From the NCBI RefSeq assembly GCF_010977555.1, contig NZ_CP048815.1, positions 744,001-808,000 of the forward strand: 64,000 nt of DNA, in the 5' to 3' direction. The notes beneath the pieces are model-generated. The model worked only from the letters and a program-made list of their open reading frames with translations. It had not been told where the DNA came from and ran no database searches. This DNA is from Caulobacter rhizosphaerae. Its GTDB lineage: Bacteria > Pseudomonadota > Alphaproteobacteria > Caulobacterales > Caulobacteraceae. This document shows positions 1 to 64,000 of this stretch, piece after piece. The stretch's first letter is position 1. The number at the start of each line of letters is the position of its first letter. Made by a program: the position numbers and the translations under genes.

Positions 1-12
1 GAGGACAAGACC

Positions 13-447
13 ATGAGCGCCCAAACCGCCCCCTTCCGCCACGACATCAACGTACCGGCCGTCTACCAGGCCTTCATCGCCGCCGAGACGGCGGCGGTGG
101 GTGCCGGCGTGGACAAGCACCTGGTGCACCTGGTCAAGCTGCGCGCCTCGCAGCTGAACCAGTGCGCCTTCTGCGTGAAGATGCATTCCAAGGAGGCCCG
201 CGACGACGGCGAAACCAACGAGCGGCTGGACCGCCTGGTGGTCTGGGGCCACGTGTCGGACTTCACCGCCAAGGAGAAGGCCGCCCTGGCCTGGACCGAG
301 GCCCTGACCCAGCTGCCCACCCACGCCGACCTCGGCCCGCTGCGCGCCGCGTTGCGCGAGCACTTCACCGACGTCGAGGCCAGCGCCCTGACCACGGTGA
401 TCGCGATGATCAACCTGTGGAACCGGCTGGGCGTGTCGGTGCACTAG
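13..447 (+). CDS. Carboxymuconolactone decarboxylase / AhpD-like family protein
   Basis: This 144-residue protein belongs to the AhpD-like all-helical family. It shows the family's redox signature, CAFCVKMH, at residues 51-58 (C51, C54, H58), in which two cysteines and a histidine support peroxidase or related thiol chemistry. A GAGG Shine-Dalgarno sequence lies just before the ATG. Proteins of this type are frequent partners of ECF41 sigma factors, so the missing upstream neighbour could be one, but that gene is outside the window. The natural substrate cannot be told from sequence. Confidence 0.9.
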   Translation: MSAQTAPFRHDINVPAVYQAFIAAETAAVGAGVDKHLVHLVKLRASQLNQCAFCVKMHSKEARDDGETNERLDRLVVWGHVSDFTAKEKAALAWTEALTQLPTHADLGPLRAALREHFTDVEASALTTVIAMINLWNRLGVSVH

Positions 448-468
448 GCGGAGTTCCTATCCGGTCGG

Positions 469-505
469 TTTGTCGTCCCGGATCCCGCTTCGCCGGGATG
501 ACAAA
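469..505. repeat. Short inverted repeat, possible terminator
   Basis: Thirteen-base arms at 469-481 and 493-505, with one mismatch, form a GTCRTCCCGG/CCGGGATGAC hairpin. The same core recurs at 18571-18612 and, in related form, at 14386-14513. It sits between convergent genes and may end transcription from either side, although no long T-run follows. Confidence 0.6.
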
Positions 506-517
506 TGTGATGTACGG

Positions 518-718
518 CTAGTCGATCTCGTCGTCTCGCAAGAGACGGTCGAGATCTTCCGGCGCCAGTTTCTTGATCGCGGCTTCCTGCTTGCGATCAT
601 AGTCCCGATCGTTGGGTTCCTGACGCTTTTGCTTCGGACGCCCATATTGACGAACGAAACGCGCGAGATCCGCCACTTGGCGCGCGAGCTTCTCGTCCCG
701 GTTCAATTTTATCGCCAT
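518..718 (-). CDS. Small conserved-looking hypothetical protein
   Basis: This is a 66-residue highly charged protein rich in Asp, Arg and Lys, with no signal peptide or membrane segment. It starts MAIKLNRDEKLARQ and ends in an acidic DDEID tail. Its codon use matches the GC-rich third-position bias of neighbouring genes. It is convergent with the AhpD-like gene and divergent from the GGDEF/EAL gene. I do not recognise a family, and no function is proposed. Confidence 0.6.
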   Translation of the reverse strand: MAIKLNRDEKLARQVADLARFVRQYGRPKQKRQEPNDRDYDRKQEAAIKKLAPEDLDRLLRDDEID

Positions 719-911
719 GCCCTGCAGCCTAGCTTGAAATCAGCGGCGCGAAACCTCGCCGATCACCGCTCGGGATCGCTCGCGGTAAACACCCCGGCAA
801 ACACTGTGACGTCCCCGCGAAGTTTTCGTGAAATAGCCACGCTTGCGCCCCGGGATTAGCCACTCGTTAGGCGAGAAATGGTCCCTCCAGCCCCGAGTAA
901 AGGGGCTTGCC

Positions 912-3105
912 ATGTTCACCCTGCGAGACACCGTGTCGTCCCTGGTTCCGGCCCGCGCCGACACCCTGGGCAAGACGCTGTACGAGCGGTTCCGCGAGGA
1001 GCCGGACACCCTGATCGTCCCGGTGCTGGACGCCGACGACCGTCCCATCGGCCTGGTCGAGCGCAACGCCTTCTTCCTGCGCATGGCGGCCGAATATGGC
1101 CGGGCCCTGTACGCCCTGCGGCCGATCTCGGTGCTGATGGACAGCGACCCGCTGGTGGTCGAGGCCGACGTCGAACTGGCGGCCTTCACCAGCGACAGCC
1201 TGTCCTATCGGGCCAGCGACCTGCTGCGCGGCTTCATCGTCACCGACGGCGGCCGCTATCTCGGCGTCGGCACGGTGCTGGGCCTGCTGCAGGCCGCCAA
1301 CGAGACCAACCGCCGGGGCGTCGAGGCCCTGGCCTCGGCCAAGGCCGACGAGGAACGGGCCCGCACCTTCATGACCGCGGTGGTCGAGGCCATCCCGTCG
1401 ATGGTGTTCGTCAAGCGGGCCGACGACCACGCCTACGTGCTGCTCAACCGGGCCGGCGAGAAGATCCTGGGCCACCCCCGCGCCGACATGATCGGCCGCA
1501 CCGACGCCGACTTCTACCCGGCCGAGCAGGCGGCCATCTATCGCGAGCGCGACGCCGAGGTGATTTCGTCGGGCGAGGTGCGGGTGATCGAGGAGGACCA
1601 CGTGCCACGCAAGGACGGCTCGGTCGCCCTGCTGCGCACCAAGAAGATCGCCATTCCCGGCCCCGACGGCGCGGCCGAATATCTGCTGGGGGTCTCGGAG
1701 GACATCGCCGAGCGCAAGCGGGCCGAGGCCCAGATCGCCCGCCTGGCGCACTATGACCCTTTGACGGACCTTCCCAACCGCCTGCTGTTCCAGAAGGACC
1801 TGTCGGCGGCGGGAGGACCTGGTGGCGGTGCACTGCATCGACCTGGACCGCTTCAAGACCGTCAACGACACCCTGGGCCATCCCGTTGGGGACGCCCTGC
1901 TGAAGATCGCCGCCGAGCGCCTGCGGGCCTGCGTGCGCGAGGGCGACACCGTCGCGCGGCTGGGCGGCGACGAGTTCGCGGTGGTCCAGTGCGGCCTGAC
2001 CGACCTCTCCGGCGCCACCCGCCTGGCCGGACGCATCGTCGAAGCCCTGGCGGAGACCTTCGAACTGCAAGGCCAGCAGGTGATGATCGGCGGTAGCGTC
2101 GGGGTGGCGGTGTCACCTAACGACGGGGCCGACAGCGACGAACTCCTGAAGAAGGCCGACATGGCCCTCTACCGCGCCAAGGCCGACGGTAAGGGGGCTT
2201 TCCACTTCTTCGAGCAGGCCATGGACGAGGCCCTGCAGGCCCGTCGCGCCCTGGAGCTGGACCTGCGTCTGGCCCTGGCGGAGGGCCAGTTCGAGCTGTA
2301 CTACCAGCCGCTGTACAGCCTGGGCGTCGACCAGGTGACGGGCTGCGAGGCCCTGCTGCGTTGGCGTCATCCGGTGCGCGGCATGGTCTCGCCGGCCGAT
2401 TTCATCCCGCTGGCCGAGGAGATCGGCCTGATCAACGCCCTGGGCGAGTGGGTGCTGCGCGAGGCCTGCCGCGAGGCGGCCGGCTGGCCGCAGCCTGTGC
2501 GGCTGGCGGTCAACCTGTCGCCGGCCCAGTTCCGCGACCGGCATCTGGTGTCCACCGTGGTCTCGGCCCTGGCCGCCTCCGGCCTGGCCGCCGAGCGGCT
2601 GGAGCTGGAGATCACCGAGTCGGTGCTGCTGCAGGACACGGCCGGCAACATGTCGATCCTGCACGACCTGAAGGCCCTGGGCGTACGGATCTCGATGGAT
2701 GACTTCGGCACCGGCTATTCCAGCCTGAGCTACCTGCGCAGCTTCCCGTTCGACAAGATCAAGATCGACCAGACCTTCGTGCGGGACATCCTCGACGACG
2801 CCGACGCCCTGGCGATCATCAAGGCCGTGCTCGACCTGGGCACCAGCCTGGGCATCACCACCACGGCCGAGGGCGTGGAATCGGTGGAACAGCTGGATGA
2901 GCTGCGCCGCCAAGGCTGCGGCGAGATCCAGGGCTATTTCATCAGCCGCCCCAAGCCGGCCGCCGAGATCGCGGCGATGCTGGGGGTTGTCGTGGAGAAC
3001 AAGATGAAGGCGCCCGTGGTCGCCTTCTCCCCTGGGGAGAAGGAGAGGCCCGTGGCGCAGGCGTGGGAGGATGAGGGGGTTCTGAGCTCGACGGCGCGCC
3101 GATAA
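912..3105 (+). pseudogene. CBS-PAS-GGDEF-EAL cyclic-di-GMP protein, frameshifted
   Basis: The N-terminal frame, with ATG at 912 preceded by AAAGGGG, encodes two CBS-like segments and a PAS domain ending in a DIAERKRAE linker. It continues into the start of a GGDEF domain (YDPLTDLPNRLLF). Near 1803-1813 the reading frame must change. The downstream frame carries DLDRFKTVND, a RxxD inhibitory site (REGD), an intact GGDEF motif, and a complete EAL domain with EALLRW, DDFGTGYSSL and EGVES. The domain order predicts a sensory cyclase/phosphodiesterase. The join lacks a few residues expected between these GGDEF elements, which suggests a small deletion or a read error. The last ~30 codons read through a palindromic repeat at 3023-3043. 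Confidence 0.85.
3023..3043. repeat. Palindromic repeat inside the EAL-protein 3' end
   Basis: Perfect 10-base arms CCTTCTCCCC/GGGGAGAAGG surround a single T. It resembles the intergenic hairpin at about 20373-20396, but here it is translated as part of the C-terminal tail of the EAL protein. Confidence 0.7.
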
Positions 3106-3122
3106 GGCGGTTCGTAAAGCCG

Positions 3123-3146
3123 GGGACAGGCGCATGCGCCTGTCCC
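3123..3146. repeat. 24-bp perfect palindrome, GGGACAGGCGCATGC family, copy 1
   Basis: This is a perfect 24-bp palindrome centred on GCATGC, just after the EAL stop codon. Identical 26-bp copies lie at 17716-17741 and 38423-38448, and diverged copies at 24801-24826 and 46542-46567. Confidence 0.85.
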
Positions 3147-3217
3147 GTCCAATTTATCCCCGACCTTTCCGCCCTCGCCCCCTAGCCTCGCGCCGCGATC
3201 TTCGCCACACAGCGACC

Positions 3218-3682
3218 ATGCGCATGGTCGGCTATCTCAGGGTTCCGCCCGTCAGGGGCGTGGTGATCGACGGGCCGCAGTCGCAGCGGCTGTTCGACGC
3301 CGGCTGCGACCAGCTGTTCCACGACCGCTGCTACGGCCTGGCCGTGCACAAGCCGGGGCTGGACCAGGCCCTGGCCGCGATGAAGCCCGGCGACGTGCTG
3401 GCGGTCATCAACCTGCACGCCTTCGCCGCCCACCTGGTCGACCTTCTGGAAGTGCTGGCGCGGTTCGAGGCGGCCGAAATCCACCTGCTGACTCTGGCCG
3501 AGGGGATCGACACCCGCGCGCCCGGCGGCTTCTTCACCGCTTGCGCTCAGCTGGCGACCTTCCACGACCAGCGCCGCATGGTGCGCACGGCTGAGGAGAA
3601 GATCGTGCGCGACGGCGGGCGGCGGCCGGCCGAGGCTGGACAAGCGTCCGAGCCGGTCCCAGATCTTGGTCCCGACGCCTGA
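3218..3682 (+). CDS. Resolvase-like N-terminal domain protein, catalytic residues lost
   Basis: The predicted 154-residue product follows the serine-recombinase N-terminal fold: it starts GYLRV, has a G(L)DQAL..MKPGDVLAV strand and a LVDLLEVLARFEAAEIHLLTL helix-strand pattern. The usual catalytic YARVS segment reads YLRVP, so the serine is a proline. The usual LDRLGRS segment reads LHAFAAH, so both catalytic arginines are missing. No DNA-binding helix-turn-helix follows. It overlaps the start region of the XRE regulator gene and probably shares its transcript. It may be a domesticated regulator or dimerisation module. The ATG at 3218 is preferred over an upstream start at 3134 because homology begins there. 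Confidence 0.7.
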   Translation: MRMVGYLRVPPVRGVVIDGPQSQRLFDAGCDQLFHDRCYGLAVHKPGLDQALAAMKPGDVLAVINLHAFAAHLVDLLEVLARFEAAEIHLLTLAEGIDTRAPGGFFTACAQLATFHDQRRMVRTAEEKIVRDGGRRPAEAGQASEPVPDLGPDA

Positions 3683-3692
3683 GGACATCGCC

Positions 3693-4529
3693 ATGACCGC
3701 CGCGCCCGCACCGAAACGCACCGCGGACGGGCGCCCGGCCATCGGCGTATTGCTGCGCGAGCAGCGCGAGCTGCGGCGAATGAGCCAGCTGGACCTGGCC
3801 CACGAGGCCGGCGTCTCCGCCCGCCATCTCGGCTTCGTCGAGATCGGCAAGGCCCAGCCGGGGCGGGAGGTCATCTCGCGGCTGGCCGACGCCCTGGGCC
3901 TGCCGCTGCGCGAGCACAACGCCCTGCTGCTGGCGGCCGGCTACGCCCCGCAATATGGCGAGCGCGACCTGACCAATCCCGCGATGGGGCCGCTCAGCCA
4001 GGCGATCGACCTGATCCTGCGCCACCAGGAGCCCTATCCCGCCTTCGTGATCAGCCGCCGTTTCGAAGTGCTGGCCGCCAACGAGGCGGCGATGCGGGTC
4101 AACGCCTTCCTGATGGAGGGGCGGGCCAGCCCGCACACCAACCTGCTGCACCAGGTCTTCGACCCCGACGACTTTCGCCCAGTGATCGCCAACTGGCCCG
4201 AGGTGGCGGCCAAGTTCGTCCGCCGCCTGCAGGACGAGCTGATCGCCTCGCCGGCCGACCCGGAGATCCGCCGCCTGCTCGACGAGATCCTGCGCTATCC
4301 CGACGTTCCGGCCGCCTGGCGGCTGCGCGAGCTGGGCGCCGAGCCCGAACCCGTGCTGACCATGGTGTTCAACAGTCGCGCGGGGCCGTTGCGGTTCTTC
4401 GAGACGATCACCACCTTCGCCGCCCCGCGCGACGTGACCCTGGACGAGCTGCGCATCGACTGCGCGTTTCCGGCCGACGCGCGCACCGCCGAGGTCTGCG
4501 CCAGGCTGGCGGCCGGCGAGTTGCACTGA
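3693..4529 (+). CDS. XRE-family transcriptional regulator with MmyB-like ligand domain
   Basis: Residues ~15-75 form a Cro/C1-type helix-turn-helix (LREQRELRRMSQLDLAHEA, then VSARHLGFVEIGKAQPGRE). The remaining ~190 residues match the MmyB/MLTR-like C-terminal domain, which in this family binds a small hydrophobic ligand and has a PAS-like fold. GAGGAC lies just before the ATG at 3693; the upstream GTG at 3666 is less likely. In this family the regulator usually controls a neighbouring short-chain oxidoreductase, but none lies adjacent here. It follows the resolvase-like gene with almost no gap. Confidence 0.88.
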   Translation: MTAAPAPKRTADGRPAIGVLLREQRELRRMSQLDLAHEAGVSARHLGFVEIGKAQPGREVISRLADALGLPLREHNALLLAAGYAPQYGERDLTNPAMGPLSQAIDLILRHQEPYPAFVISRRFEVLAANEAAMRVNAFLMEGRASPHTNLLHQVFDPDDFRPVIANWPEVAAKFVRRLQDELIASPADPEIRRLLDEILRYPDVPAAWRLRELGAEPEPVLTMVFNSRAGPLRFFETITTFAAPRDVTLDELRIDCAFPADARTAEVCARLAAGELH

Positions 4530-4597
4530 CCCGCGAGGTAGTTGCGGCCGTCCGCCCGACCGCGCACGTCTTCCCGGCGTTGAATCGGGAGGAGCGG

Positions 4598-5146
4598 ATG
4601 ATGCGGATCGGGTTCAGGACGGCGTTGATCGTGGCGGCGGCGATGCTTGGCGCGACGTCAGGGGTGCGGGCTGAAACGCTGGACGCCGAGCACGCGGCCC
4701 TCGCGCGGTTCGCCGGCCACTGGACGGTCAAGCAGAGCTACTGGACCAGCCCCGACAAGCCGCCGGTCGTCGACCAGGGCGAGGCCGACCTGGCCATGGT
4801 GCTGGACGGCCGCCACCTGCGGCAGGACCTGCGGATCGCCGGCAAGGACAAGCCGTTCCACGGCCTGGGCTATATCGGCTACGACACGGCGGCGAAGACC
4901 TTCTTCAGCACCTGGATGGACGTCAATTTCACCGGCCTGATTGTCGCCCGGGGCGCCTATAACGCGGCGGCCGGGCGCTACACCTTCGTCGGCGAAACGC
5001 CCGACTTCGACCATCCGGGCCAGTCGATCCCGTTGCGCGAGGTGCTGACGCGCCAGGACGACGACCACTTCACCTACGCCTATTACGAGACGCGCGGCGG
5101 GCGGGAGTCGCAGGCGGTGCGGCTGGAGTACACGCGGGCGCGTTAG
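4598..5146 (+). CDS. Secreted DUF1579 family protein
   Basis: The protein has a signal peptide (RTALIVAAAMLGATSGVRAE, cleavage near residue 26) and a ~150-residue domain typical of DUF1579: an FAGHWTVKQSYW opening, a LDGRHLRQDL strand, GLGYIGYDTAAKTF, and an ETR..QAVRLEY end. It is probably a periplasmic lipocalin-like beta-barrel of unknown function. GGGAGGAG precedes the ATG at 4598, which supports it over the upstream TTG. It is a single gene between the XRE regulator and a convergent DUF2846 gene. Confidence 0.8.
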   Translation: MMRIGFRTALIVAAAMLGATSGVRAETLDAEHAALARFAGHWTVKQSYWTSPDKPPVVDQGEADLAMVLDGRHLRQDLRIAGKDKPFHGLGYIGYDTAAKTFFSTWMDVNFTGLIVARGAYNAAAGRYTFVGETPDFDHPGQSIPLREVLTRQDDDHFTYAYYETRGGRESQAVRLEYTRAR

Positions 5147-5253
5147 GACCCGCCGGATTCAAAGGCGGAGTGATCCGAGTTCGGCACGTTACGGCGTTCG
5201 GGATCTGGTGTGGGTTTGGCGGGCGAGCGGGTCACTGCCGCCAATGCGCGCCA

Positions 5254-5745
5254 CTAGTCTCCCGAACGTCTCACAGCAGCCGGCGCGGTGAATGTGCAGC
5301 AGGCCTGGATGGCCGGCGCGCCTTTTTCCGGCTCGACCGGCACGAAGCCGGATCCATCCCTGACGTAGATGATGTTGCCTTCGACGTGGTCGATGCCGGC
5401 CGCGCCGATGATGGCGAAGTAGTAGGTCTTGTCCGGCTCGATATCGACCTGGAGTTCGGCGTTGTTCTGCGCCGAAAGCAGAGGCCAGCCGAGTTTGAGC
5501 TTGTGGACTCCAGCAGCGACCTGAACCGCGGTGAAGCTGTTCTGCTTCAGGGTGGCGACGTTGCGGCCATCGATCTTCAGGGTCGTCGACCATAGGGTTG
5601 GTTCGGCGTAGGCGCGGAAGATGAAGACGTTCTCGCTTCCAGTCAGGGCGGCGGCCTGGGCGGAAATTTGCGCTGGGGCGGGCGAAGCGCCCAGCATGAC
5701 GATCAGGCCCAAAGCCGCCGAAGCGAACTTTCCGTGCAGCGCCAT
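5254..5745 (-). CDS. DUF2846-like secreted protein
   Basis: After a signal peptide (residues 1-26, ending SPAPAQ) comes a small beta-sandwich domain with the DUF2846 pattern: NVFIFRAY near the start, KIDGRNVATLKQNSFTAVQV, and a VDIEPDKTYYF strand. Such proteins are periplasmic or lipid-anchored and have no defined activity. The start at 5745 is supported by GAGGAACGG. The C-terminus contains a CC pair and no membrane segment. Confidence 0.72.
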   Translation of the reverse strand: MALHGKFASAALGLIVMLGASPAPAQISAQAAALTGSENVFIFRAYAEPTLWSTTLKIDGRNVATLKQNSFTAVQVAAGVHKLKLGWPLLSAQNNAELQVDIEPDKTYYFAIIGAAGIDHVEGNIIYVRDGSGFVPVEPEKGAPAIQACCTFTAPAAVRRSGD

Positions 5746-5812
5746 TCCGTTCCTCGCGGCTGATCTGGCGCGTATCTTAGGTGGCGGCCTGGGTGAACTC
5801 AACGGCTTAGCT

Positions 5813-6832
5813 TCAAGCCACCGCCTTCAGCGCCTCGCCCAGTTCCTCGACCATCTCCGGCGTCGTGGCCCAGGAGCACATGAAGCGGGCCGTGCCGTCC
5901 AGGAAGCGGTAGACGAACCAGCCCCGCGCACGCAGGCGCTCCAGGGCCGCGTCGTCCATGTCGACGAACAGGCCGTTGGCCTCGACCGGATGGCGCAGGG
6001 GGAAGGGCATCAGGGCGGCCAGCTTCCGCGCCATGGCGTTGGCATGGGCCGCGCGGGCGGCCCAGGGCCCGCCGTCGCCGGCCTCGCCCAGCAGGCCCAG
6101 CCATGGCGCGGACAGGAACCGGCCCTTGGAGACCAGCTGGCCGGCGTGCTTGAGGCGGGCGTCCAGGCGTCGGGCCAAGGCCTTGTCCAGGAACACCACG
6201 GCCTCGGTCGGGGTCGAGCCGGCCTTGGTGCCGCCGATCACCAGGATGTCCACGCCGATCTTCGCCACCCGCCTGAGGTCGAAGCCCGCCGCCACGGCGT
6301 TGGCCAGCCGCGCCCCGTCCAGATGGACGCCGTAACCCCTGGCCTTGACCGGCGCGATCAGGGCGGCCAGGTCGTCGGCGCTGTAGACCGTGCCGTACTC
6401 GGTGGCGTTGGTCAGGGACAGGGCGGCGGCCGGCTGGCGGTACGAGACGTCAGGCTCGGCCAGGGCCAGCTCCAGCCCCGGCAAGGCGATCTTGCCCGAG
6501 GCGCCGGGCAGGCCGATCAGGCCCACGCCCTGGCCGAAGAAGCCCGGCGCGCCGGTCTCGTCGGTGCAGATATGGGCGTGCTCGTGGGCCAGCACCGCCT
6601 CGTGCGGCTGGGCCAGGCAGGTCAGGGCGAAGGCGTTGGCGGCCGTGCCCGAGGCGGTGAACCGCACCTCGGCGTCGGCGTCCAGCAAGGTGCGGATGCG
6701 GTCGGCGGCGGCGGCGCTGACATGGTCGGTCCCATAGCCCGACGCCGTGCCTTCATTGGCGGCGACGATCGCGGCGATGACTTCCGGCATGGCCCCGGCG
6801 ACGTTGTCGGAGGCGAAGTCGTAGCGGGCCAT
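5813..6832 (-). CDS. ltaE: Low-specificity L-threonine aldolase
   Basis: This 339-residue fold-type I PLP enzyme cleaves L-threonine or L-allo-threonine to glycine and acetaldehyde. Visible signatures are the DFASDN opening, FTASGTAANA (59-68), HLDGARLANA (170-179), and IGGTKAG with the PLP-binding lysine at K203. Length and motif order match bacterial beta-eliminating-lyase-type aldolases. It is encoded alone, separated from the downstream DUF2846 gene by under 70 bp. It is cytoplasmic and uses PLP as cofactor. Confidence 0.93.
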   Translation of the reverse strand: MARYDFASDNVAGAMPEVIAAIVAANEGTASGYGTDHVSAAAADRIRTLLDADAEVRFTASGTAANAFALTCLAQPHEAVLAHEHAHICTDETGAPGFFGQGVGLIGLPGASGKIALPGLELALAEPDVSYRQPAAALSLTNATEYGTVYSADDLAALIAPVKARGYGVHLDGARLANAVAAGFDLRRVAKIGVDILVIGGTKAGSTPTEAVVFLDKALARRLDARLKHAGQLVSKGRFLSAPWLGLLGEAGDGGPWAARAAHANAMARKLAALMPFPLRHPVEANGLFVDMDDAALERLRARGWFVYRFLDGTARFMCSWATTPEMVEELGEALKAVA

Positions 6833-6928
6833 GGGGGAGTCTCGGTGGAGGCGTGGGGTGTTTCCGATGCCATGGCGGAGGCGGGAGCGTCTAGGGCAAG
6901 AGCGTCTCCCCGATCACCTCATCCTCTT

Positions 6929-6953
6929 CATCCTCGGACTTGTTCCGAGGATG
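6929..6953. repeat. Intergenic hairpin
   Basis: Perfect 10-base arms CATCCTCGGA/TCCGAGGATG surround a 5-base loop between the threonine aldolase and alcohol dehydrogenase genes. It may protect or end the dehydrogenase transcript, but no T-run is present. Confidence 0.55.
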
Positions 6954-6971
6954 ACGAACGGGGGATGATCC

Positions 6972-8072
6972 TCAATCGAACACGATCACCGACCGCGCCA
7001 GTTCACCCCGCTTCAGTTCGTCGAAGGCCGAGTTGACGTCCTCCAGCTTGATGCGCCGCGAGATCAGTTCGTCCAGCTTCAGCTTGCCGCCCATATAGGC
7101 GTCGACCAGGCGGGGCATGTCGACCGGGAAGCGGTTGCTGCCCATGAAGCTGCCCTGGATCTTCTTCTCGCCCAGGAAGTCGGGGCCGTGCAGCTCGATC
7201 ATCGTGCCGACCGGGATCATGCCGATGATGTTGGCGGTGCCGCCCCGACGCAGCATCTTGAACGCCTGCTCGGCGGTGACCTTCAGGCCGATGGCCTCGA
7301 AGCTGTGATGGACGCCGCCGCCGGTCAGCTCCTGCACGGCCTTGACCGGATCGTCGGCCCCGGCGTCGATCACGTCGGTGGCCCCGAATTGTCTGGCCAG
7401 CTCCAGCTTGCTGTGGATGCGGTCGATGGCGATGATCCGGCCGGCCCCGGCCATGGCCGCCCCGTTGATGGTCGCCAGGCCCACGCCGCCGCAGCCGATC
7501 ACCGCCACGGTCTCGCCGGGCCGCACGCCCGAGGTGTGGATCACCGCCCCGACGCCGGTCATCACCGAGCAGCCGATCAGGGCGGCGCGGTCGAACGGCA
7601 TGTCGCGGCGGATGGCGACGCAGGCGTGCTCGTGCACCAGCATCTGCTCGGCGAACGACGACAGGTTCAGGAACTGGGCCATCTTCGTGTCGCCGGATCC
7701 GGACAGGTCCTCGCGGAACAGTCGCGGTTCCTCGCCCTTGGCGCGCTTGGTTTCCGGGCTGATGCACAGGCTCATATGGCCAGTCAGGCAGACCTCGCAG
7801 TGGCCGCAATAGGCGCTGAGGCAGGTGATCACGTGGTCGCCCACCTTGACGGTGCGGACCTCGGACCCGACCGCCTCGACGATCCCGGCGCTCTCGTGGC
7901 CCAGCACGGCGGGCAGAGGATGGGGATAGGAGCCTTCGACGAAGTGCAGGTCGGAGTGGCAGACGCCGGCGGCCTTGGTGCGGATCAGCACCTCGCGCGG
8001 ACCCGGCTTGCCGATCGAGACCTCCTCGATCGTGAGCGGCTTGCCCACTTCGCGCAGAACGGCGGCCTTCAT
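6972..8072 (-). CDS. Zinc-dependent alcohol dehydrogenase (MDR family)
   Basis: This 366-residue medium-chain dehydrogenase has catalytic zinc ligands C38 (GVCHSD) and H59-E60 (GHES), a structural zinc cluster C89-C92-C95-C103, and a Rossmann motif VIGCGGVGL. It would oxidise an alcohol to an aldehyde with NAD(P)+ in the cytoplasm. The overall pattern, with a long insertion after the structural cysteines and a KMAQFLNLSSFAEQ segment, resembles class III-like/AdhC proteins, but substrate specificity is not certain. It is a single gene, followed on its 3' side by a short hairpin. Confidence 0.92.
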   Translation of the reverse strand: MKAAVLREVGKPLTIEEVSIGKPGPREVLIRTKAAGVCHSDLHFVEGSYPHPLPAVLGHESAGIVEAVGSEVRTVKVGDHVITCLSAYCGHCEVCLTGHMSLCISPETKRAKGEEPRLFREDLSGSGDTKMAQFLNLSSFAEQMLVHEHACVAIRRDMPFDRAALIGCSVMTGVGAVIHTSGVRPGETVAVIGCGGVGLATINGAAMAGAGRIIAIDRIHSKLELARQFGATDVIDAGADDPVKAVQELTGGGVHHSFEAIGLKVTAEQAFKMLRRGGTANIIGMIPVGTMIELHGPDFLGEKKIQGSFMGSNRFPVDMPRLVDAYMGGKLKLDELISRRIKLEDVNSAFDELKRGELARSVIVFD

Positions 8073-8165
8073 TGGCGATCTCCCTAGTTCGTTTCGGGAG
8101 ACCCTAGCGGGCGGGCGGGGGGCGAAGGAAGGGGTGTTCGAACAAATGTTCGGAGAGGGCGTCGC

Positions 8166-8251
8166 CCTCGTCCTTCGACAAGCTCAGGATGAGGATGATG
8201 GATGCGCCGCGTTCGAATTCATCCTCATCCTGAGCTTGTCGAAGGACGAGG
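8166..8251. repeat. Perfect 33-bp inverted repeat
   Basis: Arms at 8166-8198 and 8219-8251 are exact reverse complements around a 20-base spacer. They contain the core CCTTCGACAAGCTCAGGATG. A diverged copy of this family is present at 23601-23672. The repeat lies between the divergent dehydrogenase start and the cheW stop. Confidence 0.9.
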
Positions 8252-8263
8252 ATGCGGCAAGCC

Positions 8264-8734
8264 TTACGCCGCGATGGCCACCTTACGCTCGGGCAGGATG
8301 GCGTCCACGGCCAGCAGCACGATCATGGCCGCCTCGGTGGTGATCACCGCCGCCACCAGGGGCGAGGCGGCGTCCTCGCCCAGCGGGGGCGGGGGGCTGA
8401 TGGCGTCGGCCGAGACGATGAAGCTGTCGCAGACGGCGTCGACCAGCAGGCCGGCGACGTCGTCGTGGTGCTCGACCACGATGATCACCTGGCGGGCGCT
8501 GTCGGCGGCCACGCCCTTGCCCAGGCGTTCGGACAGGTCGATGACCGGCATCACCTGGCCGCGCAGGTTGATGACGCCGCGCACATAGGGCGGCGCGTCC
8601 GGCAGCGGGGTGGCCGGGGTCACGCCGCGGATCTCGCGAACCGCGCCAACGGGCACGCCATAGGTCTGGGTCCCGACTTCGAACGACAGGATCTGCAGAT
8701 CCTCGCCGGCCGCATAAGCCACGTTCCTGGACAT
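8264..8734 (-). CDS. cheW: CheW-type chemotaxis coupling protein
   Basis: This 156-residue single CheW domain has the opening LQILSFEVGTQTYGVPV, the VREIRG..PLPDAPPYVRGVINLRGQVMPVIDL core, and a C-terminal valine-rich strand. CheW links chemoreceptors to the kinase CheA at the inner membrane. No che operon surrounds it, so it is an orphan CheW, and which receptor array it serves is unknown. Confidence 0.9.
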   Translation of the reverse strand: MSRNVAYAAGEDLQILSFEVGTQTYGVPVGAVREIRGVTPATPLPDAPPYVRGVINLRGQVMPVIDLSERLGKGVAADSARQVIIVVEHHDDVAGLLVDAVCDSFIVSADAISPPPPLGEDAASPLVAAVITTEAAMIVLLAVDAILPERKVAIAA

Positions 8735-8961
8735 CGCCTGGTCGCCTTCAAGCCTGTCGCCGCCCGTTCTGGGCGCCGTCTTGGCCGCATCCTCGCGCGG
8801 AAAGGTGAATCAATCGGCTTGTTTCAAGGATTTAGGACTCCAGGCCATGGTCGCCGAAGCTGACGGCCCCGTTCAGCCTGCGTTCAGCCGCTGGGTCCGA
8901 GGATGGTCTCAAGAAGGAGATGGGACGTATCCGAACGCCTCCTCCAGGAAGGAACAGCGTC

Positions 8962-9381
8962 ATGACCCGCAATCTGAAGACCACGATCGGCCGTGTCGCC
9001 GCGGGCGTCGCGGCCCTGGCCATGGTCGCCGGCGCCAGCGCCGCCTCGGCCCAAGGCTACCGTCACGGCGGCTATGGCGGCTACTACGGCGGCCGTCACC
9101 ACCACCACGGCAACGACGCCGGCGTCGCCATCGCTGGCGGCATCGTCGGCCTGGCCCTGGGCGCGGCGATCGCCGGCAACGGCAACAACCACTATCGCAG
9201 CGGCTACAGCTACGGCTACGCCCCGCCGCCGCCCCCGCCGCGCTACTACGGCGGCTACGGCTACGGGCGTCCCTATGGCTACGGCTATGGCCGGGGTTAC
9301 GGCTACGGCCGCGACTGCTGGACCACCCGCGACTACGACCGCTACAGCGGCTCGGTCTACGAGCGGACCGTCTGCCGCTAG
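8962..9381 (+). CDS. Secreted Gly/Tyr-rich protein
   Basis: A signal peptide (residues ~1-31, ending AASAQG) precedes a low-complexity mature part. This contains an HHHH-rich patch, a hydrophobic glycine-rich segment (VAIAGGIVGLALGAAIAG) that may insert in or cross a membrane, a proline run, and repeated YGYG units. The C-terminus carries two cysteines (DCWTTRDYD..TVCR) that could form a disulfide. AGGAAGGAA supports the ATG at 8962. A strong terminator follows directly. The likely location is envelope or periplasm, and the function is unknown. Confidence 0.82.
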   Translation: MTRNLKTTIGRVAAGVAALAMVAGASAASAQGYRHGGYGGYYGGRHHHHGNDAGVAIAGGIVGLALGAAIAGNGNNHYRSGYSYGYAPPPPPPRYYGGYGYGRPYGYGYGRGYGYGRDCWTTRDYDRYSGSVYERTVCR

Positions 9382-9404
9382 GCGAGGTCCACACCGACAC
9401 GAAG

Positions 9405-9434
9405 ACGCCCCGGGTTCGCACCCGGGGCGTTTTT
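9405..9434 (+). terminator. Rho-independent terminator
   Basis: A perfect 11-bp stem, ACGCCCCGGGT/ACCCGGGGCGT, with a TCGC loop is followed by a T-run. It lies 23 bases after the Gly/Tyr-rich gene and faces the convergent inositol-monophosphatase gene. Confidence 0.93.
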
Positions 9435-9456
9435 CGTTTTGGAGCAGTGGTTGGCT

Positions 9457-10257
9457 TTACCCCGCCGCCGCTTGCAGCCGCTCCAGCACCAGGGGGTGCA
9501 GCTCCTGGTTCGAGGCCAGGATCGAGACGCCGGCCACCGGGTCGCCGTGCTCCTCGATGGTGCTGACCTTGCCGCCGCTCTCGGTGACCATCAGCACGCC
9601 GGCCGCCACGTCCCACGGCTTGATGTTGCGCTCCCAGTAGCCGTCGAAGCGGCCGGCCGCGACCCAGGCTAGGTCCAGGGCCGCCGAACCGAAGCGGCGC
9701 ACGCCGGCGACCTTCTGGCTGATCTGGTGCAGTTCCTTGAGGAACTGGGCGTGGCCGGGCTTGCCCAGGAACGGCACGCCGGTGGCCAGGACGGTTTCGT
9801 CCAGGTGGCGGCGGGCGGCGACGCGCAGGCGCTTCTCGGCGCCCAGATAGGCGCCCTTGCCCTTTTCGACCCAGAACAGGTCGTTGGTGATGGGGTTGTA
9901 GGTGACGCCGGCCACCACCTCGCCCTCGCGCTGCAGGGCGATGTTGACCGCGAAGTGGGGGATGCCGTGCAGGAAGTTGGTGGTGCCGTCCAGCGGGTCG
10001 ACGATCCAGGTGTGGGTCTTGTCGGTGCCCTCGACCAGGCCGCGCTCCTCGCCCAGGAAGCCATAGCCGGGGCGGGCCTTCTCCAGGATCTCGAAGATCA
10101 CCTGCTCGGCCTTCTGGTCGGCGGCGGTGACGAAGTCGGCGGGACCCTTCTTGGACACCTGCAACTCGGTGACTTCGCCGAAGTCACGGGCCAGGCCGCG
10201 GGCTGCTTTACGCGCAGCGTCGATCATCACGTTCAGGAGGGCGGAAGCGGTGGCCAA
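9457..10257 (-). CDS. suhB: Inositol-1-monophosphatase family protein (SuhB-like)
   Basis: This 266-residue Mg-dependent phosphatase has the family motif WIVDPLDGTTNF (metal ligands D87 and D90), E70 in the GEE loop, and a second motif WDVAAG for the third metal site. It hydrolyses myo-inositol monophosphate or related sugar phosphates; the E. coli SuhB is also a ribosome/antitermination factor. Its length is typical. It is transcribed alone and is convergent with the preceding terminator. Confidence 0.88.
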   Translation of the reverse strand: MATASALLNVMIDAARKAARGLARDFGEVTELQVSKKGPADFVTAADQKAEQVIFEILEKARPGYGFLGEERGLVEGTDKTHTWIVDPLDGTTNFLHGIPHFAVNIALQREGEVVAGVTYNPITNDLFWVEKGKGAYLGAEKRLRVAARRHLDETVLATGVPFLGKPGHAQFLKELHQISQKVAGVRRFGSAALDLAWVAAGRFDGYWERNIKPWDVAAGVLMVTESGGKVSTIEEHGDPVAGVSILASNQELHPLVLERLQAAAG

Positions 10258-10405
10258 GGCGGGTGTTCCTCATAGTTCCCCCTGCGCAGCGTCATGAGGA
10301 TGACGGCGGGGGATATGCATGCGGGCGGATAGAAAGATCGGGAAAGTGGGCGCGATACCTAGTCGCCTGGGCCGCCGAAAGCAAGGCGAGGGGATTTTGT
10401 CGCGC

Positions 10406-10666
10406 TCAGGCGCCGGGCTTGCGGTCGCGACAATGGAGATGGCGCGCCACCCAGGCCAGCACGCCCAGCACCAGTAGGCCGAAGGCGATCAGCAGCGCCT
10501 TGACGATTCTGGGGTCCGCCACGTCCACGATGTCCCCAGACCTGACTTGGACGGTCACCTGGACCGCGTCTCGCGGGATGATTGGGTTTCCGGCCGGAAG
10601 GTTCAGGGCTCCGAACGCTGCGAGAGCCAGAAGGACCAAGGCGACAAGTTTCAAACGGGTTTTCAT
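10406..10666 (-). CDS. Small membrane protein, hypothetical
   Basis: This 86-residue protein has an N-terminal hydrophobic helix (residues ~6-22), a short periplasmic-looking beta region (VQVTVQVRSGDIVDVADP), a second membrane helix (~58-74), and a basic tail RHLHCRDRKPGA. The topology is compatible with a two-pass inner-membrane protein. I do not recognise a family. Confidence 0.6.
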   Translation of the reverse strand: MKTRLKLVALVLLALAAFGALNLPAGNPIIPRDAVQVTVQVRSGDIVDVADPRIVKALLIAFGLLVLGVLAWVARHLHCRDRKPGA

Positions 10667-10803
10667 GCTGTCCGTCGTATCGATTTCCTGCGCAGCTTGG
10701 CGAGCTTCACCCTTTCCGGCAACCTAAGCGCGGATTCCCACGCCGCCATGTCACATCTACGGCGCCAATCTCGTCCTGCTTCTGAACAACGGAGGGCGTG
10801 ACG

Positions 10804-11196
10804 ATGCAATGGGCGAAATGGATCCTGCCGGCCATCCTGGCGATCAACGGCGCGGTGATGATGCTGGTCCCGGCCTGGTGGTATCCGCGCGTGCCAGGGG
10901 TGATCGAGACCGGGCCGCTGAACGACCACTTCGTGCGCGACATCGGGGCCGCCTACCTGGCCTGCGCCGTGGCCCTGGGCTGGGCGGTGCGGGACCCGGC
11001 GCGCGGGCTGGGCGTGGCGGTCGCCGCGGCGGCCTTCCTGACCCTGCACGCCGCCATCCACCTGATCACCCCGTTCTGCGGCGCGGGCCTGCCTTGGCCG
11101 CTGCTGGCCCGGGACTTCCCGGGCGTGTTCCTGCCGGCGATCGTCAGCCTGCTGGTGGTGCGATCGTGCGTTCGGCGCCAGAAGAGGACGGCATGA
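10804..11196 (+). CDS. Four-helix integral membrane protein, ECF-sigma partner
   Basis: This ~130-residue hydrophobic protein has four predicted membrane helices and a DHFVRDIGAAYLACAVALG segment, similar in layout to DoxX-like/DUF4345-type proteins. GGAGGG lies seven bases before the ATG at 10804. Its stop codon overlaps the start of the sigma-factor gene (ATGA), so the two are translationally coupled. This places it in the position usually taken by the oxidoreductase or decarboxylase partner of ECF41 sigma factors. Its function is unknown. Confidence 0.75.
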   Translation: MQWAKWILPAILAINGAVMMLVPAWWYPRVPGVIETGPLNDHFVRDIGAAYLACAVALGWAVRDPARGLGVAVAAAAFLTLHAAIHLITPFCGAGLPWPLLARDFPGVFLPAIVSLLVVRSCVRRQKRTA

Positions 11197-12047
11197 GTCA
11201 GCAGGATTCCATCTTCGAGGAACGGCGCGGCGCGATGACGGGCCTGGCCTACCGCATGCTGGGCTCGCGGGCCGACGCCGAGGACGTGGTCCAGGACGCC
11301 TGGATCCGCTGGCGCGGCGTCGCGGCCGGTGAGGTCGCCAACCCGGCCGGCTTCCTGAACAAGGTCGTCACCCGCCTGTGCCTGGACCGGCTGAAGTCGG
11401 CCCGCGCCCGGCGCGAGGTCTATGTCGGCGAGTGGCTGCCCGAGCCAGTGGTCGACGACGACCACGAGCGCCTGGGCGAGGACCTGTCGGTGGCCTTCTT
11501 GCTGGCCCTGGAGCGCCTGACCCCGCTGGAGCGCGCCGCCTTCCTGCTGCACGATGTGTTCGACCTGCCCTTCGCCGAGGTGGCCAAGACCCTGGGACGC
11601 GGCGAGGCCGCCTGCCGCCAACTGGCCGCCCGGGCCCGCGAGCACGTCAAGGCCGGCAAGCCGCGCTACCGCCCCACCGCCGAGGAGGAACAGCGCCTGA
11701 CCAGCGCCTTCCTGACCGCGGCCCTGAGCGGCGACGAGAGCCTGCTGCGTGGGATCCTGGCCCAGGACGTCGTCCTGCACGCCGACGGCGGCGGCGTGGT
11801 CAGCGCCAACCTCAACCCCGTGTCGGGCCTGGAGAAGGCCGTGCGCCTGCTGATGGGCATCAAGAAGAAGTGGCCGGCTCCAGAGGGCACGACCGCCCGC
11901 CTGGCGCGGATCAACGGCGCCCCCGGCATTGTGCTCAGCCACGACGGCGTGGTGTTCCAGACCATGGGCCTGGAGATCGCAGACGGGCGCATCGCGGCGG
12001 TCTACACGATGCGCAATCCGCAGAAGCTGGCGCGGCTGAACAGCTGA
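11193..12047 (+). CDS. sigJ: RNA polymerase sigma factor, SigJ/ECF41 type
   Basis: Residues ~10-165 are an ECF sigma core: region 2 contains YRMLGSRADAEDVVQDAWIRW and region 4 contains LTPLERAAFLLHDVFDLPFAEVAKTLGRGEAACRQL. The remaining ~110 residues form a SnoaL-like C-terminal domain (LTSAFLTAALSGDE..LRGILAQDVVLHADGG) characteristic of ECF41. That extension regulates the factor in cis instead of a separate anti-sigma. It is coupled to the upstream membrane protein by a 4-bp overlap. Confidence 0.9.
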   Translation: MSQQDSIFEERRGAMTGLAYRMLGSRADAEDVVQDAWIRWRGVAAGEVANPAGFLNKVVTRLCLDRLKSARARREVYVGEWLPEPVVDDDHERLGEDLSVAFLLALERLTPLERAAFLLHDVFDLPFAEVAKTLGRGEAACRQLAARAREHVKAGKPRYRPTAEEEQRLTSAFLTAALSGDESLLRGILAQDVVLHADGGGVVSANLNPVSGLEKAVRLLMGIKKKWPAPEGTTARLARINGAPGIVLSHDGVVFQTMGLEIADGRIAAVYTMRNPQKLARLNS

Positions 12048-12054
12048 GCCGTCG

Positions 12055-12172
12055 TGCGTCCTTCGAGGCTCGCCCTTGGCTCGCACCTCAGGATGAGGAG
12101 GTCGGCACAGGGTTCCTCATCCTGAGGCGCCCGCCCATTCTTGCCTAAGGAGGGCGGGCCTCGAAGGACGCA
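12055..12172. repeat. Nested inverted repeat downstream of sigJ
   Basis: The outer arms 12055-12073 and 12154-12172 (19 bases, one mismatch) enclose a second hairpin, CCTCAGGATGAGGA/TCCTCATCCTGAGG. The core is related to the repeats at 8166-8251 and 23601-23672. It fills the convergent spacer between sigJ and a secreted-protein gene. Confidence 0.75.
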
Positions 12173-12184
12173 GGGCCTCGACGT

Positions 12185-12592
12185 CTAAGGCAAAGCCACC
12201 TTCTGCAGGGTGTCCTTGGTCTCGCAGGCCACGCGGCCGGCGCCGCCGGCGGCGCCCTTGATGTCCTCGATCTTCTCGCCCGCGCGCCAGCCCTTGGGCA
12301 GGCCCTGGTCGCCGGTGAAGTCCATGCCCAGGTCGATCCACTTGTCGGTGGCGCAGTCCAGGGCGAAGACCATGATCGGGCCCTTGCCGGCCGGCCAGGC
12401 CTTGTAGGGGCCGTTGGGCCTGCCCTCGGCGATGCGCACCACGATCAGGCCGGACGTCTGGTCCACCCGCATGAAATCGGCGTCGTAGAAGGTCTTCGCC
12501 TCGCCGGGCGAGGGCTTCCAGTCTTCCGCCCGGGCGGGACCGGCCGTCGCCAGGACGGTGACGCCAAGCAAACACAGACCAAGCCGCCACAT
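12185..12592 (-). CDS. Secreted hypothetical protein
   Basis: This 135-residue protein has a cleavable signal peptide (LGLCLLGVTVLATAGPARAE) and a small globular domain with two cysteines (ALDCATDKW and VACETKD) likely joined by a disulfide. The pattern of a tyrosine/aspartate YDADFMRVD, then LIVVRIAEG and ALDCATDKWIDLG resembles small surface-adhesin-E-like beta proteins, but this match is weak. It is periplasmic or surface exposed. Confidence 0.6.
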   Translation of the reverse strand: MWRLGLCLLGVTVLATAGPARAEDWKPSPGEAKTFYDADFMRVDQTSGLIVVRIAEGRPNGPYKAWPAGKGPIMVFALDCATDKWIDLGMDFTGDQGLPKGWRAGEKIEDIKGAAGGAGRVACETKDTLQKVALP

Positions 12593-12668
12593 GAGCGTCC
12601 TCCCCGTATTTTATCACTGGGGAGAGGCTACGCCCGGCAAGCTTGAGCGGCAAGGTCGAAGAACGATG

Positions 12669-13328
12669 TTATTCGCTCCGGGCCGCCAAGCGCGCTTCAA
12701 GGCCCTGGGCGATGGCGGCGTTGATCGCCGCGACGCCGGCCGCGGGCCCGCCGGCGTGCTTCCAGACCCCGGCCGAGACGGCCAGGAAGTCGGCCCCCGC
12801 CCTCGCCAGGCCGGCGGCGTTGTCGGCGGTGATCCCGCCGATCGCCACCGAGGGGACTTCCATGGTTTCCTGCCAGATCGACAGAATCTCGGGATCGGCG
12901 GTGGTCGGGGCGTCCTTGGTGGTGGTCGGGAAGAAGGCCCCGAAGGCCACGTAGTCGGCTCCGGCCTCGGCGGCCTCCATGGCCAGGTGGCGGCTGTCGT
13001 GGCAGGTGACGCCGATCATCGCCCCGGGGCCCATGATCTTGCGGGCCTCCTTGAAGGGCGTGTCGCTCTGGCCGACATGGACGCCGTCGCAGCCCAGCCG
13101 CGCGGCCAGGTCCGGCCGGTCGTTGAGGATCACCGCCACCTCACGCGCGCGGGCGATGGGGGCGAGCGCCTGGACGGCGGCGGCGATCACCTCGTCGGAG
13201 GCGTGCTTCAGGCGGATCTGCAGCGCGGCCACGTCGCCGCCGTCCAGGGCCGCGGCCAGGTGGCGGCCGAAGCCGGCCAGGTCGTCCAGGGCCGGCGGGG
13301 TGATCAGATAGAGGCGGCAGTCGGTCAT
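12669..13328 (-). CDS. thiE: Thiamine-phosphate synthase
   Basis: This 219-residue TIM-barrel enzyme joins HMP-PP and thiazole phosphate to make thiamine phosphate. Signatures are [50 protein letters not shown] (usually GVSTH), [13 protein letters not shown] and VAIGGIT near the phosphate site. The other thi genes are absent, so this is an isolated copy. The usual GVS serine is threonine here. Some alphaproteobacteria carry more than one ThiE homologue. Confidence 0.9.
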
Positions 13329-13363
13329 GGGTGCGGATTACGCCGATTTGCCCGCTGACGCAG

Positions 13364-13465
13364 CCCCCTCCGGCCCTTCGGGCCACCTCCCCCAAAAGGG
13401 GGAGGATCTAGTCCGAGCAGATGCTCCCCCACTGGGGGAGCTGTCGCGTAGCGACTGAGGGGGTT
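13364..13465. repeat. Intergenic hairpin cluster
   Basis: Three adjacent hairpins lie upstream of bfd: CCTCCCCC-AAAA-GGGGGAGG (13386-13405), GCTCCCCC-ACT-GGGGGAGC (13423-13441) and GTCGC-GTA-GCGAC. The same C-run/G-run style is found around 32166-32175 and 54852-54992. Confidence 0.7.
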
Positions 13466-13483
13466 TGTCGCACTGCGAGTCAG

Positions 13484-13512
13484 TTGCAAAAGCTCCGCGC
13501 CTGGGCTACATG
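13484..13512 (+). promoter_or_regulatory. Predicted bfd promoter
   Basis: A -35 box TTGCAA (13484-13489) and a -10 box TACATG (13507-13512) are separated by 17 bases. The implied transcription start near 13519 falls inside the Fur box. Confidence 0.55.
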
Positions 13513-13530
13513 AGAATGACAATCATTCGG
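13512..13530 (+). promoter_or_regulatory. Fur box upstream of bfd
   Basis: GAGAATGACAATCATTCGG matches 14 of the 19 positions of the classical Fur consensus. It directly follows the -10 box, so iron-loaded Fur would block transcription of bfd. Confidence 0.75.
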
Positions 13531-13544
13531 CGGGACCTGCGGCC

Positions 13545-13730
13545 TTGTACGTCTGCAACTGTAACGGCATTCGCGAGCGGGAAGTCCGCGCCGCCATCGA
13601 CGCCGGGGCCACCCGCCCGGCCGACGTGTTCCGTCACAAGGGCTGCCAGGCCCAGTGCGCCAAGTGCGTCTGCGAGATGCGGCAGATGATCCAGGACAAC
13701 CGCCAGGCCCTGGCCTACGCGGCCGAATAA
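13545..13730 (+). CDS. bfd: Bacterioferritin-associated ferredoxin
   Basis: This 61-residue [2Fe-2S] protein has the full Bfd cysteine pattern: C4, C6, C38 and C41 (VCNCNGI and QAQCAKC). Bfd binds bacterioferritin and passes electrons to it for iron release under iron limitation. The start is a TTG, with MYVCNCNGIRE matching the usual Bfd N-terminus and no in-frame ATG or GTG nearby. A Fur box and promoter lie just upstream, and bfr follows, which fits iron-repressed mobilisation of stored iron. Confidence 0.92.
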   Translation: MYVCNCNGIREREVRAAIDAGATRPADVFRHKGCQAQCAKCVCEMRQMIQDNRQALAYAAE

Positions 13731-13873
13731 CCGGCCGGATCGACCCAAAATCAGCGATCGCGAAGCAGTCTCACGCTTTTCCGTGAGGCTGAGAAACACT
13801 TGCACACATAGCGGTTGAAGCTCGCGTTCCGATCGATCACGGTCGCGCCGAATCTTTATCTGAGGAGGCCGCC

Positions 13874-14353
13874 ATGCAAGGCGATCCCGGCATCATTCGG
13901 CTCTTGAACGCGGTGCTCACCAACGAGCTGACGGCGGTCAACCAGTACTTCCTGCACGCGCGGATGTACGACAACTGGGGCTTCAAGCGTCTGGGCAAGA
14001 TCACCTATGACGAGTCGATCGGCGAGATGAAGCACGCCGACAAGCTGATCAACCGCATCCTGTTCCTGGAAGGCCTGCCCAACCTGCAGGACCTGCACAA
14101 GCTGAAGATCGGCGAGACCGTGCCCGAGTGCCTGGCCAGCGACCTGTCGGTCGAGCTGGGCGGCCGCGAGACCCTGATCCCCGGCATCATCCAGTGCGAG
14201 ACCGCCCGCGACTATGTCAGCCGCGAGCTGCTGCGCGAGATCCTCAGCGACACCGAGGAGCATATCGACTTCCTCGAGATGCAGCTGGGCCTGGTCAAGG
14301 CGCTGGGCGAGCAGAACTACCTGCAGAGCGCCGTGGGCGAGTTGCCGGCCTAG
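13874..14353 (+). CDS. bfr: Bacterioferritin
   Basis: This 159-residue heme-binding ferritin stores iron as a 24-mer. Diiron ferroxidase ligands are visible at E18 (TNELTAVNQYF), E51 and H54 (GEMKHADKLI), E94, and the EEH group near 128-130. M52 is the expected heme ligand. GAGGAGG precedes the ATG. It lies 143 bp after bfd. The intergenic spacer has its own short hairpin and probably its own promoter, since storage and release proteins are normally regulated oppositely. Confidence 0.95.
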   Translation: MQGDPGIIRLLNAVLTNELTAVNQYFLHARMYDNWGFKRLGKITYDESIGEMKHADKLINRILFLEGLPNLQDLHKLKIGETVPECLASDLSVELGGRETLIPGIIQCETARDYVSRELLREILSDTEEHIDFLEMQLGLVKALGEQNYLQSAVGELPA

Positions 14354-14385
14354 GTCGAAGGCGAGAGCCTATCCCAATAAAGCAC

Positions 14386-14513
14386 CGTCATTCCGGGCCT
14401 TGTGCCCGGAACCCCTCTATCCGCCGCAGGTGCAGTGGTGTGGCGCGCCGGCGCGCCAAGGCAGCGCACCGTCAGCTGAACTAGGGGTCCCGGGCACAAG
14501 GCCCGGGATGACG
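14386..14513. repeat. ~128-bp inverted-repeat element
   Basis: Arms of 31 bases at 14386-14416 and 14483-14513 (two mismatches) begin and end with CGTCATTCCGGGCC/GGCCCGGGATGACG. Internal smaller palindromes (GGCGCGCCGGCGCGCC) fill the middle. It is located between the convergent bfr and GNAT genes and is typical of dispersed non-coding elements. Confidence 0.8.
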
Positions 14514-14538
14514 AGTTGTTGGGTTTGGGGGAGGACAC

Positions 14539-15036
14539 CTAGACGTCCCACACCATGAACACCCGCGCGTCCTCGTCCAGCCCGCGCGCCAGGTGTTCGG
14601 CCCGGATCGTCGCCATTCCCGGCGTCGGCGCCGCCACGTCCACGAACCCCAGCCGCCGGTAGTAGGGCGCGTTCCAGGGGATCTCGCGGAAGGTCGACAG
14701 CGACAGGCCGGCCAGGCCGGCGGTCCGCGCCCGTTCCGCCGCCGCGTCCAGCAGCGCCGCACCGATCCGGCGGCCCGCGAAGGCCGGCAGGACGTCGATC
14801 TGCTCGATATACAGCCGGTCCTCCACTGGCCGGAACATCACGAAGCCGGCGATGGCCTGGTCCTCGACCGCCACGTCCAGGCCGCCGTCGGCGATCCGAG
14901 CGGCCAGCACGGCGGCTGGGCTGGGTTCGTCGGCGGCCAGGGCGTCCATGAGCCCGACGAAGCGCTGGGCCGAGGCGCGTTCGAGCGCGCGGATCGTCTC
15001 GATCTCTTCGGGACGGGCGGAGCGCAAAACGACCAT
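14539..15036 (-). CDS. GNAT-family N-acetyltransferase
   Basis: This 165-residue Gcn5-related acetyltransferase has the acetyl-CoA motif VLPAFAGRRIGAALLDAAAERA, a preceding beta-4 strand (YIEQIDVLP), and a C-terminal YYRRLGF. The ATG at 15036 sits just after GAGGTCGCC and marks where homology begins; an upstream extension to 15210 reads through low-homology sequence. The substrate is unknown. Confidence 0.86.
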   Translation of the reverse strand: MVVLRSARPEEIETIRALERASAQRFVGLMDALAADEPSPAAVLAARIADGGLDVAVEDQAIAGFVMFRPVEDRLYIEQIDVLPAFAGRRIGAALLDAAAERARTAGLAGLSLSTFREIPWNAPYYRRLGFVDVAAPTPGMATIRAEHLARGLDEDARVFMVWDV

Positions 15037-15118
15037 GGCGACCTCACAAACCGTTGCCCCGCTTGGGAACCAAGGTCCAGCTAGACGGTTACAAGCATGT
15101 TTAGCGAGGAGTCCCGTC

Positions 15119-15709
15119 ATGCACATCCCGAACGGCAAATCCCACGGGAGGCGGACTCTCGCCGGCCGCGAGTCGTTCGAGATCGACGCCAAGGCCGACA
15201 CCGCCGCCACGGCGGGCGCCCAACTGGCCCTGGGGCTGGCGGTGGCCGGCGGGGCGATCCTGCTGTCGACGGTCCTGGGCCGCCGGCACGAGCGGATGAT
15301 CGACGACGAGGAATATGCGGTCGGCTACGCCGAGATGCACGAGCCGGTCGCCCACCAGCCCAAGATGCTGACCAGCCTGATCCTGCCGCCGCTGTTCATC
15401 GCCATGACCCTGTCGGGCCTGCGCATCTGGAACGCGCCGTCCAGTCCCACCCGCACCCGGGCGCTCACCCTCTGGAGTCTGGTCCAGGGCTTCAACGCCC
15501 TGTGGCTGGCCCTCGGGGCCAAGCGGGTGGGCGGACAGCTGGGAGCCGCCACCGCGTCCCTGGCCGCTTCGGCCGCCTACGCCCTGCAGGCTCGCAAGCT
15601 GGTGGCCCCGGCCTCAGGCTTCAACAGCCCCTATCTGGGCTGGCTGGGCTTCGCCAATGCCCTGACCGAGGAGCTGTGGAAGCGTCCGCGTCGCGTGACG
15701 GTCCACTAG
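15119..15709 (+). CDS. TspO/MBR-like membrane protein
   Basis: This 196-residue protein has a ~25-residue hydrophilic N-terminus followed by about five membrane helices. The last helix region, FNSPYLGWLGFANALTEELWK, resembles the TspO/MBR signature near its C-terminus (P-x-L-x-W-x-x-F-A). TspO proteins bind porphyrins and act in tetrapyrrole or stress signalling. The acidic N-terminal extension (RRHERMIDDEEYAVGYAEMH) is unusual. GCGAGGAG is 6-7 bases upstream. Assignment is probable but based on topology and one motif. Confidence 0.65.
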   Translation: MHIPNGKSHGRRTLAGRESFEIDAKADTAATAGAQLALGLAVAGGAILLSTVLGRRHERMIDDEEYAVGYAEMHEPVAHQPKMLTSLILPPLFIAMTLSGLRIWNAPSSPTRTRALTLWSLVQGFNALWLALGAKRVGGQLGAATASLAASAAYALQARKLVAPASGFNSPYLGWLGFANALTEELWKRPRRVTVH

Positions 15710-15796
15710 AATAACGCCGGTTCGCCGTCGTTCAGCGGCCGTTCAGGCGGCCAAGCCCTAGCTTCCTCCAAGCCACGCCTTGGGGGAGCTATTCAC

Positions 15797-16432
15797 ATGC
15801 GTCGTCTTTGGACCCTGGGAACCGCCGTCGCGGTCGTCGCCCTGGCGGGCTGCGCTACCATGAGCAAGGAGGCGTGCCTGCAGGGCGACTGGGCGGGCGT
15901 CGGCTTCAAGGATGGCCAGGCGGGGCGCCCCCAGAGCCGCCTGGACGAGCACGCCAAGGCCTGCGCCAAGACCGGCGTGGTCCCCGAGGCGGCGCCCTAT
16001 TTCGCGGCCCGTGACCAGGGGCTGAGGCTCTATTGCACCCAGGACCGCGGCTTCGACGAGGCCCGCCACGGCAACGGCTATGCGGGGGTCTGCCCGCCGG
16101 ACGCCGAGCGCGGCTTCCTGGTCGGCTATGCCGACGGCCAGCTGGTCCACGACGCGGTCTCGCGCCTCAGCCAGGCGGAATCGGACCGCGAAAGCGCCGA
16201 CAATCGCGCCGAGAAGCGTGACCGCCAGGCGCGCGGCGTCGAGGACGAGCTGAAGAACCCCAAGCTGAACGACGAGCAGAAGCACGAGCTGCGCGACCGC
16301 CTGAACCGCCTGCGCGCCGAGCGCCGCCAGGCGGTGGAGGATGGCCGCCGCGCCGACTGGGCCGCCCGCGACGCCGAGCGCGAGGTGGACGAGCTGCGGC
16401 ATCGGTTCGGGCCGCGGTACGGGGGATGGTAG
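15797..16432 (+). CDS. DUF2799 lipoprotein
   Basis: A lipoprotein signal (VVALAGC, lipidated C19) opens this 211-residue protein. The DUF2799 region includes CLQGDWAGVGFKDGQAGRP, YFAARDQGLRLYC and GNGYAGVCPPDAERGFLVGYADG. A long highly charged alpha-helical/coiled-coil tail (about residues 130-205) follows, rich in R, E and D. It is likely membrane anchored in the periplasm, with unknown function. Confidence 0.83.
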   Translation: MRRLWTLGTAVAVVALAGCATMSKEACLQGDWAGVGFKDGQAGRPQSRLDEHAKACAKTGVVPEAAPYFAARDQGLRLYCTQDRGFDEARHGNGYAGVCPPDAERGFLVGYADGQLVHDAVSRLSQAESDRESADNRAEKRDRQARGVEDELKNPKLNDEQKHELRDRLNRLRAERRQAVEDGRRADWAARDAEREVDELRHRFGPRYGGW

Positions 16433-16444
16433 GCGACCGGACGC

Positions 16445-16915
16445 CTACTGGATTCCCACCGCGCGATCCAGGCTCCACCTTCCCCCACCCCTGGCCACGA
16501 GGAACAGCAGGATCGCCGCCCAGGACAGGTGGGTGCTCCAGGCGTCGGGATAGACGAAGACCTCGATCACCAGGGTCATGCCCAGGAACGCCAGGGCCGA
16601 GAGCCGGGTGAACAGCCCCAGCACCAGCAGGATCGAGAACAGGTGCTCGCTGTAGGTGGCCAGGTGGGCGGCGACGTCCGAAGGGATCAGCGGCAGGGCG
16701 TAGTCGTCGGCGAACAGCGAATAGGTCCCGTCGGTGATATGCAGGATCCCGTCGACCTTGGTGCGGCCCGACAGGAAGAACACCGAGGCGATCCCCAGGC
16801 GCGCGACCAGGGCCAGCACGTCGTCGGGCAGGGCGCGATGGGCCACGGCGGCCACGGCGTCGAACGGCCGGCTCCAGGGACGCGCGGCGGCGGGGGCGAG
16901 GATCTGGTCGGTCAT
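16445..16915 (-). CDS. DoxX-family membrane protein of the bufferin cluster
   Basis: This 156-residue protein has four membrane helices with the DoxX pattern: a first helix [21 protein letters not shown], then [31 protein letters not shown]. It is the last gene of bufA-bufB-bufC-doxX and overlaps bufC by four bases. In equivalent clusters a DoxX protein accompanies the DUF692/DUF2063 pair; its role in metal handling or redox balance of the membrane is not established. Confidence 0.85.
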
Positions 16916-17694
16916 GCGGGATCTCCAAGGTCGAGGCCGACGAACACGCCGTCGGCGATCAGGGCGGCGAACAAGGACGCCAGGTCGGCGGCGGGATCGG
17001 CCTGCGCGGCGGCGGTGATCGCCTCGCCCAGGGCGGCGCCGTCACGGGCGGAGGCCAGGAAGGCGAAGCCGGCCGCGTCAAGCCGGCGGCTATGGACGAC
17101 GTGGTCGGGGCGGACGACCAGCGCGCCCTGCGGATCCTCGGACAGCGTCATCTCGCCCGGCGCCGGCTCGCGAGCCGCCAGCCACAGGCCAGGCAGACCG
17201 CTGTCGAACCAGGCGAAGGCCAGGCTGGGATGCAGGCGCGGGCGAGCGGCGGCCAGGATGTCCGGGGCCAGGGCGAAGGCCTCCGCGGCCAGGGGCTCGG
17301 CCTCCGGCGCGAACAGGGCGGTGGTCCACATCCGGTCAAGCTGGGCCATGGCCGGCAGATAGGGCAGGTCGCCGGCCGGCGGGAAGCGCTCCAGCCAGTC
17401 CGCGAAGGCCTCGCCATAGGCCAGCAGGGCGGCGCTGGCGGGCGGATGCTCGCGGGCGAACAGGGCGGCGGCGGCGCGGAACCAGTCGTCGCCGACCAGG
17501 CTGGCCACGGTCGGGAAATTGGCCGCCAGGGCGTCGACGCAGCCCTTGGCGATGGTGTTGCGGTAGACTGCCAGGCCGGCGGGCTCGGCCTCGCCTACCC
17601 GATCGCCGCCTGGCAGCCAGCCAGCGATCGGGTCGGCGGTGCGCGCGTGGAGCGCCGCCACGAAGGCGTCCTGGAACTGGCCCAGCTCAGACAT
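16912..17694 (-). CDS. bufC: DUF2063 (putative DNA-binding domain) protein, BufC-like
   Basis: This 260-residue protein belongs to the family once annotated as DUF2063/putative DNA-binding. Its N-terminal helical region [14 protein letters not shown]...[28 protein letters not shown] is diagnostic, followed by [23 protein letters not shown] and a C-terminal winged-helix-like part. In bufferin systems this protein partners the DUF692 oxygenase to recognise or modify the DUF2282 peptide. It overlaps the end of bufB by eight bases, so the two are probably made in fixed proportion. Confidence 0.88.
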
Positions 17695-18547
17695 GGGCCG
17701 GTTCCTGCACCGGCTGGGGACAGGCGCATGCGCCTGTCCCCGTCAGCAGTCCATGCGCCCGGTCCCGCTCGGCCATCAGCACCGCGAAGGCCGGGATGTC
17801 GTCGTCACGCTCGATCAGGGTCGGGCGCGGGCCGATGCGGTCGATCAGGCGGCGGTAGAGCGCCCAGACAGGTTCGGCCACCGGCGCGCCGTGGGTGTCG
17901 ATCAGCAGGGCCGAACCGCCCTCATCGGCGCCGTGGCCGGCCAGGTGGATCTCGCCGATCGCCTCGGCGGGCAGGGCGTCCAGATAGGCCTGGGCCGCGT
18001 AGCCCAGGTTGCTGGCGCTGACGAACACGTTGTTGACGTCGACCAGCAGGCCGCAGCCGGTGCGGCGGGCCAGCTGCGCCAGGAAATCGGTCTCGTCGAG
18101 GTCATGGCCGGTCAGCGGCAAGTACAGCGACGGGTTCTCGACCAGGATCGTCCGGCCGAGGGCGTCCTGGGTGCGGCCGATGTTGCCGGCGATGCGGTCC
18201 AGGGCGGCGCGGGTGCGGGGGAAGGGCAGGAGGTCGGGCTGGTGGACGCCGCGCCAGGCGCTCCAGGCCAGGTGCTCTGAGACCACGAACGGCTCGAACC
18301 GGTCGGCCAGGGCCTTGAGGGCGGCCAGGTGGGTCGGGTCCGGATCGGCGTCGGCGGCCAGGGACAGGCCCACCCCGTGCAGCGACAGCGGATGCTGGCG
18401 ACGGATCGCCTCCAGCGCCCGCAGGCGCGGCCCGCCGGCGGCCATGTAGTTCTCGGGATGGACCTCGAACCACAGCCCCTCGTCCTCGGCCGCGAGGGCG
18501 TCGGCATAGTGCTGCGGCTTGAGGCCGAGGCCGGCGGTGGGGCGCAT
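17687..18547 (-). CDS. bufB: DUF692 multinuclear-iron enzyme, BufB-like
   Basis: This 286-residue TIM-barrel protein is from the DUF692 family. Members hold two or three iron ions and oxidatively modify cysteines of a partner peptide. Metal-binding stretches seen are SLHGVGLSLA, SEHLAWSAW, ENPSLYLPL, LLVDVNNVFVSASNLG, EIHLAGH and the HGAPV loop. The last ~17 residues ([17 protein letters not shown]) are encoded across a perfect 26-bp palindrome (17716-17741), and the tail seems to come from repeat insertion. A hairpin separates it from bufA. Confidence 0.92.
   Translation of the reverse strand: MRPTAGLGLKPQHYADALAAEDEGLWFEVHPENYMAAGGPRLRALEAIRRQHPLSLHGVGLSLAADADPDPTHLAALKALADRFEPFVVSEHLAWSAWRGVHQPDLLPFPRTRAALDRIAGNIGRTQDALGRTILVENPSLYLPLTGHDLDETDFLAQLARRTGCGLLVDVNNVFVSASNLGYAAQAYLDALPAEAIGEIHLAGHGADEGGSALLIDTHGAPVAEPVWALYRRLIDRIGPRPTLIERDDDIPAFAVLMAERDRAHGLLTGTGACACPQPVQEPAHV
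17716..17741. repeat. 26-bp perfect palindrome inside the 3' end of bufB
   Basis: This is identical to the intergenic copy at 38423-38448. Here it is translated in frame near the bufB C-terminus, giving a short cysteine-containing tail. Confidence 0.88.
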
Positions 18548-18570
18548 GGTCGCTTCCTGGAAGCTGGGTG

Positions 18571-18612
18571 GCTGTCATCCCGGACAGCGCGGCGCGCCTC
18601 CGGGATGACAGC
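18571..18612. repeat. Hairpin between bufA and bufB
   Basis: Perfect 13-base arms, GCTGTCATCCCGG/CCGGGATGACAGC, surround a 16-base GC-rich loop within the operon. It could stabilise the short bufA transcript relative to the downstream genes or cause partial termination. The arm core is shared with 469-505. Confidence 0.75.
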
Positions 18613-18629
18613 GGAAGAAAAGGGGGCGC

Positions 18630-18917
18630 TTAGGCCTTGGGCGTCAGCGAGCCCATGCCGTTCGGGGTCTTGATGCTGGTGCAGGTGCCCTTGGCGACCT
18701 TCTTCCAGGCGTCACCCTGATAGTCGGCCTTGGAGGTGCCCGCGCACGAGGTGCCGGCGCCGGCCTTGCAGTCGTTGTGGCCGGCCTTGGCCACGCCGTA
18801 GCACTTTTCCATCTCGACCTTGGCTGGCTTCATGTCGTCGCGGGCCATGGCGGCGCCGGCGCTCAGGGCGAAGACGGCGGCGAGGGCGAGGGCGGGGGTC
18901 TTGGTCACGAGGCTCAT
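18630..18917 (-). CDS. bufA: DUF2282 bufferin-type precursor peptide, BufA-like
   Basis: This 95-residue secreted precursor has a Sec-type signal peptide (residues ~1-26, ending AAMARDD). The mature part contains the DUF2282 cysteine array: [19 protein letters not shown] and KGTCTS, i.e. four cysteines. In bufferins of this family, DUF692 enzymes convert some cysteines to heterocycles that bind copper, sequestering it in the periplasm. It is the first gene of the minus-strand cluster, just downstream of a predicted sigma-F promoter. GAAGGAAAC supports the start. Confidence 0.9.
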
Positions 18918-18992
18918 GGGAACGTTTCCTTCGTCGGTTCTGGCCGCGCCCGGCGCCGTTCGTCGGCCCGTCCTGCGCGGTCAAGGAGGAGT

Positions 18993-19018
18993 TACGGACG
19001 GGGGCGGCGAAAGGTTAC
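18993..19018 (-). promoter_or_regulatory. Predicted sigma-F promoter of the buf cluster
   Basis: On the minus strand GTAACC (19013-19018) is followed after 16 bases by CGTA (18993-18996). This matches the architecture of the divergent sigF promoter (GTAACC, 16 bases, CGAA), with one change in the -10. Confidence 0.7.
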
Positions 19019-19096
19019 ACCGGTATCCGAACAAAAAATCCGGGACCCGAAAACCGCCTCGTGCCGAAAGCCCTTTCCCGCCGTGCGCAGGCGCGT

Positions 19097-19122
19097 GTAA
19101 CCATCGGCCCGTCTCGCGCGAA
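19097..19122 (+). promoter_or_regulatory. Predicted sigma-F autoregulatory promoter
   Basis: GTAACC (19097-19102), a 16-base spacer, and CGAA (19119-19122) lie 12 bases before the GTG of sigF. This is the motif known for Caulobacter sigma-F promoters, and it implies positive autoregulation. Confidence 0.75.
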
Positions 19123-19134
19123 CAAGGGGGAGGC

Positions 19135-19677
19135 GTGACGGAAACCGAAGCCGCCCTGAAGGCGCTGATGCTGCTGGGCCTGGACGGCGACGCCCCGGCC
19201 TACCGGCTGCTGCTGTCCCAGCTGGGCGGCCGGCTCCGCGTCTATTTCGAGCGCCGCATGCGCGACGCTCCCGGCGATGTGGAGGACTTGGTGCAGGAGA
19301 CCCTGATGGCGGTGCATACGCGGCGCGCGACCTATGATCGCGCCCAGCCGTTCACCCCGTGGGCCTTCGCCCTGGCGCGCTACAAGCTGATCGACCACTG
19401 GCGGCGTCGCAAGGTGCGGATGACCCTGCCGATCGACGACTATGTCGAGGTCCTGGCCGCCTACGCACCCGAGCCGGGCTCGGCCATGGACCTGGACCGG
19501 GCGCTGGAGACCCTGCCCGAGCGCCAGCGCAAGCTGGTGCGCGACGTCAAGATCGAGGGCCTCAGCCTGGCCCAGGCGGGCGAGCGGGCCGGCGTCTCCG
19601 AGGGCGCGGCCAAGGTCGCCCTGCACCGGGCGCTCAAGAGCCTCGGAGAAAGGATGCGCGGCCGTGCGGACGGATGA
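19135..19677 (+). CDS. sigF: ECF RNA polymerase sigma factor SigF
   Basis: This 180-residue ECF sigma has region 2 (DAPGDVEDLVQETLMAVHTRRATYDRAQPFTPWAFALARYKLIDHWRRRK) and region 4 (LETLPERQRKLVRDVKIEGLSLAQAGERAGVSEGAAKVALHRALKSL). The GTG start lies after AAGGGGGAGG. It is coupled to nrsF with a 14-base overlap and diverges from the bufferin operon, mirroring the Caulobacter sigma-F locus that answers heavy-metal stress such as chromate, cadmium and copper. Confidence 0.92.
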   Translation: MTETEAALKALMLLGLDGDAPAYRLLLSQLGGRLRVYFERRMRDAPGDVEDLVQETLMAVHTRRATYDRAQPFTPWAFALARYKLIDHWRRRKVRMTLPIDDYVEVLAAYAPEPGSAMDLDRALETLPERQRKLVRDVKIEGLSLAQAGERAGVSEGAAKVALHRALKSLGERMRGRADG

Positions 19678-20305
19678 TCTGATCGATCAGCTGGCGGCCG
19701 ACCCGCGCGCCATCCCGGCCGGGGCTGTGCAGCGCCGGTTCGCCGGCGTGGCCGTGGCCACGGCCCTGGCGGCCCTGGTCATGGTGCTGGCCTGGCTGGG
19801 GACGCGTCACGACCTGATGGACGCCATGGCCGGCCGGATGTTCTGGATGAAGGCGGCCTATACCGCCCTGCTGGGCGTGGCGGGCTTCTGGGCCCTGGAA
19901 CGCCTGGCCCGGCCCGAGGGCGCGCCGCGCAAGGCGCTGTTGTTCGGGGCCCTGGTGCTGGCGGTGTTCGTCGGCATGGGCTTGGGCCAATGGCTGGCCG
20001 CCGATGCGGAGCACCGGCGGCTGATGATGATGGGCGGATCCTGGAAGGTCTGCTGCCGCAACATCCTCGCCCTGGCCCTGCCCGGCCTGGCGGCGACCCT
20101 GGCGGTGCTGCGCGGCATGGCCCCGACCCGCCCGGCCCTGACCGGCTTCGCGGCCGGCGCCTTCGCCGGCGGGGTGGCGGCCACGGTCTACGGCCTGCAC
20201 TGCGGCGAGAGCACCATGGTGTTCGTGGGGACCTGGTACACCCTGGGGGTGCTCGGGACCGGCCTGCTGGGCGCGGTGGTGGGGAAGTGGGCGCTGCGGT
20301 GGTGA
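19664..20305 (+). CDS. nrsF: NrsF (DUF1109) membrane anti-sigma factor
   Basis: This 213-residue protein has a short cytoplasmic N-terminus (MRTDDLIDQLAADPRAI) and six predicted membrane helices, as in DUF1109 anti-sigma factors. Conserved cysteines are visible at C130-C131 (KVCCRN) and C180 (GLHCGES). In Caulobacter NrsF a pair of such cysteines is needed for metal sensing. Binding of the N-terminal part is expected to hold SigF at the membrane until metals release it. The GTG start overlaps the sigF 3' end. Confidence 0.9.
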   Translation: MRTDDLIDQLAADPRAIPAGAVQRRFAGVAVATALAALVMVLAWLGTRHDLMDAMAGRMFWMKAAYTALLGVAGFWALERLARPEGAPRKALLFGALVLAVFVGMGLGQWLAADAEHRRLMMMGGSWKVCCRNILALALPGLAATLAVLRGMAPTRPALTGFAAGAFAGGVAATVYGLHCGESTMVFVGTWYTLGVLGTGLLGAVVGKWALRW

Positions 20306-20340
20306 GCGGCTGAACGAAGAAGGGCCGCACGGCTTTCACC

Positions 20341-20398
20341 GGTGCGACCCCTCATCCGTCGGCTGGCGCCGACACCTTCTCCCGCAAGGGGAGAAGGA
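20341..20398. repeat. Intergenic repeat between nrsF and efp
   Basis: It contains GTCGGCTGGCGCCGAC and CCTTCTCCCGCAAGGGGAGAAGG-type hairpins. The second is related to the palindrome at 3023-3043, and the first to GTCGGCGCAGCCGAC at 54872. It lies between convergent genes. Confidence 0.65.
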
Positions 20399-20408
20399 AG
20401 ATGGACCC

Positions 20409-20978
20409 TTAGTCCTTGGCGCGTTCCTGGTACGAGCCGTCCTCGGTCAGGATGATCACCTTGGTGCCGGCGGCGATATAGGGCGGAACCATGGTGCGCA
20501 CGCCGTTGCTGAGCACGGCGGGCTTGTACGACGAGCTGGCGGTCTGGCCCTTCACCGACGGTTCGGTGTCGACGATCTCCAGCACCACCGTGCGCGGCAG
20601 TTCCAGGGCGATCGGCACCTCGTTGTGCGTCGACAGCTGGACGGTCATGCCCTCCTGCAGATAGGCGCCCAGGTCGCCGACCACGTCCTCGGTCGCCACG
20701 AGCTGGTCGTAGCTTTCCGGGTTCATGAAGTGGTAGCCCTCGCCGTCCTGGTACAGGAAGGTGTGGTTGCGCTGGTCGACGAAGGCGCGCTCGACCTGCT
20801 CGGTCGTGCGGTAGCGTTCCGACACCTTCACCCCGTCCGAAATGCGGCGCATGTTCAGCTGGGTGACCGGCGTGCCCTTGCCGGGGTGGATGTTCTCGGC
20901 GTTGAGGACCACGTAGAGCTTGCCGTCCATATCGACGACGGAACCCTTCCTCAGCGAGCTGGCGGCAACTTTAGTCAC
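20409..20978 (-). CDS. efp: Elongation factor P
   Basis: This 189-residue translation factor relieves ribosome stalling at polyproline stretches. It has the three-domain EF-P layout, with K34 in the loop HPGKGTP as the site of beta-lysylation. The GTG start at 20978 ([12 protein letters not shown]) gives the usual length. It diverges from epmA with a 109-bp shared upstream region, so modification enzyme and target may be co-regulated. Confidence 0.96.
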
Positions 20979-21087
20979 GAGTTCGTCCTTGATCCCGCGG
21001 CGGCCCGAAGCCGCGCGAATTTGCGTTGGATATCGCCCTCCTATAGCGATCCTCGCCAAGTTCGCCAGCCCGACCAGGGACTTTCCC

Positions 21088-22137
21088 GTGCAAGCACCCT
21101 CAGCCTCGCCCTGGTGGCGGCCCGAAAACCACGCCGACCGGCGGCCGTTCCTGCTGGCCCGCAACCGGATCAAGGCCGCGTTCCGGGCCTGGTTCGAGGC
21201 GCGCGACTTCCTGGAGGTCGAAACGGCGGCCCTGCAGGTCTCGCCTGGCAACGAGGCCCACCTGCACGCCTTCGAGACCGCCGCCCTGACGCTTTCGGGG
21301 CACAGCGCGCCGCTCTACCTGCACACCTCGCCGGAGTTCTCGTGCAAGAAGCTGCTGGCGGCGGGCGAGCGGCGGATCTTCGATTTCGGCAAGGTCTGGC
21401 GCAACCGCGAGCGCGGGGTGCTGCACCATCCGGAGTTCACCATGCTGGAATGGTACCGGGTGGGTCAGCCCTACCAGGCCTTGATGGACGACTGCGCGGC
21501 CCTGCTGGCCCTGGCGGCGGAAACGGCGGGAACGCTTGAGTTTCGCTTCCGCGGCCAGGCCTGCGATCCGTTCGCCGCGCCTGAACGGCTGACGGTCGCC
21601 GAGGCGTTCGAGCGTCACGCGGGGGTCGACCTGCTGGCCTCGATCGGGGCGGGCGGCGAGACCGACCGCGCGGCCCTGGCGGCGTCGGCGCGCGCCGCCG
21701 GGATCCGCGTCGCCGACGACGACACCTGGGCCGACGTGTTCAGCCGGGTGATCGTCGAGAAGGTCGAGCCCAAGCTCGGCGTCGGCCGCGCGACCATCCT
21801 CTGCGAATATCCGGCCGCCGAGGCCGCGCTGGCCCGGCCCAAGCCCGGCGACCCGCGGGTGGCCGAGCGGTTCGAGCTCTATGCCTGCGGCGTCGAGCTG
21901 GCCAACGCCTTCGGCGAGTTGACCGACGCCGGCGAGCAGCGCCGCCGCTTCGAGGCCGAGATGGACGAGAAGGCCCAGGTCTATGGCGAACGCTATCCAC
22001 TGGACGAGGATTTCCTGGCGGCCCTGGCGATCATGCCCGAGGCCTCCGGCGCGGCCCTGGGCTTCGACCGGCTGGTGATGCTGGCGGCGGGGGCGTCGCG
22101 GGTGGACCAGGTGCTGTGGACGCCGGTGGCGGGGTAG
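21088..22137 (+). CDS. epmA: EF-P--(R)-beta-lysine ligase EpmA
   Basis: This 349-residue class II lysyl-tRNA synthetase-like protein lacks the anticodon-binding domain. Motif 2 is seen in [22 protein letters not shown] and motif 3 in [15 protein letters not shown]. Together with EpmB it attaches beta-lysine to EF-P K34. The GTG at 21088 begins just before the [20 protein letters not shown] homology. It lies head-to-head with efp. Confidence 0.94.
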
Positions 22138-22161
22138 GTTCGTCGGCCATTTCCGTCCAAT

Positions 22162-22189
22162 CGTCATTCCCACAAGGGCGGGAATGACG
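22162..22189. terminator. Bidirectional hairpin between epmA and methyltransferase genes
   Basis: Perfect 10-base arms CGTCATTCCC/GGGAATGACG surround an 8-base loop at the convergent junction. No strong T-run follows on either strand, so termination is only inferred. Confidence 0.5.
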
Positions 22190-22212
22190 GCTGATTAGAG
22201 GGGGCGATCAGT

Positions 22213-23043
22213 CTAGGCTCGCCCTCGCACCCTCCAGCACGCCGCCGTGAACCGCGCGGCGCCGTCGATCACAAAGGGCTCGAACCCGCGCCTGGCCGCC
22301 TCGACCACTGCGCGCCGGCGATCCTCGTCCAGGCTCGGCAGGACCAGGCTCACCGGTCCCATGCGGGCGGCGTAGGTGTCCAGGGCCGGCGTCGGCATCG
22401 CGCAGGCGACGTCCAGCGGCTGGAAGTCGACGTCCCGCCAGCCGGCGGCCGACAGGATGGCGCCGACCCGGTCGCGGTCGGCGAAGGCGAACTGGCCTGG
22501 CGCATCGGGGTCGCGCGGCGGCGCCTCGGGCAGCAGCGGCGCGGCGGCGCGCTCGGCCGCCGTCATGAACGGGTTCTCCGCCGCGCCGCGCCAGACGATG
22601 CAGGCCAGGGTCGCGTCCGTCCGTGACGCTCGCCGCAGGTTGGCGAAGGCGACGACGGGATCGTCGAAGAACATCACCCCGAACCGCGAGATCACCGCGT
22701 CGAAGGCGGCGGGCTGGAAGGCGTGCTGCTGGGCGTCGGCGACCAGGAACTCGGTGTTGTCGGCGCCGGTCTCGACAGCCTTCCGCCGCGCAAGCTCGAT
22801 CAGCGGCGCGGAGATGTCGGCGCCGGTGCAGCGGCCTTGCGCGCCCAGGCTCCGCGCCACGGCGAAGGTGGTCGCGCCGGCCCCGCAGCCGATGTCGAGC
22901 ACCGCCGTCGCGCCGTGGACCGCGTCCACCAGCAACGGCTCGAACGGCGCGAACAGCCGATCGAGCATGGCGTTCTGCTCGACCCAGTTCTGGCCAGCCT
23001 GGTTGTTCCAGAGTTCGGCCTGGGCCTGGTTGGCTTGCGTCAT
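22213..23043 (-). CDS. SAM-dependent class I methyltransferase
   Basis: This 276-residue methyltransferase has motif I (VLDIGCGAGATTFAVA), the acidic loop (GADISAPLIELARR), VADAQQHAF and a DAVISRFGVMFF post-I motif. AAGGAGG precedes the ATG at 23043, so the start at 23064 is rejected. It is divergent from a MerR regulator with a MerR-type promoter between them and is the likely target gene. The substrate is not known. Confidence 0.88.
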   Translation of the reverse strand: MTQANQAQAELWNNQAGQNWVEQNAMLDRLFAPFEPLLVDAVHGATAVLDIGCGAGATTFAVARSLGAQGRCTGADISAPLIELARRKAVETGADNTEFLVADAQQHAFQPAAFDAVISRFGVMFFDDPVVAFANLRRASRTDATLACIVWRGAAENPFMTAAERAAAPLLPEAPPRDPDAPGQFAFADRDRVGAILSAAGWRDVDFQPLDVACAMPTPALDTYAARMGPVSLVLPSLDEDRRRAVVEAARRGFEPFVIDGAARFTAACWRVRGRA

Positions 23044-23079
23044 GCGCGGTCCTCCTTGCTTCATCGTGGGCTATGGACG

Positions 23080-23110
23080 AGGCTACGACTTCAAGCCCAC
23101 TTGAGGTCAA
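23080..23110 (-). promoter_or_regulatory. MerR-type promoter and operator
   Basis: On the minus strand TTGACC (23105-23110) and TAGCCT (23080-23085) are 19 bases apart, the over-long spacer typical of MerR-activated promoters. A dyad CTTCAAGCCCACTTGAGG (23089-23106) lies in it and matches 14 of 18 bases of the SoxR box. It would drive the methyltransferase. Confidence 0.75.
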
Positions 23111-23535
23111 TGGTGAAACTTCTCGACATCGCGCAGGTCGCCGGCGCCACGGGAATGGCGGCGTCCAGGCTCCGATATTACGAGGAGAAGGGGCTGATCG
23201 CCTCGGTCGGCCGGCGGGGGCTGAAGCGCTTGTTCGAGGCCGGCGTGCTGGAACGCCTGTCGCTGATCGCCCTGGCCCAGACCGCCGGCTTCTCGCTGGA
23301 CGAGATCGCCGGCATGGTCGACGCGGCGGGCCGGCCGCGCCTGGACCGCGCCCAGCTGTCGGCCAGGGCCGACGACCTGGACCGGACGATCCGCCGCCTG
23401 TCCGCCCTGCGCGACGGCCTGCGCCACGCCGCCGCCTGTCCCGCGCCCAGCCACATGGAATGCCCGACCTTCCGGCGGCTGCTGAAGGGCGCAGTCGAGA
23501 CCCGCCGCCGGACGTTCGTGGAGGACCTCGGTTAG
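23110..23535 (+). CDS. MerR-family transcriptional regulator
   Basis: This 141-residue protein opens with a MerR winged helix (LLDIAQVAGATGMAASRLRYYEEKGLI), followed by FEAGVLERLSLIALAQTAGFSLDEIAGMV and a coiled-coil dimerisation helix. Near the end, C..PSHMEC (two cysteines nine apart) could bind a metal or be redox sensitive. The ATG lies three bases after the dyad of the divergent promoter, so the gene has almost no leader beyond the operator and likely represses itself. Confidence 0.88.
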   Translation: MVKLLDIAQVAGATGMAASRLRYYEEKGLIASVGRRGLKRLFEAGVLERLSLIALAQTAGFSLDEIAGMVDAAGRPRLDRAQLSARADDLDRTIRRLSALRDGLRHAAACPAPSHMECPTFRRLLKGAVETRRRTFVEDLG

Positions 23536-23600
23536 GGCGTATCGACGTCCGGCTCCCGGGGGGCGAAAATCTCGTCCCCCCTAAGCTTTTTTGGCGACAC

Positions 23601-23672
23601 GCTCAGGATGAGGTTTTCTATTCGCCGGGCCTGTAAACTGGTCCTCATCCTGAGCTTGTCGAAGGACGAGGA
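23601..23672. repeat. Degenerate copy of the CTCAGGATGAGG inverted repeat
   Basis: Arms GCTCAGGATGAGG (23601-23613) and CCTCATCCTGAGC (23643-23655) pair perfectly. The right flank continues TTGTCGAAGGACGAGG as in the 33-bp repeat at 8166-8251, while the left flank has diverged. Confidence 0.7.
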
Positions 23673-23747
23673 CCACGCACGGCCTTGAATGTTGCTGGAG
23701 CCCATCGCATTGCGCCGACGGGCCTAATCGGCCATACCGCCGGCCTC

Positions 23748-24788
23748 ATGACCGCCGCCCGCACCCTTCGCAGCGCCGCCGCCCTGGCCGAGGCCGGCCT
23801 GATCGCCCCCGGGCGCCTGGCCGCGCTGGAAGCCGTCGCGGCGCGCTATGCGGTGGCGATCACACCGGACATGGCCGAGCTGATCGACCCGGCCAACCAG
23901 AGCGACCCGATCGGCCGCCAGTTCCTGCCGTCGGAAGCCGAGCTGCTGGAGAGCCCGGGCGAGGTCGCCGACCCGATCGGCGACGCCGCCCACAGCCCGG
24001 TCGAGGGGATCGTTCACCGCTATCCCGACCGCGTGCTGCTGAAACCCACCCACACCTGCGCGGTCTATTGCCGGTTCTGCTTCCGGCGCGAGGTGGTCGG
24101 GCCCGGCGGGGCCGCCAATCTGTCCCCGGACCAGCTGGACGCCGCCTTCGCCTACATCGCCGCCCATCCGGAGATCTGGGAGGTGATCGTCACCGGTGGC
24201 GACCCGCTGGTGCTGTCGCCGCGCCGGCTGGGCGACCTGGGCGAGCGGCTGGCGGCCATCGACCACGTCAAGGTCGTGCGCTTCCATACCCGCGTGCCGG
24301 TGGTCGACCCGGCGGCGGTCACCGACGAAATGGTCGCGGCCCTGAAGGCCAGTGGCAAGACGGTCTATGTGGCCCTGCACGCCAACCACGTTCGCGAGCT
24401 GACCCCGGCGGCCCGCGCCGCGATCGGCCGGATCATCGACGCCGGGATCCCGATGCTGAGCCAGACCGTGCTGCTGAAGGGCGTCAACGACGACCCCGAG
24501 GCGCTGGGCGCCCTGATGCGCGGCTTCGTCGAGAGCCGCATCCGGCCCTACTACCTGCACCACGGCGACCATGCCCCGGGCACCGCCCACCTGCGAACCA
24601 CGGTGGCGGAAGGCCGCGCCCTGATGCGCGCGATCCGCGGCCGGTTCTCGGGCCTGTGCCAGCCGACCTATGTGCTCGACATCCCCGACGGTCACGGCAA
24701 GGTGCCGATCGGTCCGGACTACCTGGCGGTCGACGGCGAGGTGGAGGACCCGAACGGCGGCGCGCACCTGTATCCGCCGAAAGGATAG
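23748..24788 (+). CDS. epmB: Radical SAM EF-P beta-lysylation protein EpmB
   Basis: This 346-residue lysine 2,3-aminomutase-like enzyme makes (R)-beta-lysine for EF-P. It shows the radical SAM cluster C104-C108-C111 (CAVYCRFC), a VTGGDPL motif, and a C-terminal DGHGKVP loop expected to hold PLP through its lysine. The length fits EpmB better than catabolic aminomutases (usually >400). It lies 1.6 kb from epmA on the same strand, separated by the methyltransferase-MerR pair. ATG at 23748 is preferred because homology begins soon after. Confidence 0.9.
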   Translation: MTAARTLRSAAALAEAGLIAPGRLAALEAVAARYAVAITPDMAELIDPANQSDPIGRQFLPSEAELLESPGEVADPIGDAAHSPVEGIVHRYPDRVLLKPTHTCAVYCRFCFRREVVGPGGAANLSPDQLDAAFAYIAAHPEIWEVIVTGGDPLVLSPRRLGDLGERLAAIDHVKVVRFHTRVPVVDPAAVTDEMVAALKASGKTVYVALHANHVRELTPAARAAIGRIIDAGIPMLSQTVLLKGVNDDPEALGALMRGFVESRIRPYYLHHGDHAPGTAHLRTTVAEGRALMRAIRGRFSGLCQPTYVLDIPDGHGKVPIGPDYLAVDGEVEDPNGGAHLYPPKG

Positions 24789-24800
24789 CGCTCGGCGGTT

Positions 24801-24826
24801 GGGGACACGCACAAGTGCATGTCCCC
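24801..24826. repeat. Diverged copy of the 26-bp palindrome
   Basis: GGGGACACGCAC and GTGCATGTCCCC flank AA; the arms have one mismatch. Outer GGGGACA/TGTCCCC bases are shared with the perfect copies but the centre differs. Confidence 0.65.
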
Positions 24827-24861
24827 GTTCCGGGGCTGGAGACCCCAACAACGCGCCAAAC

Positions 24862-24894
24862 GAAAAAGGCCTCCCAGGTGTCCCTGGAAGGCCT
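24862..24894 (-). terminator. Rho-independent terminator of fba
   Basis: On the minus strand a 12-base stem AGGCCTTCCAGG/CCTGGGAGGCCT (one mismatch) with a 4-base loop is followed by TTTTT (24862-24866). It ends 27 bases after the fba stop. Confidence 0.9.
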
Positions 24895-24920
24895 CCTCGT
24901 ATCCTCGAAAGCAGAAGCTC

Positions 24921-26012
24921 CTACTCAGCCGCCGCCTTCTTGGCCGCCGCGCCGAACTTGGCGTTCAGTTCGCCGGACACGTAGCGCTTGGCCATGGTCG
25001 CGGTGGACAGGGCCTTGATCTTGTCGGCGTGGCCGGCCGAGCCGAACTGCACGAAGCGGTCCTGGCAGACCTGGCGCATGGCCTCCTTGGCGGGCTTGAG
25101 ATAGGCGCGCGGGTCGAACTCGTGCGGCTTCTCGGTCAGGATCTTGCGGATCGCGCCGGTGATGGCCAGGCGGTTGTCGGTGTCGACATTGACCTTGCGC
25201 ACGCCATGCTTGATGCCGCGCTGGATCTCTTCCACCGGCACGCCCCAGGTCTGGGGAATGGCGCCGCCGTACTGGTTGATGATGTCCTGCAGCTCCTGCG
25301 GCACCGAGCTGGAGCCGTGCATCACCAGGTGGGTGTTGGGCAGGCGCTGGTGGATCTCCTCGATCACGTTCATGGCCAGGACGTCGCCGTCCGGCTTGCG
25401 CGTGAACTTGTAGGCCCCGTGGCTGGTGCCCATGGCGATGGCCAGGGCGTCGACGCCGGTGCGCTCGACGAACTCCACCGCCTGGTCCGGGTCGGTCAGC
25501 AGTTCGTCGTGCGAGAGGACCCCCTCGAAGCCGTGGCCGTCCTCGGCCTCGCCCATGCCGCTCTCAAGGGACCCGAGCACGCCAAGTTCGCCTTCGACCG
25601 ACACGCCGCAGGCGTGGGCCATCTCGACCACCTTGCGGGTGACCTCGACATTGTACTCGTAGGTGGCGGGGGTCTTGGCGTCCTCCATCAGCGAGCCGTC
25701 CATCATCACCGAGGTGAAGCCGTACTGGATCGCCGTAGCGCAGGTGGCCGGGCCGTTGCCGTGGTCCTGGTGCATGCACACCGGGATGTTGGGGTAGATC
25801 TCGGCCAGGGCGTCGATCATCCGGGCCAGCATGATGTCGTTGGCGTAGCTGCGCGCGCCGCGCGAGGCCTGGATGATGACCGGGGAATTGACGGCTTCCG
25901 CCGCCTCCATGATCGCCAGGCCCTGTTCCATGTTGTTGATGTTGAAGGCCGGCAGCGCATAGTCATGCTCCGCCGCATGATCCAGCAACTGTCTTAGCGT
26001 GATCCTCGCCAC
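24921..26012 (-). CDS. fba: Class II fructose-bisphosphate aldolase
   Basis: This 363-residue zinc aldolase cleaves or forms fructose 1,6-bisphosphate. Visible are the zinc site QDHGNG, the metal/phosphate motif [14 protein letters not shown] and VMHGSSSVP. The long C-terminal part ([14 protein letters not shown], then YLKPAKEAM) marks the Calvin-cycle subtype (CbbA-like) common in alphaproteobacteria. It is followed by a strong terminator and preceded by a 220-bp spacer after pgk. Confidence 0.96.
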
Positions 26013-26232
26013 GTGGTGTTCTCCTGCAAGCGTGAAGTGATTGGGTGGTGGTTTCTTGTTTTTGGGGCTTTTGACGCTTTGCGTTCTTCGCCCGTAGTCG
26101 CGTCGAGTTTCCTCGGTCTCGACGGTGGAAAGTTATCCCGGGTTTCCTCGGCCCCGGTGGTCGAATGATGTTTCGCCGGATTGAATCAGGTCTCCCATCC
26201 CGTCTTCCCCGGCCGTGGCCGGGGATACGTTT

Positions 26233-27423
26233 CTAAACCTCAAGGGCCGCGACGCCCGGAAGCGTCTTGCCCTCCATCCATTCCAGGAACGCGCCGCCGG
26301 CGGTCGAAACGAACGTGAAGTCCGCCGAGACGCCGGCGTGGTTCAACGCCGCCACGGTATCACCCCCGCCCGCGACGGCCACGATCTTACCCGACTTGGC
26401 GAGTTTGGCGGCGTGTTTTGCCGCCGAAACGGTCGCTTCGTCGAAGGGGGGCACCTCGAAAACGCCCAAAGGGCCGTTCCAGATCAACGTCTGGCTCGAA
26501 TCCATGGCTTCGATCAGCCGCTGGGCGCTCTTGGGGCCGGCGTCGAGGATCAGGTCGTCGTCCTGGACGTCGGAAAGGTCGCGGGTCTCGGCGTCGACGC
26601 CCGGGGCGACCTTCTTGGCCACGACCACGTCGATCGGCAGCAGCAGCTCGCAGCCGCTCTTCTGCGCGGTGGCGATGATCTGGCGGGCGGTGTCGGCCAG
26701 GTCCTTCTCGCAGAGAGAACCCCCGACGTCGTGGCCCTGGGCGAACAGGAAGGTGTTGGCCATGCCGCCGCCGATCGCCAAGCGGTCCAGCTTGGCGACC
26801 AGGTTGTTCAGCAGGTCCAGCTTGGTCGAGACCTTGGAGCCGCCGACGATGCCCAGCACGGGCTTCTTGGGATTGCCCAGGGCGGCGTCGAGCGCGTCGA
26901 GCTCGCGCTGCATGGCCAGGCCCGGATAGGCCGGCAGGAGGCGGGCCAGGGCTTCGGTGGAGGCGTGGGCGCGGTGGGCGGCGCTGAAGGCGTCGTCGAC
27001 ATAGAGGTCGCCGTTCTCCGCCAGCTGGGCGGCGAAGGCGGGGTCGTTCTTCTCCTCGCCGGCGTGGAAGCGGACGTTCTCCAGCAGGGCCACGCCGCCG
27101 TTCTCCATGGCGTTGACGACCTCGGCGGCGGCCGGGCCGACGCAGTCGCTGGCGAAGGCCACGTCCTGCTCCAGCAGCTTGCCCAGCGGCTCGGCCACGA
27201 AGGCCAGGCTCATCTCGGGCACGACCTTGCCCTTGGGGCGGTCGAAGTGGGCCAGCAGGATGACCTTGGCGCCCTGGGTCGACAGGTAGTGGATGGTCGG
27301 CAGGGCGGCGCGCAGGCGGGTGTCGTCGGTGATCTTCCCCCCGTCGACCGGAACGTTGAAGTCCACCCGGACCAGGGCGCGCTTGCCGGCGAGATCGGCG
27401 GTGTCGAGGGTGCGGAAGGGCAT
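26233..27423 (-). CDS. pgk: Phosphoglycerate kinase
   Basis: This 396-residue enzyme transfers phosphate between 1,3-bisphosphoglycerate and ADP. Signatures are VRVDFNVPVDGGKITDDTR near the start, HFDRPKG, ENVRFHAGEE, GGSKVSTK and GNGPLGVFE with GGGDT for nucleotide binding. It is on the same strand as gap and separated from it by one small membrane protein gene. Confidence 0.97.
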   Translation of the reverse strand: MPFRTLDTADLAGKRALVRVDFNVPVDGGKITDDTRLRAALPTIHYLSTQGAKVILLAHFDRPKGKVVPEMSLAFVAEPLGKLLEQDVAFASDCVGPAAAEVVNAMENGGVALLENVRFHAGEEKNDPAFAAQLAENGDLYVDDAFSAAHRAHASTEALARLLPAYPGLAMQRELDALDAALGNPKKPVLGIVGGSKVSTKLDLLNNLVAKLDRLAIGGGMANTFLFAQGHDVGGSLCEKDLADTARQIIATAQKSGCELLLPIDVVVAKKVAPGVDAETRDLSDVQDDDLILDAGPKSAQRLIEAMDSSQTLIWNGPLGVFEVPPFDEATVSAAKHAAKLAKSGKIVAVAGGGDTVAALNHAGVSADFTFVSTAGGAFLEWMEGKTLPGVAALEV

Positions 27424-27432
27424 GAGGTCAGC

Positions 27433-27792
27433 TCACCAGTAATGGATCTTCGCATGCCAGGTCATCCAGACGCTGACCGCGAAAACACCGAGGAAGACAA
27501 GGAAGAGCACGGTCGCGGGGGCGGGCGTCCGAGAATTTGAAAGGTCTCGAGCCGGCGCGGATTTCGCCATTCGCCAAATCGCGGCCAACCAGACGACTGG
27601 TCCTAGCAGTAACGCGACCGCCAAGGGCCAACCGTCCGTGGAAAACTGGATAGGCGTGATGTCGCAATGCGAGCCGCACCAAGCGGTCCGCCATAGCAAG
27701 GCGGTGCTGAAGTGAACACCGACCGCCGCCAACAGATAGGCCGCTGGCCAGGCCGTCAGACCCAAGAGCCCTATGCCTAGCCAGCGTTTCAT
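27433..27792 (-). CDS. Small inner-membrane protein between gap and pgk
   Basis: This 119-residue protein has three hydrophobic helices: residues ~4-28, ~52-70 and a C-terminal one (VLFLVFLGVFAVSVWMTW). A short loop contains WCGSHCD, a CxxxC pair in a likely periplasmic loop. Its ATG is two bases after the gap stop, and pgk starts nine bases beyond its end, so all three are likely co-transcribed. No known family is recognised. Confidence 0.65.
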   Translation of the reverse strand: MKRWLGIGLLGLTAWPAAYLLAAVGVHFSTALLWRTAWCGSHCDITPIQFSTDGWPLAVALLLGPVVWLAAIWRMAKSAPARDLSNSRTPAPATVLFLVFLGVFAVSVWMTWHAKIHYW

Positions 27793-27794
27793 TC

Positions 27795-28802
27795 TCAGAG
27801 GAACTTCGCCATCACCAGGGCCGTGTCGGCCATCCGCGTCGCGAAGCCCCATTCGTTGTCGTACCAGCTGAGCACGCGAACCAGCTTGCCCTCGATGACC
27901 TGGGTCTGGGGCAGGGCGGCCGTCGAGCTGGCGGCGATGTGGTTCAGGTCCGACGAGACCAGCGGGTCGGTGGTGGTGAACAGCACGCCGTTCATGTCGC
28001 CGTCGGCGGCGGCCTTCAGGGCGGCGTTGACTTCGTCGACCGTGGTGTCGCGCGAGGGCACGACCTTCAGGTCGATGACCGAGACGTTGGGGGTCGGCAC
28101 GCGGATCGACGAGCCGTCCAGCTTGCCCTTCAGGGCCGGCAGCACAAGGCCCAGGGCCTTGGCGGCGCCGGTCGAGGTGGGGATCATGCTCAGGGCCGCG
28201 GCGCGGGCGCGGTAGAGGTCCTTGTGCATGGTGTCCAGCGTCGGCTGGTCGCCGGTGTAGCTGTGGATCGTGGTCATGTAGCCGCGCTCGATGCCGACCA
28301 GGTCGTGCAGGACCTTGGCCACCGGGGCCAGGGCGTTGGTGGTGCACGAGCCGTTGGAGACGACGATGTCCTCGGCGGTCAGGGTGTCGTGGTTGACCTT
28401 GTAGACGATGGTCTTGTCGGCGCCGTCGGCGGGGGCCGAGACCAGCACGCGCTTGGCGCCGGCCTGCAGGTGCAGGGCGGCCTTGTCGCGGGCGGTGAAG
28501 ATGCCGGTGCACTCGAACGCGATGTCGACGTTCAGGTCCTTGTGCGGCAGCTCTTCAGGGTTACGGATCGCCGTGACCTTGATCTTGCCCAGGCCGACGT
28601 CGATCCAGTCCTCGCCCGAGGTGACCACGCCCGGGAAGCGGCCGTGGACGCTGTCGTAGCGCAGCAGGTGGGCGTTGGTCTCGACCGGGCCCAGGTCGTT
28701 GATCGCGACGACCTCGATGTCGCGGCGCGCATGCTCGGCGATGGAACGCAGGACGAGACGTCCGATCCGGCCGAAGCCGTTAATGGCGACGCGAATGGCC
28801 AT
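27795..28802 (-). CDS. gap: Glyceraldehyde-3-phosphate dehydrogenase, type I
   Basis: This 335-residue NAD-dependent enzyme has the N-terminal INGFGRIGR Rossmann motif, active-site C153 in SNGSCTTN (most have NASCTTN) and catalytic H180. It also has HKDLYRARAAALSMIPTSTGAAKA and the C-terminal SWYDNEWGFATRM. It oxidises glyceraldehyde 3-phosphate in glycolysis or runs in reverse in gluconeogenesis. It is first in a gap-(membrane protein)-pgk-fba block. Confidence 0.97.
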   Translation of the reverse strand: MAIRVAINGFGRIGRLVLRSIAEHARRDIEVVAINDLGPVETNAHLLRYDSVHGRFPGVVTSGEDWIDVGLGKIKVTAIRNPEELPHKDLNVDIAFECTGIFTARDKAALHLQAGAKRVLVSAPADGADKTIVYKVNHDTLTAEDIVVSNGSCTTNALAPVAKVLHDLVGIERGYMTTIHSYTGDQPTLDTMHKDLYRARAAALSMIPTSTGAAKALGLVLPALKGKLDGSSIRVPTPNVSVIDLKVVPSRDTTVDEVNAALKAAADGDMNGVLFTTTDPLVSSDLNHIAASSTAALPQTQVIEGKLVRVLSWYDNEWGFATRMADTALVMAKFL

Positions 28803-29025
28803 GAGGTCTTTCTCCTAACGAGCGTCCGGCCGAGGCGACCGGCGTTACCTTGATTTTGCAGCGCGTTTTGCGGTGCGGGGCGGGGAAGTCAACCCCAAGA
28901 AACCTGTGCGAGCGCTCACATTGGATGACCTATTGTTATCCGCGCGGTTTCGTCGCCCAATTGTCGCCATGGCGGGTGGCGAAGCAGGCCGCAGTCTATA
29001 TGTTGCGCTGCATGACCGTTGGACG

Positions 29026-29490
29026 ATGCCGATGACCCCGGGCGAAGGGAACGCCCTCGAACTGGCCGCGCGCCGCCTGGAGCGCGCCGTCAGCCAGCTG
29101 GAGCAGAAGATCACGGCCGAGCGCACCGCGCGCCTGGCCGCGTTTTCGGCCGCCGCCGCGGCGGCTTCGGCGTCGTCGACAGGCGCCGCGTCCGACGATC
29201 TGGGCCTGTTCGACGCCGAGGCCCAGGCCCAGGCGGAGTCCAAGGCCGCCCGCCTGGCGCTCGACCTGGAAGCCGCTCGGGCCCGCGAGAAGGCGCTGGA
29301 GGAGGCCGGCGAGCAGGCCTCCGAGGCCCTGGGCCGCGCCATCGCCGAGATCCGCGCCGCCCTGGGCGACGAGAGCCTGATCACCGAGGGCGTCCACGAC
29401 GATGAGGACGACCAGGACGACGGCGCCGAGGCGGGCGACCTGTTCGGCGACCTCGACCACGATGACGGCGTCACGGAACGGGAGGCCTGA
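29026..29490 (+). CDS. zauP: ZauP, coiled-coil ZapA partner
   Basis: This 154-residue coiled-coil protein (ELAARRLERAVSQLEQKITAERTARLAAF, then a long AEAQAQAESKAARLALDLEAARAREKALEEA helix) has an acidic tail (DDEDDQDDGAEAGDLFGDLDHDD). It sits four bases before zapA. The Caulobacter gene in this position encodes ZauP, which with ZapA focuses the cytokinetic FtsZ ring. The start may be at 29026 or at the second ATG, 29032; an extension to 28873 lacks coiled-coil character. Confidence 0.82.
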   Translation: MPMTPGEGNALELAARRLERAVSQLEQKITAERTARLAAFSAAAAAASASSTGAASDDLGLFDAEAQAQAESKAARLALDLEAARAREKALEEAGEQASEALGRAIAEIRAALGDESLITEGVHDDEDDQDDGAEAGDLFGDLDHDDGVTEREA

Positions 29491-29493
29491 TCC

Positions 29494-29820
29494 ATGGCCC
29501 AACTGACCATCCAGGTGAACGGCCGGCCCTACACCGTCGGCTGCGAGGACGGGCAGGAAGCCCACCTGCTGGAGATCGCCCGCCTGTTCGACCGCCAGGT
29601 CCGCCAGGTCAGCCAGGACGTCGGCCAGCTGGGCGAAACGCGGCTGTTCCTGATGGGCGCGCTGCTGTTGGCCGACGAGCTGTCGGACCTGAAGCTGCGC
29701 CTGGCCCACGCCCAGTCGGAACTGGCCCGCCTGCAGACCGAACAGACCCGTGTCGAGATCCGCGCCATAAAGGCCCTGGACGCCGCCTCAGAGAAGATCG
29801 AAGCCCTGGTCCAGGGATAG
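29494..29820 (+). CDS. zapA: Cell division protein ZapA
   Basis: This 108-residue protein has the ZapA domain (LTIQVNGRPYTVGCEDGQEAHLLEIARLFDRQVRQV) and a C-terminal coiled coil. ZapA crosslinks FtsZ filaments in the division ring. It is directly downstream of zauP. Unlike enterobacteria, no 6S RNA or fau gene follows it here; a patatin-like gene is convergent. Confidence 0.95.
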   Translation: MAQLTIQVNGRPYTVGCEDGQEAHLLEIARLFDRQVRQVSQDVGQLGETRLFLMGALLLADELSDLKLRLAHAQSELARLQTEQTRVEIRAIKALDAASEKIEALVQG

Positions 29821-29862
29821 GGCGATCGATCGCGGCTCCGATATTTCCAGGCCTGCCTAAGA

Positions 29863-31059
29863 TCACTTGCCGCTGATCGCCGGCGGGGCGGGAACGGCGG
29901 GCGGCACGTCGGACGGGCCGTTCGGGTCGTCCGGCAGCGCCCAGGCCCAGCCCGCCTCGGCCCGTTCGCGGCCCAGCTGGAACAGGGCCGCGCGGTTCTT
30001 GGCGTCGAAATCCAGGCCCGAGGTGTCGGCGTCGGCGCTGTCGGGGATGGCGCTGTAGAACAGCTGGCCGCCGTTGCGCCGGGCGAAGCCGTAGCTGGCC
30101 GCCAGGTGGGTGCGCATCAGGGCCTTGCTCATGGCGTCCCATGAGCGTCCGACGATCGACAGGGCCCCGCCCTTGGTGAAGCCGAAACTGCCGTCGACCT
30201 TGCCGTTGACGATCACGTACATCCGTCCGGGCCGGGCCGAGTTCTTGGCGGCGGTCCACAGCAGCAGCGATTCGGGCGCCACGAAGAACGGGATGGTGAC
30301 TCCGCCGTCGACATGCATTTCCGACAGCTCGCGGCCCTTGCCCTCGATCTGGATCAGGGTGGGCGGGAAGACGCCGGGAATGCTGGTCGAGGCGACCAGG
30401 ACGCGCTTGAACAACTCCTTGGACGCGTCGTCGCCGCGGCTGGCGATCGCGCCCATGTCCCAGATCACCGTCTCTTCGGTGTCGAGATTGGTGGTGGCGA
30501 TCAGCAGGCGGCGGCCGCGCCGGTGCTCGGCGACGATCGCCTGGAGCATGTCGTCGGTCACATAGGCGTCGACCAGCTGGCGCAGGGCGGCGCTGCTGTA
30601 AAAGCTGGGATGGAACAGCACGCCCAGGCCGCGGGGCTTGAGGATCCGGCCGGCCTCCTTGCCGGTATAGGCCTGCGTCAGGCGGTCGTCCCAGCTGGGG
30701 CCGAGGAAGGCGAACGGAGCGGTCAGGGCCCCGGTCGAGACGCCGGTGACGATGTCGAATTCGGGCCGCTCGCCGCGCTTGGTCAGGCCCACCAGCACGC
30801 CGGCGCCATAGGCCCCGTTGGAGCCGCCGCCCGACAGGGCCAGCACGTCGAAGGTGCGCTGGGCTAGGGCGCGCTTGCGAGCCGGGTCGCCGAACCGGAC
30901 GGCGGCGTCCTTGTCGCTGGCGTTGAAGCGGATGTCGGCCAGGCCCTTGGGCGGCGGCCCGGCCAGGTCGCTGGCCTGGAACGCCGGGCGCGACAGCGAC
31001 CCGCAGGCGCACAGGCTCAGGGCGGCCAGGAGGAGGGCGAGGAGGCGGGCTGGACGCAT
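29863..31059 (-). CDS. Patatin-like phospholipase, lipoprotein
   Basis: This 398-residue protein has a probable lipobox with C19 (LSLCACG) and a patatin domain: oxyanion motif SGGGSNGAYGAG, nucleophile motif GVSTG and catalytic aspartate in HVDGGV. It is expected to hydrolyse acyl lipids at the envelope. The proline-rich C-terminus (PPAVPAPPAISGK) is low complexity. A hairpin with an A/T tail lies downstream of the adjacent cold-shock gene. Confidence 0.88.
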   Translation of the reverse strand: MRPARLLALLLAALSLCACGSLSRPAFQASDLAGPPPKGLADIRFNASDKDAAVRFGDPARKRALAQRTFDVLALSGGGSNGAYGAGVLVGLTKRGERPEFDIVTGVSTGALTAPFAFLGPSWDDRLTQAYTGKEAGRILKPRGLGVLFHPSFYSSAALRQLVDAYVTDDMLQAIVAEHRRGRRLLIATTNLDTEETVIWDMGAIASRGDDASKELFKRVLVASTSIPGVFPPTLIQIEGKGRELSEMHVDGGVTIPFFVAPESLLLWTAAKNSARPGRMYVIVNGKVDGSFGFTKGGALSIVGRSWDAMSKALMRTHLAASYGFARRNGGQLFYSAIPDSADADTSGLDFDAKNRAALFQLGRERAEAGWAWALPDDPNGPSDVPPAVPAPPAISGK

Positions 31060-31121
31060 GGGCTGTGGGCTCGCTGCCTAAACCTTCGCCCCCTGTTACG
31101 CCCCCACGGGAAGCGCGCAAG

Positions 31122-31151
31122 AAAAATGGGCCGGCGCCAGGCGCCGACCCA
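31122..31151 (-). terminator. Rho-independent terminator of the cold-shock gene
   Basis: On the minus strand a ~10-base stem (TGGGTCGGCG/CGCCGGCCCA) with loop CCTGG is followed by TTTTT (31122-31126). It lies 26 bases after the stop. Confidence 0.9.
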
Positions 31152-31177
31152 TTCCAAATCTCGTGAGCGTGAGGCGA

Positions 31178-31384
31178 TTAAGCCTGCAGTTGGCCCGCCG
31201 ACATCTTGCCCGAGCGACGATCTTGCTCGAGTTCGTAGGTGATCTTCTGACCTTCATCCAGGCCGCGCAGACCGGCGCGTTCAACGGCCGAGATGTGCAC
31301 GAAGACGTCGGCGCCGCCGTCGTCCGGTTGAATGAAGCCGAAGCCCTTGGTGCCGTTGAACCATTTCACGGTGCCGGTAGCCAT
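31178..31384 (-). CDS. cspA: Cold-shock protein (CspA family)
   Basis: This 68-residue single OB-fold protein has RNP-1-like KGFGFIQPD and RNP-2-like VFVHISAV motifs, binding single-stranded RNA or DNA. The start at 31384 ([14 protein letters not shown]) matches the family. A GC-poor upstream region of ~100 bases could form the long 5' leader usual for csp mRNAs. A terminator follows directly. Confidence 0.95.
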
Positions 31385-31675
31385 AGTGGTAGTCCTTGCA
31401 GTTCGATAGGCGTCGGCGGAGTCGTTCCGCGCGACGATCAAATTTCGTTGGGGGTCGGTGGGCGCGTCCGGCGCTCTCGCAAAGGAGAGCATGGAAAAGC
31501 AGGCCGAACGTCAGCGAATTTCGATAAGCCACCATGACCCTCATCCGAGGCCACGGCAAGTGAATTCGTGAATCGACTTGAATCGCGAATAGTTTTGGAC
31601 CCCAAGCCATGCCTTGAACGTTAAGCAAATTCTCTCGCGCTACTGCGGGAATTGCTGAGTTTCAAGGAGCACGAC

Positions 31676-31915
31676 ATGACCCTGATCGAGCGGATTCCTC
31701 TGCTGAACGACCGGGAGCTGGTGACGCTCCTGGCCAACGCCCGCCGCCTGGACGTCGTGGGCACCCCGGCTCAGAGGCTGGCCGCGTCGGAGGTCCTGCC
31801 CGTGCTCGAATTGGAAGCCTCCAAGCGCCGCCAGGTCACCCTGGAAGCGGCGACCAAGAAGCGCGGCGCGACCGCCGCCAAGCGCAGGGCCGTTGCGGCC
31901 GCCGAAGCGGCCTGA
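31676..31915 (+). CDS. Small basic hypothetical protein
   Basis: This 79-residue protein starts MTLIERIPLLNDRELVTLL, with a LASEVLPVLELEASKRRQVTLEAA helix and a basic Ala/Lys/Arg-rich tail (KKRGATAAKRRAVAAAEAA) that could bind nucleic acid. AAGGAGCAC supports the ATG at 31676. It lies divergent from cspA and before a Fur-boxed gene. No family assigned. Confidence 0.6.
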   Translation: MTLIERIPLLNDRELVTLLANARRLDVVGTPAQRLAASEVLPVLELEASKRRQVTLEAATKKRGATAAKRRAVAAAEAA

Positions 31916-31935
31916 GGCTCTCAAAGACGCCTTGC

Positions 31936-31974
31936 CTCCGTCGTTATTGATAGTCATTCTCAATAACGACGGAG
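31936..31974 (+). promoter_or_regulatory. Fur box within a perfect 15-bp inverted repeat
   Basis: Arms at 31936-31950 and 31960-31974 are exact reverse complements around 9 bases. The core TGATAGTCATTCTCA (31948-31962) matches 12 of 14 specified positions of the Fur 7-1-7 motif. It lies 16-28 bases before a 52-codon gene. Confidence 0.75.
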
Positions 31975-31990
31975 CGCTTCGGAGGCGATC

Positions 31991-32149
31991 ATGGTGTTTC
32001 TGACGGCGGGCAGCGGCTGGCTGGCCCTGATGATGCGAGCGGAACGGACCCGGGCCGGCCACGAGCCGCCCGCCGCCGAGTGGCTGTTGCGCGACTCCGA
32101 GACCATCGAGGATGACGAGCCGCCGACGGCGCTGCTGGCGGCGGAGTAG
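31991..32149 (+). CDS. Predicted 52-residue Fur-controlled protein
   Basis: The short ORF begins ATG GTG TTT CTG after GGAGG, five bases upstream, and encodes a hydrophobic N-terminus (MVFLTAGSGWLALMM) followed by an acidic, proline-containing C-terminus (ETIEDDEPPTALLAAE). A strong Fur box sits immediately upstream. It is probably produced under iron limitation. The short N-terminal helix may associate with membrane. No known family is recognised, and the IS element begins 26 bp downstream. Confidence 0.65.
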   Translation: MVFLTAGSGWLALMMRAERTRAGHEPPAAEWLLRDSETIEDDEPPTALLAAE

Positions 32150-32165
32150 GTGTTCTAGGATCCTC

Positions 32166-32175
32166 CCCTGTGGGG
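32166..32175. repeat. Target-site duplication, left
   Basis: The 10-base CCCTGTGGGG is repeated at 33332-33341 immediately after the right end of the IS element. Confidence 0.85.
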
Positions 32176-33331
32176 CAGGGCTATCGCATATGACCCAGGA
32201 GTGAGAGCAGGAAGGTTTCATCCCAGCCGGCGCGCTTGATCTTGGTCTTGATGGAACCCTTGCCGGGGTGCTGTCGCAGGGTGTTGAGGGCGAGCTTTCG
32301 GATCAGGGCGAGGTTTTGCGGTGCGTTGTCCTTGCGGCTGCGCGAGGCGTCCTCCAGCAGGGCCACGTCGAGCACCCAGTGCAGCTGGTTCTCGATGGTC
32401 CAGTGGGTCTGGGCGACCTGGAGCATCCTTTCGGGGGACAGGAGCGTGGACAGCAGGAAGAAGCGGACGATGACCGGCTCGGGGGCGCCGGCCCGCTTGC
32501 AGTGGGTCTCCACGCGGGCGACGGCGGCCAGGCCGGGAAAGTCCATGTCCTTGGCGGGGACGACCAGGGCGGCGCGGCCCTCGATCCGGTCGTGGCCCTT
32601 GGCGGGGCCTTGGAGGGCCTCGTTGGTGGGATCGGCGGCGGCGAGCAGGGCCTGGGCCTTGGCCAGCAGGGTCGGTTGGTTGGCCTTCAGGGCCAGGGCG
32701 TAGTCGGCTCCGGTGTCCAGGATGGTCTGGGCGGTGTCGGCCCGGCAGTGCAGGGCGTCGGCGGTGACGATGCAGCCTTCCAGGCCCAGCAGGGCCAGGG
32801 CCTGCTGGGCGCCCAGCACTTCGTTGCGGCCCGGCGCCAGGCGCTGGCCGATCACCAGCCGGGCCTCGGCGGCCCAGACATTGACCAGATGCAGCGGCGA
32901 GGCCCGGCATCCGCGCTCATAGGCTCCGCGCAGAGCCTTGCCGTCGATCGCCACCACGCCCTTCAAGGCCCCGGCGAAGGCGGCGGTGAACTGGGCGAAG
33001 GCCGCTTCGAACGGCTCGGGCGCCAATCGGCGAAACACGCGGCTGAACGTGTCGTGGCTGGGCGGACCGTGCTCCAGCTTCACCACCTGGCGCAGGAAAT
33101 CCAGCTTGGCCCGCGCGAAGGCGGCCATGTCAGTGCAGTCCTCCGCCCCGCACAGCACCGCCGCCAGGGCCACGAACACCAACTCCAGAAGATCATGCCG
33201 AGCGTTCCTCGCCCGCGGATCCTCCATCGCCGAAAAACAAGCCGCGAACGTCTCCATCCGACCGTCTCCCTCTCACAAGGAGACACCCTCAGAATCCCGT
33301 TCGGACCAAAAATCCATATGCGATTCCCCTG
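32176..33331. mobile_element. ISAs1-family insertion sequence, 1156 bp
   Basis: Terminal inverted repeats CAGGGCTATCGCATATG (left) and CAGGGGAATCGCATATG (right, reversed) differ at two positions. A 10-bp target duplication flanks the element. It carries one intact transposase gene and lies between a small Fur-linked gene and pgsA. The target is a C-run/G-run hairpin like those at 13386 and 54852. Confidence 0.93.
32181..33257 (-). CDS. ISAs1 family transposase
   Basis: This 358-residue DDE transposase is intact. The catalytic residues are D105 (VAIDGKALRG), D167 (IVTADALHC) and E289 in HWTIENQLHWVLDV, the ISAs1 signature. An N-terminal helical domain (LLELVFVALAAVLCGAEDCTDMAAFARAK) precedes it. 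The gene is complete, so the element may still move. Confidence 0.95.
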   Translation of the reverse strand: METFAACFSAMEDPRARNARHDLLELVFVALAAVLCGAEDCTDMAAFARAKLDFLRQVVKLEHGPPSHDTFSRVFRRLAPEPFEAAFAQFTAAFAGALKGVVAIDGKALRGAYERGCRASPLHLVNVWAAEARLVIGQRLAPGRNEVLGAQQALALLGLEGCIVTADALHCRADTAQTILDTGADYALALKANQPTLLAKAQALLAAADPTNEALQGPAKGHDRIEGRAALVVPAKDMDFPGLAAVARVETHCKRAGAPEPVIVRFFLLSTLLSPERMLQVAQTHWTIENQLHWVLDVALLEDASRSRKDNAPQNLALIRKLALNTLRQHPGKGSIKTKIKRAGWDETFLLSLLGHMR

Positions 33332-33341
33332 CCCTGTGGGG
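33332..33341. repeat. Target-site duplication, right
   Basis: Second copy of CCCTGTGGGG. Joining the flanks without the IS restores a continuous CCTCCCC-TG-TGGGGGAGG hairpin. Confidence 0.85.
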
Positions 33342-33360
33342 GAGGTGTTTTCCGAAGCCC

Positions 33361-33978
33361 CTAGACAAGCGCCTTGCGCGCCGCTTCCCAGTACTGCGCG
33401 CCGGTGATCAGCGTCACCACGGCGGCCAGCCACAGCAGGCCGTGGGTCGCGTAGGTGGCCGGGGTCACCACCGACGGAGCGGTCGGCAGGTGAAAGGCGG
33501 ACCATGAGGCCAGGACCATCTCGGCCCCGATCGCCACCAGCTGCAGGGTGGTCTTCCACTTGGCCAGCACGGTGACCGGCAGCTTGACGCCCTTGCCGGC
33601 GCCGACCTCACGCAGGGCGCTGACGGCGAACTCCCGGAACAGGATCAGGCCCGCCGGCAGGATCACCAGCGGATTGGGACCCAGGGCCATCAGGCCCAGC
33701 AGGGCGCCGCAGACCAGGATCTTGTCGCCGATCGGGTCGAGGATCGCGCCCCAGACGCTGACAGCGTCCAGCTTGCGGGCCAGCCAGCCGTCGAAGAAGT
33801 CGGTCACCGCCGCCACCACGAACGCCCAGAACGCCCAGCGCTGCAACGACATCTGCTGGTCCACGCTCAGCTGGTCGCTCAGCCACGGCACGCCGCCGGC
33901 CGCCGCGGCCAGGGCCACGAACATGAACAGGGCGATGACCAGGCGGGCGGAGGTCAGGATGTTGGGCAGGGCTTTCAT
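33361..33978 (-). CDS. pgsA: CDP-diacylglycerol--glycerol-3-phosphate 3-phosphatidyltransferase
   Basis: This 205-residue integral membrane enzyme makes phosphatidylglycerol phosphate. The CDP-alcohol phosphotransferase motif D-G-x2-A-R-x8-G-x3-D-x3-D is visible in FDGWLARKLDAVSVWGAILDPIGDK. The N-terminus MKALPNILTSARLVIALFM is typical. Its 3' end lies 20 bp from the IS element target site. Confidence 0.94.
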   Translation of the reverse strand: MKALPNILTSARLVIALFMFVALAAAAGGVPWLSDQLSVDQQMSLQRWAFWAFVVAAVTDFFDGWLARKLDAVSVWGAILDPIGDKILVCGALLGLMALGPNPLVILPAGLILFREFAVSALREVGAGKGVKLPVTVLAKWKTTLQLVAIGAEMVLASWSAFHLPTAPSVVTPATYATHGLLWLAAVVTLITGAQYWEAARKALV

Positions 33979-34236
33979 GGCGCCGGTTCTAACGCATGAA
34001 AGCGACGAAGGGCTATGGGGGCGGATCCCGATCACCAGGGCCGTCGTCGCAAGCCCAGGGCCTGATGACCTGCGAGGGACAAGGCTTGAGGCGATTCCGT
34101 CGGTTAGGCTTACCGCCGTGGAATGAACCCATCGTGCGCCGCGCGAAAACCCTGTCGTCGAGGTCGTTTCTGCCCTGGACCAGTTGACGCGGCGTCTTTC
34201 GGCCGCCAAGCCATGGCCAAGTTCTTCGAGGGCGTC

Positions 34237-35517
34237 ATGGCCAATACCGACCAACCGACCGCGACCAATTCCAACCGCCGCGTGCTGGCCGCCAGCCTGG
34301 TGGGCACGGCGGTGGAGTTCTACGACTTCTACATCTACGCCACCGCCGCCTCGCTGGTGTTCGGCCAGCTGTTCTTCCCGTCCAAGTCGGCCAGCCTGCA
34401 GCAGCTGGCCGCCTTCGCCAGCCTGGGCGTGGCCTTCCTGGCCCGGCCTCTTGGCGCCGTGGCCTTCGGCCACTTCGGGGACCGGGTCGGACGCAAGTCG
34501 ACCCTGGTGGCCTCGCTGCTGCTGATGGGCGGCTCGACCCTGGCGATCGCCTTCCTGCCCACCTACGCCACGGCCGGCTGGCTGGCGCCCGCTCTGCTGT
34601 GCTTGCTGCGGTTCGGCCAGGGCTTCGGCCTGGGCGGCGAGTGGGGCGGGGCGGCCTTGCTGGCGGTCGAGAACGCGCCGCCAGGCTGGCGGGCGCGGTT
34701 CGGCATGTTCCCGCAGCTGGGCGCGCCGGTCGGCTTCATCGCCGCCAACGGACTGTTCCTGATCCTGGGCCTGGTCCTGACGCCGGACCAGTTCCAGGAC
34801 TGGGGCTGGCGCCTGCCGTTCCTGGGCAGCGCGGCCCTGGTCGGGGTGGGGCTGTGGGTGCGGCTGAAGCTGACCGAGACCCCGGACTTCGCCGCCGCCA
34901 TCGCCCACGAGGCGCCGCCGGCCGTGCCGCTGGGCGAGCTGCTGCGCGACCACTGGAAGGCCACCCTCTGCGGAACGCTGGCGGCCGTCTGCTGCTTCGC
35001 CGTCTATTACCTGATGACCGCTTTCGCGTTAGGCTACGGCGCCAAGGACCTGGGCTATGGCCGCACCGGCATGCTGAGCGCCCAGTTGATCGCCATCCTG
35101 TTCATGGCCGCCGGCATCGTCGTGGCCGGCTACTGGGCCGACGCCGCCAGCCCGCGCCGGGTGCTGATGGCCGGCTGCGCCATGACCGTCGGGGTCGGGA
35201 TCCTGCTGCCGCTGATGATGGTGGCCGGCTCGCTGCCCACCATCGGCGCCTTCCTGGCGATCGGCCTGCTGGTCATGGGCTTCGTCTACGGACCGCTGGG
35301 CGCCTTCCTGCCCGACCTGTTTCCGGCCCGGGTGCGCTACACCGGCGCCTCGGCGGCCTTCAACCTCGGCGGCATCCTGGGCGGCGGCCTGGCGCCGACG
35401 ATCGCCCAGGCCCTGGCCAACCGGGGCGGCCTGGTCCCGGTGGGGGTCTATCTGGCGGTGGCGGCGGGACTGAGCTTCGTGGGCCTGCTGGCGCTGAAGC
35501 CGAAGGCGGCGGCCTAA
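34237..35517 (+). CDS. MFS transporter, metabolite:H+ symporter (MHS) type
   Basis: This 12-helix major facilitator has the MHS signature AFLARPLGAVAFGHFGDRVGRKSTLV after helix 2 and a GFGLGGEWGGAALLAVENAP stretch. Members import dicarboxylates, shikimate, proline-betaine or alpha-ketoglutarate with protons. ATG at 34237 (after GAGGGCGTC) is preferred to 34213. The substrate is not assigned. Confidence 0.88.
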   Translation: MANTDQPTATNSNRRVLAASLVGTAVEFYDFYIYATAASLVFGQLFFPSKSASLQQLAAFASLGVAFLARPLGAVAFGHFGDRVGRKSTLVASLLLMGGSTLAIAFLPTYATAGWLAPALLCLLRFGQGFGLGGEWGGAALLAVENAPPGWRARFGMFPQLGAPVGFIAANGLFLILGLVLTPDQFQDWGWRLPFLGSAALVGVGLWVRLKLTETPDFAAAIAHEAPPAVPLGELLRDHWKATLCGTLAAVCCFAVYYLMTAFALGYGAKDLGYGRTGMLSAQLIAILFMAAGIVVAGYWADAASPRRVLMAGCAMTVGVGILLPLMMVAGSLPTIGAFLAIGLLVMGFVYGPLGAFLPDLFPARVRYTGASAAFNLGGILGGGLAPTIAQALANRGGLVPVGVYLAVAAGLSFVGLLALKPKAAA

Positions 35518-35642
35518 CCCCAAATCCCGCTCATCCCGGCATTCGCCGAGATGAGTGGAATTGGAAGGGCGAACAGTTGTTTGCCCTTGGCGGATATCCG
35601 CGCCACTCTGCCTCCAACGATAAGATCTCGGGAGGCGGGCCC

Positions 35643-36809
35643 ATGAACCCTTCAACAGAATTCGACGTCATCGTCCACGGGGCGACCGGCTTCACCGGTC
35701 GGCTGGTGGCCGAGCACTTCGCCAACCATCACCCCGACGCCAAGTGGGCGATATCCGGCCGTAGCGCCGACAAGCTGGCCGCCGTGCGTGACGAGATCGG
35801 CGCGGCCTCCGACACGCCGCTGATCGTCGCGGACGCCGACGACCCCGCCTCGCTGCGGGCCATGGTCGCGCGGACCAAGGCGGTGCTGACCACCGTCGGC
35901 CCGTACCAGCTCTATGGCTCCGATCTGGTGGCCGCCTGCGCCGAGGCCGGAACCGACTATCTGGACCTGTGCGGCGAGCCGGCCTGGATGCGCCAGATGA
36001 TCGACGCCCACGAGGCGGCGGCCAAGGCCAGCGGGGCGCGGATCGTCTTCTCCTGCGGCTTCGACTCCATCCCGTTCGAGCTGGGCGTCTGGTTCGTGCA
36101 GCAGGAGGCGGCCCGGCGATTCGGCGCGCCTGTCGCCCGCGTGAAGGGGCGAGTGCGGGCCATGCGCGGCGGCTTCTCGGGCGGCACGGCGGCCAGCCTG
36201 AAGGCCACGATGGCCGCGGCGGCCCGCGACCCAAAGGTGCTGGAGCACCTGAAGGACCCCTTCGCCCTGACCCCCGATTTCGCCGGCCCCAAGCAGCCGC
36301 ATGGCGCGGCCGTGGCCCATGACGACGACCTGGACGCCTGGACCGCCCCGTTCGTGATGGCGGCCATCAACACCCGCAACGTCCACCGTTCCAACTGGCT
36401 GATGGGCCAGCCCTACGGCGCGGACTTCGTCTATGACGAGATGGTGCTGACCGGCTCCGGCGAGGCGGGCGAGGCTGCCGCCAAGCTCGTCACGGCCGCC
36501 AACGCCGCGATGGGCGCCGAGAGCGGACCCAAGCCGGGCGAGGGGCCCAGCAAGGCCGAGCGCGAGGCCGGCTTCTACGACCTGCTGTTCGTCGCCCTCG
36601 CCCCCGACGGCCGCCAGGTCCGGGCTGGCGTCAAGGGCGACAAGGACCCCGGCTACGGCTCGACCAGCAAGATGATCGCCGAGACGGCCTTGTGCCTGGT
36701 CGATACGCCGGAGGCGGCCGGCGGGATCTGGACCCCGGGTGCGGCCCTGCGGGGCAAGCTGGTGGAGCGGTTGCAGGCCAAGGCCGGACTAAACTTCGCG
36801 GTCGAGTAG
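35643..36809 (+). CDS. Saccharopine dehydrogenase-like / trans-acting enoyl reductase-like protein
   Basis: This 388-residue NAD(P)-binding protein has the N-terminal Rossmann motif IVHGATGFTGRLVAEHF, TVGPYQLYGSDLVAACAEAGTDYLDLCGE, and a C-terminal fold typical of the saccharopine dehydrogenase-like oxidoreductase family that includes mycobacterial enoyl reductase Rv2953. GGGAGG precedes the ATG. The true reaction in this organism is unknown. Confidence 0.85.
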   Translation: MNPSTEFDVIVHGATGFTGRLVAEHFANHHPDAKWAISGRSADKLAAVRDEIGAASDTPLIVADADDPASLRAMVARTKAVLTTVGPYQLYGSDLVAACAEAGTDYLDLCGEPAWMRQMIDAHEAAAKASGARIVFSCGFDSIPFELGVWFVQQEAARRFGAPVARVKGRVRAMRGGFSGGTAASLKATMAAAARDPKVLEHLKDPFALTPDFAGPKQPHGAAVAHDDDLDAWTAPFVMAAINTRNVHRSNWLMGQPYGADFVYDEMVLTGSGEAGEAAAKLVTAANAAMGAESGPKPGEGPSKAEREAGFYDLLFVALAPDGRQVRAGVKGDKDPGYGSTSKMIAETALCLVDTPEAAGGIWTPGAALRGKLVERLQAKAGLNFAVE

Positions 36810-36874
36810 GGCGATCGGCGCTTTTTCCGGCCGACGCCGTTGCCAACTTCGCCGTCCGCGGCGACCCTGGCGCC

Positions 36875-38407
36875 ATGCTGATCTTCGAGTGGATCCTGGC
36901 CCTGCTGCTGGGCGCGGTGCTGCTGTCGACCCTGGCCCGGCGGATCGGGGTTCCGTATCCGGCGCTGCTGGCCCTGGGCGGGGCGGCGGTGGCCCTGGTT
37001 CCCGGCGCGCCCCGGCTGGACCTGGAGCCGGAGCTGATCCTGGCCCTGTTCATCGCCCCGGTCCTGCTGGACGCGGCCTATGACTCCTCGCTGCGAGACC
37101 TGAAGGACAACTGGCGGCCGGTCTCGTCCCTGGTGCTGGTGGCCGTGAGCCTGACCACCTTGGGCGTCGCCTGGGTGGCGCGGCTGCTGTTTCCGGACAT
37201 GCCCTGGCCGGCCGCCATCGCCCTGGGGGCCATCGTCGCCCCGCCGGACGCGGTGGCGGCCCTGGCCGTGCTGCGCCAGATCCAGCCGCCGCACCGGATC
37301 CTCAAGGTCCTGGAGGGCGAGAGCCTGCTGAACGACGCCTCGGCCCTGCTGATCTACCGCCTGGCCGTGGGGGCGGTCGGCGGCGGCTTCAGCCTGGCCC
37401 ATGCGGCTCCCACCCTGGCCCTGGTGGCCGTGGGCAGCGTGGTGGCCGGCTATGGTCTGGCGCGGCTGACCGGCCTGTTCTTCCACCGCATCACCGACGT
37501 GCCCAGTTCGGTGATCGTCCAGTTCGTCTCGACCTTCGGGGTGTGGATCCTGGCCGAGCGGCTGGGCCTGTCGGGGGTGGTGACCATCGTCGTCTACGGC
37601 GTGACCGTCGCCTGGCGGCCGGGCGCGCAGCTGTCGGCGCGATTGCGCATCCCGTCCTTCGCGGTCTGGGAGTCGGTGACCGTGGTGCTGAACGTCCTGG
37701 CCTTCACCCTGATCGGCCTGCAACTTCGCCCCATCCTGGAGGGTTTGTCGCATCAGGAGCGGTTCGATTACGTGCGCGCCGCCCTGGTGATCCTGGCCAC
37801 GGTGATCGCCGTGCGGATCGCCTGGGTGATGAGCTACAACACCGCCGTCCGGTTGAAGAACCATTGGTTCGGCGTCCATGTCGCCCGGTCCAGCATGGCC
37901 CCGCCCACGGCGCGCGGCGGTTTGGCCGTCGCCTGGTGCGGGATGCGCGGCATGGTCACCCTGGCCGCCGCCCTGGCCTTGCCCGAGGGCTTTCCCTATC
38001 GCGACTTCATCCTGTTGGCCGCCTTCGCGGTGGTGCTGGGCACGCTGGTCGTCCAGGGCCTGACCCTGAAGCCGCTGCTTCGGATCCTGCGCCTGCCCGA
38101 CGACGACCCGGTGCGCAAGGAGCTGAAACTGGCCCGCGCCAAGGCGCTGAAGGCCGCGCTGGCCGAACTGGACGGCGATCGGTCCGAGGCCGCGGACGCG
38201 CTGCGGCGGGAGCTGGGCGAGGCCCTGGACCAGACCCGCAAGGGCGCCGACGCCCGCGACTCCGCCGAGAACGCCCTGCGCCGGCGGGTGGTGGCGGTGT
38301 CGCGCGAGGCCATCGCCGACCTGCGCCGGCGCGGCGAGATCGGCGACGACGCCTATCGGGCGCTGGAGGAGGAGTTCGACTGGCTGGAGCTGGCGGCGCG
38401 GGAGTAA
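36875..38407 (+). CDS. Na+/H+ antiporter, CPA1 family
   Basis: This 510-residue membrane protein has about twelve helices. CPA1 signatures include GAIVAPPDAVAALAVL, LEGESLLNDASALLIY (ion-binding aspartates) and a C-terminal cytoplasmic helical tail (after ~residue 410) that probably regulates transport. It would exchange cytoplasmic Na+ or K+ for protons. The start at 36875 begins directly at the first helix. Confidence 0.92.
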   Translation: MLIFEWILALLLGAVLLSTLARRIGVPYPALLALGGAAVALVPGAPRLDLEPELILALFIAPVLLDAAYDSSLRDLKDNWRPVSSLVLVAVSLTTLGVAWVARLLFPDMPWPAAIALGAIVAPPDAVAALAVLRQIQPPHRILKVLEGESLLNDASALLIYRLAVGAVGGGFSLAHAAPTLALVAVGSVVAGYGLARLTGLFFHRITDVPSSVIVQFVSTFGVWILAERLGLSGVVTIVVYGVTVAWRPGAQLSARLRIPSFAVWESVTVVLNVLAFTLIGLQLRPILEGLSHQERFDYVRAALVILATVIAVRIAWVMSYNTAVRLKNHWFGVHVARSSMAPPTARGGLAVAWCGMRGMVTLAAALALPEGFPYRDFILLAAFAVVLGTLVVQGLTLKPLLRILRLPDDDPVRKELKLARAKALKAALAELDGDRSEAADALRRELGEALDQTRKGADARDSAENALRRRVVAVSREAIADLRRRGEIGDDAYRALEEEFDWLELAARE

Positions 38408-38422
38408 GGGACGTCCACGATT

Positions 38423-38448
38423 GGGGACAGGCGCATGCGCCTGTCCCC
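38423..38448. repeat. 26-bp perfect palindrome, intergenic copy
   Basis: Identical to 17716-17741. It lies between the convergent antiporter and helicase genes, where it could act as a transcript end signal. Confidence 0.88.
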
Positions 38449-38456
38449 GTCCCCCG

Positions 38457-41400
38457 TCACGGCTCCAGCGACACCACCGGCAGGACCGCGGCCGCGTGGG
38501 CGAAGACGCCGGCGGTGCGCCAGGCGTCGTGGCGGCCGACGACGTACAGCGCCTTCTTGGCCCGGGTCACCGCCACGTTGAGGATGTTGGGGGCGCCGCC
38601 CGCCCAGTTTCGCGAGCCGCGGCCGGCGTCTGCGCTGGCCCCCAGCACCAGGATCACGGCCTCGGCCTCCTTGCCCTGGAAGGTGTGGACGGTGCCGACC
38701 CGCGTCTCGCCCCAGCGCCGGTGCTGCTTGGCGGGCACGCCCAGTTGCTCAAGCACGCCGCTGCGCACGACCAAGGCCCGCAAGGTGTCGGCGACTTCGC
38801 GGAACGGGGCGATTAGGTAGAGATCGGGATCGTGCACGCCCTGTTCGGCCAGCCGCCGCAGCAGGTCCAGCACGACCTGACCCTCGCGCGGGCTCCACTT
38901 GGCCGAACTGGACATGACGTCGAGCCAGCAGCTGCCCGGCGCGATCTCGGCCAGGGCCCGGCGGATCGGCGAGGGGGATGGGCTGATCGCGTGGACCATC
39001 AGGCCGTCATAGGCGATCGTGTTGGAGATCGAGAACATCGGCTCCTCGCACCGGCGGTGCACCAGCAGCGGCATGCCGATCCGCCGGGCGTCCGCGCCCC
39101 AGCCGACGGCGGCGGTCAGGGGGCTTGCGGCGTCGGCCAGGGTCTGGACCGAGGCGCGGGGCGCGGCCCAGACATCTGGATGGGCGCCCCGGCTGGAGAA
39201 GATCGACCGCACCAGGCCGGCCGGAACGGTCGAAACGGGCTCGATCTGAAGGGGATCGCCGATGACCAGCGCCCGCCGCGCCCGCCACAGGGCGCCGACG
39301 GCGGCTTGGGGCGTGGCCTGGCCGGCCTCGTCGACGATCAGCCACCCCACCGAAGCCTCGCCCAGGCCGTCCATGAGCCGGTCGAGCGAGGCGAAGGTGG
39401 TCGAGACCACGGGCACGACCAGGAAGAAGCTGTCCCACAGGGCGTCGAGGTGGGCCGCGGCCCCGGACGGCAGGCGCTTGCCCTTCAGGTGGTCCATCAT
39501 CAGGGCCAGGTTCGACTTCATCGGCCGGGCGGCGGCGTCGAGGAAGGCGCGGTGCAGGGCCAGGGTGGCGGCGAACCGCTTGTCGCGGGCCTCGGTCAGG
39601 GCCGCGTCGGCCCAGGGGCTGGCCGTGTGGATCGCCGCGTGGCCGCTCTCCCAGAAGCCGGGACCGATTTGGTCGCCGTAGAGCGCCCGGCCCTCGGCTT
39701 CCAGCCGCAGCAGGGCCTCGCGCCGGACCATGGCCTCGGCTCGGGCCGCCTGGGCCAGGGTCAGCCGGGCCGCGGCGTCGCGGGCCCGCCGGTCGGCGGC
39801 GTCCTGCTCGGCGCGCGCCGCCGCTTGGTCCGCCATGGCCCGTTCGAGCAGGGCCAGGGTGCGGGCCTGGGACTGCCGCCAGGCGGTGTCCTGGCCGACC
39901 AGCCGCGCCACCCATCCCGGGCGCAGGGCCGCGCCGCCGTCGTGCAGCCGGCGGGCGTCGGCCAGCGCCGCCTCGGCGCGCGTCAGGGCCAGGGCCGCCG
40001 CCTCCCGGGTCTCTGCGGCCGCCCGTCCGTCGGCCTGGGCGGTCGCCTCGGCGGCCTGGGCGTCCTCCAGGGCCTGCTGGACGGCCGCGGCGTCGGCCAG
40101 CGCCAGGCGCATCTGCTCGCGTCCGGCCAACAGCCGGGCGACAGCGGACTTGCGCTCGCGATAGTCCATCTGGGCCCGCCGCCAGCGCTCGCGCGCCTCG
40201 CCCCGCGTGCGGGGCGGGGCTTCGGTGGCGACAATGGCCGGCGGTTCGGCCTCGGCCCGGCCGTTGACGGTGGCCAGGTACTTCTCCAGGCCCCAGTCGG
40301 GGTCCCACCAGACGCTTTCGACGAACTCCGAGCGGTTCTTGCGATTGCCCAGCACCGCCGCGACCAGGCCCCAGCAGTCGGCGTCGCCGCCCTGGGCGAC
40401 GCGGGCGGTATCGGCGAAATAGCGGACGGCGGCCGGATCGTTGACCGCCCCGGCCAGGGGCAGTTCGGCGCTGACATTGCGGACGGCGGCGTTGTTGGAC
40501 GAGGCCACCACCACGCCGCGCCCGGCCAGGGCCGCCGACGGACGATACAGCACCCGCTTGTGGCCGCTCTCGGCCACCAGCTCGACCGGCGAGAAGGCCG
40601 AGGTCGGATCGTCCAGCGCGACCAGGGCGTCGGCGCGGGCTTCCAGCACCGCGGCGATCACGTCGCGCAACAGGGTGGTCTTGCCGGTGCCCGGCGGCCC
40701 GTTGATCGACAGCAGGCCGCCATCGGCCAGGTCGCGAACGGCGGCGTTGACCGCCGCCTGCTGCAGGGTGACCAGCTTGGCCGGACGGGGCGCGGGCCAG
40801 CGCGCGCCGGGCGTCAGGGCCGGCGCCACAAGGCTCTCCAGCACCGCCTTGTCGGCCAGCACGTCCAACTGTTCGGTCGAGATAGGCCGCCAGGGTCGCG
40901 CCGCCCGCCCCGGCCGCAAGCGCCGTGCGCACGCGGTGGAGGTCGCGCAGGTAGAAGCTGTTGATGATGTCGACCGGCTCGCCGTCGGCCTCGCCGACCA
41001 CGCGGATGGCCACGCGCGGCCGTTCCAGCAGGTCGGCCGGCAGTTCCAGCGCGGTCATGATCGCCGCCATGCCTTCGAGGAACCGCTGTCGCGAGGTGGC
41101 GACCTTGCGGCCGTCCAGGTCCAGCTGGACCAGCGCCTGTCCCAGTTGGTGGCGCAACTCGCCCTCCAGGTCGACGAACGCATGCAGGCGGTCGATGTCG
41201 CCGGCCAGCACGCGTCCGCACGCCCAGCCGAAACTGGACAGCAGCAGGCTCGAGGGCAGGGCCCGGCCCGCCTCGTCGAAGGCGGCCAGGGCCAGCACCG
41301 CCACGCCCACGCCCCGCTCGCGCTCAGGGCCCTCCGGCTGGACCTCGGTCACCAGGCGTTCGACCGCCGGCTCCATCTTCACGAAGCCCAAGGGCACGTA

Positions 41401-41718
41401 CCAGACAAGACGGTCGTCCTCGGACATCGCCAGTCGCTCGCGATCGCCCTCGGGGCCTTCCCAGGGCATCCGGCCGCTGGCCAGGTCGAACGGGAACAGG
41501 GCGCGGGGCAGCGGAGCGTCGCGCTGGCCTCTGGGTTTTCGCCTGGCGGGCGGCGGCTCGCGTCCCAGCAGGTCTTCCTGCGTCGCGAAGGTCTGGGGCT
41601 GCAGCGCCTCGACCGCCAGCCAGGCGTTGAGCAGAGCGACGGGATCGGGATTGTCCGCCGGTGAGGCCTGCGCGGACGCAGCCTGGCCGAACCTGGACTG
41701 AGGGGACGCAACAACCAT
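38457..41718 (-). pseudogene. AAA-type superfamily 1 helicase, frameshifted
   Basis: The N-terminal part (reading frame from 41718, MVVASPQSRFGQ) encodes ~270 residues ending GGATLAAYL. Near 40880 the frame must change. The second frame continues STEQLDVLADKAVLESLVAPAL and carries motif I GPPGTGKTTLL, a coiled-coil-rich insertion, motif II LIVDEAGQATPQ, motif III VIGDPLQIEP and motifs V-VI (VGTVHTFQGKEAEAVI, NVAVTRAKKALYVVG). These match the DNA2/UPF1-like helicase group. The helicase core itself is intact, so only the front part is separated. The change is equivalent to one extra or two missing bases. Confidence 0.8.
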
Positions 41719-41813
41719 GGCGCACTCGGCAAGCCTGGACGGAGAACCAGCCGTCTCAGGATTGCACTATTGTCGTCACACGCCTGGGGAGTAAATGGCG
41801 CCGCCGCGTTTTC

Positions 41814-43724
41814 TCAACCTTTGCGGAAGAAGGCGTGGATCCGCTCGGCCAGGGGCTGACTGACGCCGTCGACCTTCATCAGGTCCTCGACCCCGGCCCG
41901 AGCCACGCCCTTGGCCGAGCCGAACGCGTGCAGCAGGGCCTTCTTGCGACCGGGACCGACGCCCTCGATCTCGTCGAGCGGGTTCTTCTTCAGGTCCATC
42001 GAGCGCCGCGTGCGGTGGGCGCCGATCGCGAAGCGGTGGGCCTCGTCGCGCAGGCGCTGCAGGTAGTAGAGCACCGGCGACTTGGGCTCGAGCATGAACG
42101 GGGTCTTGTCGGGCAGGAAGAACCGCTCCAGCCCCGCGTCGCGGTCCGGACCCTTGGCGACGCCGACGATGGCGATGTCGTCGACGCCCAGGTCGGCCAT
42201 CACCTCCAGCGCCGCGTCCAACTGGCCCTTGCCGCCGTCGACCAGCACCAGGTCGGGACGGGTGGAGCTGTCGCCCTCCTCCTCTTCCTTGACCAGGCGG
42301 GCGAAGCGGCGGCGCAGGACCTCCTTCATCATCCCGTAGTCGTCGCCTGGCGTCAGCTCGGTCGAGCGGATGTTGAACTTGCGGTACTGGCCCTTCATGA
42401 AGCCCTCGGGTCCGGCCACGATCATGCCGCCGACGGCGTTGGTGCCCTGGATGTGGCTGTTGTCGTAGACCTCGATCCGCTCGGGCGGGGCCTCCAGGCC
42501 AAAGGCCTCACAGACGCCGGCCAGCAGCTTGGTCTGGGCCGAGCCCTCGGCCATCTTCCGGCCCAGGGCTTCCTTGGCGTTGGTCAGCGCATGGCCGACC
42601 AGGTCGGCTTTTTCCCCGCGCCTGGGCGTGGCGATCTCGACCTTGCGGCCGCTCTTCAGGCAGAAGGCCTCGGCCAGCAGGTCGCGGTCGGCCGGCTCCA
42701 GGTTGGTCAGGATCAGGCGCGGGATGGGCTTGTCGTCGTAGAACTGGCCCAGGAACGCGGTCAGGATCCGCTGCTCCTCGCTGGCCGTCTCGTCCTCCTC
42801 CTCGGCGTTGCCGGTCACGCGCGGGAAGTAGGCTCGGTTACCCCAGTTCTGGCCGGCCCGGAAGAAGAACACCTGCACGCAGGCCTGGCCGCCCTCGACG
42901 TGCAGGGCCACGACGTCGGCCTCCTCCACGGTCTCGGGATTGATCTGGCTTTCCTGGGCCACGGCGGCCAGGGCGCGGATGCGGTCGCGCAGGCGGGCGG
43001 CGCGCTCGAACTCCAGGTCCTCGGCCGCGGCCTCCATCTGCTGGGCGATCAGGGCCATGACCGCGCGGGACTTCCCTCTCAAGAAAGCCTCGGCCTGGTC
43101 GACCAGGGCCTGGTAGTCGTCCTTGCCGATCAGGCCGGTGCACGGGGCGGCGCAGCGCTTGATCTGGTGCAGCATGCAGGGCCGCGAGCGGGTCTCGTAG
43201 ACGCTGTCGCTGCACGAGCGCAGCAGGAAGGCCTTCTGCAGGGTGTTGAGCGTGCGGTTCACCGCCCCGGCGCTGGCGAACGGCCCGAAATAGTCGCCCT
43301 TGATGGTGTGGGCGCCGCGATGCTTGCGAAGCTGGGGGGCGTCGTGATCGCGGCGGATCATGATCTCGGGAAAGCTCTTGTCGTCGCGCAGCAGCACGTT
43401 GAAGCGCGGCTTCAGCGACTTGATCAGGTTGATCTCGAGCAGCAGGGCGTCGGCTTCGGTGCGGGTGGTCACGAACTCCATCGACCGCGTGGCGTCGACC
43501 ATGTGGGCGATACGGTTGGTGTGGAAGCGGCCCTGGGCGTACTGCACGACCCGCTTCTTCAGGCTCTTGGCCTTGCCGACGTAGAGGACTTCCTCGTTCT
43601 CGCCGATCATCCGATAGACGCCTGGCGCGTCGGGCAGGCGCGAGACCTCGTCCTTGATCAGGGCGGCGCCCTTCAGGGCGTTGGCGGGGGCGATGTCGGT
43701 CGTCGTATCGGTCACGAGCGACAT
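41814..43724 (-). CDS. uvrC: Excinuclease ABC subunit C
   Basis: This 636-residue nucleotide-excision nuclease has the GIY-YIG domain at the front ([24 protein letters not shown]), a cysteine cluster ([26 protein letters not shown]) and a UVR domain. It also has the RNase H-like endonuclease domain ([19 protein letters not shown] and [17 protein letters not shown]) and C-terminal helix-hairpin-helix repeats ([18 protein letters not shown]). The gene lies 25 bp upstream of a TA pair on the same strand. Confidence 0.97.
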
Positions 43725-43743
43725 ATAGGCGAGTCTGGCGCGG

Positions 43744-44022
43744 TCAGCGATCTTCGAGGCTGTGGAAGATGCGCAGGATAATCACGTGCTGGGGCTGCAC
43801 ATCATATTGGAGTACGTAGCCAGCCGAGCCGAAGGGAACGATGAGTTCGCGCAGGCCCTCTGGGATCGCGCGGCCTCGTTCCGGAAATTCGCCTAGGGAC
43901 TTATAGGCGGCAATGATGACGTGGACCGCCTCGCGCGTGACGTGAGGCGCACGCTCTTCCAGCCATTGCCTGAGGCGGTTCAGGTCGCGTCTCGCCGTCG
44001 GCGAGAATTCGACTGTTCTCAT
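43744..44022 (-). CDS. RelE/ParE-family toxin
   Basis: This 92-residue protein starts at [26 protein letters not shown] and ends in [22 protein letters not shown], the ParE/RelE fold with the conserved C-terminal R..H motif. Its ATG overlaps the antitoxin stop by four bases (ATGA). Such toxins either inhibit gyrase or cleave mRNA; sequence cannot decide. The longer reading to 44088 includes antitoxin-coding sequence. Confidence 0.88.
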
Positions 44023-44315
44023 TCGCGGACACGAGGGCGAGGCTCCGGCGGAGGAAGTTCGGCGTCGGTTCCCCAGGATCGCATCCACCGCTCGATGTCC
44101 TCAAGGGGAATGCCGCCATTGCGCAAAGTCTCGTTCGCCTCGCGCCGAAGCTCCTTCCAATAGGCGTCGTCTTCCTTGCGCGGATCGAGGCCCGTATAGG
44201 CGTCGAGGAGTTGCGTGGCGTACTCGTCCAAGCTCTTGCCCAGGTCTTCGGACACAGCCTTCAGCCGCTCGGCAAGCGCCGCATCGATCTTCAGCATGTG
44301 ATCGCCATCGGCCAT
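44019..44315 (-). CDS. Antitoxin of the RelBE/ParDE-type pair
   Basis: This 98-residue protein has an N-terminal DNA-binding segment (MLKIDAALAERLKAVSEDLGKSLDEYATQLLDAYT) and a helical C-terminal part that would neutralise the toxin. ParD-like start. It is the first gene of the pair, as expected for type II systems. An internal start at 44297 is also possible. Confidence 0.82.
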   Translation of the reverse strand: MADGDHMLKIDAALAERLKAVSEDLGKSLDEYATQLLDAYTGLDPRKEDDAYWKELRREANETLRNGGIPLEDIERWMRSWGTDAELPPPEPRPRVRE

Positions 44316-44375
44316 GACCAAATGTCCCACCATCCCCGTTTGTCGTCAACGCGGCGGGGCGGTATGACGCCCGCC

Positions 44376-44996
44376 ATGACCCTGCGCCCGCTCTTCGTCA
44401 CCCACCTCTATGAGGGCAGCCTCGCCGCCGACAAGGGCTTCGAGGCCTTCAACGCCCAGATGGAGGACGCCTGCCGCGCCATCGCCGCCGAGGACCGGGC
44501 GGGCCGCGCCTGGGCCAGGGAGAAGGGCTACAGCGGCTACACCTCCTACGCTTCGCTCGACGACCTGCCCCAGCGCGACAGCCTGTTCGCCGACCTGAAG
44601 AAGAAGCTCGACCGGCACGCGGCCGCCTTCGCCAAGGACCTGAACCTGGAGCTGGCCGGCGGGCGGCTGGTGATGGACAGCCTGTGGATCAACATCCTCA
44701 AGCCCGGCGGCGCCCACAGCGGCCACATCCACCCGCACAGCGTGCTGTCGGGCACGGTCTATGTCGCGACCCCACCTGGCGCCTCGGCCCTGAAGCTGGA
44801 GGATCCGCGCCTGCCGCTGATGATGGCCGCCCCGACCCGCCAGGCCGACGCGCCGGAGGACCGCCAGACCTTCGTCTATGTCCAGCCGCGGCCGGGCACG
44901 GTGCTGATGTGGGAAAGCTGGCTGCGCCACGAGGTGCCGGCCAACGCCGCCAAGCAGGAGCGGATCAGCATCAGCTTCAACTACGCCTGGCGCTAG
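44376..44996 (+). CDS. 2OG-Fe(II) oxygenase-like protein (TIGR02466 family)
   Basis: This 206-residue protein shows GGAHSGHIHPHSVLSGTVYVATP and RHEVPANAAKQERISISFNYAW, a jelly-roll with histidines suited for iron. The fold and spacing fit the TIGR02466 putative oxygenase family. SGTVYV and PGTVLMWESWLRHEV are conserved positions. ATG at 44376 is chosen since homology starts LRPLFVTHLYEGSL. Confidence 0.83.
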   Translation: MTLRPLFVTHLYEGSLAADKGFEAFNAQMEDACRAIAAEDRAGRAWAREKGYSGYTSYASLDDLPQRDSLFADLKKKLDRHAAAFAKDLNLELAGGRLVMDSLWINILKPGGAHSGHIHPHSVLSGTVYVATPPGASALKLEDPRLPLMMAAPTRQADAPEDRQTFVYVQPRPGTVLMWESWLRHEVPANAAKQERISISFNYAWR

Positions 44997-45003
44997 CCGG
45001 CGA

Positions 45004-45138
45004 TCAGCGGTGAGCTTGATCCTTGGCGTAGTCGGCCATGACGGCGTCGAACCGCTGCTTGTTCTGATAGGTGGTCCAGCCGTAGCCGACGGCCGCCACG
45101 ACGGCTAGGCAACCGAGGATGATGACGACCTTCTTCAC
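45004..45138 (-). CDS. 44-residue single-pass membrane protein
   Basis: A GTG start after AAGGAG encodes MKKVVIILGCLAVVAAVGYG, a signal-anchor helix, followed by a short polar tail ending DQAHR. The strong ribosome-binding site and the tidy coding pattern support it as a real gene although below usual length limits. Function unknown. Confidence 0.7.
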   Translation of the reverse strand: MKKVVIILGCLAVVAAVGYGWTTYQNKQRFDAVMADYAKDQAHR

Positions 45139-45265
45139 AGCGGCTCCTTCAAGCGAGGCCGCTCTACCTTAGCGGTCGCTCGCGGCCTGTCCAGGCCCCG
45201 CCGGACCTGGGCCGTGAACCTTGCGGACGGCGGGCGGGTTTAGCTCCCACAGCCAGGAGCCGCCC

Positions 45266-45817
45266 ATGCCCCACGCCCACACGCCCGACCATTCCGGCGC
45301 GGCGATCACCATGCTGAAGGTCCAGCCGTTCGGTGAAAGCAGCCTGATCCTCACCACCCCCGCCACCGACATCAACGGCCGCATCGCCGACCGCCACAGC
45401 GCCTATCACGACAATCTCTCGCCGCCCCTGGTCTGGACCCCGGTCCAAGGCGCGGGAGCCTATGCGATCATCGTCGAGGATCCCGACGCGCCTCGGGAAC
45501 AGCCTTTCGTGCACTGGCTGATCTGGAACATTCCCGGCGAGGCGACCAGCCTGCCCGAGGGCCTGCCGAACGAGGCCAGCCTGGGCCTGGTCGGCGGCGC
45601 GACCCAGGGCGTCAACGACAACGGCACGGTCGGCTGGTTTGGCCCACGCCCGCCGGTCGGGCACGGCGTGCACCACTATCACTTCCAGATCTTCGCCCTG
45701 GTCGAGCGCCTGCCGTTCGACGAGAAGACGCCGCTGGCCGACCTGGTCAACGCGCTGAAGGGCGACGCCCTGGCCTCCGACGACCTGATCGTCACCTACG
45801 AGGCGGCGGGGGCGTAG
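45266..45817 (+). CDS. YbhB/YbcL family Raf kinase inhibitor-like protein (PEBP)
   Basis: This 183-residue PEBP-fold protein has the conserved phosphate-binding motifs: SPPLVW, ADAYAIIVEDPDAPREQPFVHWLIWNIP, and a GYFGPRPP-like GWFGPRPPVGHGVHHYHFQIFAL. Bacterial members are cytoplasmic or periplasmic proteins of uncertain role. No signal peptide. Its 3' end overlaps the convergent DUF998 gene by ~20 bases. Confidence 0.9.
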   Translation: MPHAHTPDHSGAAITMLKVQPFGESSLILTTPATDINGRIADRHSAYHDNLSPPLVWTPVQGAGAYAIIVEDPDAPREQPFVHWLIWNIPGEATSLPEGLPNEASLGLVGGATQGVNDNGTVGWFGPRPPVGHGVHHYHFQIFALVERLPFDEKTPLADLVNALKGDALASDDLIVTYEAAGA

Positions 45818-46464
45818 TCGGGTTCGGCGGTCGGTTCGCGGTCCACTGGAGCGGCCGTCAGGTCGCGGGCTCGCCAGTGGCGGTCCAGGCAGAACGCGGC
45901 GATCGCCAGCCACAACAGGCCCAGGAACGCGTGGCCGCGCTGCCAGAAGCCGACGTCGTTGCCGGTGCGGACGTTCCAGACGCCGGTCAGCAGGGCCAGG
46001 ACCAGCAGCAGGAAGAAGAACCAGCCCAGCGAGAAGCGCGCCAGCCGTCGATGCGCTGGCTTGCCCCACAGGGCCCAGGCGGTGAACAGCGGGGCGAACT
46101 GGATGGCCAGTCCCACGCCGCAGGCGCGGTGCATCGGGTCGGGCCAGTGGAACAGGCCGGCGAACAGCGCGCCCAGGCCGGTCATCGCCACCCACAGACC
46201 CGCGAAGGCCGAGACCTGGCGGCGGCCCCCGGCGTGTTCCAGGGCCTGGGTGAAGCCGGCCCCGGCCGCGATCCCCGCCAAGCCGGCCAGGATCATGCCG
46301 ACATTGAAGATCGCCGGATTGGGCGCGGCCGGGCCGCCCAGCTCGCTGATGAACTGCGCGCCGGGCCGGAAGCCGGGGAACATGTGCTGGGCCACCAGGA
46401 CGTCGGCCACCATGATCGCCGGAACGACCAGGCCGATCCTCAGCAGGTTTCCCACGCTTATCAC
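45796..46464 (-). CDS. DUF998 integral membrane protein
   Basis: This ~222-residue protein has six predicted membrane helices and the DUF998 pattern FISELGGPAAPNPAIFNVGMILAGLAG near the second helix. The start is set at GTG 46464 after GGAGACGGG, though GTG 46455 is possible. Function unknown. Confidence 0.8.
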   Translation of the reverse strand: MISVGNLLRIGLVVPAIMVADVLVAQHMFPGFRPGAQFISELGGPAAPNPAIFNVGMILAGLAGIAAGAGFTQALEHAGGRRQVSAFAGLWVAMTGLGALFAGLFHWPDPMHRACGVGLAIQFAPLFTAWALWGKPAHRRLARFSLGWFFFLLLVLALLTGVWNVRTGNDVGFWQRGHAFLGLLWLAIAAFCLDRHWRARDLTAAPVDREPTAEPDYAPAAS

Positions 46465-46541
46465 TCGTCCCGTCTCCGGCTGGTTGGGCCCGTCTAGATC
46501 GCGCCGGGCGGGGGCGGGGTCAAGGCTGGATGGCGGCTGAC

Positions 46542-46567
46542 GAGGACAGGCGCCTGCGCCTGTCCCC
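46542..46567. repeat. Diverged copy of the 26-bp palindrome
   Basis: GAGGACAGGCGC-CT-GCGCCTGTCCCC; two changes break the symmetry of the other copies. It lies between the divergent-looking DUF998 start and the M28 peptidase stop. Confidence 0.65.
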
Positions 46568-46586
46568 AATCCTGTCCCCGTCGCTC

Positions 46587-48242
46587 CTACTTCTTCCCGA
46601 ACAGGGTCCCGAAGAAGTCGCCCTTGTTCCAGCTGGGGCGGGCCGGGGCGTCGGCCAGTTCGCGGGCGATCTCGTAGTTGACCAGGGCGAAGCGGGCCCC
46701 GGCCTGGTAGTTGATCGGTTGGTTCAGGTCGTCGTTGGGCTTGTGGTAGTGGGTGGCCAGGAAGTCCTTGAAGCCCTTCTCGCCGCCGTTCTTGAAGCCG
46801 GTCATCAGGAACACCGACGGCACGCCCTGCTCGACGAAGCGATAGTGGTCCGAGCGGGTGAACAGCCCCTCCTCCGGCAGGGGATCGGGCGACAGGCCGA
46901 TGCCGACGCGGCCGGCGGCCCGGGCCACGGCCGGGCCGATCGACGAGCGGTCGGCGCCGAAGGCCACCACGTCCTGGAAGTCGTACAGCAGGATCGGCAT
47001 GTCCAGGTTGACGTCGGCGGCGATGCCGGCCTTCGGCACGGTTGGATTGTGGGCGAAATATTCCGATCCGATCAGGCCCTTCTCCTCTGCCGTAACCACC
47101 AGCAGTACGATCGAGCGCCTGGGCTTGGTCCGGGCTTCCTTGAAGCCGCGCGCCACCTCCAGCAGGGTGGCCACGCCCGAGGCGTTGTCCAGGGCGCCGT
47201 TGTTGATCTTGTCGGCGTCCTTGCCGTGGATGCCCAGGTGATCGAGATGGGCCGACAGGATGATCGTCTGGGCCTTCAGCGTCGGGTCCGAGCCCTCGAT
47301 CAGCCCGACGACGTTGCTGCTCTGGCGCCTCTCGATCTCGGTCTTCAGCTGGACGGTGACGTTGGCGGGCAGGGCGAAGCCCTTGACCGCGCCGTCCGGC
47401 GTCTCGGCCGCGGCCAGCACCGCGTCCAGGCTGGTCGGCGCGCCGGCGAACAGCTTGGCGCCGCCCTTCAAGCTGAGGCTGGCCAGGCCCGGCGCCTCGG
47501 CGCCGCGTACATAGGCTGCGCCCTGGGCGTCGTTCCAGGTCATCTTCCATTCCTGGTAGTTGCCGACGTTGCGCGCGAAGGGGCGACGCTTTTCGTAGCT
47601 GGTGGTCGGCAGGGTCAGCACCCCGACCGCGCCGCGCCGGGCGGCTTCGGCCCGCTTGACGTTGGTGTTGCTGTAGTGGGCGCGGATCTCGGTCTGCAGG
47701 CCGCTGGGGGCGCCGCTGAGGACGACGACGATCTTGCCCTTCACGTCCAGCCCCGCATAGTCGTCACGGCCGCGTTCCGGGGCGACGATCCCATAGCCCA
47801 CGAAGACCAGAGGCGCGGTGATCGAGGTCTCGGCCTGGCGGGCCTGGGCCGAGGGCAGGTAGTCCTCGCCGAACACCAGGGCGCCGGACTTGCCGTCCGC
47901 GCCGGTGTAGGACACGCCGCCCTCGTTGGCGGCCCGGTACGCCGTCAGCGGCACCTGCTGCAGGTAGGAGCCGTCGTCGCCCGCCGGCTTGACGTGCATC
48001 AGCGCGTATTGCGAGGCCACGTACTGGGCGGCGATGTCGTAGCCGCGCGTGCCGGCTTCACGGCCCTCCAGCAGGTCGTCAGCCAGGAAAGCCATGTGCG
48101 CCTTGATGGCGTCGGCCGAGGGCGTGAAGCCGGCGGCTTTGGCGGCGGCGGCGGGCTTGGGCTTGGCGGTCGCGGCGAAGGCGGGCTGGACGGTCAACAG
48201 CAGGGCGACGCCGGCGAGGGCGGCGCGACGGGAGAACGGCAT
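46587..48242 (-). CDS. Secreted M28-family metallopeptidase
   Basis: This 551-residue aminopeptidase-like enzyme has a signal peptide (ending QPAFAA), a PA-like insert, and dinuclear zinc ligands in SAHLDHLG, NGALDNASG, TAEEKGLIGS (catalytic Glu), NLDMP and HYHKPNDD. It is predicted to act in the periplasm. ATG at 48242 marks the SRRAALAGVALLL signal. No neighbours suggest a pathway. Confidence 0.9.
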   Translation of the reverse strand: MPFSRRAALAGVALLLTVQPAFAATAKPKPAAAAKAAGFTPSADAIKAHMAFLADDLLEGREAGTRGYDIAAQYVASQYALMHVKPAGDDGSYLQQVPLTAYRAANEGGVSYTGADGKSGALVFGEDYLPSAQARQAETSITAPLVFVGYGIVAPERGRDDYAGLDVKGKIVVVLSGAPSGLQTEIRAHYSNTNVKRAEAARRGAVGVLTLPTTSYEKRRPFARNVGNYQEWKMTWNDAQGAAYVRGAEAPGLASLSLKGGAKLFAGAPTSLDAVLAAAETPDGAVKGFALPANVTVQLKTEIERRQSSNVVGLIEGSDPTLKAQTIILSAHLDHLGIHGKDADKINNGALDNASGVATLLEVARGFKEARTKPRRSIVLLVVTAEEKGLIGSEYFAHNPTVPKAGIAADVNLDMPILLYDFQDVVAFGADRSSIGPAVARAAGRVGIGLSPDPLPEEGLFTRSDHYRFVEQGVPSVFLMTGFKNGGEKGFKDFLATHYHKPNDDLNQPINYQAGARFALVNYEIARELADAPARPSWNKGDFFGTLFGKK

Positions 48243-48461
48243 CAAGGCAGGCTCCAAATACGGGCGAGGCCCGTGCAAGCCCGAACCTTGGCCAGCCCCG
48301 CTCGGCTTGTCGAGATTTCGCGACCTGAACGTTTTGTAATCTTCGCGAAAAAACGATGCCGAAAGAACGCGTTATCTCAGTCGCGGCCGCGTTTACCGTC
48401 TCTGGTCAAGCGCGCTTAAGGGTTCGGGACGAAGCTGGCGAGGACCTCGAAGGAAGACCTC

Positions 48462-48653
48462 GTGCAGATTCCCGCCAACCGGCCCAGCGCCGGCCTCCAG
48501 CGGTCCGCCGCCCCCGCGCAGAGCGCCCCGCCGGTCGACCTTACGCAACTGGCCGTGGCCCAGACCAACGCCAAGATGACGGCCTCCGCCGGCGCGGCCC
48601 TGGCCCAGGCGACCGGCGAACTGACCGGGACGCTGGTCAATATCAGCGTCTAG
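48462..48653 (+). CDS. Mini flagellar-rod-like protein, copy 1
   Basis: This 63-residue protein begins GTG CAG ATT after GAAGGAAG. Its C-terminal half (ASAGAALAQATGELTGTLVNISV) weakly resembles the C-terminal helix of axial rod/hook proteins, ending in a hydrophobic strand as does the next gene. Role inferred only from similarity with the neighbour and pattern; it may be flagellum related. Confidence 0.5.
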   Translation: MQIPANRPSAGLQRSAAPAQSAPPVDLTQLAVAQTNAKMTASAGAALAQATGELTGTLVNISV

Positions 48654-48756
48654 GCGTCCCCCTGGATTCGACGGTTAACCGAATAACTTCACCGTCTTTG
48701 CTTAAGGCCGATTAACCGGCGCGCCCGACATTGGCCTGGCAACCAGGGAGATGGGC

Positions 48757-48990
48757 GTGCAGGTCCTCAACACCGCCGCCGCCGGCATGTTCGCCGCGGC
48801 CGACCGACTCAGCGCCAGCGCCCAGCGCACCGCCGCCTGGGGCCTGGAGCAGAGCCAGGCAGAACAGAAGGTCGACCTGGCCCACGAGGCCGTCGAACAG
48901 GTCTCGGCCAAGACCGATTTCAAGGCCAACGCCGCCGTCATCAAGACGGCCGACGAGATGACGGGCGCCCTCCTGGACATGAAGGTCTAG
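48757..48990 (+). CDS. Mini flagellar-rod-like protein, copy 2
   Basis: This 77-residue protein starts with QVLNTAAAGMFAAADRLSASAQRTA, like the N-terminal rod signature, and ends ANAAVIKTADEMTGALLDMKV, like the C-terminal axial helix (ANxxVIxTADEML). The central domain of normal rod or hook proteins is missing. GGGAG is six bases before GTG 48757 and adjacent to ATG 48751, so the GTG is preferred. Just upstream TTAA and TTAACC lie six bases apart, close to but not matching a CtrA box. Confidence 0.75.
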   Translation: MQVLNTAAAGMFAAADRLSASAQRTAAWGLEQSQAEQKVDLAHEAVEQVSAKTDFKANAAVIKTADEMTGALLDMKV

Positions 48991-49077
48991 GACGGACGTT
49001 CGTCCCGTCGGCGCGAGCCGGTCCGGGCTCATCCCGCATTCCCCCCTGCGCGGGTCCGGACCCGCCGCCCTCCGGTC

Positions 49078-49899
49078 TTACCGGGGGGCGGCCCCTCCCT
49101 TTTCGGCGTCAGGCGCGGGTTTCCAGCCGGCGGCCCGCGCCTTGGTTTCGCCGGCCGCGTCCAGCGGCGCTCCGGCGATCATCGCGTCGACCGCGGCCAG
49201 GATGGCCGCCGGCGTCTCCGAGCCGGCCATGCGATAGTCTCCGGCCGGACCGGGGCCGGCTGGGCTGACGGCCCGCACGCGCCAGGCGTCCGGATCCCGA
49301 CAGGCCACGCCGGCGATCGGCGAGCGGCCCGACGCCTGGAACGTCCGGCAATAGACGCCCGACGCGGTCTTGAACGACAGCTTGACCTGCACGGGGCCGG
49401 CGGCCTGGCCCGCGCTCTGGCTGTTCAGGGCCTGGGCCAAGGGGCCCGCGGCGATCGGGGCGGGGTCGTCGCCCCCGTTCAGGGTGACGGGCGGAGGCGC
49501 GGCCATGCGGCCGATCACCAGGCCGGCGACGAGGCAGGCGGCCAGGCCGATCCAGGCGGGAACGCCCCGCGCCGCCGCGCCAGGCGGCTTGGGAAGTTTG
49601 GGCTCGCGCGGCCTGGCCTTCTCCTTGGCCTTGCCCTTGGCTCCAGGGAAGGCGATCACCTCGGCCGGCCTGGAGGCGGGCGGCGGCTTGGCGGCGATCG
49701 CCGCGCTCAGGGCCTGGGGCGGCGTCTCGCGCATGACCCCGGCGTGGGCGCCCGACAGCAGCCGGCGCAGCGCGCGCTGGGTCTCGACGCGCAGGGCCAG
49801 TTGCGGGTCGGTGGCCATGGCCGCCTCGATCCGCGCCATGTCCTCGGGGGGCAGCTCGCCGTCGACAAAGGCGAAGACCTCTTCGTCCGGAACGGTCAT
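49078..49899 (-). CDS. Membrane-anchored anti-sigma factor
   Basis: This 273-residue protein has an N-terminal anti-sigma fold (VPDEEVFAFVDGELPPEDMARIEAAMATDPQLALRVETQRALRRLL), a basic/proline linker and one membrane helix (WIGLAACLVAGLVIGRM). A periplasmic domain with two cysteines (YCRTF and ACRDP) follows. It overlaps the sigma gene by four bases, so they form a sigma/anti-sigma unit. Confidence 0.85.
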   Translation of the reverse strand: MTVPDEEVFAFVDGELPPEDMARIEAAMATDPQLALRVETQRALRRLLSGAHAGVMRETPPQALSAAIAAKPPPASRPAEVIAFPGAKGKAKEKARPREPKLPKPPGAAARGVPAWIGLAACLVAGLVIGRMAAPPPVTLNGGDDPAPIAAGPLAQALNSQSAGQAAGPVQVKLSFKTASGVYCRTFQASGRSPIAGVACRDPDAWRVRAVSPAGPGPAGDYRMAGSETPAAILAAVDAMIAGAPLDAAGETKARAAGWKPAPDAEKGGAAPR

Positions 49900-50396
49900 G
49901 GCTGGGCTCCTTGGTCGATCAACGCAGTCTGCAATGTGGCCCGGCCCCGGGCCAGACGGCTGGTCAGGGTGCCGATCGGCACCTCCAGGCTGTCGGCGGC
50001 CTCCTGGTAGGACAGTCCCTCGATCAGCACCAGGGCGACCGCGACGCGCTGGTCTTCGGGCAGGGCGTCCAGGGCGCGCTCCACCGCCGAGGCCCCCAGC
50101 CGCGCCTCCAGAGAGGGCGCGCTGGGGTCGGCCGCCGCGGCGCCCGCCTCGGGCGGGGCCAGGACGCGGCCATGGCGCTGGCGGGCGCGGGCTTCATCGA
50201 TCCAGGCGTTGCGCATGATCCGAAACATCCAGCTGTCCAATCGCGTACCGGGGCGCCACTGGTCGCGGCGCAGCAGGGCGCGCTCGACGGTCAGTTGCGT
50301 CAGGTCGTCGGCGTCCGCCGGCTCCCAGGCCAGGACCCGCGCCATCCGGCGCAAGCGCGGCAGCAGGGTCAGCATCTCCGTCTGGAAGGAATCCAA
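49896..50396 (-). CDS. ECF RNA polymerase sigma factor
   Basis: This 166-residue ECF factor has region 2 (RRMARVLAWEPADADDLTQLTVERALLRRDQWRPGTRLDSWMFRIMRNAWIDEARARQR) and region 4 (LPEDQRVAVALVLIEGLSYQEAADSLEVPIGTLTSRLARGR). The start is set at TTG 50396 behind GAAGGCGAA; ATG 50375 is an alternative. It is divergent from a subtilase and coupled to an anti-sigma gene. Confidence 0.86.
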   Translation of the reverse strand: MDSFQTEMLTLLPRLRRMARVLAWEPADADDLTQLTVERALLRRDQWRPGTRLDSWMFRIMRNAWIDEARARQRHGRVLAPPEAGAAAADPSAPSLEARLGASAVERALDALPEDQRVAVALVLIEGLSYQEAADSLEVPIGTLTSRLARGRATLQTALIDQGAQP

Positions 50397-50418
50397 GGTT
50401 CGCCTTCGTCCTATGGAA

Positions 50419-50446
50419 GAAACGTATCGCCGGGGACGTTTAATCC
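50419..50446 (-). promoter_or_regulatory. Possible ECF-type autoregulatory promoter
   Basis: On the minus strand GGATTA (50441-50446) and CGTTTC (50419-50424) are separated by 16 bases, like the GGAAC/CGTT boxes of many ECF regulons. It lies just before the sigma gene. Confidence 0.5.
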
Positions 50447-50524
50447 CTGAGCCTAAACTTATTTCATGCGGGCCGCGATGCGGCCATTGTGACGTTTCGT
50501 TCGCCGAGGAAGCCTCTAACCGCC

Positions 50525-51799
50525 ATGCGCCTTCGTGACGCCCTGATCCCGATCCTGGCCGGCCTGGCGACACTGGGCGGCGCGCCCGCCGACGCCCAAC
50601 TGCTGCCTTCGCCGTCGTCCGTGGTCGGCCGGACCGGGCTGCCGCTGCCGCAACTGCCGCTGGCCGACCGCCTGACGCGCGACGTCGACGCCCTGGCTGA
50701 TCGCCTGACGCCGGACGCCCTGGCCGCGGCGCGCCTGGACCGGCTGGCTGACCTGGTCCGGGCCCATCCCCGAGCGCTGGAGCTGGACGACCAGGGGCAA
50801 CCGGTGGTGCGCGGCGAGGTGCTGGCCGTCTCGCCGACGCCCGAGGCCCTGGCGAAGATCACGGCGGCCGGCTTCGCCGTGGCCCGCCAGGCGCGGTCCG
50901 ACGAGCTGGGCCTGTCCCTGGTGACCCTGACGCCGCCCAAGGGCCTGAGCGCCCGGGCGGCGGTCAAGCGGCTGCGTGAGCTGGATCCCAGCGGCGACTA
51001 CGACTTCAATCACGTCTATGCCGACGCCGGACTGGGCGCGGCCCTGACGACCTCGGCCGCCGGCCCGGTCGCCGCCCAAGGCGGCGGAGGACGCGCGGGC
51101 CTGCTGGATGGCGGCGTCGCGGCCGACCAGCCGGTGTTCACCCGCGTCCAGCTGGAGCAGCGCGGCTTCGCGGACGGCGGGGCGCGGCCCAGCGCCCACG
51201 GCACGGCCACCGCCTCGCTGCTCGCCGCCACGGGCGTCGATCGGATCCTGGTCGCCGACGTCTACGGCAAGGGACCCGCCGGAGGCTCGGCCTCCGCGAT
51301 CGTCGGCGCCCTGACCTGGATGGCCCAGGCCCGGGTTCCGGTGGTCAATATCAGCCTGGTGGGGCCGCCGAACGGCGCGCTGGGAGCGGCGGTCAAGGCG
51401 CTGCTGGCCCGGGGCTGCCTGATCGTGGCGGCGGTGGGCAATGACGGTCCGGCCGCGCCGGCGCTCTACCCGGCCTCCTATCCGGGGGTGATCGCCGTGA
51501 CCGGCGTCGACCGCCGGCGCCGGCTGCTGCCCGAGGCCGGCCGCGCGGCTCATATCGACTTCGCGGCCTATGGGGCCGAGGTCAAGGTCGCCGCGCCCGG
51601 AGGACGTCCGGCCAGCGTGCGGGGCACCTCCTACGCCGCGCCCGTGGTGGCCGGCCGGCTGGCGGGCTTGCTCGCCGTTCCCGACCCGGCGGCGGCCCAG
51701 CGGGCGGTGGCGCGCCTCGCCGCCCAGGCCGTGGACCTGGGCGCGCCGGGCCCCGACGACCTCTATGGCCACGGCCTGGTCGAGGCCCGCCAGCCCTAG
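50525..51799 (+). CDS. S8 subtilisin-like serine protease
   Basis: This 424-residue secreted protease has a signal peptide (residues 1-24, ending PADAQ), an N-terminal prodomain-like region, and catalytic residues D195 (LLDGGV), H225 (AHGTATAS) and S369 (GTSYAAPV). The oxyanion asparagine is in GNDGP. It is encoded opposite the ECF/anti-sigma pair and may process the periplasmic anti-sigma domain, but that is inference. Confidence 0.9.
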   Translation: MRLRDALIPILAGLATLGGAPADAQLLPSPSSVVGRTGLPLPQLPLADRLTRDVDALADRLTPDALAAARLDRLADLVRAHPRALELDDQGQPVVRGEVLAVSPTPEALAKITAAGFAVARQARSDELGLSLVTLTPPKGLSARAAVKRLRELDPSGDYDFNHVYADAGLGAALTTSAAGPVAAQGGGGRAGLLDGGVAADQPVFTRVQLEQRGFADGGARPSAHGTATASLLAATGVDRILVADVYGKGPAGGSASAIVGALTWMAQARVPVVNISLVGPPNGALGAAVKALLARGCLIVAAVGNDGPAAPALYPASYPGVIAVTGVDRRRRLLPEAGRAAHIDFAAYGAEVKVAAPGGRPASVRGTSYAAPVVAGRLAGLLAVPDPAAAQRAVARLAAQAVDLGAPGPDDLYGHGLVEARQP

Positions 51800-51816
51800 A
51801 CCCTTCCGGGGAGGGT

Positions 51817-52512
51817 TCAGGCCAGGCCGTCGACCCACGCAGGCAGTTCCGAAATCGATCCCAGCTCCGCATACCGGGCGTGGTCCTTCGGCGCGGCGGC
51901 CGCCTCGTGCGCCCAGACCAGCGGGTAGGGGATCAGGGCCGCCCAGGCGCCCGCGTCCAGGGCGGGGATGATGTCGGACTTGACCGAATTGCCGGCCATC
52001 ACCGCCTGCTGCGGTCCCGAGCCATGGCGGGCGAACACCCGGCGATAGGTGTCGGCGTCCTTCTCCGACACGATCTCGACCGCGGCGAACAGATCGCCCA
52101 GGCCCGAGCCGGCCAGCTTCTGCTCCTGGTGCAGCAGGTCGCCCTTGGTGATCAGCACCAGGCGGTAGCGCTGGGACAGCTGCGCCAGGGCCTTCTCCAC
52201 GCCGGGCAGGGGCTCGACCGGCTCGGTCAGCATCTCGCGCCCGGCCGCCAGGATCTGGCGGATCACGCCGATGCTGACCTGGCTGTCGGTCAGGTCCATC
52301 GCCGTCTCGATCATCGACAGGGTGAAGCCCTTGGCCCCGTAGCCATAGAGCCGCAGGTTACGCTTTTCGGTCTCGGCCAGCCTGGCGTCGATCTGCGCTT
52401 CGTCGCCATAGGGGGCCAGCAGCTCGACGAACCGCTTGTGGGTCAGGCGAAAGAGGGTCTCGTTGTGCCAAAGGGTGTCGTCGGCGTCGATGCCGACGGT
52501 CGTGACGGGCAT
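51817..52512 (-). CDS. HAD-superfamily hydrolase
   Basis: This 231-residue phosphatase has the HAD motifs DADDT (D9 and D11), LITKG with threonine/lysine, and GNSVKSDIIPA. An alpha-helical cap lies between motifs 1 and 2. Substrate unknown; likely a small phosphorylated metabolite. Confidence 0.9.
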   Translation of the reverse strand: MPVTTVGIDADDTLWHNETLFRLTHKRFVELLAPYGDEAQIDARLAETEKRNLRLYGYGAKGFTLSMIETAMDLTDSQVSIGVIRQILAAGREMLTEPVEPLPGVEKALAQLSQRYRLVLITKGDLLHQEQKLAGSGLGDLFAAVEIVSEKDADTYRRVFARHGSGPQQAVMAGNSVKSDIIPALDAGAWAALIPYPLVWAHEAAAAPKDHARYAELGSISELPAWVDGLA

Positions 52513-52580
52513 GGAAAGCTCTCCGGATCTCGCCCGGTGATACGCCGCGTCGCCGCCTCAGGCCAAGACGCGGCGTGCGG

Positions 52581-52757
52581 TCAGCCTTCCTCGCCGGCGC
52601 CTTCGAACTCGTCGCCGCCGTCGACGCGGAACGTCCGCTCCTCCAGCTTGAGGCGTTCTTGCTCGAACCGATTGGTCAGGTGGAGCATCTGCTCGGTCAG
52701 ATTCGCGGACACGGCCGAGGCCGGTTCTTCGAAACGATCGTCATAGGAATTGGACAT
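52581..52757 (-). CDS. Small acidic hypothetical protein
   Basis: This 58-residue protein (MSNSYDDRFEEPASAV) has a short helix (NLTEQMLHLTNRFEQERLKLEERTF) and acidic tail. It starts at ATG 52757. It is probably cytoplasmic, and its family is unknown. Confidence 0.55.
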   Translation of the reverse strand: MSNSYDDRFEEPASAVSANLTEQMLHLTNRFEQERLKLEERTFRVDGGDEFEGAGEEG

Positions 52758-52864
52758 GAAAAGCCACAGGCACAATTAGGGCGCCCCCGCCCATGCTCAG
52801 CCAAACGATGTCGGCTACCCGACGTTCCCAAGGCCAAGATAGGTTTTTTGAATCGGGCTCGGAT

Positions 52865-52996
52865 TTAGAAGCTCTGTGTCACGAAGATCACGGCGCTGAT
52901 CGGGGCCGCGGCGGCCAAGAGCAGGCGCAGCCCAGCATCGACCAGGCCGAACCAATCCGTGACGATGGGGGCGATGCGGGCGACCGGCGGGTTCAT
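52865..52996 (-). CDS. 43-residue small membrane protein
   Basis: An ATG eight bases after AAGGAG encodes MNPPVARIAPIVTDWFGLVD followed by a hydrophobic segment (LRLLLAAAAPISAVIFV) and ends at SF. Strong ribosome-binding site. Function unknown. Confidence 0.68.
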   Translation of the reverse strand: MNPPVARIAPIVTDWFGLVDAGLRLLLAAAAPISAVIFVTQSF

Positions 52997-53120
52997 GCGA
53001 CCAACTCCTTTGAAGCTCGACCATGAGCCTCAAGGGGTTAATGCGTCGATCGCGCGAACGGACGCAGCCCCGCGACAAGTTGTTCCAGCTGTGGCGCCGA
53101 AGCCGCGCCTTGAAGAGCCG

Positions 53121-53411
53121 TCACGCCCACGCAGGCGGCGGTCGCCTTTCCTGGGGCGGCGGGCGCACGGGGGCGCAGGCCGGGTGGGCCTTGTAGACGC
53201 GCTTCAGCGAAGCTGGGAAGCGATGCAGGGCCGCGCTGGGCCGGATCGGCCGAGCCGACAGGTCGCCGCCGCAGTTGGGACAGACCCCGGAGAATCGCGT
53301 TTCCACACAATCGGCGCAGAAGGTGCATTCGAAGGTGCAGATCCGCGCGTCCGGGCTGTCGGGCGGCAGGTCGCGATCGCAGCACTCGCAATTGGGGCGC
53401 AGTTCGAGCAT
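53121..53411 (-). CDS. DUF1272 domain zinc-ribbon protein
   Basis: This 96-residue protein opens MLELRPNCECCDRDLPPDSPDARICTFECTFCADC, the DUF1272 pattern with several CxxC pairs binding zinc, and ends with a proline/basic extension (PPPQERRPPPAWA). Function unknown; possibly protein interaction. Confidence 0.88.
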   Translation of the reverse strand: MLELRPNCECCDRDLPPDSPDARICTFECTFCADCVETRFSGVCPNCGGDLSARPIRPSAALHRFPASLKRVYKAHPACAPVRPPPQERRPPPAWA

Positions 53412-53552
53412 GGGCCGTCCTCCCGATGTTCTTATGCTGATTGTGGCGCTTAACCCTTCCAGCATAGGGGCTTTGGGGCTCCCCGCGCGAGGGGGCTTGT
53501 TGGGTGATCACGGGAATGTGGGGCCACGCTTCGACTCCCGCGATCGAAGGGG

Positions 53553-53581
53553 TTGACCCCCCTGCCATACCCCCCTAGACA
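53553..53581 (+). promoter_or_regulatory. Predicted carA promoter
   Basis: TTGACC (53553-53558) and TAGACA (53576-53581) are separated by 17 bases; CTAGACA resembles the Caulobacter housekeeping -10. The transcript would begin near 53588. Confidence 0.7.
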
Positions 53582-53596
53582 CGCCGCCGTTTGCGC

Positions 53597-53629
53597 GGCG
53601 GGCAGGGGTTACTCCTGGCCCGCCTTTTT
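53597..53629 (+). terminator. Intrinsic terminator in the carA leader (possible attenuator)
   Basis: GGCGGGC (53597-53603) pairs with GCCCGCC (53618-53624), with AGG/CCT inner pairs, followed by TTTTT. It lies between the predicted promoter and carA. No plus-strand gene lies upstream that it could be ending. Confidence 0.65.
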
Positions 53630-53679
53630 GCGACAATGACCGGCCTGTTCTGGCCCTGCGTTTAGGAGGCGCTTCCGAG

Positions 53680-54846
53680 ATGTCCCAAGACCTTCTCCCC
53701 GGCGTCACCGGTGTCCTGGCCCTGGCCGACGGCACGATCCTGCAGGGCGTCGGCTGCGGCGCGGTTGGCGACGCGGTCGGCGAGGTCTGCTTCAACACCG
53801 CCATGACCGGCTATCAGGAGATCCTGACCGACCCCTCCTACATGGCCCAGATCGTCGCCTTCACCTTCCCGCACGTCGGCAATGTGGGGACCAATCTGGA
53901 GGATCTGGAGCAGATGAGCGGCGGGGCCGAGACGGCCGCCCGCGGCGTCCTGTTCCGCGAGGTCCCGACCGATGCGGCCAACTGGCGCGCCAACAGCGAC
54001 TTCGACGCCTGGATGCGGCGCCGCGGCGTCATCGGCCTGGCGGGCGTCGACACCCGCGCCCTGACCCGCAAGATCCGCGAGACCGGCATGCCGCACGGCG
54101 TGATCGCCCACTCGCCGACCGGTGAGTTCGACCTCGACGCCCTGGTCGCCAAGGCCAAAGCCTGGGCCGGGCTGGAAGGGCTGGACCTGGCCAAGGACGC
54201 CTCGACCACCCAGACCTTCACCTGGGACGAGGGCCTGTGGTCGTGGCCGGAGGGCTACGCCAAGCTGGACCAGCCCAAGTACGAGGTCGTGGTCCTCGAC
54301 TACGGCGTCAAGCGCAACATCCTGCGCGCCCTGGCCCATGTCGGGGCCCGCGCCACGGTGGTGCCGGCCGACACCAAGGCCGAGGACATCCTGGCCCGCA
54401 ATCCCGACGGCGTGCTGCTGTCCAACGGTCCGGGCGACCCCGCCGCGACCGGCGCTTACGCCGTGCCCGAGATCCAGAAGCTGGTCCAGAGCGGCAAGCC
54501 GGTGTTCGGCATCTGCTTGGGACACCAGATGCTGGCCCTGGCCGTGGGCGCCAAGACGGTGAAGATGGAGCAGGGGCACCATGGGGCCAACCACCCCGTG
54601 AAGGACCTGACGACCGGCAAGGTCGAGATCGTCTCGATGAACCATGGCTTCACCGTCGACAGCGCCTCGCTGCCCAAGGCCGTGACCGAGACCCACGTCT
54701 CGCTGTTCGACGGCACCAACGCCGGCATCGCCCTAGCCGACAAGCCGGTGTTCTCGGTGCAGCACCATCCCGAAGCCTCGCCCGGCCCGACCGACAGCCT
54801 GTACCTGTTCGAGCGCTTCGCGGGGCTGATGGACGCGGCGAAGTAG
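53680..54846 (+). CDS. carA: Carbamoyl-phosphate synthase small subunit
   Basis: This 388-residue glutaminase subunit hydrolyses glutamine and passes ammonia to CarB for pyrimidine and arginine synthesis. It has an N-terminal interaction domain ([21 protein letters not shown]) and a class I amidotransferase domain: C279 in GICLGHQ, a later [10 protein letters not shown] with catalytic His and Glu. carB is not adjacent. AGGAGG supports the ATG. Confidence 0.97.
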
Positions 54847-54851
54847 AAGGT

Positions 54852-54992
54852 CCTCCCCCTGTGGGGGAGGTGTCGGCGCAGCCGACGGTGGGGGGAGTAT
54901 TCGGCCGCTTGCCGGATCCCTGGGCGACGATCCTATCCCTCCCCCCCCCCCCCAACGATCGCTGCGCGATCGCCTCCCCCATAGGGGGAGGA
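54852..54992. repeat. C-run/G-run hairpin cluster with 13-C tract
   Basis: CCTCCCCC-TGT-GGGGGAGG, GTCGGCGCAGCCGAC, a 13-C run (54941-54953), GGCGATCGC-type palindrome and CCTCCCCC-ATAG-GGGGGAGG follow each other between the convergent carA and carboxylesterase genes. It matches the elements at 13364 and the IS target. Confidence 0.7.
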
Positions 54993-54994
54993 AC

Positions 54995-56599
54995 TTAGGT
55001 CCCGAACTGGGTGAACGGGACCTTGTTGAACAGTTCGCGTTCCGCCCCGCGCGGGTCGTCCTCCATCCGGGTCGTGTTGTCGAACACCAGGGTCTGGCGC
55101 CTGGGCAGGGTGTAGGGCTCCCAGGCCGGGATCGACGGGTTATTGGGGTTTCCAGTGCGGGCGAAGGCGACGAAGGTGTCGGCCAGGCGCTCGTGCATGG
55201 CCACGGCGTCGGGGCCCGAGCCGGTGATCACCCCGGGCGCATCGAAATTGCCGAACACCAGCTGCATGTCCAGGGTGTGGGGCGCGCCCCAGACGCCGCC
55301 GTCCTTGGGCGCGCGCCAGTCCAGCTGGTAGGCCCAGGCCGGGGCGCCGGCCTTGGCCCGCTCCTCGTCCTGGATGATCGCCGCCTTCCACGAGCGGCCC
55401 GCCGTGCTGGCCGCGAAGTACACGTCCGAGGGCGAGTAGTGCGGATAGATCTTGCGATAGGCCGCCACCACGGTGGCCGGGTCGATGTCGATCCGGGCGT
55501 TGAACTGGGCCGGCAACTTCTCGACCACCTGTTCCCAGGTCAGCTCCGTCAGGCTCTTGTCGTAGCCTACGAAGCCGCGCGTCTCGTCGTGGGTGTTGCC
55601 GCACATCATCGGCACGTCCAGGCTCTGGGGCGCGGCGTCGGGGAAGAACGGGTGGCGGGTCAGCGACCGCTCGTCCAGCACCGGGCCCATATAGACCCCG
55701 CCGCTGCCGGCGATCGGATCGACGGCCTTGAGCCCGGCCAGGAACTGGTCGGCGGGCAGGGCGCGCAGGGCGGCCAGGTCCTTGATCCCCAGCTTGTCGA
55801 CGAAGCCCTTGGCCCGCTTGGTGGCGTTGAACGGGCCGGCGGCGGTGACCTGCTGGCCGCTCATGGTGGCGGCGCGGTGGAACAGGCCCTTGGCGGCCGG
55901 CATGGCCATCAGGGTGGCGATCTTGGCGCCGCCTCCGGACTGGCCAAACAGCATGACCTTGCCCGGATCGCCGCCGAACGCGGCGATGTTGTCGCGCACC
56001 CATTGCAGGGCCAGGACCAGGTCCAGTTGGCCGGCGTTGCCGCTGTCGGCGACGCTCGGATGGTCGAACAGGCGGGCCAGATAGAGATAGCCGAAGGCGT
56101 TCAGGCGGTGGTTGACGGTGACCACCACCACGTCGCCGCGCTTGGCCAGCTTGGTCCCGTCGTACCAGGGGCTGGCGCCCGAGCCGGTGTTGTAGGCGCC
56201 GCCGTGGATATAGACCATCACCGGGCGTTTCTGGCCGTCGGCCAAGCCGCTCTTGCCCGCCTTGGCGGGGGTCCAGATGTTGAGGAACAGGCAGTCCTCG
56301 CTCAGCGCCTCGCCGTCCTCGCCCTTGCCCTGCGGACAGGCCGCGCCATAGGCCAGGGCGTCGACCACGCCGGTCCAGGGCTTGGGTGGCTGGGGAGGCA
56401 TGAAGCGCAATGGTCCCGTGTCGGCCCCGTAGCGCACGCCCTTGAACACCTGGACGCCGTCTCCGGCCGCGCCGCGCACCTTGCCGTAAATGGTGGCGAC
56501 CACGGGACCGGGTCTGGCGGCGGCCAGGGCTGGTCCCGAGGCCAAGGCGAGGACCGCGCCGGCGATCAGGCCGCGGCGATCCAGGTGAAGGTGATCCAT
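54995..56599 (-). CDS. Type-B carboxylesterase/lipase
   Basis: This 534-residue alpha/beta hydrolase has a signal peptide (RRGLIAGAVLALASGPALAA) with twin arginines, the oxyanion motif HGGAY, and nucleophile S221 in GQSGGGAK. The late GAPHTLDMQLVFGN carries the catalytic histidine. Secreted; substrate ester unknown. It is divergent from the GH20 gene. Confidence 0.92.
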   Translation of the reverse strand: MDHLHLDRRGLIAGAVLALASGPALAAARPGPVVATIYGKVRGAAGDGVQVFKGVRYGADTGPLRFMPPQPPKPWTGVVDALAYGAACPQGKGEDGEALSEDCLFLNIWTPAKAGKSGLADGQKRPVMVYIHGGAYNTGSGASPWYDGTKLAKRGDVVVVTVNHRLNAFGYLYLARLFDHPSVADSGNAGQLDLVLALQWVRDNIAAFGGDPGKVMLFGQSGGGAKIATLMAMPAAKGLFHRAATMSGQQVTAAGPFNATKRAKGFVDKLGIKDLAALRALPADQFLAGLKAVDPIAGSGGVYMGPVLDERSLTRHPFFPDAAPQSLDVPMMCGNTHDETRGFVGYDKSLTELTWEQVVEKLPAQFNARIDIDPATVVAAYRKIYPHYSPSDVYFAASTAGRSWKAAIIQDEERAKAGAPAWAYQLDWRAPKDGGVWGAPHTLDMQLVFGNFDAPGVITGSGPDAVAMHERLADTFVAFARTGNPNNPSIPAWEPYTLPRRQTLVFDNTTRMEDDPRGAERELFNKVPFTQFGT

Positions 56600-56654
56600 G
56601 GGTTTCCTCCGGCGCGGTTGGGCTCGCGCTCGGCGGATTGGCTACCACGGATCA

Positions 56655-56668
56655 TGACACCGGTGACA
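56655..56668. promoter_or_regulatory. LacI-family-type operator
   Basis: TGACACCGGTGACA is a near-palindrome typical of LacI-family sugar regulators, centred on CCGG. It lies between the divergent carboxylesterase and hexosaminidase genes. Confidence 0.6.
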
Positions 56669-56775
56669 TCCACTTTTTGCCGGCGGTAGGGCCCCTGTAC
56701 GCAGGCCAGCAGGTTCACATCGGGGAACGAAAGCTGATAGCCCGTCTGGGCAGGTCTGCAAATCCTGGAGGCTTC

Positions 56776-59337
56776 ATGCCACGACGCCTGATCGCGCTGA
56801 TCGCCTCGACGTTCCTGGCGGCCGCCGCCCACGCCCAGCCGTCCCAGGGCGAGCTCGATCGTTTCGCGGCCACGCTCGACGTGCGCTACCAGGTGCTCGA
56901 CAACCGCCCGGGCCCCGCCGCCTGCGCGCCCGCGCTGGGCTGCCACCTGGCCGAGCTGACCCTGACCGCAGCCGACACGCCCGCCGCCGGCTGGTCGCTG
57001 TATTTCAGCAGTGTCACGCCCATACTGCGGGCCGACAGCGACGCCTTCGCCTTGAGCCATATCAACGGCGACCTCTATCGCCTGACGCCGACGGCGGCCT
57101 TCGGCGGTTTCGCGGCCGGCCGCCCGGTTCGCATCCCGCTGAAGCTGGAAGGTCACCAGCTGTCCGAACTCTATCCGATGCCCAACGCCTACGTCGCGGC
57201 CGAAGGCGTGGCGGCGCGCACCATCGTCAGCACCCGGCCGGTGGTCGATCCCGAGACCGGCCTGGAGGGCCTGCCCTTTGTCGCGCCGTTCACCGACGAG
57301 GCCCGGCTGGCCGGCGGTTCGGCGGCCGATGCGACGGTGTGGGCCACCGCGCCCAGGGTCTACGCCGTCAACGCCGCGGCCGGGGCCAGTCTCCGGCCGA
57401 TCCCGCGCGCCGCCGTTCTGCCCACGCCGCTGAGGACCCGGCTGGACCCGCGCGGCGGCGAACTGGACCTGACGCGCGGCGTGAAGGTCTCGACCAGCGG
57501 CTTGCCGCGCGCAGCCCTGGCTGCGGACCTGGCGTCCCTGGCCAAGGCCGGCGCGGCCGAGGCGGCCGGCGGCGTCCCGCTGCGCATCCGGCTGGCGCCC
57601 GGCGAGAAGCTGGCGGCCGGCGGCTACTTGTTGACGATCAAGGCGGACGGTGTCGCGATCGTCGCCTCCGACCCCGAAGGCGCGGCCAACGGCCTGGCGT
57701 CGCTGACCCAGCTGGTCGACGCCCGGCGAACGGTCCCGTTGCTGGCCATCCACGACGCCCCGCGCTTCGACTTCCGCGGCCTGCACGTCGACGTGGCCCG
57801 CAACTTTCACTCCAAGGCCGAGATCCTGGCCATCCTCGACCAGATGGCGGCCTACAAGCTGAACCGCCTGCACCTGCATCTGGCCGACGACGAGGGCTGG
57901 CGGGTCGAGATCGCAGGCCTGCCGGAGCTGACCACGATCGGTTCGCGCCGCTGCCACGACCTGACCGAGCGGACCTGTCTGCTGCCGCAGCTGGGCTCGG
58001 GGCCGGACCCGTCGACCCCGGTCAACGGCTTCTATTCCCGCGCCGACTACATCGAGATCGTCCGTGCGGCCCAGGCGCGCCACATCCAGGTGATCCCGTC
58101 GTTCGACATGCCAGGCCATTCGCGGGCGGCGATCAAGGCGATGGAGGCCAGGGCGGCCCGCCTGCGCGCCGAGGGGGCGCCGGAGGCCGAGGCCGGCCGC
58201 TACCTGCTGAGCGAGGCCGAGAACAAGTCCGTCTACAGCAGCATCCAGCACTACAGCGACAACACCATCAATGTCTGCCTGGACAGCGCCTACGCCTTCC
58301 TCGGCAAGGTGGTGGACGAGATGGCCGCCCTGCACGCCGCCGCCGGCCAGCCGCTGACCCGCTACCACATCGGCGCCGACGAGACGCCGGGCGCCTGGAG
58401 CGCCTCGCCGGCCTGCGCCGCTTATGAGGCCAGGACCGGGATCAAGCCGGCCGACCTGGGCGGCCATTTCATCGAGAAGGTCTCGGCCCTGCTGGCGGCG
58501 CGGGGCGTGGTGGTGGCCGGGTGGAGCGACGGCATGAGCCACGCCCAGCCCGACCGCATGCCGGCCAAGGTCCATTCCAACAACTGGGGCTCGCTGGCCG
58601 GCGAGGGACCCGCCAGCGCTCACCTCCAGGCCAACCAGGGCTGGGAGGTGGTGATCTCCACGCCCGAGGTCCTCTATTTCGACAGCCCCCAGGCCGCCGA
58701 TCCCAAGGAACGCGGCTACGACTGGCCCTCGCGCGCCACCGACACCCGCAAGGTCTTCGACTTCATGCCCGAGAACCTGCCGGCCCACGCCGAATTCTGG
58801 CCCGACCTGAGCGGCAAGGCCCAGGCCTCGAAGGACGACCACCCGCTGGAGCCCGGCGTGCGCTTCAGCGGCCTGCAGGGCCAGCTGTGGAGCGAGACCA
58901 TCCGCTCGGACGGCCAGGTCGACTACATGCTGTTCCCGCGGATGCTGGCCCTGGCCGAACGGGCCTGGCACGGCGCCAACTGGGAGACGCCCTACACGCC
59001 CGGCAAGGCCTACGACCCGACGACCGGCGCCTTTACCGCCGAGATGCGGGCCCGGCGCGACGCCGACTGGACCGCCTTCGCCAACCTGCTGGGCGGGCGC
59101 GAGCTGGCGCGGCTGGACGCGGCCGGCGTGGCCTATCGCATCCCGACCGTCGGCGCGGTGGTCGAGAACGGCCGGCTGCGGGCCAATGTCGAGTTCCCCG
59201 GCCTGCCGATCGAGTACCGGGTCGATGGCGGCGCCTGGCGGTCCTATGCGCCCGACGCGCCGGTCGCCGGCAAGGTCGAGGTGCGGGCCCGCTCGGCCGA
59301 CGGCAAGCGGGCCGGACGGGCCGTCGTCGTCCCCTGA
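56776..59337 (+). CDS. Beta-N-acetylhexosaminidase (GH20)
   Basis: This 853-residue exo-glycosidase removes terminal N-acetylhexosamine from chitooligosaccharides or glycans. A signal peptide (LIALIASTFLAAAAHA) precedes an N-terminal carbohydrate-binding-like domain, a GH20b-type domain and the catalytic barrel, with D535-E536 in HIGADETPG and RGLHVDVARNFHSK at the barrel start. GGAGG is before ATG 56776. It is probably periplasmic. Confidence 0.95.
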   Translation: MPRRLIALIASTFLAAAAHAQPSQGELDRFAATLDVRYQVLDNRPGPAACAPALGCHLAELTLTAADTPAAGWSLYFSSVTPILRADSDAFALSHINGDLYRLTPTAAFGGFAAGRPVRIPLKLEGHQLSELYPMPNAYVAAEGVAARTIVSTRPVVDPETGLEGLPFVAPFTDEARLAGGSAADATVWATAPRVYAVNAAAGASLRPIPRAAVLPTPLRTRLDPRGGELDLTRGVKVSTSGLPRAALAADLASLAKAGAAEAAGGVPLRIRLAPGEKLAAGGYLLTIKADGVAIVASDPEGAANGLASLTQLVDARRTVPLLAIHDAPRFDFRGLHVDVARNFHSKAEILAILDQMAAYKLNRLHLHLADDEGWRVEIAGLPELTTIGSRRCHDLTERTCLLPQLGSGPDPSTPVNGFYSRADYIEIVRAAQARHIQVIPSFDMPGHSRAAIKAMEARAARLRAEGAPEAEAGRYLLSEAENKSVYSSIQHYSDNTINVCLDSAYAFLGKVVDEMAALHAAAGQPLTRYHIGADETPGAWSASPACAAYEARTGIKPADLGGHFIEKVSALLAARGVVVAGWSDGMSHAQPDRMPAKVHSNNWGSLAGEGPASAHLQANQGWEVVISTPEVLYFDSPQAADPKERGYDWPSRATDTRKVFDFMPENLPAHAEFWPDLSGKAQASKDDHPLEPGVRFSGLQGQLWSETIRSDGQVDYMLFPRMLALAERAWHGANWETPYTPGKAYDPTTGAFTAEMRARRDADWTAFANLLGGRELARLDAAGVAYRIPTVGAVVENGRLRANVEFPGLPIEYRVDGGAWRSYAPDAPVAGKVEVRARSADGKRAGRAVVVP

Positions 59338-59618
59338 GACGACCTTCGGGCGCCGCAGAGGCGCCACGATCATGATCATCGCGCTGCACAAAAATCATGG
59401 CTGGCGCCCCGCAAAGGGGCGCCAGGACCTCTCGGGACGTTCGTTACGATCCGATGACGGTCGCGGCGCTTGCAGAAATTTCAGCTTCGACGAAATGTTT
59501 CAATCGCGTCATCGACGTGAAACTAAAAGTATTCGTGCGAAGCAAAAAGAACACGCTTACCGGGAAACGCCAGAGAGGAGAAAACAAGCGCGCTTAGATA
59601 GCGCATGAGGGGGTATAA

Positions 59619-62180
59619 ATGACTAACCGTTCGCGTAGCATCCTGTTCGTGGGGGTGTCCGCTGCCAGTATTCTCTTCGCCTATGGCGTCAATGCTTATG
59701 CGGCCGAGGTCCCCGAGCCTTCGCCGGACACGGCCGAACTCGAGGCCGTCATCGTCACCGGCACGCGCACCACCGGCATGAAGGCCGTCGACAGCCCTGC
59801 GCCGATCACGGTCCTGGGCGCCGACATCCTCAAGAAGACCGGCCAGCCGGACATGATCCAGGCCCTGGCCCAGAACGTCCCGTCGTTCAACGCCCAGGCC
59901 TTCGGCGGCGACACCGCCGCCCTGACCTTGTCGGCCAAGCTGCGCGGCATCAGCCCCAACCACACCCTGGTCCTGCTGAACGGAAAGCGCCGCCACGGCA
60001 CGGCCAATCTCGCGGTCCTCGGCGGAGCCTATCAGGGCGGCGCGGCCGCCGACCTGAACTTCATCCCCCTGGCCTCGGTCGACCACATCGAGGTGCTGCT
60101 GGAAGGCGCGGCCGCCCAATATGGCACCGACGCCATCGCCGGCGTCATCAACATCATCCAGAAGAAGGCCACCTCGGGCGGCGAGGTCATCATCAACGGC
60201 GGGGGCTATATCGACGGCGGCGGCACGACGGGCGACTTCACCGCCAATATCGGCATCGCCCCGACCGAGAAGTCGTACCTGAACCTGACCGGCGAGACTA
60301 AGTACCACGGCTACAGCTTCCGCGGCGACTACGACCCGCGCGTGGTGAACACGCCCTACAACACCGGCGCCACCAACAGCCCGGCCCGGAGCTATCCGCA
60401 GGTCGTTAACGCGCCGAACTGGCCCTATGTGAACCGCATCGCCGGCGACGCTCAATACCGCCAGACGGTGCTGTCCTACAACGCCGGCTACGAGATCACG
60501 CCCGACGTCGAGGCCTACAGCTTCGGCACCATAGGCCGCAAATGGAGCGCCGCCCACGAGAACTACCGCCTGCCCAACGTGGTCAAGGGCAAGATGGCGA
60601 CCGACATTCCGTTCCCCCTGGGCTTCGATCCCAAGGAGTCGATCACCGAGACCGACTACGCCGTCACCGGCGGCGTCAGCGGCGCGACCAACGCCTGGAA
60701 CTGGGACCTGAGCTCGACCTACGGAAAGGACGACGACTCGGTCAACGTCCTGGATACCGCCAACGCGTCGCTCTACGCCGACACCTCGACGACGACGACC
60801 AAGGGCTATTCGCCGACGGACATCCATGCGGGCGGCTTCATCAACACCCAATGGAGCAACACCATCGACGTCAGCCACGACTTCGAGGTCGGCCTGGCCG
60901 GCCCCATGACCTTCGCGGCGGGCGCCGAGTATCGCAAGGAAAGCTACGAGATCACGGCGGGCGACCCGGCCACCTACTATGGCGGCGGTTCGCAATCGTA
61001 TTTCGGCTTCGCGCCGGTCAACGCCGGCAAGCACAAGCGCAACAACAAGGCCGTCTATGTCGACCTGGCGGTCAGCCCGGTCGAGGCGCTGAAACTGGAC
61101 GCCGCGGTCCGCTACGAGGACTTCAGCGACTTCGGCGACACCACGGTGGCCAAACTGACCGGTCGTTACGACTTCTCGCCGGCCATCGCCGTGCGCGGCA
61201 CCGTCAGCACGGGGTTCCGGGCCCCGACCCTGGCGGAGTCGTACTATTCGGGCATCAACGTTTCGCCCAGCTCGATCAGCGGCCAGCTGCCGCCGAACTC
61301 GCCGGGCGCGAGCCTGCTGGGCATCAACGGCTTGAAGCCCGAGAAGTCGAACAACTTCAGCATCGGCCTGGTCACCCACCTGGCGCCCAAGCTGACCATG
61401 ACGCTGGACGCCTACCAGATCACCATCAAGAACCGCATCGTCAGTTCGGGCACGCTGTACGGCGAGAACGTGGTGACGGTCGGCGGCGTGAAGGTGACCA
61501 ACGGGATCGTCTCGCCGGCGGTCGTCGCCGCCCTGACGGCGAACGGCGTCAACGTGGATCCTTCGATCCGCACCAATGCGACCTACAGCGTCGGCGCCAA
61601 CATGTTCGTCAACGGCCTGGACACCCGCACTCGCGGAATCGACTTCGTCTCGACCTACTACAGCGATTTCGACGACTGGGGCCGGGTCGATTGGTCGCTG
61701 AGCGCCAGCTACAACAAGACTGAAGTGACCAAGATCGCGCCCAATCCGCCGGGCCTGGATCCGAGGTTGACCCTGTTCGACGCCATCGCGATCGCCAACC
61801 TGGAAGACACCTCGCCCAAGTTCAAGATCATCGCGGGCGCCTATTGGAGCCTCGGCAAGTTCTCGATGAACCTGAAGGAAAGCGTCTACGGCAAGTCGTC
61901 GGGCCTGAGCAACGACAGCGGTTCGCCGGCGCTGATGAAGACCACCGTCAAGACGGCGCTGATCACCGACCTGGACCTCGTCTACCAGGTGTTGCCGAGC
62001 GTGAAGGTGTCCGTCGGCGCCAACAACCTGCTCAACCGCTATCCCAACCGGATCAACGGCCTGCTGCGCGAGCACTACCTGAAGAACAACAGCAACGGCT
62101 TCGTCACCCAGTTCCCCTCGTTCTCGCCCTTCGGCATCAACGGCGGCTACTACTACGGCAAGGTCACCTACAGCTTCTAG
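59619..62180 (+). CDS. TonB-dependent receptor
   Basis: This 853-residue outer-membrane receptor has a signal peptide (ending AYAAE), TonB box-like VIVTGTR, plug domain (LRGISPNHTLVLLNGKRRHGTANL) and a 22-strand barrel ending in aromatic YSF. It imports substrates too large for porins, powered by TonB. Substrate unknown; the GH20 gene upstream hints at an aminosugar oligomer. Its paralogue follows. Confidence 0.93.
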   Translation: MTNRSRSILFVGVSAASILFAYGVNAYAAEVPEPSPDTAELEAVIVTGTRTTGMKAVDSPAPITVLGADILKKTGQPDMIQALAQNVPSFNAQAFGGDTAALTLSAKLRGISPNHTLVLLNGKRRHGTANLAVLGGAYQGGAAADLNFIPLASVDHIEVLLEGAAAQYGTDAIAGVINIIQKKATSGGEVIINGGGYIDGGGTTGDFTANIGIAPTEKSYLNLTGETKYHGYSFRGDYDPRVVNTPYNTGATNSPARSYPQVVNAPNWPYVNRIAGDAQYRQTVLSYNAGYEITPDVEAYSFGTIGRKWSAAHENYRLPNVVKGKMATDIPFPLGFDPKESITETDYAVTGGVSGATNAWNWDLSSTYGKDDDSVNVLDTANASLYADTSTTTTKGYSPTDIHAGGFINTQWSNTIDVSHDFEVGLAGPMTFAAGAEYRKESYEITAGDPATYYGGGSQSYFGFAPVNAGKHKRNNKAVYVDLAVSPVEALKLDAAVRYEDFSDFGDTTVAKLTGRYDFSPAIAVRGTVSTGFRAPTLAESYYSGINVSPSSISGQLPPNSPGASLLGINGLKPEKSNNFSIGLVTHLAPKLTMTLDAYQITIKNRIVSSGTLYGENVVTVGGVKVTNGIVSPAVVAALTANGVNVDPSIRTNATYSVGANMFVNGLDTRTRGIDFVSTYYSDFDDWGRVDWSLSASYNKTEVTKIAPNPPGLDPRLTLFDAIAIANLEDTSPKFKIIAGAYWSLGKFSMNLKESVYGKSSGLSNDSGSPALMKTTVKTALITDLDLVYQVLPSVKVSVGANNLLNRYPNRINGLLREHYLKNNSNGFVTQFPSFSPFGINGGYYYGKVTYSF

Positions 62181-62605
62181 GTTCCGGGGCGGTCCCGGCG
62201 TCCACGGTTCGGATGTCGGGGCCGCGATCGGGCCGGTCCGCGAGCCGGGCGTTCGCGTCCGGCTCGTCCTGTTTCGGGGGGCGCGAGGGGCTTCCTTGCG
62301 GCCCGGACGCCAAGCCGATGATCAGAAGACGGCCAGAAGGCGCCATGGGCGCCGCGCAAAGGGGCGCCCGGGCCGATCTGGCGCCATGCCGGGGTTCATT
62401 AAGGGTTACGGCTATTGCCGAACTTTACCCCCTGAGGAAGTCTTCGATCAGCGGCGGTCGGCCGCCGCTTGTATATGTCATCAGAGCTTGAAATATTCTT
62501 CCTACGGTTGACAGCATTCAGTTCAAGAAGAAGAAAAAAATCTATCGGGGGATTCCACAGGCGGCGAAAACCACAGCGCGTTTGTAACGCCACCAGGGGA
62601 TCTTA
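62181..62605. other. Gene-free spacer between the TonB receptors
   Basis: This 425-base stretch holds GC-rich hairpins, including GGGCGCC...GGGGCGCCC near 62348-62368 and AGCGGCGG-TCGG-CCGCCGCT (62450-62469), then an A/T-rich purine region before the second receptor. No convincing gene or operator was seen. Confidence 0.6.
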
Positions 62606-64000
62606 ATGAATAAGTGTTCGCGGAATATCCTGCTTGCCGGGATCTCAACTCTTTCGCTCGGCATGGCGAGCGCCAGCTTGGCCTATGCCGCCGACACGCC
62701 GCCCGAGCAGGCCACCACCGAGGTCGAGACGGTCATCGTCACCGGCACGCGCACCACCGGCATGAAGGCCGTCGACAGCGCCGCGCCGATCCAGGTCGTC
62801 GATTCCGCCTCGCTGAAGCGGGCCGGCAAGCCGGACCTGATCGCGGCCCTGGCCCAGGCGATCCCCTCGTTCAATGCGCAATCGTTCGGCGGCGACACCG
62901 CGGCCCTGACCCTGTCGGCCCGGCTTCGCGGCCTGAGCGCCAACCACACCCTGGTGCTGATCAACGGCAAGCGGCGACATGGCACGGCCAACCTGGCGGT
63001 TCTAGGCGGACCCTACCAAGGCGGCGCGGCGGCCGACCTGAACTTCATCCCGCTGTCGGCCATCGACCATATCGAAGTGCTGACCGACGGCGCCGCAGCC
63101 CAGTACGGCACCGACGCCATCGCCGGCGTGGTCAACATCATCCTGAAGAAGAACACCTCCGGCGGCTCGCTGGACGTCACGGCCGGCCGCTATTACGGCG
63201 GCGACGGCAAGACCGGCAACGTGTCGGGCAATATCGGCCTGTCGCCGTTCGCCAACGCCTACCTGAACCTTACCGCCGAGACCCGCTATCACGACTTCAG
63301 CGACTGGGGCGGCGACGACCAGCGGGTGATCCGCGGAAACACCGCCGCCAACGGCTGGAGCACGATCCTCGCCGGCTATCCGCACACCAACAAGATCTCG
63401 GGCGACGCCCGCTACCAACTGACCACCGTGGCCTATAACGGCGGCGTGGAGATCGGCGACCTGGAGGTCTATTCGTTCGGCACCTACGGCCACAAGTACG
63501 CCGGCGCCTACGAAAACTTCCGCACGCCTACCCGCCTGCCGCAGCTCTATCCGCTGGGCTTCAACCCGATGGAGACCATCAAGGAAGAGGACTACGCCGT
63601 CACCGGCGGCGTGAAGGGCAAGGTGTTCGGCGACTGGGACTGGGACCTGAGCTCGACCTACGGCCAGGACTTCGACGCGATCAACATCACCAACTCGGTC
63701 AACAAGGACCTCTATCTCGCCGCGCCGTCGGTGCCGGGCGCGGGCTCGACCCAGTCGGCCTTCCACGCCGGCGCCTTCCTCTCCACCCAATGGAGCACCA
63801 CCCTGGACGTCAGCCGTCCCTTCGACGTTGGCCTGGCCGGACCGCTGACCGTCGCCTTCGGGGCCGAGCAGCGTCACGAGACCTACAAGATCAAGGCCGG
63901 CGAATACGCTTCGCGCTATAACGGCGGCTCGCAGTCCTATCCGGGCTTCTCGCTGACCGACGCCGGCAAGCACGAACGCGACAACGTCGCGGCCTATCTC
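62606..64000 (+). CDS. TonB-dependent receptor, partial (runs past window end)
   Basis: The first 465 residues are present. A signal peptide (ASASLAYAAD) is followed by VIVTGTRTTGMKAVDS, the plug and part of the barrel. The plug is nearly the same as in the preceding receptor (IPSFNAQ.FGGDTAALTLSA.LRG), so the two arose by tandem duplication. The frame stays open to the window end. Confidence 0.92.
   Translation, partial: MNKCSRNILLAGISTLSLGMASASLAYAADTPPEQATTEVETVIVTGTRTTGMKAVDSAAPIQVVDSASLKRAGKPDLIAALAQAIPSFNAQSFGGDTAALTLSARLRGLSANHTLVLINGKRRHGTANLAVLGGPYQGGAAADLNFIPLSAIDHIEVLTDGAAAQYGTDAIAGVVNIILKKNTSGGSLDVTAGRYYGGDGKTGNVSGNIGLSPFANAYLNLTAETRYHDFSDWGGDDQRVIRGNTAANGWSTILAGYPHTNKISGDARYQLTTVAYNGGVEIGDLEVYSFGTYGHKYAGAYENFRTPTRLPQLYPLGFNPMETIKEEDYAVTGGVKGKVFGDWDWDLSSTYGQDFDAINITNSVNKDLYLAAPSVPGAGSTQSAFHAGAFLSTQWSTTLDVSRPFDVGLAGPLTVAFGAEQRHETYKIKAGEYASRYNGGSQSYPGFSLTDAGKHERDNVAAYL

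Follow-up and report, generated by a model that had tools for sequence, protein, structure and literature searches.

Our analysis indicates that this locus is probably the Caulobacter sigF-bufferin copper-defence system, with a SigF regulon that extends to msrP, msrA and a DUF1223 gene. Within the window, the whole 64-kb stretch of DNA that was analysed, the six genes and two promoter boxes of a preliminary description were confirmed exactly to the base, with the four genes of bufABCD running in one direction, divergent from sigF-nrsF:

16445..16915, minus strand: bufD, DoxX-family membrane protein (PF07681, E 8.7e-18)
16912..17694, minus strand: bufC, DUF2063 protein, partner of the maturase (PF09836, E 2.1e-23)
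17687..18547, minus strand: bufB, MNIO (DUF692) bufferin maturase, 286 aa (PF05114 and NCBIfam MNIO_BufB, both above cut-off)
18571..18612, no strand: stem-loop with a perfect 14-bp stem, within the bufA-bufB gap of 82 nt (exact stem once in the genome; gap fold z -4.5)
18630..18917, minus strand: bufA, DUF2282 bufferin (Buf1) precursor, 95 aa (PF10048, E 1.5e-24)
18993..19018, minus strand: SigF-type promoter of bufABCD, GTAACC-N16-CGTA, exact match, GTAACCTTTCGCCGCCCCCGTCCGTA
19097..19122, plus strand: SigF-type promoter of sigF-nrsF, GTAACC-N16-CGAA, exact match, GTAACCATCGGCCCGTCTCGCGCGAA
19135..19677, plus strand: sigF, ECF sigma factor with a GTG start (Sigma70_r2 and r4; PRK12539 subfamily)
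19664..20305, plus strand: nrsF, membrane anti-sigma factor in which C130 and C180 are conserved (PF06532, E 7.5e-62)

All six proteins of the locus pass their Pfam cut-offs. Among the NCBIfam equivalogs, BufB alone lies above its cut-off (360 vs 310 bits) and is related to the solved 3bww and MbnB chains, while matches to the BufA2, HvfC, HvfX and AntiSigF_NrsF models fall under their own cut-offs (262 bits against 300 for NrsF); SigF scores above the cut-off of a general subfamily, PRK12539. BufA carries cysteines at positions 39, 50, 58 and 79 behind an N-terminus that by eye resembles a signal peptide, and this four-cysteine pattern is found in 29/29 genus sequences read, the present one counted. 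The locus has the composition of a Buf1 cluster, in which a DUF2282 precursor with four conserved cysteines and a Sec-type signal, judged by eye, adjoins the genes for an MNIO maturase and a DUF2063 partner (BufC by Pfam, under the HvfC cut-off). It likewise has that of a SigF/NrsF (ECF16) system, as the ECF sigma gene adjoins the gene for a membrane protein of the NrsF family that has two conserved cysteines, and GTAACC-N16-CGAA-type promoters precede both its own operon and the target operons.

The evidence for the promoters is the exact pair, its location and its conservation, rather than the hexamer or loose matches. The window contains exactly two GTAACC-N16-CGWA matches, both in the bufA-sigF spacer, so the head-to-head arrangement with matched boxes that had been described holds exactly; 100 shuffles of the window gave a mean of 0.04 exact boxes and a largest count of 1, and two boxes in 0/100. 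The bare hexamer GTAACC, by comparison, is not rare (11 observed vs 7.3 expected), and boxes with up to two mismatches show a modest excess (51 vs 39.2 by chance, a count reached in 1/100 shuffles). Across the genus, an exact box pointing away from sigF is present in 25/30 nrsF loci, and the box of sigF-nrsF itself is exact in 21/30, reads CGGA in 6 and is absent in 3. In a sample of the alphaproteobacterial class, read with a looser pattern, a box precedes bufA in 6/30 loci, 3 of which also have one in the reverse direction.

The association of sigF with bufferin genes is already known, since publications on C. crescentus/vibrioides describe the locus with its SigF promoters, the cysteines of NrsF and induction by copper. 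There, sigF-nrsF and CC3254-CC3257 (the bufferin 1 locus) comprise the identical six genes head to head, with the promoter consensus GTAACC-N16-CGAA, two NrsF cysteines and MsrP in the regulon (PMC3511200, PMC8224329). Work on that orthologue covers its dependence on SigF as well as 5'RACE mapping, lacZ fusions and mutants of NrsF; copper induces the regulon and a sigF mutant is copper-sensitive (PMC3511200, PMC8224329). Bufferin function and thiooxazoles are described for C. vibrioides (PMC12452194, PMC12668002). Homology, promoters and conservation, together with this published orthologue, support the prediction that SigF controls a bufferin operon that serves in copper stress. The present locus differs in several respects. 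Its sigF -10 element is CGAA, compared with CGGA in a MAG labelled C. vibrioides, and it has a boxed signal-peptide msrA and DUF1223 gene, neither of which appears in the eight-gene C. crescentus regulon of 2012. Moreover, the completeness claimed for the module is relative: C. crescentus has a second SigF-controlled bufferin operon (CC2907-CC2905), and a genome search for DUF2282 and MNIO genes recovered one of each and no second operon.

More distant systems share parts of this design. S. meliloti RpoE7-EcfR7 with SMb20530-SMb20527 (PMC6180224) resembles it in its divergent sigma/anti-sigma pair, DUF692/DUF2063 operon and GTAAC-type promoters, but it belongs to another genus and its inducer was not found there; neither H2O2 nor Cd nor chromate induced the promoter fusions. 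Of the proposed copper or metal response, the copper part is supported by homology, promoters and the C. crescentus orthologue, and the unresponsiveness of the S. meliloti orthologue to the metals tried counts against it. B. japonicum EcfF-OsrA and Brucella BcrS-AbcS share an ECF16-type sigma factor, a six-helix two-cysteine anti-sigma factor and Msr targets, but are described for ROS or hypochlorous acid, and a bufferin operon is not named in the accessible parts of these sources (PMC3420878, PMC8315932). Other MNIO copper peptides (Buf2, EGKCG/oxazolin and fontiphorin; PMC12452194, PMC12668002) also combine a Sec-type precursor, an MNIO with a DUF2063 partner and a link to copper, whereas the peptide here is of the four-cysteine DUF2282 (Buf1) type.

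These comparisons suggest a mechanism in which the membrane protein NrsF would hold SigF in the unstressed cell, and excess copper (in C. crescentus also chromate and cadmium) would act on NrsF to free it. The signal would probably pass through two conserved, probably periplasmic cysteines, as published for the orthologue and suggested here by the conserved residues. Freed SigF would then read the GTAACC-N16-CGWA promoters, one driving bufABCD and the second providing autoregulation of sigF-nrsF. As published for the C. vibrioides bufferin, BufB and BufC would convert the central BufA cysteines into thiooxazoles, and BufA, exported by Sec, would buffer periplasmic copper. The predicted output is copper buffering combined with repair of oxidised methionine, and perhaps of thiols, in the envelope. 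The proposal that the NrsF cysteines sense metal gains from the invariance of C130 and C180 in 11 aligned sequences, the present one counted (C131 is not conserved), and hydropathy places both between hydrophobic segments. Such sensing is nevertheless putative: replacing both cysteines de-represses the C. crescentus regulon, but the single mutants still respond to dichromate. Furthermore, C. crescentus sigF is needed for growth in copper and dispensable for survival of Cr and Cd.

The locus had also been called self-contained, which it is not, because exact conserved SigF boxes also stand before three genes outside the locus, namely msrP, an msrA with a signal peptide, and a gene of the DUF1223 family. 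Eight exact boxes occur genome-wide: the bufA/sigF pair, three immediately upstream of msrP, this msrA and the thioredoxin-fold DUF1223 gene, and three that appear chance-like, one repeat-like (L006) and two within or near other reading frames (L008, L009). As stand-alone evidence the genome-wide search was rejected, as allowing up to one mismatch gives 115/106 matches against 113/103 for a reversed control. Judged from sequence, the SigF regulon in this genome very probably includes msrP (with a probable msrQ), msrA and the DUF1223 gene, whose boxes co-vary with SigF across the genus. NrsF classes were assigned by hand as 35 sigF-type (including G006, whose nrsF match is split into two pieces), 6 more distant, 3 weak or partial and 17 none. 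Among all 52 MsrA orthologues of at least 45% identity, drawn from 60 genomes with any match, the box is present in 28/31 genomes with sigF-type nrsF (G023, G049 and G051 lack it) vs 1/21 others; the association has p = 2.7e-10, or 3.5e-9 if a one-mismatch GTACCC match in G041, treated as chance, is counted, although the genomes are related and these values therefore overstate independence. For MsrP, the box is found in 29/30 sigF-type genomes vs 4/18 others, in a scan of 48 of the 51 genomes with a match that left out two fragments (G004, G039) and one too distant sequence (G015). A one-mismatch MsrP box also occurs in four genomes whose NrsF is more distant, and G046, a draft of 680 contigs and 91% completeness in which nrsF was not detected, has both MsrA and MsrP boxes. 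DUF1223 matches occur in 61 genomes; among the 30 loci listed, a set that leaves aside the remaining paralogue hits and a G015 fragment at a contig edge, the box precedes 11/11 in the gene's own clade vs 0/19 paralogues, two of which have a one-mismatch box 189 and 246 nt upstream.

It is very improbable that the boxes of msrA and DUF1223 arose by chance, with SigF controlling the local module alone, plus MsrP as published. Three of the eight exact genome matches do look like chance, but the boxes are kept close to the start in orthologues, are lost in genomes without sigF-type nrsF and are absent in DUF1223 paralogues, and shuffling of 212-nt stretches taken at eight MsrP loci gave an exact box in 8/16000 cases, four of the source stretches being downstream sequence because the locus was not turned. 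A different explanation, which we consider unlikely though better than chance matches, is that the system primarily answers oxidative damage in the envelope, with the NrsF cysteines sensing oxidation or oxidant-type stress and copper one trigger among others. Half of the predicted regulon is methionine repair, and related ECF16 systems control Msr genes, that of B. japonicum responding to H2O2 and other ROS and that of Brucella to hypochlorous acid. However, C. crescentus SigF-dependent genes are not induced by ROS-generating agents; copper induces the regulon in rich medium, where few signs of oxidative stress are seen, and the operon adjoining sigF encodes a copper chelator. The copper-defence reading remains the one we prefer.

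Msr control by the ECF16 sigma group is already known, and the MsrA part of our extension may not be new because PMC8315932 states Msr genes to be members of the C. crescentus SigF regulon. In the sigF microarray of Kohler et al., the msrA homologues CC0994 and CC1039 were unchanged. The literature search found no SigF-type control of DUF1223. The first sigF paper, by Alvarez-Martinez et al. in 2006, reportedly may already link msrA to sigF. The SigF-boxed DUF1223 clade has a thioredoxin fold, a CSSC motif and a signal-peptide-like start, and literature and structure searches returned a solved thioredoxin fold and no function. The idea that it is a dedicated reductant of secreted MsrA was weakened by G036 (100% complete), which has the clade and only distant MsrA homologues, and the clade is absent from 22/31 sigF-type genomes with an MsrA orthologue.

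The locus adds one more Caulobacter with a characterised copper-defence system, and the extension is modest; it would tie copper buffering and methionine repair into one regulon and give DUF1223 a regulatory context. Tentatively, and with rather low confidence, we envisage an integrated SigF envelope programme in which a thiooxazole copper-buffer peptide is joined by MsrP, signal-peptide MsrA and, as a new thiol-redox member, a DUF1223 clade that might maintain cysteines in the envelope, whether those of bufferin, of NrsF or of other proteins, and recurrently recruited, unrelated palindromes might act as an mRNA element keeping the precursor above the maturase.

The bufA-bufB hairpin possibly sets the stoichiometry of precursor and enzyme, and may do so in this peptide-metallophore operon as a matter of wider interest. 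We give even chances to its being a mere landing site, where Caulobacter palindromic repeats settle without affecting expression, since Caulobacter spacers are rich in palindromes (z <= -2 in 12/21 tandem and 20/35 non-tandem control gaps). A universal hairpin among bufferin loci was rejected: of 30 loci read class-wide, 14 had no recognised bufB start, and 6/16 measurable gaps outside the genus span only 2-18 nt, leaving no room for one, which also fits a landing site. Against a landing site, a strong fold occurs in 26/26 Caulobacter gaps measured, all with z < -2 and a mean of -6.0, compared with -2.1 in the 21 tandem controls, which came from a simple in-house gene caller after 7 bufA-bufB gaps were removed by hand. 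This set derives from 29 bufA loci, three of which (L138, L139, L143) were dropped for an unrecognised bufB start, with L146 left out at a contig edge. It also speaks against a landing site that, across the genus, stems of differing sequence occupy the same position.

The preliminary description placed a complete six-gene module at 16445-20305, and all six predicted genes were recovered there. The minus strand encodes a 95-aa DUF2282 bufferin precursor (bufA), an MNIO/DUF692 maturase (bufB), a DUF2063 partner (bufC) and a DoxX protein (bufD), while the plus strand carries the divergent sigF and nrsF genes for an ECF sigma factor and a membrane anti-sigma factor. Few-base overlaps join bufB/bufC and bufC/bufD, and 82 nt separate bufA from bufB. 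The five best matches to NrsF are all from Caulobacter (86-92% identity), which places the genome in this genus. The BufA four-cysteine pattern is present in 29 of 29 sequences read, including that of the window, and NrsF residues C130, H179 and C180 are invariant across 11 aligned sequences. In many genomes of the genus (G007, G026, G029, G040, G054 and others), nrsF is followed ~190-250 nt downstream by another, more distant member of its family, which is absent from the 5.96 Mb genome around the window (G000:C1:744001-808000).

The bufA-sigF spacer contains two divergent SigF-type promoter boxes, GTAACC-N16-CGTA toward bufA and GTAACC-N16-CGAA toward sigF. These are the only exact GTAACC-N16-CGWA matches across the 64 kb, and two matches were reached in 0 of 100 shuffles. 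Exact-type boxes in both directions occur at 11 of 24 named nrsF loci, of which two belong to other genera, Burkholderia sp. 8Y and Caballeronia (slightly looser pattern). Among 30 nrsF loci of the genus, an exact box faces sigF at 21, the opposite direction at 25 and both at 20, and the sigF -10 element is CGAA at 21 and CGGA at six, with no box seen at three. A C. vibrioides-labelled MAG has CGGA; compared with CGAA here, this would predict stronger sigF autoregulation in the window's strain than in C. crescentus. Twelve nucleotides separate the sigF -10 box from the GTG start (19119-19135), so a SigF-driven transcript would start in or beside the purine-rich ribosome-binding stretch. The box-to-nrsF distance is near-constant among close relatives.

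In published work, CC3254-CC3257 and CC2907-CC2905 of C. crescentus depend on SigF, with promoters backed by 5'RACE and lacZ, and NrsF is a negative regulator for which an effect of C131/C181 substitutions was demonstrated (PMC3511200). Copper induces the SigF-dependent genes together with the MsrPQ genes, and a sigF::Tn5 strain grows poorly in copper (PMC8224329). Bufferins, their thiooxazoles and sigma/NrsF genes within Buf1 clusters have been described (PMC12452194, PMC12668002), as has the divergent layout in S. meliloti (PMC6180224). The window module is therefore an orthologue of a characterised one. Induction, NrsF control, modification and copper buffering are published for the orthologue, and we infer that they also hold in the window's strain.

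The modest extension beyond the module lies in the boxes of a wider regulon. The genome holds eight exact boxes, three of them close upstream of gene starts. One lies 29 nt before an MsrP-like gene (PF00174) with a twin-arginine-like start, followed by a membrane-protein frame that by eye resembles MsrQ. Another precedes a DUF1223 gene (PF06764) by 33 nt; the product of this gene has a relative, 2axo, with a thioredoxin fold. The third belongs to an MsrA gene (PF01625) with a signal-peptide-like start, and precedes its first ATG by 9 nt or its second by 30 nt. Across 61 genomes of the genus sorted by NrsF match, the MsrA box occurs in 28 of 31 sigF-type genomes with an orthologue (27 exact, one with one mismatch) versus 1 of 21 others, the exception being G046, 30 nt before the ATG. 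An exact MsrP box occurs in 29 of 30 sigF-type genomes versus 4 of 18 others, four more of which have a one-mismatch box; among the ten of these 18 without any detected NrsF, only G046 has an MsrP box. The DUF1223 clade (at least 63% identity) has the box in 11 of 11 genomes, all sigF-type, with a spacer of 15 in three, and DUF1223 paralogues have an exact box in 0 of 19. These distributions point to msrA and the DUF1223 gene as probable SigF targets. Msr genes are already published targets of the ECF16 sigma group (PMC8224329, PMC3420878, PMC8315932), and one paper classes DUF1223 as thioredoxin-like; a search of accessible full-text literature found no report of DUF1223 control by this sigma group. 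Six genomes (G004, G005, G009, G019, G021 and G055) have a more distant NrsF and lack DUF2282; in the five scanned (all but G004), the MsrP box is ATAACC-N16-CGTA in four and exact in G005. In these genomes MsrP may be controlled by a related sigma system that operates without bufferin.

The bufA-bufB gap contains a perfect 14-bp stem, found nowhere else in the genome. All 26 of the Caulobacter gaps measured fold 2 sd or more below their dinucleotide-shuffled versions (mean z -6.0). None of 26 equal-length bufB pieces does so, whereas 12 of 21 other tandem gaps (50-170 nt long; mean z -2.1) do. Non-tandem gaps reach this level in 20 of 35 cases (mean z -3.1), and some of them are equally strong (z about -9). 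Stem sequences vary between genomes, and palindromes thus seem to have been recruited repeatedly into this gap. The hairpin is not general outside Caulobacter. By analogy with other peptide operons, it might keep the precursor above the maturase. No mention of a stem-loop or hairpin was found in PMC12452194, and a literature search with these terms returned no other bufferin paper. A separate, perfect 26-nt palindrome lies within the bufB 3' end (17716-17741), and its 24-nt core recurs at 69 genomic places with at most three mismatches, 33 of them exact. It encodes an unusual BufB tail, TGTGACACP, similar to that at three related loci (L144, L148 and L165).
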